From positions 14,351,418 through 14,415,417 of the forward strand of contig OX381707.1 of the NCBI GenBank assembly GCA_947462335.1: a stretch of DNA of 64,000 nucleotides. The letters run 5' to 3'. Both the position numbers and the translations under genes were made by a program. The notes beneath the pieces are model-generated. The model saw only the letters and a program-made list of their open reading frames with translations, made no database searches and was not told the origin of the DNA. Below are positions 1 to 64,000 of the stretch, one piece after another. The DNA comes from Harmothoe impar. Taxonomy: Eukaryota; Annelida; Polychaeta; Phyllodocida; Polynoidae. How positions within the stretch are numbered: the stretch's first letter is position 1; each line of letters opens with the position of its first letter.

Positions 1-906
1 CCATACCTGTTGGGTCAGCATAATACTTGAAGGTGACCACTCTGGACCGCTAGACTGGTAGCCTGGGTAACATGCATTAGTTTGTTTCACCCCCATGTCA
101 CTGTTCACAGGACTGAATTTCACATACTTTCATGACAGACTATAGCCACCTACACCTATATCATAACATGTTGATTTTTACAATCATGTTGAAGGCTACT
201 TTTGTTAGAGTCTACTGCTGCAGACCCTTCCAGAAAGTTCTTGGGACAGCAGCTCTTTTCGGAACTGGAGGGTAATTAGCTGATTGATGAGAGCACATGC
301 ACATAAGGTATTAAAAGAGTGAATATATGATGCTCAAACTGGAGCTCGTGTTGATGCCGACTGGTTAATGCATATCGGTGTAATAGTAAACATTTCATCT
401 TTTCGATCTTATATATAATCTTTTGACTTAAACACACAAGTCTGATTTAATCCACTCTGTACCTAAATGATACAAACCGAATGTATTGGTCTCTTGCTTA
501 CCTGTTTGTTAATGGTTAATGGTATATTATGTGTATATTGATGAGACTAAACTAATATCTATACATACATGAAACATCTGATCATGTGATCTCATCTTTT
601 GATCATTGTACTGTATTTTAAAAATCACTCACAGAATAAAATATATATAAATTCAAAAAAATATTTCACAAAATCTTAGGCTAATTTAGTGTAATTCGCT
701 GTCTGGGCAGCTACATTTATCGTTAACTGGCATTACTTCAGGTTATACGTAACTTTGAAGTATGTGCATTTATTATGCAATAAAGGTAATCTATAGCCTA
801 GATTAGAGAAGAAGAAATAATGAACCAAGCATATATAGTCTTTGATGCACTACCATGATGGCGTAAACAGATGAGCACAACTTTGCACAATGGCTGTATA
901 CATAAA
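1..906. other. Unannotated AT-rich sequence
   Basis: There is no open reading frame of note, no recognisable RNA gene and no repeat that I can match to another part of the window. The stretch is AT-rich with short A runs. Confidence 0.5.
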
Positions 907-1206
907 GGGTTCAGTCTCACGACTTTGTAACAATTGGATAGTCTTTAACCAGGAGACGTCTTAGACTGGCAAAATTAAAACAGCTGAAATGGGGAGCTAT
1001 GCACACGGAAATTCCGGGAAATTTGTAATCTATAGTGTTATTATATATATATTAACTTTTCCCCCCACATTTCTTTCTAAATAGGCCCCTTTTCAACTGT
1101 TTTAATCTTGCTGGTCAAAGACATCACCATGTCAAAGATGCACCTTGTTCAAAGACATCACCCGCTCAAAGACTATCCAATTGTTATAATCTCATGAGAC
1201 ACAGCC
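907..1206. mobile_element. Foldback element 1 (GGCTGTGTCTCA family)
   Basis: The left end reads GGGTTCAGTCTCACGA and the right end is the reverse complement of GGCTGTGTCTCATGA. Further in, both arms share CAATTGGATAGTCTTT. The right arm holds about four imperfect 16-18 bp units, for example GGTCAAAGACATCACC; the left arm holds about two. Both arms then share a match around TTAAAACAG. It has no coding capacity. Flanks ATAA and ATTT do not form a clear target-site duplication, so the insertion is probably old. It belongs with the elements at 6284 and 12340, which share the ends and the 17-bp unit plan. Confidence 0.7.
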
Positions 1207-1929
1207 ATTTACATACTCTGTACTACCATGAGTGGTTATTGCAGGGTCATACAAGGACAAAGATGAGAACCCTATTCCCACCCCTTCAAAATCCTTATAT
1301 CTGCAAATATGCTTCGTATTTATCTTGCCCCGAATACATGTTTTTGGTTGTTTAAAGAATGAGCATCGCTTCACCTTTTTTCCCATCAACAGAACCTTGG
1401 GAACAATGGCCTACTTTATTCTATATCAGTTGGCCGTAGGTTTGGTTAGAAAGAAAGCATTGTGAAGATTAATTGGCAAGGGCAGCCTGGCCTTAGCTAT
1501 GCATAGTGCCTCCAGGCACAAGTGTATTTTGGGGGTAGGGTCAGTATCTGAGTCTGTACAGTAAGTACTGTTCCCACTGCTGCAGGCACATCTACTGTCA
1601 TTTAATATGCCTGGCACATTTCGTACAGGTCACAGACCTTGCCCGCAGGTCTATTAACCCTTTGGGGGATACACAGAGCTTTAATTTGTGTATTCCAAAA
1701 TGAGTAGAGCAAGCGTACACAGTCGTCATATTACATGAATACAGCCTTGGCAGGGAGTGTGGCCAGTGCTTTAATTCATACATCATGACAACAAAGAATA
1801 TTGCATGCTATACATTACACAAACCTTAAATGGTTGGGATGAAGTAGGCAGGTTTGTGTCCAAGAGACATGATGAAGCGTTTCGGAGACTGATGATACCC
1901 TACCATGGAGTAATCAGGGAGTGGCCATG
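1207..1929. other. Unannotated stretch
   Basis: Only short, low-quality ORFs are present. Nothing is recognisable as a gene or as a repeat copied elsewhere in the window. Confidence 0.4.
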
Positions 1930-3740
1930 TTGGGAATAAGGGCTAAGGTTGGTAGGTCACCATGGTTATCACGTTATCTAAAATACATTTTGTGACTGAG
2001 GGGCATAGAAGGAAAGCTAAGTAGATAAAGAGATACACTCCTGACCCTCTTATAACACCACTACTTGTACTCTTGCGTTTTGTCTATTCAGCCCTTAACA
2101 GATAACATGTATAAATTCGTTCACCTCACAAGACCAATGTCAAATGCAAAGGTGTCGATTTCAAAACTCATCCCAATTTGATGTATCCCACCCAGAAACA
2201 CTGAATAATATTTCAGTTTTAAAACTTAAGTAACATTTCTTCTCTTTTCTCTTGCAGGTAAGCACTTTTTCACCTCGATTATTAAGGTATTAAACAGGAT
2301 GACCTGGTGAGTATGTTAAACAAATTTAGAGTATGATTCATGGAAAGGCAAGGACAGATAACTGTGTCTCACTGAGCTGATACAGGTATGGTGTAGGAGG
2401 GCTGGAGTATTTAACTCAGGTCCTCTAGAGGTAATCTTCTTCATCTGCTCCATCAGTATTGACTATGCTATTACAGAAAAGATACGGCCAGTCCAGACAG
2501 TATCTAAGGCAGTCTGATTGTCCTCCTACTCTAGATCTCCTTACTACTAATGGGGCCCTAAATTGGCCTCCCAATTACAAAACACAGTCCTGTATAGTTA
2601 CCTAAGGGCCACTCTTAGAAGGAGTGGGCTGATGTGGAGGAGGGTGATGTGGACAGAATATCAAGTCCTCCTCCAAGTGGTCTCAGACTCTCAGGTAGGA
2701 GGATGAAGGGCACTAATGGGAAGTCTAGACAAGTGGTCAGCCATCTAAAAAGTGCTAGTTCGAGTTCCAACCTGTTGTGGTAAGGCTGTTTTATATTGAA
2801 ATATTGACGCCACCTGATGGCCCTTCATACTTTAAGGCCGAAATGTATCCTAGAGTAACATGAGTTGCTGTCATCATGCATGAAGGTATATCATACAGCT
2901 CTTCTGAGTGTGCTATTTAGAAACACTATAGAGTCAGTAAAATGCAGGAATGTATAGCGCTTGTAACTATCAAGCAACTCCCCAAGCTATTAATCATCAG
3001 ACCATTAACCATCTTTGGCTCCATATATCAATTTCAGTAATTCCGATTTCTCACCTTCCCTGCAACCTTCCACCTCCTCTTGCCATTCTTCACCCATCTG
3101 ACATAGCTAACATAACAGGCATGCCAATAGCACCATTCAGGCTTAGCTAGATTGCCTACAGTTTTTTTCAGGATGGAGCCAAAAGGCCTGTTTAATCAAG
3201 GCAATACTGAGGGGAAATAACGGCTACAGTAGTGTCTCCAACCATTACCAGACAATAAGCTACACTCTCACACAGCACCCTCCACCAAATTTAGCACCCA
3301 ATTCCTCTCCTACAGATCCTTGCTTTAAGAGGAGCATAACTATAATACTGCTGGCTGGTAATTGATTTAGAGCCGCACACCTCATCCAGCATTTATGGGT
3401 TCTGCATTTTACTGTGAATATCTGCCAGTTTCGATCAGTCTCTGACCAGTAGGGCCTCCCATAATGGTCAGGGGCCACTCGAGGGTACAGGGCAATCTGA
3501 AAGCAGATAGCAAGGTGATGTGGTGGTTGACTTCACCCCACTGTATATGGCAGAACATAGGGGCACAGTAAAGACTACAGAAGAAGAAGAAGACTACATT
3601 CTGATAGGATGAGCATTGATAGAACTAATTTCCCCAGAAGTAGAGGCCTAATCTACTTCACAGCCGTATAATTGTACGGCCTCAGTGATGAAACAGTCCA
3701 TTATAGAGGGGTAAAATTGAAGTCAAATTGAGAATACTCA
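1930..3740. repeat. Old direct duplication, copy 1
   Basis: This stretch matches 8270-10000 in the same orientation. Shared blocks include the run around GTCTGATTGTCCTCCTAC (near 2512 and 8818), the block around ATCTCCTTACTACTAAT, and the block ending at about 3445 with TTTAGAG...CACATCTCATCCAGC (near 9660). Identity is high in patches and poor between them, as expected for an old non-coding duplication. No reading frame is conserved between the copies, so I see no sign of a gene. Confidence 0.75.
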
Positions 3741-5620
3741 GAGATTTCAAAAGTACTCTGTTGGAGTTCTTTAATTTAGGATGTGAACAAGGAATGACCA
3801 GTGTTGCAGTAGTGAGCTATATGAAGTTCAATAAGACTTCTGGTGTCTTCAACCCCCTGGTTTGTCTTTTTTTAATCTCATTACCATACATCTAAGTCAG
3901 GTTTGGTGTAATGCCAAATCTAGATGGGCTATGAGCATTAGGTTACAGTGATTGTGGTCAGTATTCCAATGCTCACTACTGTGGCTTTACTTGTGTCTTG
4001 TCTTATGACTTGCACAGGTTAATTTTTTTCTGGGGGCAACTGCTATAGAGCAGGCAACTTGTCCATACAATACCTGCTCCAGCGTATGTTACTTATTTTT
4101 TGCAAGGTAATGCATTATAACTGTTAGATCTTACCTTCTAAAATATGCCCTACATGACCCTATATTAACTGTTTGTTGCAGTAGAGTATGTTTAGCAGTA
4201 TCATGTCTCTGGGAAAGATTGCATGTGTTGCTGTCATTATGGTACTGGATCCCTAACTACGAGCCTACTTTATTCTATGCTGTCCTCAACTGCCATATTC
4301 CAGACTAGATATATTGCACAAAGAATGCACTTGCATGCGGTTGCATTTACCCGGAAAGGAGGTTTTTCTGGGGAGGTGGAATGCAGCTCTTCTAATGCTC
4401 ATGATCACATTTAACCCATATAAATGATGCAGTACAATTTATGAAAGGGTTGACAGTCCTCTTACACTAACTATATGTTAAGGACAGGATATATTATCTC
4501 TCCTTTCAACCACTTCACATTCTAGGTGAATTGGACCTGCAGTAAATTTACTATTGTCAACAGGCCATCGACAACAGCTATACAGACTGTTGCTGTAAAG
4601 GCAATTGCAACTGGAGGTCACATAAGGGAAGTTGACTATGTTTGAAGACATTTATGTTACCACTAACCTTAATAGCTGCAGTCACAAAGAAACATCCGGA
4701 CAAAATCAATACATGCATGAAATGAAATGATTCATGTTCAATTATATGTTGGTTGGAATATGTATTATAGCTAGAATATCCAAACATAGAACCATCCCTT
4801 TAAGCTGATGCCTTCATTGCATATAATCGAAACCTCCTTTAGATCTCTTAATATATCTCATTTATCAATTGGATTTAAAACCATTATCTATCTTCTTGTT
4901 CATATATTGGTGCAATCGACTGCAAGTGCATGTATGTGCATACGTATCAATAACATTTGTGCTGTCCATGGGATATACTTGACCTGGTCAGGTCATAGGG
5001 GAGGTGTTGATCACCCAGCAGGTCCTCCAGGACCATGTAAATGGCTGTTTTATAGTGGACAGGCCACTGGTCACATCCCACTGGTTAATGGAACCACCAT
5101 AAAGGGCTTTAGTAACATCCCCTTTTAGATTCCGGCCTTTCTCTATGAGGTGCCCTTGGTCGTAGATATCATGCTTTATTTATTGGAATGACCAGGGGTC
5201 TTGATAGGGAGGTCTTAACACAATGATGTTCCTATCTGAAGTTGTTCTGCTCTAGTAACCAAATTGTTTCCCACTAAAGGAGGTCTCTAACTGCTGACAA
5301 GTTAACGGATGGATGGACTGTCATGTAGTTAATGTTGATGGCCGAGTACCAGATGCATATGTGCCCTTTGCCCTGTCACCAGTTAAAATTGCAACCGAAA
5401 GACAAGTTACTTCATATTTCCAGACAAAGTAATACTGAGATAATAGTATAAACCTAGAATAGGAAATAAAAACATGACTATAAACACGTTTTGTGCTTCA
5501 ACATAATGGACATCAATTAGGCACCATAAAGTGTGATGTCAAAATGCTTGTCTGAAGTCATTCATAATTCTAGTCCTATTACTCTTTGTTATCTACCTCC
5601 AAGGTTATAATATAACTTTT
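3741..5620. other. Unannotated stretch
   Basis: No gene, RNA gene or within-window repeat is recognised. The longest ORF (4808-5128, 106 codons) has no recognisable motif and I treat it as chance. Confidence 0.4.
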
Positions 5621-5625
5621 AGTTC

Positions 5626-5664
5626 ATCACCTGATGAAGCCTAATTCTGGCGAAACGTTGTGAT
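5626..5664 (+). ncRNA. Candidate minimal type I hammerhead ribozyme
   Basis: The conserved core is present in order. CTGATGA lies at 5631-5637, then an extra A, then stem II GCC/GGC (5639-5641 with 5649-5651) closing a 7-nt loop, then GAAA at 5652-5655. CGTT (5656-5659) supplies a two-base-pair stem III and the UH cleavage step. Stem I is ATCAC (5626-5630) pairing with GTGAT (5660-5664). A loopless stem III that can only work as a dimer is the form known from Penelope-like retroelements. An extra A after the CTGATGA box is tolerated in at least one natural viroid hammerhead. GTT is a weak cleavage triplet, so activity is uncertain. No Penelope reverse transcriptase lies nearby; this is probably a relic of such an element. 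Confidence 0.5.
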
Positions 5665-6283
5665 CTGATTTTTTGAAATAAACTTGCCAACATGTATACT
5701 TCACTTCATTCGTTGTGGTTGTGTTGATCATCTTGAGATATAGATTTGAGAATAAAATAACTTTTAGTTTGCATGGTCTGAAACTGAAAGGCAGTGCCTA
5801 AAATCCCTATCTCCTTCACATAGTGAAACAGGATGGACTGCAGCTAACTCTCACATCATTAGCCAATTTATGATACTAGTTTTATCTTAGGACCGGTTTC
5901 GATAAATTGTGTTTAAATAGATCAATGTTCATAATCACATTTAACCCATGCGATCAATCAATTTCTGTTCACCCCATACATAGACATTACAATAGTTTTA
6001 TTCTTCTCATTGCCATGCATATGTTTACATGTATATACCAAAGAGATGAAAACAGATTAAGGACTACTTGTCCCTACCTTGAACAACCGCTGAATGCCTT
6101 GCTGACAAAGCCATCATCCCAACATGTGCAAAAGAGAGAGAGGGTGGTTAATTTGCTGTAGGGTGAGGTGGGAGGTTGTGAAGGATGTTCTGGTTATAGC
6201 AATTGAAGCTTCTGTAGCAGTTATTTCCCCTCAGTATTGCCTAGATGAAGCAGATGAGTTGGCTTCATTCCATAAAACCTGTA
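5665..6283. other. Unannotated stretch after the ribozyme-like core
   Basis: The first 80 bases include AATAAA-like sequence (TTGAAATAAACTTGCC) and may belong to the same retroelement tail as the ribozyme core. The remainder shows nothing recognisable. Confidence 0.35.
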
Positions 6284-6614
6284 GGCTCTGTCTCACGACC
6301 TTGAGCCAATGTTTTTGTCTCTGACTGGCTGCCGTCTCTGCCCAGGTGCCGTCTCTGACCGGGTGCCATCTCTGACCGGATGTCACTTTGGGAGTTTAGT
6401 TATGTTCTACCAACAGCAGGAGGCTAATAGTAATTTCATAAGAGCTGCCATAACGTTTTTACATATCCTTATATATATGAGTATAGGTTAACATTTAAGA
6501 AACACGTTTTTCTGACATCAGGTCAGAGACGGCACCTGGTCAGAGACGGCACCTGGTCAGAGACGGCACCCGGTCAGAGACAAAAACATTGGCTCAAGGT
6601 CGTGAGACACAGCC
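6284..6614. mobile_element. Foldback element 2 with 17-bp arm repeats
   Basis: The ends are GGCTCTGTCTCACGACC and the reverse complement of GGCTGTGTCTCACGACC, and the arms stay paired through CATTGGCTCAAGG. The left arm then carries four 17-bp units of the type TCTCTGACCGGGTGCCG, and the right arm carries four matching GGTCAGAGACGGCACCT units. The middle is unique AT-rich sequence. The element is flanked by TGTA on both sides (6280-6283 and 6615-6618), a 4-bp target-site duplication. It has no coding capacity, so it would depend on a transposase made elsewhere. Confidence 0.85.
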
Positions 6615-8111
6615 TGTAGTCAGATTGACTGCAGCCTTACTGGTGGGATTGGCATCTCTGTTGTGCTAGGTATGGGAAGGGAATTTTAGAGAAGGATGTC
6701 AGATTAGAAAGGGTAGAATCTTAGACCTTCAAACAAATAACTTTTTCTGGTCAAACCACTTCAGCATTAATGGCACTTTATATCTATATCTCTATCACTT
6801 TTGATAGATATTGTCAGCTCTACCAATGCTTTTACTAGTTTAGTCAGGTGAGGGCAATCTACTTTATTTCTGAATAAAGTTACAAAAGTTGGTTTATACA
6901 TATATTTCTCCAACAAAAGAAAATCTACTACAATCTCATTTTCCAGTAATATTCCTAAAAAATGGAAAATATGACAAAAGATATCTCTGCAGGGTCAAAA
7001 AGTAATGAGGAAGGATTGAAAGTGCACTTTAAACACAGTGAGATATTTTTTCATCTACTCACCAGGCCTCCTCGAACATCCAGGGCCTCATATGGGTAAC
7101 CTGATAACCCTGCTGACCTACGCCCCATTTACCTACATCCCTGGCCTATCCACTGCCCACTCATGCTCTGTTCATTGAAACTATCCCCCCATCAGTATTT
7201 TGTCCTCTTCATCATGTTTAAGTAGGCCTGGAGATCTGCACTTTGACCTGCTATAATGTAGAAAGTCATATACATTGTTAGAGGTATGTGCCTGTGATGG
7301 AGCTTTTAGGTCGTGTGACAGAGCTTGGGCTTCCTGCATCTACCCATTGTGGTTTGTAAGTACTAGGTGAATCCTGGCAGGTCATAATTCATCACCCCAA
7401 AGCCTTTCTCTACCCTATAACAGGCTTCCCTGTCTCAAACTCCATCTCCATGAGTACTAAAGGTAGAAATGATGACATTTTGATGATCTATTTAAATTAC
7501 CCAACACCTGCGCCAGTTTCTGTAATCTATTCTGTCTGAGATAAATGAAAAAACTGTAGATCTAAGCTTATCATCTACCCTCACATGGACTTGTATTATT
7601 TACCGCTCAGTGCGATGTATGTGTTATAGGTAATATGGTAGATAGAGGAGCTTTTGAAGTGTAGCATCATATAGATTGCATAGCATAGTTATCTTAATTT
7701 TTATATACCTAGGCTTGGATATTGACTATGCCACTTCATATCTATTATATGTCTCATTTTCAGATCTTTAGATATTGCCAGCTCTACCAATACTTTCATG
7801 ATGAGTTGAAGTCAAAAGTATTACACCTTACTCTACATTCAAACTAGATGTATCATTCAGCCTTGCTTACAGCCTTAGACTAGTCAGCCTCACTGAAGCA
7901 GAAGGTATATGATATTTTTTCCAGACAGTAACCTCACCATCATCAGCCTCAGCTATTTTCCTGATCAGTCAGACATATTTTAGAATTTAATGTAACCACT
8001 CATCGTAGTCAGTAGCCAAGTCGTTTGGCTGCCTTACCAGGTTCTGGTCAATAAGGTATAGGGCAGGATGAAGGGTGGACATCAGGTAGCGTGAGGTATC
8101 TCTTACTCTAC
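6615..8111. other. Unannotated stretch
   Basis: No gene or internal repeat is recognised. Short phrases, such as a lysine-free TATA-rich patch near 6780 and another near 7740, recur weakly but do not define an element. Confidence 0.35.
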
Positions 8112-8200
8112 TAAGGCCAAAAAAAAAGGTTTGTTTGAGGTAACATGGCAAGAAAATGTAGGGTCGGTAGGTCGAATTTTTTTCCGGTCAAGAGTTTAGG
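8112..8200 (+). mobile_element. One-ended copy of the Harbinger-like MITE
   Basis: TAA (8112-8114) is followed by GGCCAAAAAAAAAGG and then by a sequence that closely matches the reverse complement of the right half of the MITE at 10533-10766, including GTAGGGTCGGTAGGTCGAA. The other terminal repeat is missing, so this is a truncated copy. Confidence 0.7.
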
Positions 8201-8269
8201 AGGTTGATGAGGTAGGGGTAGTCCTATACCCTAAGCACTGAGTAAGTAGGTAGTGGCTATCTCTGTGAT

Positions 8270-10000
8270 ATAGGGGTATGGTAGGTGGGTCACTAGAGTT
8301 ATGCAGAAGGCCTTGAATGACTGAGGGGTATGTGAGGCAGGTTAAGTTGATGAATAGATACACTTCCATCCTCTTTTAACACACCTGAAACTCTTGCCCC
8401 TTTAGCTGTGAAGCTCTCAAATCCCTGTCAACCAGACAACATGTCTACATGTTCAAGTCACCCCAAAAACATTTTCACGCTCCATGACCTAATGTCTGGG
8501 CAATTAGTAAAAAGGTCAAATTCTAAAGTCATCCCAGTTTTAAACACTTATCGCAAGATTCATGAAAAAGCCTATAATGTGATAATGTTTTAGAACTTGA
8601 TCGAACGCTTCTCAATTTATCCTTTCCTTCTGCGGGTAAGCACTCTCTCATCTACACTCTGTGAGGGATTGAACAGGATGACGGTCAGCAAAGTATGATT
8701 CAGAAGAAAGTAAAACAAAATGGCTGTGTCTCAGTGAACTGATATAAGTATGGTGTCGTAGGGCTGGCATATTGCTATTTTAGAAACGATATGGCCAACT
8801 CAGACAATATCTGTGGCCGTCTGATTGTCCTCCTACTTCAGATCTCCTTACTACTAATTGGGCGCTGAATTGGCCTGCTGATCACAAAAATACAGCCCTG
8901 CATAGTTACCCAAGGGCAATCTTAGGTGGAGTGGGCAGATGTGGAGGAGACTGATATCAACAGAATATTAAGGTTGTCTGAGGCTCTCAGATGGTAGTAA
9001 GGACCCTAATTGGAACTCTAGATGAGTGGTCAGATATTTAAAAAGTGCCAGTCTGAGTTCCAACTTAATTCTGTTTTTCATTTAACTATTGATCTAATGG
9101 CACCGCATCCTATATGGACAGTGTAGTGCCGTAGAGCAACATAAATGAATGCAGGGCTGTATTCATGAATTATGATGGCAAAGGGCAAAGCACGTTGATG
9201 TACTATTTTGTGATTAAAGTGCCAATCTGTAGCAGCTCTGTAAGCTATTGATTATCACACCATTAAATAACTTTGGCTCTATACCTCAATTTCAGTAACA
9301 CCAATTTGAGCCACAATATTGCAGAGAGAACTGCAGTCAATTATTTCAGCCTCACATCATCTTCTGCTGTCAGCGTCCCTCTCCCATTCTACACCCATCT
9401 TACATAGCTAACACAACAGGCATGCTAATATCACCATTCAGGCTTGGCTAGATTGCCTGCGGTTTTTATAGGATAAAGGCAATGAGCCTGCTCAATCAAG
9501 GCAATACTGAGGGGAAATGATGGCTACAGTAGTGTCTGTTGCCATTACCCGACCATCCGCTACACCGCAGCACCCTCCACCAAATTAAGCACCCAATTCC
9601 TCTCCTTCAGACCCTTGCTTTAAGAGGAGCATAACTATGATACTGCTGGCTGGTAATTGATTTAGAGTCGCACATCTCATCCAGCATTTATGGGTTCAGC
9701 ATTTTACTGTGAATATCTACCAGTTTCTATCAGACTCTAACCATTCGGGCCTCCTATAATGGTCAGGGTCCATTCTGGGGTACAGGGCAATCTGATTGAA
9801 GATAGCATGGTGACGTGGACAGTTATAGGGGCTGCCGCTGTATACGGCAGAATACAGGGGCACAATGAAGGCTATTGGAGGACAAGACTGGTAGACCTTC
9901 TTATAGGATGGGCATTCATAGAAATTCTTCTCAGGGAATTAGGGGCCTAACTTACTTCAAAGCAGGTCAATGTTACAGCCTTCTGAAGCAGCTAAGCTAC
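8270..10000. repeat. Old direct duplication, copy 2
   Basis: This is the partner of 1930-3740. The clearest shared parts are 8810-8930 and 9400-9760. No reading frame is preserved between the copies. Confidence 0.75.
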
Positions 10001-10529
10001 AGAGCGGCCAACAAACAGTTGAATGAAGTTCAGAATGATGGGTGTATCCAGAAGGTATAGGCTACAGGACAAGCATAATTTGATACATTTATAAGGTCTA
10101 CTTCACACCCTGATTCTCAGTCCTAAGGAAAATCCCTAAGCTTTAAGCGTCTTCGGAACAATTTCAAACTTCGTCAACATCCATTTGGAGTCAGATTCCG
10201 GAGAAAGTAATATCACATCCTGTCCACTACTAATAGAGGCCCAGATAGCCTCACACAAATGCATGAGCTTAATGACCCAATAAACTCAAGCAGCAAATGG
10301 GTATGGAAACTAGATGGTGAAAGGGACTGCATGCTGTGCCCCTTAGTGGGGTTCCTCCCATCGTAAGTAGTCAAGACATTGGGAGTGGTTGTTCTTTTAA
10401 CTAAGAATGACACATGAAACTGTATTTTCAACAAATGAGTAGGCAATATTGTTTGCTTAACACTGGAGTTATTTGGACAGTTTCCAGCTAATAAGGAACC
10501 TACTCAGTCTTCACTGTGGAGGACTTTAA
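10001..10529. other. Unannotated stretch
   Basis: Nothing beyond short chance ORFs is visible. Confidence 0.35.
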
Positions 10530-10532
10530 TTA

Positions 10533-10766
10533 GGCCAAAAAAAAGGTTTGTTTCAGGCCACCCGACCGACCCTATCAAAATAGGGTTGAGCGTAGGTTTT
10601 TGTATGCAATTCTGAAGAAATGTCCATAATTTATACCTTTTTTTGGTCAATTTTAGGGCCTTCGGAGAGGCCAGCTAGTACTTTCATGTTAAAAAAATTA
10701 AAATTCGACCTACCAACCCTACATTTTCTTTCCATGTTACCTGAAACACACCTTTTTTTTTTGGCC
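10533..10766. mobile_element. PIF/Harbinger-like MITE
   Basis: The inverted ends are GGCCAAAAAAAAGGTTTG and the reverse complement of GGCCAAAAAAAAAGGTGTG, and they stay paired through TTTCAGG. The element is flanked by TTA on both sides (10530-10532 and 10767-10769). GGCC-type ends with a 3-bp TTA/TAA target-site duplication are the known signature of PIF/Harbinger transposons and their Tourist-like MITEs. At 234 bp it has no coding capacity. A second, truncated copy lies at 8112. Confidence 0.8.
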
Positions 10767-10769
10767 TTA

Positions 10770-11423
10770 TCATCATCGGAGCTGCCATTTCTTGACGGTG
10801 TACAATCAGAACGGGGATGGACGGTCCAGGAAAGCATCTTGATAGGTGTCTTGAAGCAATAGAACAGGACGCTCTTCGGGATGCCCTCCTAGCCCGCAGC
10901 CACACATCAACTCACTCATTCATCTTCACAAGTCTCCGGCTGACTAGATTCAATCTCTACAGGAAAAAGGTATAATGGAGAGAGAGGCAGGAATTTAATG
11001 GCTTCTTGATTGCCTTAAAGTGTGTATATATAGAGAGACAGGAACTGGGACTGCCACATGGGTAGGGGAGGGTGTATTAAGTTATAACTAGATTTGGGAA
11101 CATATGCCTGCAACAGATTAGGCTGTCGAGTTTCTCTATAAGTCTTTTATTTATATTACCTCCAAGCCTTTATGCATAGTTCTTGCCATTTAGATGAGGA
11201 TGGAAGTAACTTTTTAAATATACATTGATAATAAACATTATATATCTCTACCAAGATTAAAGACAGGAATGCTGGTCAATGATACTCAGGTTTACTCTAA
11301 ACATTCGTATGATTAAGCCCTCTTATAGAATGTTAGAGAAATTGACAGATACATAATCTAGAAGACACTTAAAAACTAGTCTCAACAGCCTTAAACTATA
11401 CCCACCTGGTGTCCTAAGGAAGT
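10770..11423. other. Unannotated stretch
   Basis: No recognisable feature is present. The sequence is AT-rich toward the right side. Confidence 0.35.
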
Positions 11424-11745
11424 GGTCATTTTTTAACAACAGGGGGGGAGGGGTTGGTGGATTCGGGGGGGGACCAAATAAATTTGAACCCCTTGAAGGG
11501 GGGGACCAAAACAATTTGGACCCCTCTTGAGGGGGGGGGGACCAAAATAATTGCACCCCTTTTTAGCGAAAAAAGCCTGTGTGTTACTATCACTCAAAGG
11601 GGCAGGTCGTGCTCAATTTCAACTTGCCTGAGCCGGGGACCAAAAAAATGTTGACCCCTCCCATGGGGGGACCGAGAAAATTTGGACCTGCTTGCGCGAA
11701 AGTCCACCACCCCCCCCCCCCCCCCCATGTTGTTAGAAAATGACC
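11424..11745. mobile_element. G-run foldback element
   Basis: The inverted ends are GGTCATTTTTTAACAACA and the reverse complement of GGTCATTTTCTAACAACA. The element is flanked by AAGT on both sides (11420-11423 and 11746-11749). Inside are several copies of a unit made of a run of 6-12 G, then GACCAAAA, a short A/T stretch and GACCCC, ending in a run of 16 or more C at the right. The runs could form G-quadruplexes on the plus strand at the left and on the minus strand at the right. A truncated relative lies at 60891. No coding capacity is seen. Confidence 0.75.
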
Positions 11746-12339
11746 AAGTTTACTATATATACATTGTATAATTGTATATATATTGCATGATAAAGAGAAT
11801 TTAAGATTCGTTCTTTCCATTCCATCCATTATTTTATCTTATTATCATACTGCGAAATATTCAATCTAGAATTTGCTGTTACAAAGCTGTGTTGGAAATA
11901 CCAAGCAAAGTGGAAGTTTATATTTTGTCCCGCAGATTGAGTATGAGTTTGTTTTACATGACTATAAAAGGGAGTATGAAATATAGCTCTTTTATCTTGT
12001 AGCTTGCATTCAAGGGGTTCAACCTTAAACGACACCTCAAAGCGGAAAAATACCTCTTCCAACAGGACCGTTACTGCCCCTGTTAGCTTTGCCTGTCAGC
12101 AAATTTTCTATGTTATCACACCAAATGCCATATAGAATGAGTTGATCACCGTTAGTCAAAGGTCACATACCCTCTGATTTGGGTTAATTGGGGGCCACAT
12201 CAATAGCATTTAGTTGCCACTGGGACCATTGTTCAGCCACGTGCCTATTACTATTTTGGAATGAGGGTGTAATGGTTTGTGTACAGCAGCTGGTGTAGCT
12301 CTACTGTACTGACCATTACTTAAGGTAGTCTCATGTTGA
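11746..12339. other. Unannotated stretch, then start of an array module
   Basis: The left two thirds show nothing recognisable. From about 12285 (TGGTGTAGCTCTACTGTACTG) the sequence matches the array module seen at 15480, 28190 and 34240. Confidence 0.45.
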
Positions 12340-12645
12340 GGCTGTGTCTCATGAGATTGGGCCATTGTTGTTGTCTATCAGTGAGTGCAATCTATGACCG
12401 GGTGCAATCTATAACCGGCTTGGGGAAAAAAACACTTTATTTAGGGCAGATGAAGACATAAATGGTGAAAACTGTTAATGGGTGTTTTCAGACTTTATAT
12501 CACTCATTTTATTTCAAGTGTTATCTACATTTGCCCTAAATAAACCGGTCATAGATTGCACCTGGTCATAGATTGCACCCGGTCATAGATTGCACCCGGT
12601 CATAGACAAAAACAGGTTCGTGAAATACAGCCGTGAGACACAGCC
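12340..12645. mobile_element. Foldback element 3 with 17-bp arm repeats
   Basis: The ends are GGCTGTGTCTCATGAG and the reverse complement of GGCTGTGTCTCACGG. The left arm has three units of the type TCTATGACCGGGTGCAA and the right arm has four GGTCATAGATTGCACCC units. TTGA lies on both sides (12336-12339 and 12646-12649). The empty site survives in the array modules at about 15530, 28230 and 34280, which read ATGTTGAGCTGCTCCCAC straight through, so the insertion is certain. The right end carries an extra copy of the terminal sequence (GTGAAATACAGCC). Confidence 0.9.
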
Positions 12646-13010
12646 TTGAGTTGCTCCCACATTGAAATGCTCCCACCCCATGTGTTCTGCCCCTGTAACA
12701 ATCTCAAATAGAAAGTCGCAGCAGTCCAGGTTATGTCTCCACGGGACACCACACATAAAACCAGAGACCTAAAGATGGGGAATATATTCATGACAGAGGC
12801 ATGTAGTCTTTATGGGCACATGACTATTTGACGAAAGTATAATATCTGGCAGCTGAGTTCACCATAGATGATATTTAATTAATATTTACATCAGTGGACT
12901 TATTGAGAATTTTGTATTGAGTTTTTATGCCCATGGGCACCGAAGGGTAATTCCCCCAAGAGGTTCATAAAGCTGGCTTGGTGGTGACTGTGTGTGGCGG
13001 AGGACACACT
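12646..13010. repeat. Decayed array unit, left part
   Basis: This continues the array module interrupted by foldback element 3. TTGCTCCCACATTGAAATG matches the sequences near 15537, 28240 and 34290. The part near 12970 (GGTGGTGACTGTGTGTG) matches 19665, 23605 and 57825. Confidence 0.55.
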
Positions 13011-13380
13011 GAAAATCCATAAGTAGAAAGGGTTAGTCAGTACAGACTATCCTAGGTTCGTCATATGTGGGTTAGTCACAATTGCAAAGTTATATTCAAA
13101 AATGACTGATGGGTCAGTAAGTAGTGGCTAACCTAGATTTATCATTGGTGTGTCGTATTTGTATATCACTAGTTGGTGCCACCTGTAAGATACGTTGATG
13201 ACCACTCAGTGGCTCCCCCTGGAAATTAAAAGACTAGGGTGGGTTGGTCAATACTGACCAACCTGCCAATAATAACTTACCTATGTTGGTTGTATAGGGA
13301 GCCAAGAAATGACTCACTAGGTTAGGTACTAGTGACTGAGAGATTGGGCGTATAGAGAGCCTACAAATATCAGTGCATGG
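13011..13380 (+). repeat. Left arm of a long inverted repeat
   Basis: GGGTTAGTCAGTACAGACTA and the following 280 bp are matched, imperfectly, by the reverse complement of 17940-18255. The match covers the block with CCACTCAGTGGCTCCCCCTGG and the block GTATAGGGAGCC. The left arm has a small extra internal copy near 13345. The arms are about 4.6 kb apart. This could be an inverted duplication or the remains of a large inverted-repeat element; no transposase is visible between the arms. Confidence 0.7.
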
Positions 13381-15340
13381 TTTGGGGCAGGCTCGCATTA
13401 TCAGCAATATCAGGCCATAGTGTGACCAGTAGGAAACTGCTGTGTAAGCAACAGGCTGCAGTCAGCAGTGCAGACAGGGGAGGCTATGCCAGGGGATAGG
13501 CAGAAGAAGATCCAAGGGATAAGTGCTACATTAAAAAAAATCACAAAGAAGGGAACTTGTGTTTGATTTCTCTTGTGGATAGCCCCAATAGGCTTCTGTC
13601 TTCCAGACTTGCCCTTTTGCTATATCAGACAATGAGCCCTGAGCAAATACGATCTATTTTCTATCGTAAATCAATTGCCTCGATGCTCACACCTCATCAG
13701 TGCAGAAGGACTTACATGTGACTAAAGAGACGGTGGTCCATGGAGATCCCAAGGGCAACCTCTGATTAATCAATCATAATGAAATATCTTTTTAAGGATT
13801 TCATATTGAAGATTGCTGGTGGCGAATATGTCTAGGCTAGGAGTATTAAGCGATATGAGTGGTTAGAATGATATACATCCATAGACAGCAGGCATCTTCA
13901 TATCAAACACTAGGCCAGACAAAGGCATTTCTTAATTGAGAAGTGTATTTACTTTTCAAACTGTCATCCTATACTTTTTGTAAGGGGAGTTGAATACCAG
14001 GTATGTAGAAGTAAAACCAGACACAGCAAAATACAGTAAATACAAAACCCAAACACGTTCACAATCACTCTATGCAAGAGACATCACATGTCACTTCCAG
14101 TTTACCCTGGTAACACACCTCGCTAGACAATAGCGTAGGCCTCTATTCTCCAAAGATGAGGAATAACTATTGTCGCTCACGATGTACGGAGAATGCCACA
14201 GGGTGGCTGGTTTGTAGATCTACTGAAGTCAAGCTAGAACTGAACCCCTGTGATGCACCTATGTACAACCACTACACTACTAACAAGCAACGGTATCTTG
14301 GAAAAGTAGTTCATGTACCATTTTGAGAGTTGATAGAAAAAAGATTATAATTAAATGTGAAGGAGAGGTCTAAGTATGTGAACAGTACAATAGTGTTTTC
14401 GTTGGTAGCAAACAAAGATGTCAGTCTGCACTATACATTTGTGTTTTAGTACGGTACAGTGATTAATATCCTGTGACCTAGAAACATCAGATTATATTAA
14501 GACAACTCCCCTATCCCTTTTCCAATCTTGAAATGGATGGCCTTTGCTCCACCTTATTCTGATAGGTCTCTGTGGTGTATTCTATTAACTCTTGTACCAG
14601 CACTACCGTGTATCAGTTGAATACAATACCGGGCTAGCAACTAGTATTTTGTTCTAGGGTGGTATATCCCAGAGTGTGAATTACTCTAGGAAGGACCAGC
14701 AATACCAAGCGGTAGGGTGTAGGGAAATAGGATAAAAAGCCTGGTCCTGCTTTTACATTAAAACTGTCATATATCAGGGAACCTGACCGATTTCCCCAGT
14801 GATAATGAAATGGCTAACATCCAATACGTCTAGTTGACAATTAATCAATGAGGGGATGGGACTTTTAAGAGAAATGACAGTATGTCTAGATTATTTCGGC
14901 CCGGTGAGAGCAACTTCATAGAGATGGATATCAAGGAAGGGTGTAAACTAGAATTAACAGGTTCAATATGCTAGCCATGGTTGAATGAGGTAACTTTTCT
15001 TATCCCACAAGATGCCATTTGTATTGAGTAGACTTCCTTCAGTCGTAGGTCGTGATCAGAGAATTGATGATTTTGGTTCATTGGATGAGCTGCGTTTTGT
15101 ATGTGTGTTGTTATCAATAGAGAAACAATTGTTAGTACAATAATGTATATTTTAATCAATATTAAACCAACCAAGGTATAATGTGTCACTTCATATCTCA
15201 TGTAATTGCAACTAGCACGCCAAAATCGAAAAACCTAGGTGTCTATTACAGTAGTAAAGGTCGCTGACTTCAATATTATCTTTTATGCTGAGTCATGAGA
15301 TATCAAAAACCATGTAACTGTGCTATGAACTGAAATAAAG

Positions 15341-15363
15341 ACAAATTCAAACTCAAACTCAAT
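15341..15363 (+). mobile_element. Possible LINE 3' tail relic
   Basis: AATAAAGACAAATTCAAACT followed by CAAACTC repeats resembles the AATTCAAATC tail of the intact retrotransposon at 44182. It may mark the 3' end of an old, mostly lost copy of a related element lying to its left. The match is short and could be chance. Confidence 0.35.
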
Positions 15364-16467
15364 AAATGGGTATCAGTAGCCTTTGGGACCATCATTTTCC
15401 AGTCTTACTTCTGCGCTGCCGGTGGTGACAGATAAACTTGACACTGACCCCTTCTGTCCTCAGAGAGTCGCCCAGAAGTGAGCTGTGGTGTAGGACTGCT
15501 GTACTGACGATTACTCAAGCTACCCTGATGTTGAGCTGCTCCCACACTGAGCAGCTCCCGCTGAATGGCTTTTTAACACCCTGGACGTGTAGTTGTTGTT
15601 AGTGAATTAATTTACAATCTTTAATAAGAGGTTGTGGCAGTCATGGGTCCCCTGGTAGAAAACAGAGTAGTATGACTGTGCTCCCAATGTGTCTACTGGC
15701 GCTGCGTGGATTAAGCCCAATAGGTTTGATCTGTTTTTTTGCTCCACTATTATATGGATTTGAACTGTGTCCTTGCCGGGTTGCCCAATTTTGTCCCATC
15801 AGACAGTCCAATACCAACCCCTCTCCTGCCCAAATAAGGTGAATATTTCTTTACCCTACCCACAAAAAAAACGTATATAAGCGGTTACTCTGTTCACTAT
15901 GATACCGGCTGGAGAACTGCGGCTCTGTATCTAACCGCCCTGGTCAGTCTATCCTATCCACAACAGGGGCCAGTGGTGGCCAGTTGAACACCAATAAGGT
16001 GGGGTGAGCGCTTTTAGTATTTACAGCGCCATAAGGTTGGCCTTATGTATCCAGACCATCTCATTTAGCACAATTATTGATTTCCAAACTTAAAGTTGGT
16101 CTTATTTACATGATTTAAAACTCAGTTATCTATTTCAGTTTTATTGCACTTATTAAAGGTGCATCACGCCCTTTACTTCCCATACATGGATTTTCAAGGG
16201 ATCACAGCAGTTGGTTTCTGTATATATTTGCGATATAAAAGTAAGAAAAAAATAGGACCCTTAATGGAGCCTTAATACTACCACAATTATAGAAGCAAGC
16301 TCGGGCAAGATTTCTCTTGGGAATACAATTAATAGGCTTCCTTTCGTCAAGACCAGCCCTTTCACTATAGCAGAAAATAGACTCCTAGGAAACACAATCC
16401 AGCTCCTATTGTACTTTGATTGTCTCGTTATTTGCACCCCTTCACTGAAGGAGGATATTATATGTAC

Positions 16468-16700
16468 CCCAAAACCTCGCGTATTTATAAGCCTAACTCA
16501 CGTATTAGCCGCACCTAGACTTTGTGCTGATCCTATAAGCAGCACCAATGATCTGATTATGGTGAATTTAGAACTGTACCATAGTAGGTAAAACCCTCGT
16601 ATTAGCCGCAACCCCACTCTAGGCCAATTCTATAAGCTGCACCAGCGATCTGATTCACGTACTAGCCACGGCTGTTACACAAGGTTTTACGGTAGTGTGA
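16468..16700. repeat. ATTAGCCGC direct repeats, possible MITE
   Basis: Two copies of about 60 bp, both starting CGTATTAGCCGCA and running to GATCTGATT, lie about 98 bp apart (16500 and 16597), with a third partial start at 16658. The second copy sits between GGTAAAACCCTCGT at 16587 and a reverse-complement GGTTTTAC at 16682, so it may be a small inverted-repeat element. Confidence 0.5.
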
Positions 16701-17218
16701 ATATAGACACAGTGGTCGATACAGATCTTAAAATGAATGTATTTGAGTAATGAGTGGAATGTATTTGAGTAATGAGTTATCTATAAGTGGTTAAAAGGTG
16801 CATCAAAACAGAGGTGATCATACTAAGGATATGCAGGGCAGACCCTTTGGCTATTTGAGCGTACCTGTAGAATAGTACTGAAACTAAAGGTATAGAATCA
16901 GAAAATACTAATGTAAATTCCGGTAGAATTTGTCGTTACTTTATTAAATTGCCTCAGACAAAAAAGAAAGTCACCAAGGCCAACTCTATTGATAGTATAT
17001 CTGTTGTTCTTGAATAGTGGGGGCTAGGCTCATCCCTCTCAGCCTGCGGCTTCTTGGGTAAAAGCCCCAGCCCCACTCGCAAAGAAAGATAGATCAGCTT
17101 TTAAGGGTAATGGGCCTTTCTTTGTGTATTTTAAGCCTCAGGATGTCATCCTTAAAGCACCATTAATTGTCTTTGAAATGATATTTGATAGATGCTTTTA
17201 AATAGGGCAGATACAAAG

Positions 17219-17249
17219 ATATAAATGAATAAATAAATAAATAAATAAA
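17219..17249 (+). repeat. (AAAT)n microsatellite
   Basis: About seven tandem AAAT units with one interruption (ATAAATGAATAAATAAATAA). Confidence 0.9.
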
Positions 17250-17939
17250 GGTGGCACAAACTGAAAAAAAGGAGGATGTGGATTTGATAAAGTTGAATTG
17301 TAAAAAGAAACCATGGTAATTATATAATTTGTAGCATGAAGCATCTGCTATTATAGCTATAGCTAAGCAGCTAACAGAATATAGTGTAGGAAGGGTGGGG
17401 GGCATCCAAGAGAACGACAGAAGACAATCCTATGGATACATTTTACATTTAATACTATCAAACAGAAGGGGCAGGATCTTGATTTCTCTTGGGGATAGCT
17501 CCAATAGGCTTCCGTCTTCCAGACCTGCCCTTCTGCTTTATCAGACAATGAGCCCTAAGCAAATACAATCTTTTTTCTATTGTAGATTGATTGCCTCTCT
17601 GTTCACACCCGATCAATGAAGGAGTATATATGAGTGAAAAAAGACTCTTTGCAGATCCCGAGGGCAGTCTGCGATTAGTCAGTTATAATGAAATTTGATT
17701 CTAAGCTTCTCATATCGAGAATTGCCAGGGGCCTATGTATGAATGGGGTCTGAGTTGTGAGTAATATATATGAAGGATTAGGAAGTTTCTCTAAAAACTA
17801 CTAAGGACCGTTGATGCTGGTGAATGGTATAACTATACACTATGCTACATATCTGGCAAAACAGTTGATTTGAACAGAATGGGGGAATTTTGAGAGATGC
17901 ATTTGTGTATGATGAGCGATAGTTATTGTGTGGATGCGT

Positions 17940-18255
17940 ACACTGATATTCCTAGGCTCCCTATACGACCAACCTAGGTAAATTAATATTGTCAGGTAGG
18001 TCAGTACTGACCGACCCACCTCAGTCTTTAAATTTCCAGGGGGAGCCACTGAGTGGTCATCAAAGTATCTTACAGGTGGCACCAACTATTGGTATACAAA
18101 TACAACACACCAATGATGAACCTAGGTTAGCCACTACTGACTGACTCCTCAGTCATTTTTGAATACAACTTTTTTGCCATTTTGCCTAACACACGTATGA
18201 TTAACCTATGATAGTCTGTACTGACTAACCCTATTAACCTAAGGATTTTCAGCGT
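17940..18255 (-). repeat. Right arm of the long inverted repeat
   Basis: This is the reverse-complement partner of 13011-13380; the outer ends are both GGGTTAGTCAGTACAGACTA in arm orientation. Divergence between the arms indicates an old structure. Confidence 0.7.
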
Positions 18256-18714
18256 ACACACATCTCAGTCTTCACAACCTGTATCATCTGTATCATAGAC
18301 CCCTCAGTGTAATAGGTCCTGTGATTTAGAAATATCAAGATTAATCCACTGTTCCCTTGTATGAGCAAGCCTGTGAAGGGATAGTCATTAGTCCACTTTT
18401 TTTAAAAGCTCTCTAGGATACAATGTCTGGCTTAATCCTAGTAATTTTCCTTAGCATAAAGTAAAGTACCATCCTATGGTCACAAAGGTAACAAGTAGAA
18501 AGAAAACGATAATTACACAAGGAAGAAAACCGGAAAATGGGATAAACAGGGCCTTCCTGCTTTGTAAGTTAAAAACTCGTCTATCCAGGAACCATATCAT
18601 TTTCCCCAGTTATTATGGAAAAGTAGCAATAGGAGGCAATTGGTCCCTTAAATGTTACCAGTACAATGAATGTTTCAATGTTGCATGGAATATCTATGCA
18701 AGCATAACCGACTA
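18256..18714. repeat. Dispersed old repeat
   Basis: The block from about 18440 to 18620 (AGCATAAAGTAAAGTA ... CCTGCTTTGTAA ... TTCCCCAGT) has decayed relatives at about 14720-14830 and 55050-55220. There is no conserved reading frame. Confidence 0.45.
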
Positions 18715-18885
18715 CACTGAAAATAGGTACACAGTAGCATCTATGGTAGATCTACAATAGAATCTACTTTAAAATCGATTTACAGTAGATTTACAGTAGA
18801 TTCCCTTGTTTACGTACAACAAATTGTACACCTACTGTAGAATCTACTGTACACCTACACAAATGGCACCCAAAATTTTACAGTG
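18715..18885. mobile_element. Candidate short inverted-repeat element with ATCTACTGTA units
   Basis: The left end CACTGAAAATAGG and the right end, reverse complement CACTGTAAAATTTTGG, look like weak terminal repeats of the hAT style. Between them are at least six direct or inverted copies of a 10-bp motif close to ATCTACTGTA. No convincing 8-bp target-site duplication is seen, so the assignment is tentative. Confidence 0.45.
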
Positions 18886-20939
18886 TATATGCAGGATATA
18901 GTCTCGGCTCACAGGACACTCCCAGAGTTAGTTGGGCTAACTTAGTTATTGGCCTATCAAACCGTAACATGAGGACACAAGGTCATAGCTACTAGTAGGA
19001 AATCGAATGGACAATTCCAAAGTTCAAGAGGCATTCCGGCGTTTAAGAAATTATTTCCTGATTTCTTCAAGTAGATTTTGACTTATAAAGCCGGGAAATG
19101 CTAAGGTGTGTTAACCTCTATGCTGAAGTCTGTTTGCAATCTCTCCTATCTGAGAATCACAACTTCTTCTTCAATATAATCAAGTAATACGTCAAATGAT
19201 TCAAGTGATCAAGATGTACCACCTAGGACTGTTGTATTGGTTACCATGGCACCATGGTTAATTTTTACTGATACTCAAGCATCCAAAGAAAACTCATAAA
19301 TAGCGGTTATTGACTACCCTGTGGTTGTTCATGAAATGTATTGAGCTTATAATGACTATATGTAGGGATATGGGCACCTCTCATGCTACGCTGTATTTCT
19401 GTTACTATTAGGAAAGGTGGTCAGTATATTGTCTACTCCAGTGGCTTTTGGCCTTGCCACACCCTGAAGTGTGTCGTGAAGCCTACATGGTCTCTTGGGG
19501 CTGGTGGATTTAGAAGCACCAATAAGAGGTTGTGACAGTCTTAGTTAGCTGTGCAATTTGTAACCACACATAAAAGTAGCCACCCAAGGATGGACAGTAT
19601 CAAAAGTGGGAGTGTTGAGTGGAGGCCTTTAGGTGCTGGCTCAATGAGAATCATAAACCTTGCCTGGAGGTGACTGCCTGTGTCACAGGGCATTGCTTGA
19701 GTAGGGCCCCCATTATTAGCACCACCAGTCTGTGAACTGGCCAGTAGGTGGTCGCCATTGTGGGTGTAACGTTCCTGGATAAAGCACAGAAGGGAGTGTA
19801 ATGGGAGAAGTAGCAAACCTAGGGATAACGTCTGCCTTTTATACCGGCACACGGGGGGCTCTGGCTTGATTTCTCTTGGGTATGATGCCAATAGGCTTTC
19901 CCTCTAACAGACCTCCCCTCCTCTATACCACACAACAGGCCAGGGCAAATACAAGCTATTGCAGATTGCCTTACCATTTGTACCCGGTTGGCATGCAAAG
20001 GAAGAATTATGTAAATAAGGGAACTGTGACTATGTAATCAACATAAGCCCCTATCTCCCTGTGGAGCTTCTAAGCAGGCAGCCATCTTGTAGACACCAAC
20101 TCCCACCTGAATTGGGATGCCTCAAGTGTGTGATGCATTGATGCATACCATCTTATGGCAGTTCTCATCAGTATCTTATTTTGAATTAAATTTCGAGCTT
20201 TACCTTTTTTGAGATTTTCCAGCAGCAAGGGTTAGGGGGTGTTTTAAGTTATCCACGAGAGCTACAAACAATGTATGAAAAGTTATTAATGTACAAAGAA
20301 TGTGCTTCTAATTCTCTAGATGCATTCTGACATGCTTTTCTCTTGTAACAGATTTTAATACCCATATAGCATAAAATCTAAAAAGAAATTGGATTAAATT
20401 CAATTATTCCTCTTGGCACTCAAGATGTGAAGCAATGATAACAAGCAATCTATAGGTATGGCACTTAAATAGCACTGGGATAGACTATTCTGTAGTACTG
20501 TATTCCAGAACCAGCAACTAAATGGAGGCTGAATTTGATACCTATTTTGGATGTGAGGTGTATGGTGGTGAGAATCTAGTAAGTACTATTAAAAACACTT
20601 GTCTGCATTACGCATACCCTGGGGTAAATAAATTGTTTTTTTATTAAAATTAGATCCCAAACACCTAATGAAAAAGTCGCCAGTGGAATGCAAACCAAAA
20701 TAGGGTTACAAGTTACCTATGAGAGTTTTCAGGTACATTTAACACAATACAAACATATTTATAAGTAGGACAGACCTTTAAAGAAGTAGGCTGAACATAG
20801 GTGTTAACATCCAAGATATTACCAGGGAGGAGAATCTATGGATGTGAATTCTCTCTTCTCATTAAGTGTGAAAGATAGCGGTGCCGAATCAGTTTATCCT
20901 ATTTAAAATATATATTAGCAGAAATGATAGAATAGATGA
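18886..20939. repeat. Array unit before A, with the AATAGGCTT module
   Basis: The stretch 19515-20000 matches 57670-58140, and parts match 23600-23960. The 116-codon minus-strand ORF at 19541-19891 lies inside this repeat and is not conserved in the other copies, so I do not call it a gene. The remainder shows nothing recognisable. Confidence 0.5.
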
Positions 20940-23900
20940 ATGGGTGAGCCATAAGGAGGGCTTATTGTCTGAGAGCAGACATAAATATCAGTTCTCTTAG
21001 ACAAATGAAAAATGTTAAAGCTTTATATGTTATCAACATGTGACCTTGAGGCATTGGATTCCATTTGAGTGGCAATGTCCGATGGTTAGGATTGAAAAAT
21101 CAATTTAGTTAAAATTGAACCAGAATGTTCCATATAGCCATACTTCATGTCCTGGCTACTTTATTTCATTATAGTCCCCAGAATTCAGCTTTTAACTTTG
21201 ACTAATCATCATGGCTCAATTTACTACTTCTGGAGTGCATGCTATTATTCCCCTATAAGAAATACACCATTAAATACTATACCTGTGCCACATCTGTCCA
21301 TCTAATTGGGCTCTTATTGTCCATAGATGACATTCCATTGTGCCCTATCCTCCAAATATCATATCTTGCTAACATTTGGAACACATTAGGTAGGAGCTAA
21401 AATTTGGATCTTTTGGACTATGTCACATTAAGGCAGGACAATAGCCTATTTCTATACATGACCACTGTGGTCTATTCTATTCATTGCTATATCGACACTA
21501 CAGTGTCTCTGTTGGATACAAAGCTCGACTATCTCCCATTTATTGTAGCTGAGTAGATCCCAGAGGGCATAAAAACCATAGAATGGTCCCAATGATAGCA
21601 GAGGAAAAACAATATCCATCAAGCCAACATGTGGAAAGGTAGGACCAAATGGTATGGTTGAGCTTTCTAAGGGAGAGAAATCCATCCTTTGGGAACAATA
21701 GAGCAATTACTATAGTAATTGTTTGGTATGTGACCCTGACTTTTAGCCGCTGTATATATTCAGGAAGAAGTTACCAGCAAGATACATTTAAAGGAATAAG
21801 CACCATTACAGGCACTCTGTGTGAAGGATTGTTTGGGACAATTCCAATGAAGATTTGACTTAATTTGTATTACTAACAGCAGAAAAAGTTCACTCTACTA
21901 ACTAGTTACATTATGATTCTGCTCATTTGTCAAGAAAACAAGGTACAGGGCAGTGAGTGAGTCATAGATAAATTACATTTTCTGCAGTATGGAAGTATAA
22001 TTAAATCATTATGTAAATGTCAATAGTGTATTGACTTGTTAAAATTAATGAGAGAACCTCCAGGGTTAAACCTCACATGTTTATGACACCCTGGAGTGGC
22101 AGGCTGGGTAGGGTTATGGCATTTTAACAAGATCCACCAGACATCTATCTCATCTAGCAAGATAAACGACAACAGGGTGGAATGCTTCATGCCTGGTAAC
22201 GCCTGCCTAAGCATCATTTAGGGGCCCATGTAGGCCTAAATCAGATCCTGACGACTACTCTGTCCTGCACCATAGTTAACCCATTGGTGTCAGATAGATG
22301 CCCTAAGGTGGTGAACATGTTTGTACAAGTAATGATGTTTTATAGCATATTGATCACATTTATATACAGTTTGCAACAACATTTGGGCATTTATTCACTT
22401 ATTGTAGACTGAAGTCCACTGAATAAGGATAACTAAACTTCAAACACAAGTCTGATTTAATATATCAGTAAACAGTGATGACTAATTTGGTAAGATGGCC
22501 GGTGTTCATAATGTAGACATTTTATCAGAGGAGGTCTGAAGCTGAGAGAAGCTGCTTTATGTTTATGGCATTGGACATGAAGCATAAAGCATGCTATTGT
22601 GTTAAACAACAGCTACTGCAGAGTTTTGATTCGCTCCCTTTTCTTCTGGTGTGAATTACTATGTAGGTTCCATGTCACTTATCAGTTGAGTCAGCTAAGG
22701 TCCGCATAGTACTTTAATATCCTATCCCCTTTGTCATACACCCAAACATAGCCCTGCAGTAAATGAATGCCCAAAGGTTGATGCAAACTGTATATTAAAA
22801 CCTTATTCTACCTTTTTCCACCCTACCCTAGCTGTCTTGACTCTCTCTTCTGATAAGATTTATCATACAAAGTTAGGGTCCATTACACAATTTAGTAAAA
22901 ATTATAGATGTAAATGATCACCATTAGCACTACCAGGCCATGATGTGACCATTAGGAATATGCTATTGTGTGTCATTGGATAGGTAGGAGACAATCCTAG
23001 GGATAGATGGAGCCTTAATACTACCACATAGAAGCAAGCTCAGGCATGATTTCTCTCGGGGAAACAACTAATAGGCTTCCTTTCATCCAGACCTGCCCTT
23101 TTACTATAGCAAACAATGGACCCTTAACAAGCACAATCCAGTTCCCTCATACGTTGATTGCCTCTTTATTTGCACCCCAGCAACGAAGGAGGATATACAT
23201 GTGTGAATATGGACACAGTGGTCGATCCAGATCCCTGGGTAGTCTTTGATTAATCTGTTATAATGCAGTTTGTTTCTAAGGCCAACGGAATTCATTCGGG
23301 TGATAAGTTAAATATGCATAGTTAAAAGATGCATCATATTGGTAGTGGTTATACTTTAGCCAGGCAAAGCCTTAGTCCTTTGAGCTATATCTGTAATATA
23401 GCTATGGAAATAAATGTGTAAAATTAAAAAATACTCTACATGTCATCCCAAACTGCTGAAGAACATGTAATCCTTGAAATCTATTTGAAATATTGCTTTT
23501 TAAATGTGGCAGATACAGTGGATTATTCATAATGGAAGGAGAGAAATGAAAGGAAGGATGATATGGAACTGATCTCGGATGGGAGCAAAAAAACCTCACT
23601 TAGAGGTGACTGCCTGTGACAGAGGACACGGTTTGGGGTGGGCCCCGATTATTAGCACCACCAGTCTGTGTCCTGACCAGGTGGTGTCTACCATTGTGGC
23701 TGTAACCCCGCTGGGTAAAGCACAGGAGGGAGTATCAAGGCAGAAGTAGCAAACCTTTATACCACCATTCAGGGGGCTCTGACTTGATTTCTCCTGGGTA
23801 TGACACCAATAGGCTTTCCTTCTGACAGACCTTCCCTCCTCTATATCAGACAGTTGGAAAGAGCAAATACTATCTAATGCAGATTGCCTTACCATTTGTA

Positions 23901-25439
23901 CCTGGTTGGCAAAGGAAGAACTATGTGAATAAGGGAAGTGTGATTATGTAATCAACATAAGCCCTTCTCCCAGTTGAGCCTCTAAGCAGGGAACTATCTT
24001 GATGGATACACAAACTCCCACCTGAATTTGCATGCCTCAAGTGTGAGTTTTTAGGAGCTCGCACTAGGACCATTTTGGAAATCTCTAGCAGCATTAGGCT
24101 TATTCATGAGAGAGATCTCTTCTCCCATATATTATAGAATTTGTTCATTCATTTAAGAAAATTCAATTCAAATACTTTTGGCAAAAATCTAAATTTTATA
24201 GGGCATTCCCTTTCTATCCACAACCTATCAGAGCAAGAGGAGATATCTGAATATAGTCACCACAGTGTTCCATGCATTTACTAAATCTCTCGAGGCTGGA
24301 AGTAAGGTGCTTGGTGGCTGATGAACCAATTGTAAGGCAGTCAAGTTAAAACACCTATCTGCGTGTTGCATACCCCTAGGTAGTCTCTGATTAATTGGTT
24401 TTGTTGAAATTGGATCCCAAGCATATAATGTGTAAGAGTTGCCAGTGGCATATACGCCAGTATAGTGTCTGAGTAATAACATATCTATGAGAGGCTATAG
24501 GTGCAGCTTGCACAACACAAACCTATTCATATGTAGGCTGAACAGAGGTATTATCATACCAGATTTCCACAGGGAAGAAAATTCATGTCTGTTAATTGTT
24601 TTCGTGAAGTGTGAAAGTTTTCCTGAACGGTTTATATCCTATTTAGAATAAACATAGGGTCAGATTTTCTAAGTATTTACCAATTGGGTGTTTTAGGATC
24701 TTTCTGGCTTCAAACACCTGTGGAATACGAGTGCCTGCATACATTAATTTCATGTATAAATAAAACCCTAGGATTTAAAAAAAAAAGGAAATTTCCATGT
24801 GTCCGATGGATATATGTTTTTCTAAATTCTGACCTCTCCAAGGGTTAAAAAAACTAAAAATCTGATTCCAGCCTCATTTGACATTTTCCCTTATGTCCCT
24901 GTAATATAACCTGGCCTGGCATACAATTGATCATACATACCATGGCTAACTGTAAATGTAATTAGAAGTTATTATGGTGTATTTCAAACACTTTAAAATG
25001 CTTTGACATTTTGGTCATAAAACCCAACAGTTTTACTAAAGAGTCTACATGCCACATAGTAAAAACTATACCTCTACAAGATACCAGTTCCAATGAAGGT
25101 GTTACTTTATAGTAGTCCTTCAGTGTATAAAACTCATATTAATATCCCTCCAAACAGAACTTGCAAATTGATTGTTCCCAACTGGGTAGAACAATGACAC
25201 AAGAAAGGCACGAGATATTCCTAAGAATTGTGAACATGTCCTTATTACAATCAGAACTTGGGAATTGAACGTTCGCAACCTACCCAACTTCTACCCAGTG
25301 CACAATTCTCGCAGGGATCCCGAGTTGTGACACAAGAACCACACAAGTTCTGCCTGATATCTTGTTTGCAGGGATAACTTGAGTTTGCCGAATTTGTCCT
25401 TACTGTCACCAATACGTGCAAATTGGAAACAATATAATA
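20940..25439. repeat. Tandem array copy A
   Basis: The copy is anchored by the block around TGACCACTGTGGTCTATTCT (21460), which recurs at about 25645, 31600, 45430 and 59745. It runs in the same order as copy B but lacks the part equivalent to about 27000-28700, and it holds an extra AATAGGCTT module at 23046 and another at 23782. It is clearly more diverged from B than B is from C. From about 24670 to 25435 lies sequence absent from the equivalent places in A and C; it has internal direct repeats (CAGAACTTG...AATTGA at 25158 and 25253) and may be an insertion at the A/B junction. Confidence 0.65.
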
Positions 25440-28400
25440 GTCAATGGTTGGGTACACCATAGGAGGAATATCGTCTGAGAGCATGCATGGATATCAGAAT
25501 TCTCGCACCATTGAAAAATACTGGAGCTTCATATGTTAAATCAACAGAGGACCACAAGGGATCAGATTCCATTAAGACTAACCTATTTTCCTGATGTATA
25601 AGGAAGCATCTGATGGCCAGGACAATAGCCCATTTCTATACATGACCACTGTGGTGTATTCTATTCATTGCTATACCGACACTACACTGTCTCTGTTGGA
25701 TACAATGCTCGACTATCTCCCATTTATCATCCGTAGCTGAGTGGATCCCGGAGGGCATAAAAACGATAGGATGGTCGGAACGATAGAAGAAAAATAAAAT
25801 CCATCAAGCGAAAATATGGGAAAGTAGGACCAAACGGTCTGGTTGACCATGCTCAGGGAGAGGGGTCAGTCCTTTGGGAACAATAGAGCAATTACTCAAG
25901 TAATTGTCTGATTTGTAAGCCCTCCTGACAGCCGCTATCTATTTAGAAAGAATTACCAGCAAGATACATTTAAGAAATAGGCACCATTACGGGTATTCTG
26001 TGCAAAGGGATGTCTAGGGACAATTCCAATTAAGCAAAGCAAATGCTGTAAAATTGCATAATGGCTGTGCTTGTTTCTCATAAAAACAAGGTATAAGGCA
26101 GCTAGCATGAGTCATGGATAAATTACAGTCCATGCAGTATGGAAAGTATGAGTAAATTATCATGTAAATGTCAATAATGTATTGAATTGTTAAATTTAAT
26201 GAGAGAACCTCCAGGGTTTGACCTCCCATGTTTATGACATCATGGAGTGGCAGGCTGTGCAGGGTTATGGCATTTTAACAAGATGCATCAGACACCTATC
26301 TCAACTCGCAAGATAAACGACAACAGGGTGTAATGCTTCATGCCTGGTAATGCCTGCCTAAGCGTCATGCAGGGGCCCATGTAGTCCTAAATCAAAATCT
26401 GACGACTACCCTCTGCTGCACCATATTTAACCCATTGGTGTCAGATACATGCCCTAAAGTGGTAAACATGCTGGTACATGTTATGATACTTTACTGGATA
26501 GGGACATATGAGCTTTAGAAATTCAATATAGTTTGATTAGTTTGATACCCTCTTAGAAAATTGTGTGAAAATTGGAGTTCAAAATATTTCAGCTCATCAC
26601 TCCAGATTGATGATAACAATGAACTGTAGTTGACCAGGTCTTAATGCTTATTCTTTTCCAAGTATTAACGATTTAATAAATTTGTAATCTGTGATGACTG
26701 AGATCTGAAGCTGAGAGAAGCTCCTTTATGTTCACAAAAAAAAAGTGAAATATCCATTCTGCTTCACTGTTATCAGTCTATGTCATAAAGTATGCTAAGT
26801 GTTGATCTCCTCTCTTTTCTATAGTGTTGATTACCATGCATGTCAGCTGTATATTAACCTCATGAGGGTGATCATTATGTTGTTTTAATGCAAGCCTGAC
26901 GAGTTACTCACCAGGCTTACATTCTTGCATCAATCAAATTGGCATATACTTCATTAAATCACTATGTGATCCTTAAAAGGTTAGGTCAGGCTACTATCTG
27001 CACCTGTGCAATCCCCTTATCTTATCAAACATGCAGGAGGCCATTTGTTATTCTCAGACCCTGCTGCTTATTTTATTGGGGGTTGATTGTGGTGAGTTTG
27101 CCAAGCTCCTGTCCAGTTGGTGGTGGCAGGTATGACACTCATGCTCATAGTTCATGCTTTAAGGAAAGGTTTGCTACTCCAAAGTATGGCCCTGCATAAC
27201 CTATAACCTTTGCAGCATATAGGTAGCCCAAGTTCAATTTGACATGCATGGCTTTATCACTCTGCCTTTTAAATGTATCACGTTAATGTTATCCTATTCT
27301 CCTTACTGGCTCTACATGTACTTCCCTTTTCCTAACAAAACTCAGCAAGTGATTTGCTAAGGATAAGATTAGTGATGGTCATGGAGGGAGCAGAGAAAGC
27401 TAAAATGGGAAGGGGACCTATAATCAATGCATACCTATATAGTTTGGACTTCTACTACAGCTAGAAGGTCATGTTGAAGCCACAATAAGAAAACACACTC
27501 ATGTTTCACTGTAAAGTAACATGCCTTGCTATTGGGTACACACATTGATAAGAGACCACAACGATCCCCATTGCCCCTCCTCCAGCTAATATGACTGCTA
27601 TAGATCTCGGCTTACTTTGGCCAGACTGTTATCATTCTTACCCAACCACAGTGTGTTGTATTTCTTCTCTAGCTTTGCAACTACTCTTCCACGGAGCGAC
27701 CTCTCTCTACCTATTCTGATGGGCTTCCGCTGCAACATATCTGGCTCTGCCATTACAGTAGCACTCTTTGTTTGACAAGTGTGGGGGTGAGGCTGCAGTC
27801 ATCCATTACTACCTGAGCCAATGCTTGCAATTACCCTCATTGTGCGCAATCTCTGTTGGGTGAGCGATTCATTTAATGAAGAAGCTGGGACTTTTAGAGC
27901 CAGTGTCAGTACTCCGAGTGGTGCCATGATGTAGTCACAAGTCTTTTTTTTCAATTTCACTGAGGAACATTTCTGCACTTTCAGAGAGCATTCCTAGGTC
28001 ACAGAATTGATGATTTAGTTCAATTTGGTGGCGAAATCAATTGGGGGTCCTCCAGCCTTTTGAGCCATCAGCTACATTTCAATCCTTACTTTGAAATGAG
28101 CACTCAATGGTTTGTGCGCTGCCGGTGGTGACAGATAAACTTGACACTGACCCCTTCTGTCCTCTGAGAGTGGCCCAGAATTGAGCTGTGGTGCAGGACT
28201 GCTGTACTGACCATTAATCAAGCTACCCTGATGTTGAGCTGCTCCCACACTGAGCTGCTCCTGCTGAATGGCATTTTAAGACCCCAGTTGCAGTTCGTGA
28301 ATTAATTTACAATCTTTAATAAGAGGTTGAGTCCCCTGGGAGAAGACTGAATATGTGCTCCCAATATGGGTCTACTGGCGGCTTGAGCCCGGTAGGTTTG

Positions 28401-31390
28401 CTCTTTTTTCTTGCTCTGGGCCCACCATTTTTGGAATTGGATTGTGTCCTTGCACGGTTGCCCAATCTCCATGTGTTGAAATATCAAAGGGTCCAATACC
28501 ATCCCCTTCCCTGCCCAAATGAGGTGGAAACATAGTTACCCTACCTAGAAAACCTAATTTAGCACAATTATTGATTTCCAAATTTAATAGACCTGCTAGG
28601 ATTATCATGATCTAAAACTCAGTTATCTATTTCATGTTTATTTTAATTTGGACGATTTATCCTGTTTTAGAGGAAAACATTACATATTGGTGGCAAAGAC
28701 TGTGTATGCCAGATGGTCACTGCATGTGTCAAAGGACTTGCTTAGGGGCAGATCATCAGTATTAGCATTAGCAGGCCATGAAGTGACCAGTAGGAATGTG
28801 CTATTGTGTGTCAAGGGATAGGCAGGTGATAATCCTAGGGATAGACGGGGATGGATAGGTGCATCTAAACAGGAGTAAGTATACCAAGGCTTCGCCTTGG
28901 CCATTTGAACAAACCTGTTATAAAGTATTGAAATTTAATGTATAGAATCAGAAAATACTAACATTTCTTTTAGGCTGAAGCCTTTACTTTATTGTTTTTC
29001 CTGAGACAAAATAGGAAACAAAAAGGCCAACTCTATTGATAGCATATTATATCACTCTTCACTACCCGGGGCTGGGGCGCATCCCACTCAGCCTGCAACT
29101 TCATGGGTGACAGCCCCAGTTGTGAACAAAAGATAGATCAGGCATCAATGGCTATTGACCTTACTGTATGTAAGAGATGTGTGACCAGACACATGAAAGG
29201 AGTACTCAGGGTGGAATCGATAATTGAAGATTGTGTCAAATTCTCGAGACAGCATAAGCTAATATATTCCCAGCAGTTTTTGTGGCAATCATTATCTTGA
29301 ACATGAGTTGTCACTCATAACTGAACATCATAGATAAGCTCTAGATACACTGTTTCCTATAATAATGACTACAATTTTTTTTTTAAGCAGATTTAGTTTT
29401 TAAAAAAATAACACGGATAATTGTGTAATGTAGATTTAGTTCCGATTTTCAAGGTCTGTTTTCAGTTTTGAGTAAGTGATGGAATTATCAAGAAGCCAGG
29501 GCCAAAATGTTCCATTTAGAAAAATGGAATGGTTTCCCTGGCAACCAGGAAGTGTCAATCTGCCATACAAACGTTCCATTTACATTCCAAATATGAAAGG
29601 TTAGCAAGATGGAATAATTCTCAGAAGACTACTGTATTCTCCTTAAAAAAGTACCCTAAAGCACTTCTAGACATCTTTCACTGGTGGCCAAAACCAGAAC
29701 TAAAATCTCCCACGAAGGTCTCTTTCCACGTGTTGATCCACATATCATCCTAAACTCCTGAAGAACATGTTATCTTTGAAATTAATTTCATATTTACTTT
29801 TAACATGTGGCAGATACAGTGGATTACTAATAATTGAAGAAGAGAAACTATAAAGTAAGATGTGGAATTAATTTTGGATGGGAGCAAATGAAAACCTCAA
29901 TCTTTTCTGACAATATATTTTGAATCGGGAAGTATCTGCGATAGTTGCTCTAGCAAATCAGGCAACAAGATAAAGTGTAGAAAGGGATGGGTATTCAAGA
30001 GAACGTGTGGAGACAATCCTATGGACATTTCTACATTTAATACTAGACGTTTATCTTCGGAATGGATCAGTTCAGAATCAAATATGCTGAACTACTACCA
30101 GATAACCACAGGAATAAGAAATACTGTATATACACAGGTAGGGATTATGATAATCTCTCAATATAATGTCGGTGAGAGCATCATCCAATCACAATCAATT
30201 TATTGAAGTTACTGCAATTATTTAATTACTTTGTTAGTACAAGTTGTGCATCAATGTCTTAATGTTAGTAAGAGCACTATCATGGCACGACCACACATAA
30301 CTATGACACCCGGGAGTAGCAGGCGTGATGGGGTTATGGTGTTTTAACCAAATTAACCAGGAGACCTATCTCATCTAGAAAGACAAATAACAACAGACTT
30401 GAATGCTTCATGCCTAGTAACTTGGTATTAAGGGGCCTAGATTATAACTACCCTCTCCTTCCCAACACATAACCTGTTGATTAGGGATGAATTCCTTCAG
30501 GCTGTAAACATTTTGGTACACGTAATGGTGCTTCATGACGGGATTAATTAATTAATGATACTTCATGACAGTATTAATCACATGTTAATGTGACATTATC
30601 TGTGATGAAGCATGCAGGTGCAGGGAGAACTAAGGTCCTTCTCCAAGGGCCTTTAGCATCTTGTAATCACACTATATGAGTTATACTCTCTAATAGTCTT
30701 CACTATGTAGTACTGCAAGTCACTCAACACATGAGTGTGACAATTGAATCGATGAGACTTTCACTGTAGAAGTATGAGTCTAAATATTACCTTAGAATAT
30801 CCCGGACACCTTAATTCACAGTTATCCCACATGATAAGCTGACCAGTTGTCCATTGTTGATAAGAGAAACACTAAAGTTGTGCTCTGCCTACCTTTCTGC
30901 AATTTGCAGATAGGTGTCCACCTCAGCCCCAATCTGTTTAGTAAATGCATAGACTACTATTAATTTATTCAGATATCTCCTTTTTCACTGATAGGTTGTG
31001 AACATTTGGTATGGCCGACAAAGGAACGTTTTTCACTCCAGGGGGTGAAAACTATTAGGAAGTCTTTTCATAGACAAGCCTCAATAATATCTGGTGTTAT
31101 AGACAAACTTCACTAGTTTTCCTTACAAAGCATTCCCTAAAAGCCAGTAACTTGAAGTGGAGGAGAGCGATATAAGCAAAATATTGAATAGACTCCTGTC
31201 TTTGACTTTCTCTCCCTTAATGCCTCAATCACGCGCACATAGGTTAGCATAAACCTATTCATATGAAGGCTGGACAGAGTGTTAACATCCCAGATTTCCA
31301 AAGAGAAGAGAATTCATGTCTGTGAATTGTTCTCATGAATATCAGTTTATATATCCTATTTGAAATAAACATAATATCAGCAGAAACGAT
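25440..31390. repeat. Tandem array copy B
   Basis: This unit of about 5.95 kb is followed directly, head to tail, by copy C. It matches C along its whole length with few differences by eye. Its part at 30345-30420 (CTCATCTAGAAAGACAAATA) is the empty site of the retrotransposon, and GGCTGTGCAGGG at about 26250 is the empty site of the 108-bp element found in C. It contains no gene that I can recognise; the ORFs it shares with C are short and carry no known motif. Confidence 0.85.
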
Positions 31391-32214
31391 AGAATCCATG
31401 GATTGGTACACCATGGGGAGGGACATTATCTGAGAGCATCCATGAATATCAGTATTCTTGCACTGTTGAAAAATATTAGAGCTTTATATGTTATAACAAC
31501 AGACAACTGCAAGGGATCAGATTCCATTAAGACTAACCTATTTTCCTGTTGTATAAGGAAGCCTCTGATGGCCGGGACAATAGCCCATTTCTATACATGA
31601 CCACTGTGGTGTATTCTATTTATTGCTATGCCGACACTACAGTGTCTCTGTTGGATACAATGCTCAACTATCTCCCATTTATTATCCGTAGCTGAGTTGA
31701 TCCCAGAGGGCATAAAAACCATAGGATGGTCCAAACGATAGAAGAAAAATAAAATCCATCAAGCCAAAATATGGGAAAGTAGGACCAAATGGTCTGGTTG
31801 ACCATGCTCAAGGAGGGGGGTCAGTCCTTCGGGAACAATAGAGCAATTACCTAAGTAATTGTCTGATTTGTGAGCCCTCCTGACAGCCGCTATCTATTTA
31901 GAAAGAATTACCAGCAAGATACATTTAAGAAAAAGGCACTATTATGGGTATTCTGTGCGAAGGGATGTCTAGGGACAATTCCAATTTAAGCAAAACAAAT
32001 GCTCTAAAGTTGCATAACGGCTGTGCTCGTTTCTCATGAAAACAAGGTATAAGGCAGCTAGCATGAGTCATGGATAATTTACAGTCCATGCAGTATGGAA
32101 AGTATGAGTAAATTGTCATGTAAATGTCAATAGTATATTGAATTGTTAAATTTAATGAGAGAACCTCCATGGTTTGACCTCACATGTTTATGACATCATG
32201 GAGTGGCAGGCTGT

Positions 32215-32322
32215 CCCAGTGGGCACAGAACATTGAATCAACATTGAAAGCTGGTTGACAATGCTGATTCAATGTTGATTCAATGTTGATTCAACGTTAA
32301 ATGGAATTTTGTGCCCACTGGG
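32215..32322. mobile_element. 108-bp CCCAGTGGGCAC palindromic element
   Basis: The perfect ends are CCCAGTGGGCAC and its reverse complement. The interior has tandem GATTCAATGTT units. The site in copy B lacks it (GGCTGTGCAGGG), so the insertion is certain. It duplicated only two bases, GT (32213-32214 and 32323-32324). Confidence 0.9.
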
Positions 32323-33820
32323 GTGCAGGGTTATGGCATTTTAACAAGCTCCATCAGACACCTATCTCATCTCGCAAGATAAACGACAACAGTGTGTAAT
32401 GCTTCATGCCTGGTAATGCCTGCCTTGAGTTAGGGGCCCATGTAGGCCTAAATCAGATCCTGACGACTTCCCTCTCCTGCACCATACTTAACCCATTGGT
32501 GTCAGATACATGCCCTAAAGTGGTAAACATGTTGGTACATCTTATGATACTTTACTGGATAGGGACATCTGAGCTTTAGAAATTCAAAATAGTTTGATTT
32601 ATGCTGATACCCTCTTAGAAAATTGTGTGAAAATTGGAGTTTAAAACATTTCAGCTCATCACTCCAGATTGATGATAACGATGAACTGTAGTTGACCAGG
32701 TCTTAATGCTCATTCTTTTCCAAGTATTAACAATTTAATATATTTGTAATCTGTGATGACCGAGATCTGAAGCTAGGAGAAGCTCCTTTATGTTCACAAA
32801 AATAAGTGAAATATCCATTCTGCTTCACTGTTATCAGTCTATGTCATAAAGCATGCTAAGTGTTGATCTCCTCTCCTTTCTATAGTGTTGACTACCATGC
32901 ATGTCAGCTGTATATTAACCTCATAAGGGTAATCATTATGCTATTTTAATGCAAGCCTGGCAAGTTACTCACACGGCTTACATTCTTGCATCATTCAAAT
33001 TGGCATATACTTCATTAAATCACTATGTGATCCTTAAAAGGTTAGGGCAGGCTACTATCTGCACTGTGCAATCCCCTCATCTTATCAAACATGCAGAAGG
33101 CCATTTGTTATTCTCAGACCCTGCTGCTTATTTATTGGGGGTTGATTGTGGTGAGTTTGCCAGTAGGTGGTGGAAGGTATGACACTCATGCTCATAGTTC
33201 ATGCTTTAAGGAAAGGTTGGCTACTCCTAAGTATGGCCCTGCCTAACCTTTGCAGCATATAGGTAGCCCAAGTTCAATTGGACATGCATGGCTTTATCAC
33301 TCTGCCTTTTGAATGTATCACCTTAATGTTATCCTATTATCCTTACTGGCTCTACATGTACTTCCCTTTTCGTAACAGAACTCAGCAAGTGATTCGTTAA
33401 GGATAAGATTAGTGATGGTCATGGAGTGAGCAAAGAAAGCTAAAATGGAAAGGGGACCTATAATCAATGCATACCTATATAGCTTGGACTACTACTACAG
33501 CTAGAAGGTCATGTTGAAACCACAATAAGAAAACACACTCATGTTTCACTGCAAAGTAACATGCCTTTCTATTGGGTACACACATTGATTAGAGGCCACA
33601 ACTATCCCCTCTGCCCCTCCTCCAGCTAATATGACTGCTATAGATCTGAGCTTACTTTGGCCAGATGGTTATTATTCTTACCCAACCACAGTGTGTTGTA
33701 TTTTTCTTTAGCTTTGCAACTACTGTTCCATGGGGTGACCTCTCTCTACCTATCCTTATGGGCTTCCGGTGCAACATATCTGGCTGTGCCATTACAGTAG
33801 CACTTTCTGTTTGACAAGTG

Positions 33821-33836
33821 TGCCCTCTAGTGGGGG
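33821..33836 (-). promoter_or_regulatory. CTCF-like motif present only in copy C
   Basis: The minus strand reads CCCCCACTAGAGGGCA, a full match to the core CTCF consensus CCASYAGRKGGCR. The equivalent place in B (about 27779) has lost it by a short deletion between GTG repeats; D and E have only degenerate versions. This is a motif match alone. Confidence 0.35.
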
Positions 33837-35677
33837 TGAGGCTGGAGTCATCCATTACTACCTGAGCCAATGCTTGCGATTACCCTCATTGTGTGCAATC
33901 TCTGTTGGGTGAGCGATTAATTTAATGAAGAAGCTGGGACTTTTAGAGCCAGTGTCAGTACTCTGAGTGGTGCCATGATGTAGTCACAAGTCTTTTTTTT
34001 CAATTTCACTGAGGAACATTTCTGCACTTTCAGAGAGCATTCCTAGGTCACAGAATTGATGATTTAGTTCAATTTTGTGGCTAAATCAATTAGGGGTCCT
34101 CTAGCCTTTTGAGCCATCAGCTACATTTCAATCCTTACTTTGAAATGAGCACTCAATGGTTTGTGCACTGCCGGTGGTGACAGATAAACTTGACACTGAC
34201 CCCTTCTGTCCTCTGAGAGTGGCCCAGAATTGAGCTGTGGTGTAGGGCTGCTGTACTGACCATTACTCAAGCTACCCTGATGTTAAGCTGCTCCCACACT
34301 AAGCTGCTCCCGCTGAATGGCATTTTAAGACCCCAGTTGCAGTTCGTGAATTAATTTACAATCTTTAATAAGAGGTTGAGTCCCCTGGGAGAAGACTCAA
34401 CATGTGCTCCCAATATGGGTCTACTGGCGGCTTGAGTCCGGTAGGTTTGCTCTTTTTTCTTGCTCCGGGCCCACCATTTTTGGAATTGGATTGTGTCCTT
34501 GCACGGTTGCCCAATCTCCATGTGTTGAAATATCAAAGGGTCCAATACCATCCCCTTCCCTGCCCAAATGAGGTCGATACATATTTACCCTACCCAGAAA
34601 ACGTCATTTAGCACAATTATTGATTTCCAAATTTAACAGACCTGCTCGGATTATCATGATCTAATACTCAGTTATCTATTTCATGTTCATTTTAATTTGG
34701 AGGATTTATCCTGTTTTAGAGGAAAACATTACATATTGGTGGCAAAGACTGTGTATGCCAGATGGTGGTTGCATGTGTCAAAGGACATGCTTTGGGGCAG
34801 ATCATCAGTATTAGCTTTACCGGGCAATGAAGTGACCAGTAGGAATGTGCTATTGTGTGTCAAGGGATAGGTAGGTGATAATCCTAGGGATAGACAGGGA
34901 TGGATAGGTGCATCTTAACAGGAGTAAGTATACTAAGGCTTAGCCCTGGCCATTTGAACAAACCTGTTATTAAGTATTGAAATTTAATGTATAGAATCAG
35001 AAAATACTAACATTTCTTTTAGGCTGAAGCCTTTACTTTATCAATTTGCCTGAGACAAAATACTAAACAAAAAGGCCAACTCCATTGATAGCATATTATA
35101 TCACTCTTCACTACCCGGGGCTGGGGCGCATCCCACTCAGCATGCAACTTCATGGGTGACAGCCCCACTTGTGAACAAAAGATAGATCAGGTATCAATGG
35201 CTATTGACCTTACTGTATGTAAGAGATGTGTGACCAGACACATGAAAACGAGTACTCAGGGTGGAAGCGATAATTGAACATTGTGTCAAATTCTTGAGAC
35301 AGCATTAGCTAAATTATTCCCAGCAGTTTTTGTGGCAATCATAATCTTGAACATGAGTTGTCACTCATAACTGAACATCATAGATAAGCTCTAGATCCAC
35401 TGTTTCCTATAATAATGACTACAGATTTAAAAAAAAAACAGATATAGTCTAAAAAGAATAACACGGATGATTGTGTAATGTAGATTTAGTTCCAATTGTC
35501 AAGGTCTGTTTTCAGTTTTCAGTTACTGATGGAATTCTCAAGAAGCCAGGGCTTTAGAAAAAATGGAATGGTTTCCCTGGCAACCAGGAAGTGTTATATG
35601 TGCCAATTTGCCATCCAAACGTTCAAAGCACAGCGTTTATTATAGTTTCTTAAAGCGGCATTCTCTGCACCGAGCGT

Positions 35678-35787
35678 AGAAGATGGGAAAATTGGAGTTG
35701 AGAAAAATTTCAGTTCATTTCTCCAGGATTGATTATAACTGTAGTTGACCCTATCTTTATGCTTTTCCTTTACAAGTCTGATTGAAT
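35678..35787 (+). repeat. 110-bp patch identical to part of copy D
   Basis: The 110 bases are identical to 46816-46925, although the surrounding sequence corresponds to a different part of the unit (29550-29660 in B), where B has other sequence. Just before it, 35620-35677 is about 58 bp with no source in the window. Together they look like a templated repair insertion that replaced about 120 bp. Confidence 0.8.
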
Positions 35788-36488
35788 CTTTCACTGGTGG
35801 CCAAAACCAGAACTAAAATCTCCCACGAAGGTCTCTTTCCACGTGTTGATCCAAATATCATCCTAAACTCATGAAGACCATGTTATCTTTGAAATTAATT
35901 TCATATTACTTTTAATATGTGGCAGATACCTTGGATTTCTAATAATGGAAGAAGAGAAATTATAAAGTAAGATGTGGAATTAATCTTGGATGGGAGCAAA
36001 TGAAAACCTCAATCTTTTCTGACAATATAATTTGAATCGGGAAGTATCTGCGATAGTTGCTCTAGCAAATCAGGCAACAAGATACAGTGTAGAAAGGGAT
36101 GGGTGCTCAAGACAATCCTATGGACATTTTATATTTAATACTAGACCTGGGCGTTGATTTATCTTCGGAATGGATCAGTTCAGAATCAAATATGCTGTAC
36201 TACTACCAGATAACCACAGGAATAAGAAATACTGTATATACACAGGTAGGGATTATGATAATCTTTCAATATAATGTCGGTGAGAGCATCATCCAATCAC
36301 AATCAATTTATTGAAGTTACTGCAATTATTCCATTACTATGTTAGTACAAGTTGTGCATCAATGTCTTAATGTTAGTAAGAGCACCATCATGGCCCGACC
36401 ACACATAACTATGACACCCTGGAGTGGCAGGCGTGATGGGGTTATGGTGTTTAAACCAAATTACCCAGGAGACCTAGCTCATCTGATG

Positions 36489-36498
36489 CAAGATGGCC
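36489..36498 (+). promoter_or_regulatory. YY1-like box at the 5' end of the retrotransposon
   Basis: CAAGATGGCC begins at the fifth base of the element. AANATGGC is the known YY1 core in this orientation, and human L1 carries the same kind of box close to its 5' end, where it helps set the transcription start. Here it is a motif match at the matching position, so an internal promoter is plausible but not shown. Confidence 0.45.
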
Positions 36499-36952
36499 AC
36501 CACGTAGGGCGGACGTGTTGACCGGGGCGCTCTCGACTAACAGCCTTTTAATGGGATTTCCTTAAGACCTATACTTCTATACAGGAAGATAGTGTCATAC
36601 ACACTAAGGAGCCTACATGCACCTACTAATCTCGGGATAAGGAGCTACTTACCAAGAATTAGGAGGAATTTTCTTCCAAGAAGTGAAGACACCGGCAGGA
36701 GGTGAGCGATTATAGGAGCATTACGCGCACTCCTACATACATGTTACAGCACCTGTGTACCACCGGCCTTACACCTGGGGCAGCTCACCTGTATTATTAT
36801 TATACCTGTGCCATACTCTAATGCCTTAGCGCCTACCCCGTCGCACCAACACCACTCTCCATATACCACTGCCGTTCATACAAAGCCCGTAGGTACATTA
36901 TATTATAACCAATTATAGACTAATAGTTTTTTGGACATTATAAGCCACTACC

Positions 36953-38449
36953 ATGTTGGGAGAAGAATTACCGACTACCCCCAATGGGGCAGAGGGAGAA
37001 CAACAAAGGGAAGGGACCAAAAGGGTTACCACAGCCTTATTCAATAGGCTTGCAGCCTTTATGCCTTCAGCCTCACCCCCTAAAGAAACCCCTCCTCTTC
37101 AGAGAATACCTGAGGTAGACGGCTCTGTTGTCCCCACCCATGGTTCAAGAACTATTAAAGAGCTAGAAGGGGTATTCTACACGAAGTTTACAGTTATGAC
37201 TGATACCCTGAACATGCTTATTTCCAATACTAATAAAGTATTAGGGGCTCATAGAGAAACCGGGGATCAACTAACATTGGTTATGGATGGGCTGAACGCG
37301 CATAGTAGTCGTATCGAAGAAAACTACGACGAGATTGCTGAGATCAAGGTCAAAGTAGCTGACCTAGACATGCTGAAGGGCAGGGTCGAAAAGCTAGAGC
37401 AGATATGTGATGATTTAGTTTGTGAAAGCAATACTAACCGAGTGATCATCCAACAGCTCCGGAAAGACAAAGAAGATGCATTGATACATCAGAAAAGATG
37501 TAATATCATCCTCAGAGGTCTGAAGGAATCCACCTACGACACTCCAGCTGCTGCGGTTACTGCCCTACTTTCTGACCTTGGAACTGGTCTCACCAGCGCA
37601 GATTGCATTGATGTTCACAGAATGGGTCGCCCCCCACCTGGAGGACCCAGTGACACAAACCCGCGACCTATCATGTTTACCTTCGCCAAACAGCAGCACA
37701 AGGGTGTTCTCTACAAGAATGTAAAGAAATTAAAGGACATGAGGGACAGATGGGAAGGTTTATCAGTGGGGGACGACCTTACTTTTGCACAGCAAAATAC
37801 CTTTAAGGACTTAAAGGTGGTGGCTGCAAACGCCAAAGCCCTCAACCACAACGTCAGGCTAACACCAAAATCGGTCTCTATAGACAACCAATCCTACACC
37901 CATGACACATTAGGGACCCTCCCTGATGCCCTCAAACTCTCAGCTATAAAGACAATACGTTATGACAATGACAGCGTCATTACCTTCCAGTCTAAACATA
38001 GCATCCTATCGAACATGTACGAGGCGCGTGTAAAATATGACGGTTTTTATTACACCAGTGTGGAGCAAGGTTTCCAACATCAAGCTGCCCTTGCCTCCCA
38101 GGAACCATCACTAGCTGCCCGCATCCTTTGCACTGACTGCCCGTACGAGGCCAAAAAGTACACCAGAGGTCTGAAACCACATGTGAACTGGGCTGAAGAC
38201 AGGCAGATCGAAGTGTTAGAGGCCCTTCAATTATCAAAGTTCACAATCAACCAGACCTGCCGTGATTATCTTATTGGGACAGATGATTATGATCTGGCTG
38301 AATCCACCTCAAATTTAACATTTGGTACAGGCTACAACCTCATGGATAAAGAAAAGAACTTCAATATAAACAGACCAGGTAGAAATCTGTGTGGACTGAG
38401 CCTCCAGAGGGTAAGGGTGGCCATAACTGCCCTGGACATACGTAGATAG
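36953..38449 (+). CDS. Retrotransposon ORF1: coiled coil, L1-ORF1-like region, NADAR domain
   Basis: The protein has 498 residues. The start has A at -3, and an in-frame TAA lies at 36941, so this is the first possible ATG. Residues 1-70 are a loose, proline-containing leader. About 75-180 is a heptad-rich coiled coil (for example LKGRVEKLEQICDDL). Residues 182-318 resemble L1 ORF1p: RCNIILRGLKES, then VHRMGRPP, RPIMFTF, and a C-terminal part with NVRLTPKSVSIDNQSY. Residues 343-492 are a NADAR/YbiA-like domain: LSNMY (352-356), YDG (362-364), EQGFQ (371-375), P397, AKKYTRG (400-406), W413, R417, KF (429-430), LIGT (440-443), FGTG (457-460), NLCG (478-481) and RVRVAI. The family usually has D and W where this protein has N454 and F457. 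The front half should bind element RNA. NADAR proteins are N-glycosidases acting on riboflavin intermediates or ADP-ribosylated guanine; its role here is unknown. Confidence 0.9.
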   Translation: MLGEELPTTPNGAEGEQQREGTKRVTTALFNRLAAFMPSASPPKETPPLQRIPEVDGSVVPTHGSRTIKELEGVFYTKFTVMTDTLNMLISNTNKVLGAHRETGDQLTLVMDGLNAHSSRIEENYDEIAEIKVKVADLDMLKGRVEKLEQICDDLVCESNTNRVIIQQLRKDKEDALIHQKRCNIILRGLKESTYDTPAAAVTALLSDLGTGLTSADCIDVHRMGRPPPGGPSDTNPRPIMFTFAKQQHKGVLYKNVKKLKDMRDRWEGLSVGDDLTFAQQNTFKDLKVVAANAKALNHNVRLTPKSVSIDNQSYTHDTLGTLPDALKLSAIKTIRYDNDSVITFQSKHSILSNMYEARVKYDGFYYTSVEQGFQHQAALASQEPSLAARILCTDCPYEAKKYTRGLKPHVNWAEDRQIEVLEALQLSKFTINQTCRDYLIGTDDYDLAESTSNLTFGTGYNLMDKEKNFNINRPGRNLCGLSLQRVRVAITALDIRR

Positions 38450-38684
38450 GTTAATATGTACTGTGACAGCCTTACACTATAGCGCCCGCAGACGACAATT
38501 GGCTATCTACGATGGCCGGCCAAGTCGGTATATTTTGGTACGAAGGTAAGCGGGGCTACAGTATTATGCAAGTTCTACTCGGTAACACACCGCCCGCCCT
38601 CCCACCCCTCAGCCGCCACCACCACTAACCACTGCCACCAACACTCAGTACAGACCCGCCGCTGCATATACACACACCTCAGCA
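38450..38684 (+). other. Spacer between ORF1 and the SGNH ORF
   Basis: The spacer is 235 bp and rich in C and A. An AAG/GTAAG splice-donor-like site lies at 38543-38550 and a pyrimidine-rich ACACACACCTCAG acceptor-like site ends at 38682, two bases before the next ATG. The SGNH frame stays open upstream to 38586 without an ATG, with a proline- and threonine-rich translation. Confidence 0.5.
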
Positions 38685-39389
38685 ATGTACAGGGTTCTAG
38701 TAGCCACAGACAGCCAGGGGTTTGGCCTCCAGGATCGTATATACGAGAGACTAGAAGAAATAGCAGCAAAAAACATGGCTCAACAGGATGTCTATGTTAA
38801 GGTACTACCAAAATCAGGTACAACAGTAGAATCCTTATTGCCATGGGTAATAGAAGAACTCTCTAAAGATAACTACGACCTACTTATTACAGCTATTGGC
38901 ATAAACAATCTCTCCGAGAAAAATGCAAATGGCACTGTCACTCCTATATTTCAAGAGGTGGCGAATCTAGTTGATGTTATGACTGACAAATATCACTCCT
39001 ATAAGAAGGCAATACTTGACCTACCAAATGCTCCGGCCGTTGCATTTGCTCAAATCGTAGGAATTAAATACATACGGTACAATCAAGCGCATGGGAGGTC
39101 ACTAAATGGAGTACCGGTTACGCTACATCCATATCCACTACAACAAGCTGTCATAAATGAGGGGATAAGGCACTTAAACATTGTATTGGTGAACATTAAC
39201 GATGAGTCAGGTGTAGTGGGGCCGTGGTGGCAAAGTACTGTCCATCACTTGAAGGGCCGTAACAGATATGACAGATACAGGATGTTGTGGGACGGATTAC
39301 ATGCTGAATCGAAAACCAAGAAAACCTGGGCCAAAATGGTGGCCAATAGCATCGTGGCCACACGAAGGAAGATGTCACAGGCAGAATAA
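38685..39389 (+). CDS. Retrotransposon middle ORF: SGNH/GDSL-type hydrolase
   Basis: The protein has 234 residues, typical for a single SGNH domain. Block I is VATDSQG with the likely nucleophile Ser10. Block II has Gly45 in KSGTT. Block III is GINNL (72-76) with Asn75, preceded by the usual hydrophobic strand YDLLITAIG. Block V is WDGLHAE with Asp203 and His206, the D-x-x-H pair. All four expected catalytic positions are therefore present. SGNH enzymes hydrolyse ester bonds, often acetyl groups. Esterase domains are known in CR1- and L2-type ORF1 proteins, where they sit on the same chain as a coiled coil; here the domain has its own ORF and ORF1 carries NADAR instead. No signal peptide or membrane segment is seen. 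How it is translated is unclear: ORF1 lies upstream in another frame, so re-initiation, an internal entry site or a spliced transcript would be needed. Its substrate is unknown. Confidence 0.85.
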   Translation: MYRVLVATDSQGFGLQDRIYERLEEIAAKNMAQQDVYVKVLPKSGTTVESLLPWVIEELSKDNYDLLITAIGINNLSEKNANGTVTPIFQEVANLVDVMTDKYHSYKKAILDLPNAPAVAFAQIVGIKYIRYNQAHGRSLNGVPVTLHPYPLQQAVINEGIRHLNIVLVNINDESGVVGPWWQSTVHHLKGRNRYDRYRMLWDGLHAESKTKKTWAKMVANSIVATRRKMSQAE

Positions 39390-40698
39390 CTAATGCTGTA
39401 TAGTCTCCTGCTACTAATATATATTAAGATGCACCTAACCCACTAACAGAGACCTTTGTCTACCCCCCCCCCCTTAAAACTAATCAGAATATATCCAGAA
39501 TAGTACCGGTAAATACAGCATATAGGTATATACACAGAACCCCTGGAGAAAGCAAGTGACAGTTGATGAGGCACTACCCATGAACGCCAGGAACAATACT
39601 TAGAGGATGCCGGGGTGGGTTGCAGACTTAATGTGTTAGTGACACTATGTCGAGTACAGCCTACTCCCTTATCCTTCCGCCACCTGATTAAATATAATCA
39701 ATATATTATATATTGAATTAACTGAAAAATAGAAGTTTACCATAAATATACACATACCTATATTTGTCATACCGTGATAGTTTCACTAGACAAGGATTAT
39801 GGATATGCTGTATAAGCCAAGTAACTAACATAGAACCTAACCTAACTTGCCCTACTGTGACATTATCACTTAGCAAGTACCCAGAATTACTAACATTTTC
39901 TGAAAATTAACACTTAATCGTTCACCTAAAACTAACACATGTAAGCCCCCCCCCTCCCAAAAATAATACAGGCATGCATGATACACTCCATACCAAGGGC
40001 TAGTTGCCCGTTCTCATATGGAATATAATATCATGAAACTTACCCTGTACTCAAAAATACAAATGCACAACATAGATAGCTGGACTGTATATATTACTTT
40101 AATGAGAAAAAGGACAAATGACATCTATGCTCTTAAAGCTATGTCCTTGTTAATAAAACACATTGGACTTACCGGTAGTTACGGTAGTTATACGGTATCA
40201 GACAGCGCTCAACAATAAGACTCTCTTCCCTTAAGGATTAGCGCTAATTCCCATAAGGAAAAGCTTGATTGTATTAAAATACATTGCTTGAATATAATGT
40301 AATAAGTATACATTTTGTAACAACAACTGTTATTACTTTTTGATATAAATGTTCTCGTTTAACTTTATGTCTTCTCTATTCCTTTGAATCACCCCACCAC
40401 AAACTGCTGACGTGGCTTCTACGCTATACTGAAGTTATCCCCTCATCCCAAATTACCCTGTATATATGCTTCACATGGAATACGGTAGGAATTCTTATTT
40501 ATACATTTCCATCGTTAACAGGGCGCCCCCCCCCTCTTCCCGTCCTCCCCCCCCCCCCCCTACATATGAGCAAAATTTGCCCATCCTTTTTGGCCCCTCA
40601 CCCAGGCAGCTCTGGAAGCAAAGTCCTGGTTATTAGAAGCGACATGGGGGTGGGTGAGCTGGGGAATAGTGTGTGTGTAGGGAGTTGGTCTACCGGGG
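39390..40698 (+). other. Long spacer before ORF2, with poly-C tracts
   Basis: The spacer is 1.3 kb, long for a non-LTR element. It contains C runs at about 39463, 39948, 40527 and 40548, and GT-rich sequence just before ORF2. A 66-codon ORF at 40018-40218 has no recognisable motif and is probably chance. The region may hold a second promoter or an internal ribosome entry site; nothing in the sequence proves either. Confidence 0.5.
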
Positions 40699-43593
40699 AT
40701 GGGGACTGTGATCTCTTCTCTTAACCTTACGGGGTCTGGAGGTCAACATTTATGCCACCTTAATATTAGAAGTATTTTCTCAGAAGAAACTTTTGATGAT
40801 TTTAATGTTTTTATGAGAAATAAGGAAATTGATTGCCTCACAATCTCAGAAACCTGGCTAAAAGATAGGGTCCCAGATAATCACCTCTCAATTGCTGGTT
40901 ATAATTTTATAAGATTGGATCGACAAATTGATAAAAAATGTGGGGGCCTTATGGCATATGTTAGGGATGATATTACTATTGGACAATCACTTACTGAACA
41001 ATATAGCGTCAGTGAAGCTGATCTAGAAATGCAGGTGTTTACCATAAAGAAGGGCCAGAATAAAAAGCTGACAGTATTTAATGTGTATAGGCCTCCATCA
41101 GGTAAAGTCAATACTGCTCTGGATATCATTGTTGGCAAATTGAATCATTTCTTTCGCTTTTATCAGAATAACGAGGTGATAGTCCTTGGTGACTTTAACA
41201 TAAATTATAAATTCACTGCTGAAGGGGATGGGAAGAAGTTAAGACAAAATATGACAGCTCTGGGGCTTAAACAACTAATAAAAGGACATACACATTTTAA
41301 TCCAAACGGAGAGCCAACCACCATTGACTTAATATTTACTAACTCCCCTCATGTAAAAAATTCCGGAATAATCACCCCTGGTCTTAGTGACCATGAAATG
41401 GTTTTTATGACTCGGGAACATACTCATATCCCTTTGGAAAAACTTTCCTTCACAGGGAGGAGTTACACTCATTATATAACGGACAATTTTACCATGGGTA
41501 TGAAAAACTCCAACTGGGATGAACTGTGGAATTGCCAATGCCCTGAAAAAGCATGGGAGATTTACATCACTCAAATAAGTTTCCTGTTGGACATAACTTG
41601 CCCTATAAAAAACTTTAACTTTAAGCAAAAAATGAAGCCCTGGTTAGATAGACACATTATCACCCTGTTAAAAGATAAAAATTATGCCATCAACAAATAT
41701 AGGAGAACCCAGAATATAGATGATGGACGTATATCAGACTATCTTCAAGGTCTGGCAAGAGAAGCATGTAGGGAGACAAAGCAAGGATATTTCCAACAGA
41801 AATTTGAAAACAATAAAAAGGAACCAAAAGACTATTGGAAAGCCATTAATGAACTAATTAACCCTCGCCCAAGAAATATAACATTTAATTTAATAGACCA
41901 GACAGACAACACCCCAATAGCTAATGCTGATACAGCAGACTTCATTAATACATTCTTTGCAGAAATAGGCTCTAAACTTGCAATAAACATGAACTCTCCG
42001 TGGTCCTACCAAGGTGAGGAGCCAGACAGTGTATTCAGCTTCAAAGTATGTAATGAAGAAGAGATCGTCCCTCTCATCAGGAAAATCAAAACAGACAAGT
42101 CATCGGGTGTAGAACACATTTCCACTAAGGCTCTTAAAGATGCAATGCTTGCTATCCCTCTCTTAATGGTACACATAGTTAACCTGGTTATCAAATCTTC
42201 CAAATTCCCAAGTAAATGGAAAAAAGCCCTAGTATCCCCCCTCCCAAAAGGGGGTGATGCGTCAAATGTCAGTAACCTACGTCCAATTTCCATTTTACCC
42301 CTTCCTTCAAAAATAACAGAAAAAATTATGCACAAACAAATTATAACATACCTTAACCTAGAAAATATATTAAATGATAACCAAGATGGATTCAGACCTA
42401 ATAGAAGCACAATAAACAGCCTATCTAAATTAACTGACAATATCTACCGAGGATTAAATTTAGACCAGTGTACAACAGCAATATTTTTAGACTTCAAAAA
42501 AGCGTTTGATACTTTAGACCACAAAATTTTAGCAAAAAAAGCAGAAAAAATAGGATTTGACCAAAGTGCAGTAGCACTGGTCTCTGACTATCTCAGTAAT
42601 AGGAAACAGTCTACTAAAGCTAATGGAATCATCTCACAAGAGAAATTATTAACATGTGGCGTCCCCCAGGGATCTGTATTAGGACCTCTACTATTTTTGC
42701 TATATATAAATGACATGAACTTCTCCCTAGAATACCTAAATTGCCAACACTATGCAGATGATACAGTAATCTATATTAACCACCCCCCAGCTGATCGTAC
42801 AATTGAAAGAAAAATTAACTCTGATTTAGACAAAATTTCAAAATGGTGTTTAGATAATAAACTATCCCTTAATACTAAAAAAACAAAAGCAATGAATTTT
42901 TCTACAAAACCTTTGGATAACCTTTGGATAAAACCTACTTTAACAATCAATGGTGATATAGTAGACTTTGCCCCTACATACAAATACCTTGGAATGACGC
43001 TAGACAACAAACTTAATTTTAAAAGGCACATTGATATTTTGGAAAAAAATGTGGACTATAAAACATATTTGTTTAGACATTCGAGAAAACACATGACAGA
43101 AAAGGCAGCAGTAGATGTCCTCAAAACCATGATTCTTCCTGTAACTGACTATGGGGATATCTGCTACATGGTTGCCAACAAAACCCACATTGTAAAGCTA
43201 CAAAATGCTATAAACAAAGCTTTAAGAACTGCTCTGTGCCACCGTGGCACAATAAACACAGAAAAACTATTAAAAGTTGCTGAGTTAAACTATATGAAAG
43301 ATAGAAGGGAGCAGCATCTGTCACACAAAGCATTCATACAATCACTCAACATCACCCTCATAGATAGAAGACCCATACGAACCAGGGCTCATGACGAAAG
43401 GTTGCTAAAGGTCACTAGGCCTTTAAACCCTGCATACCGTAAAAGCTTAGAGTACAGATTATCTACAAGATGGAATTCTTTTGAGATTGAAACAAGATCC
43501 ATTCAAGAAGAAAGTCAGTTCAGGCAATGGAACGATGGTATATATAAAGCTAAGATTGAGACCTTTCCAGATATCCCCAGGTTTGAGCGCTGA
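40699..43593 (+). CDS. Retrotransposon ORF2: endonuclease and reverse transcriptase
   Basis: The protein has 964 residues, a usual size for CR1-group ORF2. An in-frame TAG at 40678 leaves this ATG as the start, in a good context (GGGATGG). Residues about 16-240 are an exonuclease-endonuclease-phosphatase domain: LNIRS (Asn22), SETW (Glu51), YRPP (130-133), GDFN (Asp165, Asn167), TTIDLIF (Asp210) and SDHE (Asp231, His232). Residues about 480-760 are the reverse transcriptase: LRPIS, DGFRPNRST, LDFKKAFD (Asp598), GVPQGSVLGP and the catalytic YADD (Asp687, Asp688). The following YKYLGMTLD and the helical region to the end are typical of the thumb and C-terminal part. No RNase H domain or CCHC zinc knuckle is seen. 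The enzyme would nick the target and copy element RNA from the nick. All catalytic residues are intact, so the copy could be active. Confidence 0.97.
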   Translation: MGTVISSLNLTGSGGQHLCHLNIRSIFSEETFDDFNVFMRNKEIDCLTISETWLKDRVPDNHLSIAGYNFIRLDRQIDKKCGGLMAYVRDDITIGQSLTEQYSVSEADLEMQVFTIKKGQNKKLTVFNVYRPPSGKVNTALDIIVGKLNHFFRFYQNNEVIVLGDFNINYKFTAEGDGKKLRQNMTALGLKQLIKGHTHFNPNGEPTTIDLIFTNSPHVKNSGIITPGLSDHEMVFMTREHTHIPLEKLSFTGRSYTHYITDNFTMGMKNSNWDELWNCQCPEKAWEIYITQISFLLDITCPIKNFNFKQKMKPWLDRHIITLLKDKNYAINKYRRTQNIDDGRISDYLQGLAREACRETKQGYFQQKFENNKKEPKDYWKAINELINPRPRNITFNLIDQTDNTPIANADTADFINTFFAEIGSKLAINMNSPWSYQGEEPDSVFSFKVCNEEEIVPLIRKIKTDKSSGVEHISTKALKDAMLAIPLLMVHIVNLVIKSSKFPSKWKKALVSPLPKGGDASNVSNLRPISILPLPSKITEKIMHKQIITYLNLENILNDNQDGFRPNRSTINSLSKLTDNIYRGLNLDQCTTAIFLDFKKAFDTLDHKILAKKAEKIGFDQSAVALVSDYLSNRKQSTKANGIISQEKLLTCGVPQGSVLGPLLFLLYINDMNFSLEYLNCQHYADDTVIYINHPPADRTIERKINSDLDKISKWCLDNKLSLNTKKTKAMNFSTKPLDNLWIKPTLTINGDIVDFAPTYKYLGMTLDNKLNFKRHIDILEKNVDYKTYLFRHSRKHMTEKAAVDVLKTMILPVTDYGDICYMVANKTHIVKLQNAINKALRTALCHRGTINTEKLLKVAELNYMKDRREQHLSHKAFIQSLNITLIDRRPIRTRAHDERLLKVTRPLNPAYRKSLEYRLSTRWNSFEIETRSIQEESQFRQWNDGIYKAKIETFPDIPRFER

Positions 43594-44181
43594 GTCCACC
43601 CCCCCCCCCCTGACCACATGGCTCCTGCTTTTCCACACACACCCCTAGCTCACCCTACCCGAATGTATAAGAGGCAAAACCATCATTCAAGTATGCCCTT
43701 GCATAAATGAAACCCATATATAATGGTGTCTGTTATATGACACACACCCTTGTATACCGGGTAATATATGTATTCTGTTATTTCTAACTGAATACACACT
43801 AAGTGTCCAAAAACCACCAATCGCTCACTCTCTATTACTCTACCCATTGCTATTACCTAGCATGGGTTCTATCCTCTTTATTTTTCTCTCTTTCCTCTAA
43901 CGAGAAAAGAAAAGAAACCATAAGGAATCATGTATATTAACCTAAACAATAGCCTCTGGCTACTAGACATTTTAATAAATTCTAACCCTTCATAATACTT
44001 TATAGCTTGTCAGGTAAGATATACATAGAAGGACCATGCTCCTACATGAGCATGTCCCTCCTATATACTTTGTTTCTACAAAGGCTTGATTGCCTTTTAT
44101 TACCTCCGCTCATCGGAAATTGCTGGTGTCTGTATAACACAGTCTTCTAGGCCATACATTCCTGCCAGGATAAATAAAAGA
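43594..44181 (+). other. Retrotransposon 3' untranslated region
   Basis: It starts with a run of ten C at 43600 and is AT-rich afterwards. A hairpin lies at 44031-44057: GGAC and ATGCTC pair with GAGCAT and GTCC around a 6-nt loop, with one bulged C. CR1-, L2- and Una-type elements use a 3' stem-loop of this kind for recognition by their reverse transcriptase, so this is the best candidate for that signal. Confidence 0.55.
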
Positions 44182-44203
44182 AATTCAAATCAATTCAAAT
44201 CAA
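44182..44203 (+). repeat. Retrotransposon 3' tail, AATTCAAATC repeat
   Basis: Two full copies of the 10-bp unit AATTCAAATC are followed by a partial copy that merges with the target-site duplication. A short tandem tail in place of poly(A) is usual in the CR1/L2 group. Confidence 0.9.
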
Positions 44204-45215
44204 ATCTAGAAAGACAAATAACAACAGACTGGAATGCTTCATGCCTAGTAACTCAGTATTAAGGGGCCTAGATTATAACTACCCTCTCCTTCCCAACACA
44301 TAACCTGTTGATTAGCGATGAATTCCCTCAGGCTGAAAACATTTTGGTACAAGTTATGGTGCTTCATGACGGTATTAATTAATTAATGATACTTCATGAC
44401 AGTATTAATCACATGTTAATGTGACATTATCTGTGATAAAGCATGCAGGTGCAGGGAGTACTAAGGTCCTTCTCCCAGGGCCTTTAGCATCTTGTCATAA
44501 CACTATATGAGTTTTACTCTTTAATAGTCTTCACTATGTAGTACTGCAAGTCACTCAACACATGAGTGTGACAATTGAATCGATGAGACTTTCACTGTAG
44601 AAGCATGAGTCTAAATATTACCTTAGAATATCCCGGACACCTTAATTCACAGTTATCCCACATGATAAGCTGACCAGTTGTCCATTGTTGATAAGAGAAA
44701 CACTAAACTTGTGCTCTGCCTACCTTTCCGCAAGTTGCAGATAAGTGTCCACCTCAGCCCCAATCTATTTAGTAAATGCATAGACTACTATGAACTTATT
44801 CAGATATCTCCTCTTCCACTGATATAGGTTGTGAACATTTGGTATGGTCGACAAAGGAACATTTTTCACTCCAGGGGGTGAAAACTATTAGGAAGTCTTT
44901 TCATATACAAGCCTCAATAATATCTGGTGTTAAAGTCAAACTTCACTAGTTTTTCTTACAAAGCATTCCCTAAAAGCCACTTACTTGAAGTGGAGGAGAG
45001 CGATATAAGCAAAACATTGATTAGACTCCTGTCTTTGACTTTCTCTCCCTTAATGCCCCAATCATGCGCACATAGGTTAGCACAAACCTATTCATATGTA
45101 GGCTGGACAGAGTGTTAACATCCCAGATTTCCAAAGAGAAGAGAATTCATGTCTGTTAATTGATCTCATGAATATCAGTTTATAAATCCTATTTGAAATA
45201 AACATAATATCAGCA
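44204..45215. repeat. Tandem array copy C, part right of the retrotransposon
   Basis: This continues 36484 and matches 30381-31395 of copy B. TAGAAAGACAAATAACAACA follows directly after the element. It joins copy D without a visible gap. Confidence 0.85.
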
Positions 45216-46133
45216 GAAACAATATAATCGATGGATTGGTACACCATGGGGAGGGGCATTATCTGAGAGCATCCATGAATATCAGTATTCTTGCACCATT
45301 GACAAATATTAGAGCTTTATAAGTTATTACAACAGACGACCCCAAGGCATCGGATTCCATTAAGACAAACTTTTTTTCCTGTTGTATAAGGAAGCATCTG
45401 ATGGCCGGGACAATAGCCTATTTCTATACATGACCACTGTGGTGTATTCTATTCATTGCTATACCGACACTACAGTGTCTCTGTTGGATACAATGCTCGA
45501 CTATCTCCAATTTATTATCTGTAACAGAGTAGATCCCAGAGGGTATAAAAACCATTGGATGGTCTCAACAAAAGAAACAAAATAATATCCATCAAGCAGA
45601 AATATAGGGAAATAGGACAAAATGGTCTGGTTGAGATTCCTTAGGGAGAGGAGTCCGTCCTTCGGGAACAATAGAGCAATTACTCTAGTAGTTGTCTGAT
45701 TTGTGAGTCCAACTGACAGCCACTATATCTATTTAGGAACAAGATACCAGCCAGATACATTTAAGGAAATAAGCACCATTATAGATACTCTGTGTGAAGG
45801 GAAGTCTAGGGATAATTCCAATTAAGAGTGGAATTTATTTGTATTTATATCAGCAGAACAAGTCCACTCTACTACCATACTTGCATCTCTCAAATAAAAA
45901 TAATACAGTAAAGTTGCACTATGGTTGTGTCCATTTGTCAAGAAGACAAAGTATAGGGCAGCTTGCTTGAGTCTAGGATAGAGTTCACGCCATGCGGTAT
46001 GGGAAGTGTAATTAAATTATCATATAAATATCAATAGTAAATTATTAAAATTGATGAGAGAACATTGAGGGTTGAACCTCACATCATGATGAAACCCTGG
46101 AGTGTCAGGCTGTGCAGGGTAATGGCATTTTAA

Positions 46134-46453
46134 AGATCAGAGATAATTTGGAGGAGATCTTTATTTTTTAGTTTTTTAAGGCATCTGTGCTAATAATGTC
46201 CATATAAATATGTGTATAGCTTTTTAAATCATTCTGATAATTGTAAATGCATAAAATATAGAGAAACCTAGATCAGGGGACCCCTTTCTCTTATAGAGTC
46301 GGGTCCCATGATCTATTCTGACCATGATTCGCTCTACTTTTTATGGATTTATGTGTCAGAATGATTTAAAAAGCTACACACATATTTATAAGGACGTTAT
46401 GAATACAAATATGTTGGAAAAGAAATGACCCAAAATTTGCTTCTAACTAATCT
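46134..46453. mobile_element. 320-bp insertion with TTAA duplication
   Basis: Copies B and C read GCATTTTAACAAGAT at the matching place. Here the sequence is split after TTAA (46130-46133) and TTAA is repeated at 46454-46457. The ends match only as AGAT(C/T)AG. Inside is a stronger inverted repeat of about 40 bp, ATAAATATGTGT...AGCTTTTTAAATCATTCTGA, at about 46195-46240 and 46325-46405. A TTAA duplication is the hallmark of piggyBac-type integration, but the ends are not the usual piggyBac ends. Confidence 0.75.
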
Positions 46454-47340
46454 TTAACAAGATCCACCGCTATCTCATCTAGCAAAATAAATGACAACAA
46501 GGTAGAATGCTCCATGCCTGGTAACTGGGTAATGGCTGCCTAAGTGTCATTCAGGGGCCAATGTAGGCCTTAATCAGAACCTGACGACTACTCTGTCCTG
46601 CACCATACTTAACCCATTGGTGTCAGATAGATGCCCTAAGGTGGTAAACATGTTGGTCCATGTTATGGTATATTGATCACATCAATAGTCAGTATGGAAC
46701 AACCTTTGAGCAATTACTTATTTTATACATACATACTAAAGTACACTGAATAAGGACAACTGGGCTTCAAACACATTCAAAGTCAATAGAGTTTGATTAA
46801 TGCTGATACCATCTTAGAAGATGGGAAAATTGGAGTTGAGAAAAATTTCAGTTCATTTCTCCAGGATTGATTATAACTGTAGTTGACCCTATCTTTATGC
46901 TTTTCCTTTACAAGTCTGATTGAATATATCAGTACACTATGGCGACCAAGTTAGTAAGATGATTACTGTTCATAATGTGGGAATTGTTTAATCAGGCAAA
47001 ATCTGAAGCTGAAAGAAACTGCTTTATGTCCACCCCTAACATGAGATATCATGTCAAATGCTATGGCATTGGACATGGAGCATACAACATGCTAATATGT
47101 AGAAGAATAGCTACTACATTTTTTGTACCCTCTCTTTTCTCCTGGTGTGGATTACCATGCAGGTTCAATGTCATTGAACAGTTAAAGCTGTGAAGTGCTG
47201 CATAGTACTTTTACACTATATGCCATTTGACATCATGATGCATGAATGCATCTTCAGCTTCTCTCAATGGTATATATCCACCTAATGGGGGTCATCATTA
47301 TGTTTTAAAACGCAGGCCTGATACGTCACTCAACAGACTT

Positions 47341-47472
47341 CCCAGCTAACGATAAAAAAAACGTTATAAATAACATTTTAAAACTTTTTATTACGTTATG
47401 CCATAGTAAGGAGTCTAAGAGAAACAATATATAACGTTATAAAATGTTGTATAACGTTTTTTGTTTACTGGG
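47341..47472. mobile_element. 132-bp CCCAG...CTGGG element with AACGTT motifs
   Basis: The ends are CCCAGCTAACGATAAAAAAA and CTGGG in inverted orientation. The interior has repeated AACGTTATA and palindromic pieces such as TAAAATGTT / AACATTTTA. Copies B and C lack it. TT is present on both sides (47339-47340 and 47473-47474), a 2-bp duplication like that of the element at 32215. Confidence 0.85.
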
Positions 47473-47623
47473 TTGTAATCTTCCATCATTCAAATTGGCA
47501 TACCTCATTAAAGCACTATGCGATCCTGAAAAGTTTAAGGCATGCTACTAACAACACCCGTACAATCCCCTCATCTTATCAATCATGCAGGAGGCCATTT
47601 GTCATCCTCAGCCCTTGCAGCTT

Positions 47624-48623
47624 CCCAGGTAGCAAGGGTATATTGGGCCAATGTCGGCAATGATCGACTCCATCGCAATCGTTATACCAACCATGGCCCA
47701 TTGTAAGTAATGCATACATTGGTTCAACATACAAATTACAATGATGGCCCACCTCTGGCAATTCTGATAATGGGCCATCGCTGGGTTGACCGCTGGCCCA
47801 GAGCTGGTCCATGCTTGATATTGTTGATATTGACCCAGTATTGGCCCAGTGTTGAGACACTTCAGGGCCATCATATTATTTCTAACCTTGGACCAACATC
47901 AATTCTATCTACACTTGTCCAATATTGGCTGTGATCTACACCAGGGGGATTCAATGTTGCCTGAAGAATTTCTTACAGGATGGCTCCTACTTTGCCATCA
48001 TATTGGGTTATAAACGTGATCCCCAGTGTGTTCTACATGTTTAAAGGTCAGAGAAAGTTCATAGATGAAATTTGGTATCTAAAAGTGCCATGTACTGCAT
48101 GACAGCCGTGGGAATTCATCAAAAGTAACTTGAAGACACCTCATGTGTGGGTAATGGAGTTAGATAAGTCCTAAATGATAGTAATACAGTTTGTATTATT
48201 TGTAACCATTTTGAGATAGAGATCAAGATGGATTAAAAAGACAGAAATGGCTTTTTCTAAACTGATGATTCTTGACAGTCATGTCTTAAGTATGCTTGCA
48301 CATTCAATTATACACATAGAAATAATATTGTTCAACATCAGTGATTGTTGCAGTGGTCCTATTTAGAAAATTATATGTTGGGGCAACATATGTATTACAA
48401 GGTTGGTCCGATGTCTAGATTCTAACCTGGGAATAATGTTAAAACATTTTGATGTTGGCCCACCATTGGGCCGACATGAAATCAATATCACTTTATCCGA
48501 GCATGGGCCATTACTGGGCCAGCGGTCAAACCAGCGGTGGGCCAATATCAAAATGCCATTATTGGCCCAATTTTAAGTGGTTTATTTGCCCAATCATGGC
48601 CCAATGTACTTATGTTACCTGTG
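47624..48623. mobile_element. 1.0-kb element with TGGGCC repeats
   Basis: The ends are CCCAGGTAGCAAGGGTA and the reverse complement of CACAGGTAACATAAGTA, both leading into ATTGGGCCA. The two outer 300-bp parts are packed with TTGGGCC/GGCCCAA motifs in both orientations; the middle is plain AT-rich sequence. Copies B and C lack it (about 27060 and 33120), and TT flanks it on both sides. No ORF in it has a recognisable domain. Confidence 0.8.
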
Positions 48624-51600
48624 TTGTTTACTGCACGTTGATTGTGGTGAGTTCGCCAAGCTCCTGCCTGGTAGGTATGACACTCATAGCTGATGCCCTA
48701 GGGAAAGGTTGGTTACTCCCAAATATGGCCGTGCCTAACCTTTGCAGCATATAGGAAGCCCAAGTTCACGTTTACAGGTCTTTAAAGTTTATCAAGTGTC
48801 AATTGGACACGCATTTTCTTCATCGCTTTGCTTTCTCCTTAGTTTTTCCTATATTATTCACTGGCTCCTCATCTATTTCCCTTTTCCTAACAAAACTCAG
48901 TAAGTGATTTGTTAAGGATGAGATTACTGGGGGTCATGGAGGGAGAAGGAGAAAGCTAAAATGAGAAGGGGGCCTATAATCAATGCCTCCTTACACAGTG
49001 TGGACCACTACTAGAGCTAAAAGGTCATGTTGATAATACAAAAAGAAAACACACTCATGTTTTACTGCAAAGTAACATCCCTTTCTATTGGTTAGACACA
49101 TTGACTAGAAGCCACAACGATCCCCTCTGCCTCTTTGCCCAGACAAAAGTCCCTTCCTCCAGCTAATATGACTGCCATAGATCTCAGCTTACTTTGGCCA
49201 GACTGTTATTATTCTTACAACTCCCTCCCTACCACGGTGTGTTATGTTTCCCTCCAGCTTTGCAACTACTCCTCCACAGGACAACCTCTCTCTACCTATC
49301 CTTGTGGGCTTCTCGTGTAGCATTTACGGCTCCACCATAACCAGAGTGCCCTATACTGGGGGTGAGGCTGGAGTCATCCATTACTACCTAAGCCCCTGCC
49401 CACAATTACCCTCATCATGTGCCATCCCTGTCATGTTAGGCCAACTGCCTGAAATGACCAATTAATGTAATCAAGAAGCTGAAGCTAAAGATGAAGAGAC
49501 AGTTGTGCTTTGTCTGGTGGAGCCATGATGTATTCACAAGTTTTTTTTGTTTTTTTTTCAACTATCTAAAACACAGCTCTTATGGGATCAGACCAGAAAC
49601 ATCTTTGTGAACTATTTATTTAGCTGATAAAAAAGACAAATTGCTCTTTCAAACAGTCAGTCCAATGCAGGATTGTGACCCAATGATTAAGAGCCATGTC
49701 ACTCATTAGGAATTTACATGTACACCTTTTCCTGGATTAATTGCATTACATTAGGCTTATTCCATGTCGATTCAACCAGACCCTCCCGGATGACCATCAC
49801 CAATTTCCATGTTCATTTTTTGTCTCATTGCCCTTTGTATCCATATTGTTTACCCAAAGTTTCTAATCAAACTTTACATAATTTTCGAGCACTGGCTTGC
49901 TCAGTCGGGGCAGGGTGTCTGCTCTGGTAAGAAAAACCTCAATTCTAGCCATTTTCAAAGGACTACCATGGAAAAAGTCTCAGGGTTACAGGTCCATATA
50001 TGTCATTACATTGGTGCTACTTATACTAGAGAATAGAAAACAATTATCAAACCATACCTTTTGTGTTTTGTCTTGATGCACAGAGGCTCAAAATAGGATA
50101 TAAATTGATGGAAATTAACAAAACTTTAAATAATCGAAAATTTGTCAAAGTTAGAATGGTACCCCTAGCAGCTTAATCTTGAGGCTAGTAACAAAGATAG
50201 ATGTGGGGCTTGTCAGTGTATGGTACTTGTTCCTTTGAATAATTCACAGGTGGCCCCACGGGTGGCTAAAGTAGGGCAATTCTCTACAATGACCTAGTTT
50301 TGGCGGCCATCAAGGCCATGTGGCATTTCTTTTGTCTTGTAATAGTTTTTCCCTGAAAGCTCTCTTCATTACCTTTTCAGCAAATAGGGAAACTTTGAAA
50401 AGACTGATCTTTACAAAAGATTTCAAATTCCTTAAGCTCTGTACTCAGTACTGGCAAACTAGTTGCCTTATAGATGGTGGCATATGGAATGTTCTGCGTA
50501 CCCAATAAACCCAATTTATCACAAAGTGACATCATTAAACTGTAACCACAAAAGTGGAAGCATAGACGTTTTGCTTTTTGCCACTTGAGATCGTTCTCTC
50601 ACTTACTGCATAATCTATTTAGGTATTCAGCAGCAGCCTGAGATGAATATGCACACTCTGAGAAGACCCAACTCTTTTCAATCATATCAAAGCCCTGGAC
50701 TTCTTCTGGTAACCAGCTGGTAACATATCATTAACCTACTTGTTGAGATCAGAACACTCTACCCAGCTCACAGCTTACTAAAAAAGAAGAACACACAACC
50801 ATGTTCTTCAACATAAGACTGTGCTGTGATATAACCAATGCAGGTCATGCCTTAACTCAAACTATATCTATTGGACAGGAAACCTAGGTAGTATGCCAAT
50901 ACCTAAGGATCCAATCTATGCAATATATATGATACATATTCTATCCACCAAGCAGATCCATTAATTGTGTGGCACAAAAAACATATAATTTTAGTAGTAT
51001 TTTCCATGGCCTAAATTGAGAGACCCATTATTTCCCTTACATAGTCCTGCGGAGTTAACATGGTCATGAAGCAGTAATTACTTCAGATTGGCATCCTCTC
51101 TACCCTCATCCCATATGCCAGACATGTGTGTATAAACATAGCAGAAGAGAGCAAAGAGAAGGAGCTCATCCCCTCCGTAAGTATCATATCACAGTGAAAG
51201 TACCATCATGATACTGCCCAGCCAGAGCAGGGCTTGGTTCAAGTTGAACCTGAACATCCTTCATTTCTGATTCAATTGTTCTGAGCAGCTCTACCCAACA
51301 CTTAGCACACAAAGGGGAGTAAATACTGAGTCACTGCAGCAATACCAATGGCCCTCCTAGTGCTCTGTGCCAGCATTAGGGCTTGTAGCTGAGCCGTATT
51401 GGTTTCAATCACAAGTTGGCTAGCCATGGGATCGCCTTGGGGCAACTCTCAGACTAGTCACACTGGTTGCAAAGTCCAAAAGAAATGTTGTACAGCCAAA
51501 AACAAAAGGAGTTACAGGATTGTTGTTGAGATTCAAAAGAAATTGTTCTCAAGCAAAATGCTTCATGAAGGAGAACTTAAGGTAAGATCTTGTAATCTAA

Positions 51601-52640
51601 AACAATCCTTGTACAAAAATTATAGGCTGTACAACTATCTGCCCTTAGTTACAAGAAAAGTATGACTGAGTCATTTACAATCCAGGAGTGCCTGATGAAT
51701 TCAAATATACATGCCTGGGTGCAGAGATATGTTGAAACAATCATATTGTAGTACACATATTCAAGTCATTGAGCCTTAATAGAGAGCCACTGTTTCGAAT
51801 AACAGTCACTATGCCAGTTATATTCTTAAATATGCGAAACTCGAGCAATAAGTATGTGATTAATCAAATGAGGCACATATAATCTGTATTTCATTTAGAG
51901 CCGTGATCAACTCCTTTTTCCCATCAGTATTAATTTCCGGGATGTAACTTGGTCAATATATCTCAATAACAAATTACATCAGGGTTTGATGAACCCGCAT
52001 TATGGAGAAGACCTCTAAAGTAACAGCAGAAGGCTCACATGATATGGCAACATTACTTTTGATTATCCCTCATGGAGATACTGGAGTGGGGCACTCTGAG
52101 CGGTTCTTATAATATATGCCTCCTCAGTAAGTATGAATTAACAGTATAGTGTGTTTTGTATTTAAAAAAAGGTGAAGACAATGCAATATATCAGGATATA
52201 ATGCCATATGTGGTAAACGTTATTGTAATCATGTGGAAAATATAATGGTATGTTAATAATCTTAATCCATTATGTCACTCATCTACTTGGGGGATGGACC
52301 TCGCACTGATACTAAGGTTTTCTCACCAGCCAATCTGTTGTTGGTGACAACGGCATTACTCCAAGTGGTTGGTATTTCATCTTTTCAAACTTTGTTTTTA
52401 TTCATGAATACCACAAGCTGACAACTGACATTTTTCTCTTGAAGCAAGCGATTATGTGCTAATAGGGTGCATCATCACTTATCACAGTGAGCTGTTTAGA
52501 ATTACTTATTAATCATTTAATGTTAACTACTTTAGGTGGATTTACTGAGAACATAATTGAATTATTTCATCAAAGAGTGCCTATATCAATAAAAGATTTA
52601 AGTTGTTAATGCCTTGTAACTATACTTGGCACAGGAGAGG

Positions 52641-52659
52641 CCGTTAGGTGGCAGCACTG
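52641..52659 (+). promoter_or_regulatory. Weak CTCF-like motif
   Basis: CCGTTAGGTGGCAGCACTG matches the CTCF core at all but two positions. Such matches are expected by chance in long sequence. Confidence 0.2.
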
Positions 52660-53049
52660 AGTGTATGGCTATGGCACACTGTGCAGAGGATGGTTCACAC
52701 CCAGGAGGGATAGCCTCTCACAATTCACTTCACCATGAACCTCATGCCAGGAGTTGAATGATGGCACATCGCTCATTTGAAAGAGGAGAGATTGACCTAC
52801 ACGATGAATATACATTTCTTCATTCAATGGTATTTGCAAGCATTATGTGATTTAAATACTAAATCTACAGGGGTTACCATAGCAATACTTAATTAATTTT
52901 CAAGTGGCTTAAGAAGGCTTTAGTACAGGGATCATTGTATGTATGTTATGTGTCATATCCCTGCAATTCAGGTTTGCAGATCGAGGCGGGGCGAGGCACC
53001 ATCATTTTGAATAAATTGTGTGTCACTTTTGTTGACTTTAACCCCTTTC

Positions 53050-53590
53050 TAGAGGTCATCCATGCTCCTCCAGGGTTCTAGCCTACCCAGTGCTATTCAT
53101 ATATGGTCCCCCAGCTATTCCCTATTATTTCCCATCCATTTGTTAGTGTCCCTCACCCATTCTATAACATTAACTCCAGGATCTGGTATCCCTCCTCCAG
53201 GGCATTGCACACCTCCTCTTGCACCTTTACCCATCCATTATAGCATTCAATCCATCCCATAAGATTCTGCATTCATCCTCTGGATGATTCACCTGTTTTC
53301 CTACCCACCTTCTAGGTTGTTATATGCCTATAATCCAGAGTCACCTATTCCTCCAGACTAGCCCCTTCTCCAGGGTTTCTAAGTTCCTCTGCATCATGTT
53401 GAAGTACTCCTCCAGTTCTTCAAGTATACTCTCAATAGTTAACAAAGCATTTCTACCCGGACTCTCGACCAAAATAAAAAGTGACCCACCATACTGTTTG
53501 ATCTCTCTGACCCTCCTCCAGGTGCTTTCACAGTACTCCAGGGTCTCCAAACCTACCATACGGCACCTTTCATCCATCTTTGATGATGTC
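53050..53590. other. Pyrimidine-rich block with CTCCAG repeats
   Basis: The plus strand is strongly rich in C and T, with about nine CTCCAG or close variants at irregular spacing. A 78-codon minus-strand ORF (53341-53577) encodes a charged, leucine-rich helix-like peptide that probably results from the composition. I do not call a gene. Confidence 0.5.
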
Positions 53591-56317
53591 CCATAACTTC
53601 TCCATTAATAGTATTCTTTGAACATCATATAACACAGCCCACAGACCATTAGAAACCACAGGTAACAAGTATCCCTGTCAGCACAGGCCAATCTACAGAT
53701 CACAGTTCCAGACAGCATATTACACTATAAACCATAGTGTACACAACAGCCCATAATCATCATTTCAAATCCAATTTTCTCAGCTTCTAGATAAGTTAAA
53801 AACAAGATTGAAAATGATTCGGAATCCCTATGACTAATAGGAATTGTTGACCTTGGAATATTTTGTGTTATATGCCTTTGGATTTCTTTCTCCTGTCCCT
53901 AACTATACTTCTAACCAACTACCTTCAGCCATTGCAGCTTATATGCATGCCATGGGTAACTTCCCGATACATTTTACCAGTATTTGGCTGACAAGAAAAT
54001 ATGGGACAATCTAGCAAACTGATAAATGTTCATGCAAATGTCTTCCATTTCCTCTATCCCCCTATTAGTCCCAAGATGTACTCCAGCCTGAGCTCATGCA
54101 AAATCTCAGGACAAAGGCTAAATTATGAATTACAGTTATTCTTGCCATGCATGTGACCCCCACCTAGACAGCAATAGTGATGGTAAAGTAGAGTGTATTC
54201 TCTGATGCAAACAATGTCTTGTGGAGGCATGAACTACAATGCATGGTAGACAATTGTTTGTATACATGTGGCGGGATAGCTCAATACTAAGGAGAATATA
54301 GGTCAGTCGGTACAATGATAGAACAATCGGACCTGGGTGGGCCTTAAACAATACACACATACAACGAGGGTGTGCAGCTCTGCCAGTGTTATTCATCACA
54401 CTTGAATGGATAAATGAAAGTCCCACACGCAAAGCGTTCCCTGCATAATGCATGTAAGTAAGGTTGTAACTATTGTAGCGTAGAAGATGCCATTTTGGTA
54501 ATGGCTTTTATAGGCGAATAAGCTAGGCTTATTCTATCAATAAATAAGGACTTTTACCAGTTAGTGCTTAAAAGTGCATAAAGTAGGAAAATGCGTTTTT
54601 ACTTAGTTATAACTCTTTTTGGTCCGGTTATATTCTTGATATGTTCTTGATCTCACTGCTACTAGTAAAGTGATATTCTATTGATGAATATCCAATGTAA
54701 GGATCCTTTTTGGTAGAGATTTGGTTCTGATAGGATGTTCCAAAGATAGATCCCAACTGTAATTAAATCGCCAAATAAATCTTCCAAGAACCCATATAAC
54801 TTCTGCTCAGACAAGCGGATATTGTCTTGTCTAGTGTGTCATTAGATGATTTGGGTCTAACTTGATTGGTAAGGTTTCTGATATGTTCTCTGAATCATAT
54901 GTATCATACATATTTTAATGACACTAGATAACGTAAGGGTTAAACAATAGAGTAGATGGAACATGACAATAAAGAGAAAAAAACACCAAAATACCAACGT
55001 TGCAGTTTCTCTTTTGGATGCAATGCTTGCCCAGCTACTGGTGATTTCCCACTAGCATAAAATAAAGTAACATAGGATATCCCCCAAGGACATCAAAAGA
55101 AAATGGTAACTACACACAGAAGAAAAACTGAAATAGGATAAACAGCCGGTCCTGCTTTGTAAAGTAAAAGACTCATTTATCACGGAACCATAGCGATTTC
55201 CCAAGTGATAATGAGCCAACTGATAACCAATTTGTGTGTTTGGAAAGAGGCAATCAGACCCTGAGGAGGAATTAGTAGAGTAATATCCTTTAAAGTTCAG
55301 GTGCGAGCAGAAGATAGCATTTTTACCTAAATGTAATAAAGGTTAACCAAACAAAGCAAATTATATTGGATACAATTTCACCTCACTGGGAACAGTTTAA
55401 AGTGCATGAGTATTTTCACTGGCAGGGAGAGTTATCGTATGCTAAACCTTGATACAAGGTAACAGTAACATTTTGTTGGTTGAAAAGAATGATTCTTTCA
55501 TTACTAATTTTGTGTTGCTTTACTGCCCTTGCAATTCCAAGATATATATTCTGTCAGTTCGGTCCAATTTAAATTTCTATGTTTTATTTACAACAGAAAG
55601 ACATAATTGATCCATGTCTCTTTTCAATGACAGCAAGACAGTTATAATTTCCTTTTGATAAAGCTAGTCTACTAGGGTAAACCGCCCCTGAGTGGCCCCC
55701 CTGCATGACAAGTACCTATAGTGGCCCATCTATACCTCTATACATCAGTGTTTATGGTTATATTTTCGAAATATATTAATACAGGTATGAAAGAAGAGAC
55801 AATTATGTACCAATATCACAGTTTATATTATCCATAGAGTAGCCACAGTGTTTTCTACAGAGTGCCAAACATGACATGTCTGTGTGACATGTAGCCCTCT
55901 TTTCATTGATAGCTTTCAAGAAAAAGACTTTCTATACCTCAACAGTGTGCCTATAGTTTTCCAGTGAGATCCAAACTTTTACCTAATTTTCCACACATAT
56001 TACCTTTACATTGACATGCCATCTTCATTTGGTAAAAATCCTATATCAATTAGGTAGATTTTGCTGATTGATTGTCACCAGTACAGGAGTACCTAAAGTG
56101 GCCCAGAGACTCAATCATGAGTGGCCCACCAACAGTATAGGCTATGCTGTGCTTTGCCAGGTGTAGGGTGAAATCTATTTGAAGATTGCATACAAAATAA
56201 ATGGATTGCCCCCTAGAACCCAATAAACCAAATAAGTTATATGATGTGGGAAAAAATGTTTTTTCATTATTTTGACTATAAATTTACATGGAATTCAACC
56301 TGATTTCTGGTCAGAGA

Positions 56318-56378
56318 AAAACTGCTCCATTGAGTATCGAACCCAGGATCTTCTGTATGCTAGGCTAATGCTGTACCC
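56318..56378 (-). ncRNA. tRNA-like fragment, probably SINE-derived
   Basis: On the minus strand AGAAGATCCTGGGTTCGATA contains a B-box-like GGTTCGATACT, after CAGCATTAGCCTAGCATAC. There is no complete cloverleaf and no clear A box, so this is a relic. A more decayed relative lies at about 56455-56480 on the same strand. Confidence 0.4.
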
Positions 56379-56619
56379 CTACTCTATTCTGGATATTGTG
56401 TTATAACTGCTGAAAGCTATACTTGTATGACATTGAGACTGAGTATGTACCTTGGGAGTTCAGATCCAGGCCTTCTGTAATAAGGGACCTTATGTCTATG
56501 TTTCATGAGCTATGTCAGGATTGCTAAAGGTCACTATTTGGATAGGTTATACCTTATAGCCACAGCTTAGGGCTGAGTGAACAAAAAATGGGGGGCACTT
56601 CTACACTCCCCACACTTGT

Positions 56620-56690
56620 CCGCCCTCCGTGGCTACGTAGGCAGGGCTTGGAACTTTAGTGCGAGAGGTCCCTGGTTCCGGTCTCCCCAC
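56620..56690 (+). ncRNA. tRNA-like fragment, second
   Basis: TGGCTACGTAGG resembles an A box with one mismatch, and 38 bp on GAGGTCCCTGGTTCCGGTCT resembles a T-arm/B box. The stems are imperfect. It could be the head of a SINE or an old tRNA pseudogene. Confidence 0.35.
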
Positions 56691-59153
56691 AGTTGAGACC
56701 TTTAGCAACCATGCTGTAGCTCATAAAATGTAGACATTGTGCATACAAAGTTTTTTTGGTGAACCATATAAAAACATAAAATAATGTTATACAAAGAAAA
56801 GTTCCTGAATATTACTTTTTTTTTTGTTCAGTGGTACACTATGCCCCTGGAAGCAGAAATGGGCATAATTATGCCTAGAGGTTAACTGAACAGAAGGCAG
56901 CCCGCAAGAAGGCAAGATATAAGAGTAGGCTTAAAGCATATTCATAGGTTACAGATGCATAAACAGTGTTTTATTGCAGTGGGCCACTCAAGGTACAAGG
57001 TGGGTCAGTCATGGTACCAATTCAATGTCCAAAGAGTACCTTACTTTGATCAGCATTTTCACAATATATTACATAGAAATCAGTATTTTTGACATGTCTA
57101 TAGCATTCCAAACAGTGTCCCATTGAAAAGTGCTGCATACTTCATTAGGATTGGATCACTCTTTCTACATGTAATATTGAATCAAAGTCAGTCTTGTGGG
57201 TTTCAGCTCCTCAACAGGGCCACATATGGGCGGTTTACCCTATCAAGCAAATATTACTTGTTCATGACTAATTGTACATGTGTAACATGTGAAGTGAATA
57301 ACATATTATTTTGAATGCTTTTCTACTCTAAACATTGTATTATAGTGTGGTCCCAAAATTGCATGTAGATCGAACAAGTCCTGGTTCCTTGGTACATCAG
57401 TCGATAACTCCAGTGGGCTCAGTTGCAGTTAGGGATTGCAGCTTCATATTTTATTTGGTGGTTTAAACTAATGTCATTTCATGTTTGTTTCAATTTGAAC
57501 ATACTGTATGGTCAAGTTTATAGCACTTGACCCAACAGAGCACAGTAGTGTAGCTTAGCAGTAATGACCATTACTCAAACTGAGTCCATGCTCCAGACTT
57601 TTTGCCTTGTAACACCATTGGTGTGTTGTGGGGCCTGCATGGGTGGTTGTGGCTGGGGGATTTACAAGCTTCAATAAGGTCATGGCAGTCCTGGTTGTGT
57701 GTGCAATTGGTCACCACACATGAAAGCAGACACCGGAATGTGTCCAGAATCTAGCGCACAAGTGCTGAGTGGAGGCATTTAGGTACTCGACGCAAGGGAA
57801 TCATAAACTTGGCTTGGTGGCGACTGCCTGTGACAAAGAACACGGTTTGGGGTGGGCCCCCATTATTAGCACCACCAGTCTGTGACCTCCCCGGAAGGTG
57901 TCCACCATTGTGGCTGTAACTTTGCTGGATAAAGTGTATGCATAAGTATCAGGGGAGAAGTCTCAGACAAACCTAGGGATAACGACTGTCTTTAATACCA
58001 CCATACAGGGGGCTTGGGCTTGATTTCTCCTGGGTATGAAGCCAATAGGCTTTCCATCTAACAGGCCTCCCCTTGGCTATATCAGACAGTCGGCAACAGC
58101 AAATTCAATCAATTGGAAATTGCCTGACCATTTATACCCGTCAGTAAAGGAGCAGATACTGTGGTGGTAATTTATTCTACTGTGTGTAATTAAGTTCTGA
58201 CGTTATAATGTAAAACCTAGAATATATTCATGTTCTGATGTTTTCAAAATACAAATTATTTGCATATGAACACCAATTTACAACCTCTACGTATGGTGAT
58301 GTCTGAGAATTTTCTAATCAAAAGCTAGTTTTGAGAGTCTCCTCTGAAGGCTTGTTGTGGTGGACTGAGGAAAGTAGTGCAGGCACAGGTGAGTAGTGGA
58401 GTGTAGGTGGGACTTACATAACGTGGGTCAGTACAACAGGTGTGGGAGTTACAGTTGGTAGGGGAGTGTGTTGGGGGAGTTGTGTAGTAGGTAGGATAAT
58501 GTAGTCTGCCCAGTGAGGGCCATGAATGACAAACCATGGGCACATGGTCACCCATAATGTATATGTGATATACCTCAAAGCAATAACATTAGAATAATGG
58601 TACTGCATTATAATCTTTCCCAACTTGTGATTATATCATAGTACAGCTTGGACTAGAGTGAGCATTTGATTGTGAAAGCTTTGACAGAGGTTATTGCATT
58701 ATACCACTATAGCCATGCATTATCATAATATCAGGTTAACACCAGTAGTACACTACAATGTTAATGTGAGTGAAGTCACCTTCAAAGTTGGACCACACAT
58801 AACTATATATAAACCCTGAAGTGGCACCCTGAAGTGGCACCCATGACAAGGGTATGATGTTTTAACATCTAGTTAGATAAACTGCCAAAGACAGGAATTC
58901 CTCATGCCTGGTTACTTGTTATTATGAGGCCGGCAGTAGACCTTCATCGTGGCTAACTGCTCCTGGACCATACTGAACTCATTTCTGGTTGATGAATTTC
59001 CTCAGATGGTTAACGTATTGGTACAAGTAATGATAATTCATAACACAATTAGTCACATATTAATGAGACATACTTTGTGATAGATTATGCAGGTGCAGGG
59101 TGGACAAAGTTAATTACTACAAGATAAAGTGAATTGGACGTAACGGACGGACG

Positions 59154-59275
59154 TAGAAGGAAGAAGTGTAAGGGAGGGATGGGAAGTAATGGGGGAGGAA
59201 GAAGAGGTGTAGGGAGAGAAAGAAGAAGGCTGGTGGAAGGAGGGAGAAATGGAATGGGAATAAGGAAAGGTGAGA
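59154..59275 (+). repeat. Polypurine tract
   Basis: About 120 bp are nearly all A and G on the plus strand (for example GGGGGAGGAAGAAGAGG). Long tracts of this kind can form triplex (H-) DNA. Confidence 0.8.
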
Positions 59276-60721
59276 ACTACTTGTTATTTAGTTCCCTTGA
59301 TGTAAAATGAATTAGGTGACAAATAAAATCCTCTTGTATGAACCATTCCAGTTATAGGTTGCCTTCCTGTTCACATCCTCAAGAATTCATGTTTATAATT
59401 TCTATAACATTAAGCAAAAGCATCGGAAATGAAAAGGTATGGAGAAAACAAGTTGTCATCCTAAACTACTAATCGCGATACTGAATTTGAAAATAATGTA
59501 TAAATTTGTGTTTATGTACAAATTATCGGCAGAAACTGCAAAACATATTACAAATAAACCTAAAGTAGGAATATTGATCGAGTGTAACCATATACATTTG
59601 AGTCTTTCCTACCTTTACCATTGTTAACATTGAACTCTACATTATTAGACATGTTACCTGCCTCAGCCTCCATTTCGGTAAATATTTTACCTCTTTTCTA
59701 AGCAAGCCCTAGACTGCCCAGACAGTATTCCATTTGTATCCAAGCCATTGTGGTGCATTCAATTCATTGCCATACCAATATTATGGTGTCTTTTTGATGC
59801 AATGCTCGTCAGTCTCCCATTCATTACTCCTAGCAGAGTATATCCCACAGGGTACAGATGAAATAGGATGATTCCAACACTAGGAGAAGGAAACAATATC
59901 CATCAGCCAAAAATACGGACAAATAAAACTAAGCAGTCCAGCTTTATTCACAAAGACAAAGCAGTCAGTCCTTTGGAACAATACAACAGTTTATTCAATA
60001 ATTGACTGACAGCCGCTATATCTATTTGAGAAGAAGTTACCAGCAAGATACAATTAGATATACATAAGCACCCTGATAGCTTTCTGTTAAGAGGAATGTC
60101 TAGGCATGCAGTGGGTCAAATAATGTATGTAGGCTTAATCAAGACCTAAAGTTAATTGTATATTTCTATCAGCAGAAATATTGCATTTTACTACAATACT
60201 CTTATTTGTTTTTGTTCTCTCAAATGAAATTCATATTATGATTGTACTCAACTCCTAAAAAGGTGCTGGTATAGACACAATAAGTCATTGATTGTTATTT
60301 AAAATTACATTTCATGTCATATGGGAAGTCATTATCTGATTATTGTGCAAGTTTCAAGAGTTTATTTAATATTTAATGATAGAGCCTCTAGGGGTAAATG
60401 ACATGTGTACCGGATGCCCCCTAGGGTGGCAGGCATTTTAGGATTATGGCATTTGAACAATATTTACTGGACATCTATCTCATTTAGCAAGATATGGGAC
60501 AATAGGCTGAAATGATTCATGCTTGGGAATGCCTGCCTAACCCTCCTTAAACAAACTAAAATGGTAACATGTTGGTACAACTAATGATACTTTATGGTAT
60601 GATAATCACATTAACACTGCATGGGGAGAATTAAGTTTCAATCACATTTAAAATTATAATATTATTATGGTTGAATAACTTTTTGATGAGATTGGAGTTC
60701 ATTACACTTTCAGTACAATAA

Positions 60722-60880
60722 CCCAGCTAACAAAAAAACGTTTTCCTAACGTTGGGAAAACATTTGCAGGGGGTTTGCAAACGTTTGCAAAAACGTTCTC
60801 CTAACGTTCGGAAAACCTTAAAACGTTGACATGAACAAATGTTTGGAAAAAAATGTGTGCAAACGTTTGTTTTCACCTTA
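60722..60880. mobile_element. One-ended CCCAGC/AACGTT element
   Basis: CCCAGCTAACAAAAAAACGTT closely matches the left end of the element at 47341. At least five AACGTT or AACGTTTG motifs follow. The right end is missing or was cut off by the G-run element that follows directly. Confidence 0.65.
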
Positions 60881-60890
60881 AAAGGTGGCT

Positions 60891-61028
60891 GTCATTTTTT
60901 TATTGTTGTAGAGGGGTTGGTGAGTGGGGGGAGGTTAAAGGGGTTCAATCCATCCTGAGGGGGGGGGGGGTATATGTAAAAATTCCGAGCCCTCTTAGCG
61001 GGGGGGGGGGCTAAAATGTTACGGCCCT
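60891..61028 (+). mobile_element. Truncated G-run foldback element
   Basis: GTCATTTTTT, then GAGGGGTTGGTGAGTGGGG and two further runs of 12 and 11 G match the left half of the element at 11424. The right terminal repeat is absent. Confidence 0.65.
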
Positions 61029-63208
61029 AAGTGGTAGAACAGTCACTGCAGAGTTTGGATTCTCTCTCCCCTCTCCTGGTATGGATTACCATGTAGGCTC
61101 CACAGCAGTGAAGAAGCTAAACCTTCAAGGGCCTAATGCTACTATGTGTTATTCCCCTTGGTTATATGATGCATGAATGTCGTTGGGGGGCAGCAACCAT
61201 GCATCATGCTGAGCCTTCAGGGGTGTATCACATTAGGGTTGCTATGATACTTGAATGCAGTCCTCACTATGACTGAATGTGTGCATCATGCAGACCAAAA
61301 TGGCCATACTATATCAAAGCCTAAAACAGCTTTCTGAGGGTTGAGGAAGGAGGCTTATGGCAGCACCCACCCAATCCCCTCATCATATCAAACATGCAGG
61401 AGGCATTGGTCATATTCAGCGCTTGCTGCTTGTTTATTGGGGGCTGATTGTGGTGGGTCTGCCAGTTGCTGCCAGGTGGTGGTAGGTGTGACACTCATAG
61501 ATCATGTGTGAAAGACAGAGCAGCTAGTTCCAAACATCGCCCTGTCTAGCAGCTGCAGCACTTTAAGTAACATGAGGTTACTTATATACCTCCTTAAAGG
61601 CTATCAAAGATAAGGGGACAGGCTTCCAGTTTCCCCAATGGCCTTTTGAATTTGTTTGGCTTCTATAGTTTGAATGAGGATGTGGAAAAGATAAGGGAGG
61701 TCAACCAATGCTTATTCATTCCAGAATGAAAGGAACAGGTAATCTCCAGAAGGACCTTGAATGGAGAGAGTTGGGGTTGGAATATCACATCCAAAGAGGT
61801 TGTACTTCAGAGTACTACCCTACTTTATAAGAGCACTGCCCTACTTCATAAGAGATTCTAGTTGTGGTCATTAGCGTCATGTGAGAAAACAACCATACCT
61901 TAATGACATAGACATATCGCATACTGAATGCCATTATGACATGCTCCCCGTTCCACATCCCAAACCAGCCATCTGGGTCCCCATAACTACTGGTTAGGCT
62001 TCATCAATCTATATCACTGTTGTCTACATTGGACGTCACAAGGGTGATGGTAATGGCAGAGCCCCTGTATAGAAACTTTGGGAAACAAGACAGCAACTTA
62101 CACTTGCCAATGTATGAGAACACATATATATAATGTAATATCATATATATGTGTCCATTTCACAACTTCGTTATGGTACTAGAAATATTATTATTTATGG
62201 GTTATAATCGCGCACTTCTGGCTTCTTCCTTGAATCGACCATTGTCAAATTCATTTCACCGACAGCAGGTCGTCGGCGCCAGACACATTCATTCACAGTT
62301 CCTAAGCCAATGTATCTATATGATTATTGTTCCATTCATTTTACTAGCTCTTCATGAACATCCCCTTTGTTCACCCTACTCACAGTCAGCGATTTTCTGA
62401 GAAAACTCATAAGGCAGCAACAGACAAGGGGTGCTCACAATCAATGTATACGTGTGCACATTGGACCATCAATACATTTACAATGTCATGTTGATAATAC
62501 AAATACTAAAAACAGTATGCCTTCCTATTCCTTTAAGACATTGAGTCAAAGCCTCAGCCACCCCCTTTGCCCCTCTACCCAGACATATGTCCCTTTCCCT
62601 AGCTAATTTGACTATTGTAGAATTTTCGCTTACTTTGGCCGGACTGTGCCATTCCTACAACTCCATCCCAACCACTGCATGGTGCATTTCCCTACAGCTT
62701 TGACACTACTCTTCCGGGGGATGACCTTGCTCTACCTTTCCCTGTTAGCTTCCGGTGCAACACTTCCGGTTCCGCCATTACGGTGTTCCCTCTGGTGTAA
62801 AGTGGTGGTGAGAATCCCTTATAGTAGGGGTGAGGCTGGAGTCATCCATTACTGCCTGAGCCACTGCATGTGATTACCCTCATTATGCAAGTATACAGCG
62901 GGGTGCTGTTGGGTGTGGCCAAACACCCTCAATCAGGGGTTAATTGAATGAAGAACCTGGGACTGTTGTCTAACTAGTGCTTTGTCTAACTAGGCTTGTG
63001 TTGTTTGCACATGTCTACCTACAGCCACACAGGTCCAAATGATATGGCAGTGGAAACATGTGAGAAATGTAATAAGTGATTTGCTGATTCAAAAACCAGT
63101 CTAATTTCAGAACATGATAATGTTTATTAACCTGGCCGTGTCCTAGTTCCTATCTTCCTGTTCAAGCTTATTGTGCATATTGGTGAGCTCTAGATCAGTA
63201 GGTTATCC

Positions 63209-63360
63209 TATCTGGTATACAAACAGGTTATTTAGTAAGCATTGGTCTGATCCAATATACATTATACGAGAGTTACTCTCCTTACCCCTAAATATAGACT
63301 AATCATGTAATCGTATACTTCATGTCCTGCTTACTAAATAACCTGTTTGTATACCAGATA
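63209..63360. repeat. Perfect 33-bp inverted repeat
   Basis: 63209-63241 (TATCTGGTATACAAACAGG and on) is the exact reverse complement of 63328-63360, around an 86-nt loop. The right arm ends at the start of the (TA)n tract. Confidence 0.95.
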
Positions 63361-63367
63361 CATATAT

Positions 63368-63441
<74 letters not shown>

Positions 63442-63442
63442 C

Positions 63443-63481
<39 letters not shown>

Positions 63482-63488
63482 CATATAT
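63361..63488. repeat. (TA)n microsatellite
   Basis: About 125 bp of nearly pure TA repeats with a few interruptions such as TTTATA and ACATA. Confidence 0.95.
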
Positions 63489-64000
63489 TCATATGAATTT
63501 TCCTCCAGTGCTGCACCAAGTGACACCATCATACTTAAACCACAATCAGTTTCTTTTCTTTCTTTTTGACGCATGGGTGGTTCACTTTTTGCTGCTTGTG
63601 CTTCTTCCTCCACTTTCTGCAAAATTCAATTTGGTATTTAGGAGCAGCCCAAGACAGGTCTTATGAATATGCACACTCTGAGAAGATTAAGACCTACTCA
63701 CCCTTTAATCGAGGCCTCTTGTAACAAGCTGGTGTCATATATACACCTACTTGTTGTTATCCAAACACAGAACATAGCCAATGGTTTTCTCTCATAGAAC
63801 ATAGAAATGTGTTCTTCAGAGGGTGTTTTGTTGTATATCACATGAGCCTCAAGCTGTAATTCAGACAAGCCACCCACCCATGGACTAGATGACAATTGTA
63901 AACCTTTAGTAGTACTATGATGTAGATGGGAAACCTTGTTGGCTAGCCTATACCAATCTTTAAATCAAGATAGGTTGCTGCTTTATTATTTCTGCCAATC

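Follow-up and report, generated by a model that had tools for sequence, protein, structure and literature searches.

The window is the whole stretch of 64,000 nucleotides of Harmothoe impar DNA that was analysed (C4:14351418-14415417 of a genome of 1.51 Gb). It contains on the forward strand a complete LINE (non-LTR retrotransposon) of about 7.7 kb at positions 36485-44203. The element has three open reading frames in the same orientation: ORF1 (36953-38449, 498 amino acid residues), a middle ORF (38685-39389, 234 residues) and ORF2 (40699-43593, 964 residues). The initial annotation had described ORF1 as a retrotransposon protein, and the endonuclease and reverse transcriptase ORF found downstream of it, together with the bounds of the element, place it in a real LINE.

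The region 25441-45826 of the window contains a tandem duplication of several kb with an identity of about 93%, and the LINE sits in one of the two copies. It has no counterpart in copy one, which thus serves as a natural control for the bounds 36485-44203 in copy two. The left flank (29673-30376 against 35786-36484) is 92.7% identical and the right flank (30373-31990 against 44204-45826) 92.6% identical, with a rise to 95-96% at the junctions. At the empty site (30373-30376, + strand) both flank alignments overlap by the same four bases, ATCT, which are found at the 5' junction (36481-36484, + strand) and repeated at 44204-44207; the junctions are otherwise clean. The ATCT repeat may be a target-site duplication, then no longer than 4 bp, or it may reflect microhomology. 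A near-identical copy, L061, is located on another chromosome-sized contig, with 99.6% identity to positions 36487-44198 over 7716 columns. The window element is therefore full-length, young and recently moved.

The 3' tail of the element (44180-44203) is composed of short AAATTCAAATCAA-type repeats. Its 5' end (36485-36510) reads GATGCAAGATGGCC, which we take to resemble the YY1-site start of human L1. A direct repeat of 117 nt, 98% identical (35677-35793 and 46815-46931), flanks the LINE and lies outside it. Searches of the window for Rfam families reaching the gathering score and for tRNA genes found none.

ORF2 was recognized by its Pfam matches, RVT_1 (E=1.2e-36) and Exo_endo_phos_2 (E=8.8e-13). 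The middle ORF codes for an SGNH/GDSL-type esterase-like protein with Pfam GDSL matches below the cutoff, in which the SGNH fold and the Ser/Asp-His motifs are both present. Between the middle ORF and ORF2, about 1.3 kb (39390-40698) contain no long ORF and have runs of C, as after ORF2. In another locus, L065, two small ORFs are located between ORF1 and ORF2 (L065:3211-4775), and the second of them aligns with the SGNH-like ORF at 22% identity, with DRRG in place of the DS motif.

Architecture and putative active site of ORF1

The predicted structure of ORF1 has a coiled coil, an RRM, a CTD and a NADAR domain in a single frame. The coiled coil (residues 68-181, positions 37154-37495) is modelled by AlphaFold2 as a single long helix. 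It is followed by the L1-ORF1p-like RRM and CTD (residues 184-316, 37502-37900), assigned from the predicted fold, and by the NADAR domain (residues 342-497, 37976-38443), assigned from both profile and predicted fold. The match to the Pfam NADAR family (PF08719, residues 347-491) scores 68.4 bits against a curated cutoff of 35.1 (E=1.1e-18) and covers nearly the full profile, and structure comparison of the AlphaFold2 model finds the YbiA/NADAR fold for the C-terminal domain. No ORF1p or RRM family was matched in Pfam at E<=1; the architecture is of the L1 RNA-binding type (coiled coil, RRM, CTD) by its predicted fold. The initial annotation, made from the letters of the DNA, had proposed both the NADAR end and its fusion to a coiled coil and an L1-ORF1-like RNA-binding region. 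Profile and fold agree with it on the first point, and the predicted fold of the 498-residue ORF on the second.

The active-site residues were compared in 53 non-identical LINE-type rows, numbered as in the oomycete NADAR and with residue roles taken from PMC11543638 (section 12). Both glutamates contacting the distal ribose are retained: E43 (E371 of the window protein, codon 38063-38065, + strand) in 53/53 rows, and E125 (E450, codon 38300-38302, + strand) in all 51 rows that reach this position. Residues K75 and W89 are invariant in 53/53. The position of K50, equivalent to K95 of the E. coli C7 NADAR, is occupied by alanine in 25/25 rows of the window family (A378 in the window protein, codon 38084-38086, + strand) and by lysine in 23 of the 28 LINE-type rows outside it. 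W133 is replaced by F or Y in 23/23 window-family rows. At position 130, 18 of these 23 rows have D and the other 5, the window copy among them, have N. R79 and R93 are variable, with the R93 column ambiguous in the window family due to a one-residue insertion. All nine residues (E43, K50, K75, R79, W89, R93, E125, D130 and W133) are kept in the L062-type rows (5/5), while at least one is missing in every other LINE-type group.

In the E. coli C7 NADAR, K95 is required for efficient hydrolysis of guanine-ADPr (PMC11543638). Since this lysine is replaced by alanine throughout the window family, it is doubtful that the window protein is an efficient guanine de-ADP-ribosylase, an activity that appears more plausible for families like L062. 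For the window family, the replacement also weakens the suggestion of the initial annotation that the element may undo ADP-ribosylation of its own nucleic acid or of the nicked target. The loss of K50 lowers the claim of guanine de-ADP-ribosylase activity and leaves membership in the NADAR superfamily intact. The clade motif CPYEAK and the residues R, P, G, N, C and G of RPGxNxCG are invariant in 11/11 aligned window-clade proteins. Because motifs such as CPYEAK are invariant, the pocket of the window family is, to judge from its residues, remodelled and not decayed.

Selection on the domain and its distribution in the genome

A NADAR profile search of the genome gave 3484 first-look candidates, of which 150 were scored; all 150 are above the cutoff, and 125 of them have an open frame with 300 residues or more. 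The figure of 150 loci is a lower bound, the lowest scored having 88 bits and the window copy (68 bits) lying outside the set. The search with the whole ORF1 gave 86 scored matches: beyond the window copy, two at 98-100% identity, many at 69-87%, and a further block in which the greater part of the protein aligns at 37-44%. The window element represents one lineage within this large set of LINE-type ORF1s with NADAR in the genome. An RT ORF follows in the same orientation in all six loci that were read (8.5-10 kb each), which include L061, where the ORFs were read without a Pfam scan, and L065, where ORF2 is split over two frames; for rows beyond these six the LINE-type call is made from ORF1 alone. 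NADAR, whole or cut, was found in 30/30 fetched loci of the window family and in seven other ORF1 groups by our own grouping.

The rate of substitution was assessed in 23 of the 30 fetched window-family ORF1s, four truncated and three duplicate loci being excluded, and dN/dS was taken from pairs with dS of 0.25-2, the rest of the 253 pairs being saturated or too close. NADAR has a median dN/dS of 0.031 (16 pairs), compared with 0.063 in the coiled-coil/RRM part (17 pairs) and 0.065 in the N-terminus (31 pairs). Five close NADAR pairs of the family have values of 0 to 0.28, and the 98% copy, L033, has a NADAR dS of 0.095 with a dN of 0.006. The NADAR medians in two other families are 0.119 (30 pairs, maximum 0.259) and 0.088 (9 pairs, maximum 0.205), and a single pair of one further family gave 0.089; the L065-type and L066-type groups had zero usable pairs and are outside these results. 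The value for the middle ORF is 0.053 (13 pairs), and for the stand-alone NADAR genes 0.234 (6 pairs). These ratios show strong purifying selection on NADAR in the measurable families, make it unlikely that the domain is without function, and suggest that the element needs it.

It is important to consider whether NADAR could be a passive passenger, captured by chance. No point in support of this was found, and the presence of the domain in all fetched loci of the window family and in seven further groups, with median dN/dS of 0.03-0.12 in the measurable ones, makes it hardly credible. Chance insertion into this one copy, which the initial annotation had named as a possible outcome, is ruled out by the low dN/dS and by the occurrence of the fusion in many copies and families of the same genome.

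The same values bear on a second possibility, that the NADAR of the window clade is a non-catalytic binder of ADP-ribose, RNA or protein, which aids assembly or localisation of the RNP. The lowest dN/dS within ORF1, the invariant clade motifs and the changes at K50, W133 and, in part, D130 would all suit such a protein. However, a mere binder has no obvious need for E43 and E125, which are invariant, and more of the site is kept in other families, up to all nine residues in the L062-type. We consider a binder unlikely, although it has a substantial share of the probability.

The four best NADAR scores in the genome (L001-L004, 150-178 bits) belong to single-ORF proteins of 183-268 residues, which keep K50, D130 and W133 in 4/4. 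Three of them (L002-L004) lie within 30 kb on C21, at about 30.056-30.086 Mb. These four are probably genes of the host, and they may be donors or counterparts. Very long ORF1s are found in L063:3-2936 and L064:3-3707 (frames of 978 and 1235 residues, both cut at the locus start), where low-complexity linkers separate the RRM-like part from NADAR.

Protein searches with P0001 matched solely P0002, and an alignment search of proteins gave nine matches, among them P0004, an unnamed, full-length NADAR ORF1-like protein of 507 residues that spans 98% of the first query row at 27% identity. In the public protein P0005, a pfkB-type domain (PF00294) precedes a NADAR fragment that shares 93% identity with the L062-type ORF1; a piece of a LINE was probably absorbed into this gene model. 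In two scans of viral contigs, for which A1 and P0004 were used, there were 33 and 4 pattern matches, none of them confirmed, and no viral relative was found there.

ORF1 module and ORF2 lineage

Matches of the window ORF2 in the PDB cover RT regions only. The best is 8c8j, named RNA-directed DNA polymerase, which aligns with residues 453-814 (E=2.9e-13), and none of the eight matches listed is a chain named LINE-1. In contrast, ORF2 of locus L066 aligns with human L1 ORF2p from end to end (E=1.8e-101, residues 6-1170). Assignment of the window element to the L1/Tx1 LINEs is thus not supported; from the appearance of its motifs, it may be a CR1/L2/Jockey-group LINE. On the 3' side of the L1-type element, L066:6609-7673 contains an ORF that by eye is like a seven-helix receptor, as would fit an animal host.

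The ORF2 proteins of five non-L1 elements (L065 in part) match one another in blastp with 215-451 bits, but match L066 with only 62-81 bits, in the RT part. The ORF1 proteins behave differently: L066 scores 82 bits with the window protein, 107 with L062 and 89 with L065, while among the non-L1 proteins the scores are 75.5 bits (window with L062), 90 (window with L065) and 144 (L062 with L065). For the ORF1s of L063 and L064 mostly the NADAR part alone aligns, with 28-76 bits. The relatedness of ORF1, as judged from these scores, does not follow the superclade split of ORF2. When NADAR is set aside, hhalign still matches the L1-type ORF1s (among which L030 is placed with L066 from its NADAR sequence only) to three non-L1 groups in their RRM-CTD-linker part, with a probability of 97.6-98.5%, against 0.1-0.4% for six negative controls; the results for L063 and L064 are mixed (1.1% to 95.6%). 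We infer that the RRM-CTD-NADAR module was either swapped between the superclades of LINEs or is of great age, with frequent losses.

In the NADAR tree, 25 of the 37 rows have the LINE label (P0002 and P0004 being included without RT evidence). The label needs three changes, though the supported branches force only one. None of 200 bootstrap trees has a single change, that is, the LINE rows on one side of a branch, and the 5-95% range is 2-4 changes. The stand-alone genes and the oomycete NADAR fall among the LINE rows. The tree leans against a single origin of the LINE NADARs, although its supported branches are compatible with one.

Possible role of NADAR and comparison with known systems

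The ORF1 proteins of LINEs package the RNA of the element, as is established for L1. Since ORF1p would coat the RNA, NADAR would be carried on the RNP, where it would meet RNA, cDNA and target DNA. The targets could be ribosyl or ADP-ribosyl groups placed by host ADP-ribosyltransferases on the element RNA, the cDNA, the nicked target or bound proteins. In the families with a full active site, NADAR would most likely be a hydrolase, with which the element itself counters ADP-ribosylation by the host. In the window family, where E43 and E125 are kept and K50 and W133 are changed, a changed substrate or ADP-ribose binding would be expected. As a whole, a young non-L1 LINE with a selected NADAR on its RNP, acting as a hydrolase in full-site families and with an altered pocket in the window family, is our tentative proposal, held at somewhat below even chances.

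A more specific proposal would be that NADAR on the RNP, as a hydrolase, strips ADP-ribose from guanine of the element RNA, the cDNA or the nicked target DNA, against guanine-modifying host ADP-ribosyltransferases of the CARP-1/pierisin kind, that the NADAR-ORF1 was exchanged between L1 and non-L1 LINEs, and that the pocket of the window clade has changed since. According to the available parts of the sources, NADARs reverse guanine-N2 ADP-ribosylation (PMC11543638), and in animals this modification of DNA is known from butterfly pierisins and from an activity in six clams (PMC11209040, PMC8053099). In the same two papers clam CARP-1 is proposed as a component of innate immunity and such enzymes are proposed for defence. 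The parallel of clams and butterflies may not apply to the host ADP-ribosyltransferases here, and this combination as a whole appears rather unlikely. It is important to note that some NADARs active in vitro on ADP-ribosylated DNA gave cells no protection from DarT1 (available text of PMC11125620), so neither fold nor activity gives function.

NADAR could also process RNA of the element itself, such as ends that are NAD-capped or ribosylated, in normal replication and without host conflict. Processing of an RNA intermediate is suggested for NADAR retrotransposons in the accessible part of PMC12477816, the nematode protein SNA-3, with three NADAR domains, works in RNA metabolism (PMC9303266, in part), and the domain is fused here to an RNA-binding-type ORF1p. 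With these points counted, such a role is still improbable. Clearance of soluble ADP-ribose derivatives that serve as host alarm signals has been proposed for viral NADARs, chiefly those of phages (available sections of PMC9503650). However, the tether to an RNA-binding-type protein favours a substrate on the RNP, and for the NADAR of animal RNA viruses the same text prefers macromolecular targets, which makes soluble signals quite improbable here.

Enzyme domains are rare in LINE ORF1 proteins, and NADAR is a second enzyme-type domain. Its presence in LINEs of two superclades, with strong purifying selection in the measurable families, points to a role of ribosyl or ADP-ribosyl chemistry in retrotransposition. 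The role of animal NADARs, a question posed in the available part of PMC11125620, becomes testable by a retrotransposition assay with two point mutants. If the counter-defence proposal is true, nucleic-acid ADP-ribosylation would be a host response to retrotransposons. A corollary of the more specific proposal would be that many animal NADAR database proteins with no assigned role are LINE ORF1s.

The initial annotation knew of no described LINE with this domain. This does not hold: the available part of PMC12477816 places NADAR in the Gypsy Pol of Ectocarpus and a YbiA-family NADAR in ORF1 of several Crassostrea gigas Tx1 LINEs. The other full-text literature, screened mostly by title and the opening of the abstract and a scope outside which most subscription papers and Repbase notes lie, gave no link of NADAR or YbiA to retrotransposons, and nothing on NADAR in non-L1 LINEs, on selection or on exchange of ORF1; in PMC12832006, Nadar is the name of a university. 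The oyster elements, compared here by their description, have NADAR inside ORF1 as the window element does, but its ORF2 is not of the L1/Tx1 type; their nearest match in this genome may be L066. The Ectocarpus elements are likewise retrotransposons with a NADAR domain.

Human LINE-1 ORF1p (PDB 2ykq, 2yko) has the architecture and fold predicted for the window ORF1, with coiled coil, RRM and CTD, but lacks NADAR, and the window ORF2 is not L1-like over its length. The oomycete NADAR (8bau) and E. coli YbiA (2b3w) have the fold, the ribose-contacting glutamates and W89 in common with the window NADAR. However, they are stand-alone proteins with K50 and W133, where the window family has A and F/Y. 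A LINE-encoded SGNH-type esterase, as in the window element, is also found in ZfL2-1 of the CR1 clade, and was called unique among ORF1ps for its enzymatic function in 2013 (PMC3905857, in the part available). In ZfL2-1 this esterase belongs to ORF1p, while the window element codes for its esterase-like protein in the middle ORF and has NADAR in ORF1.
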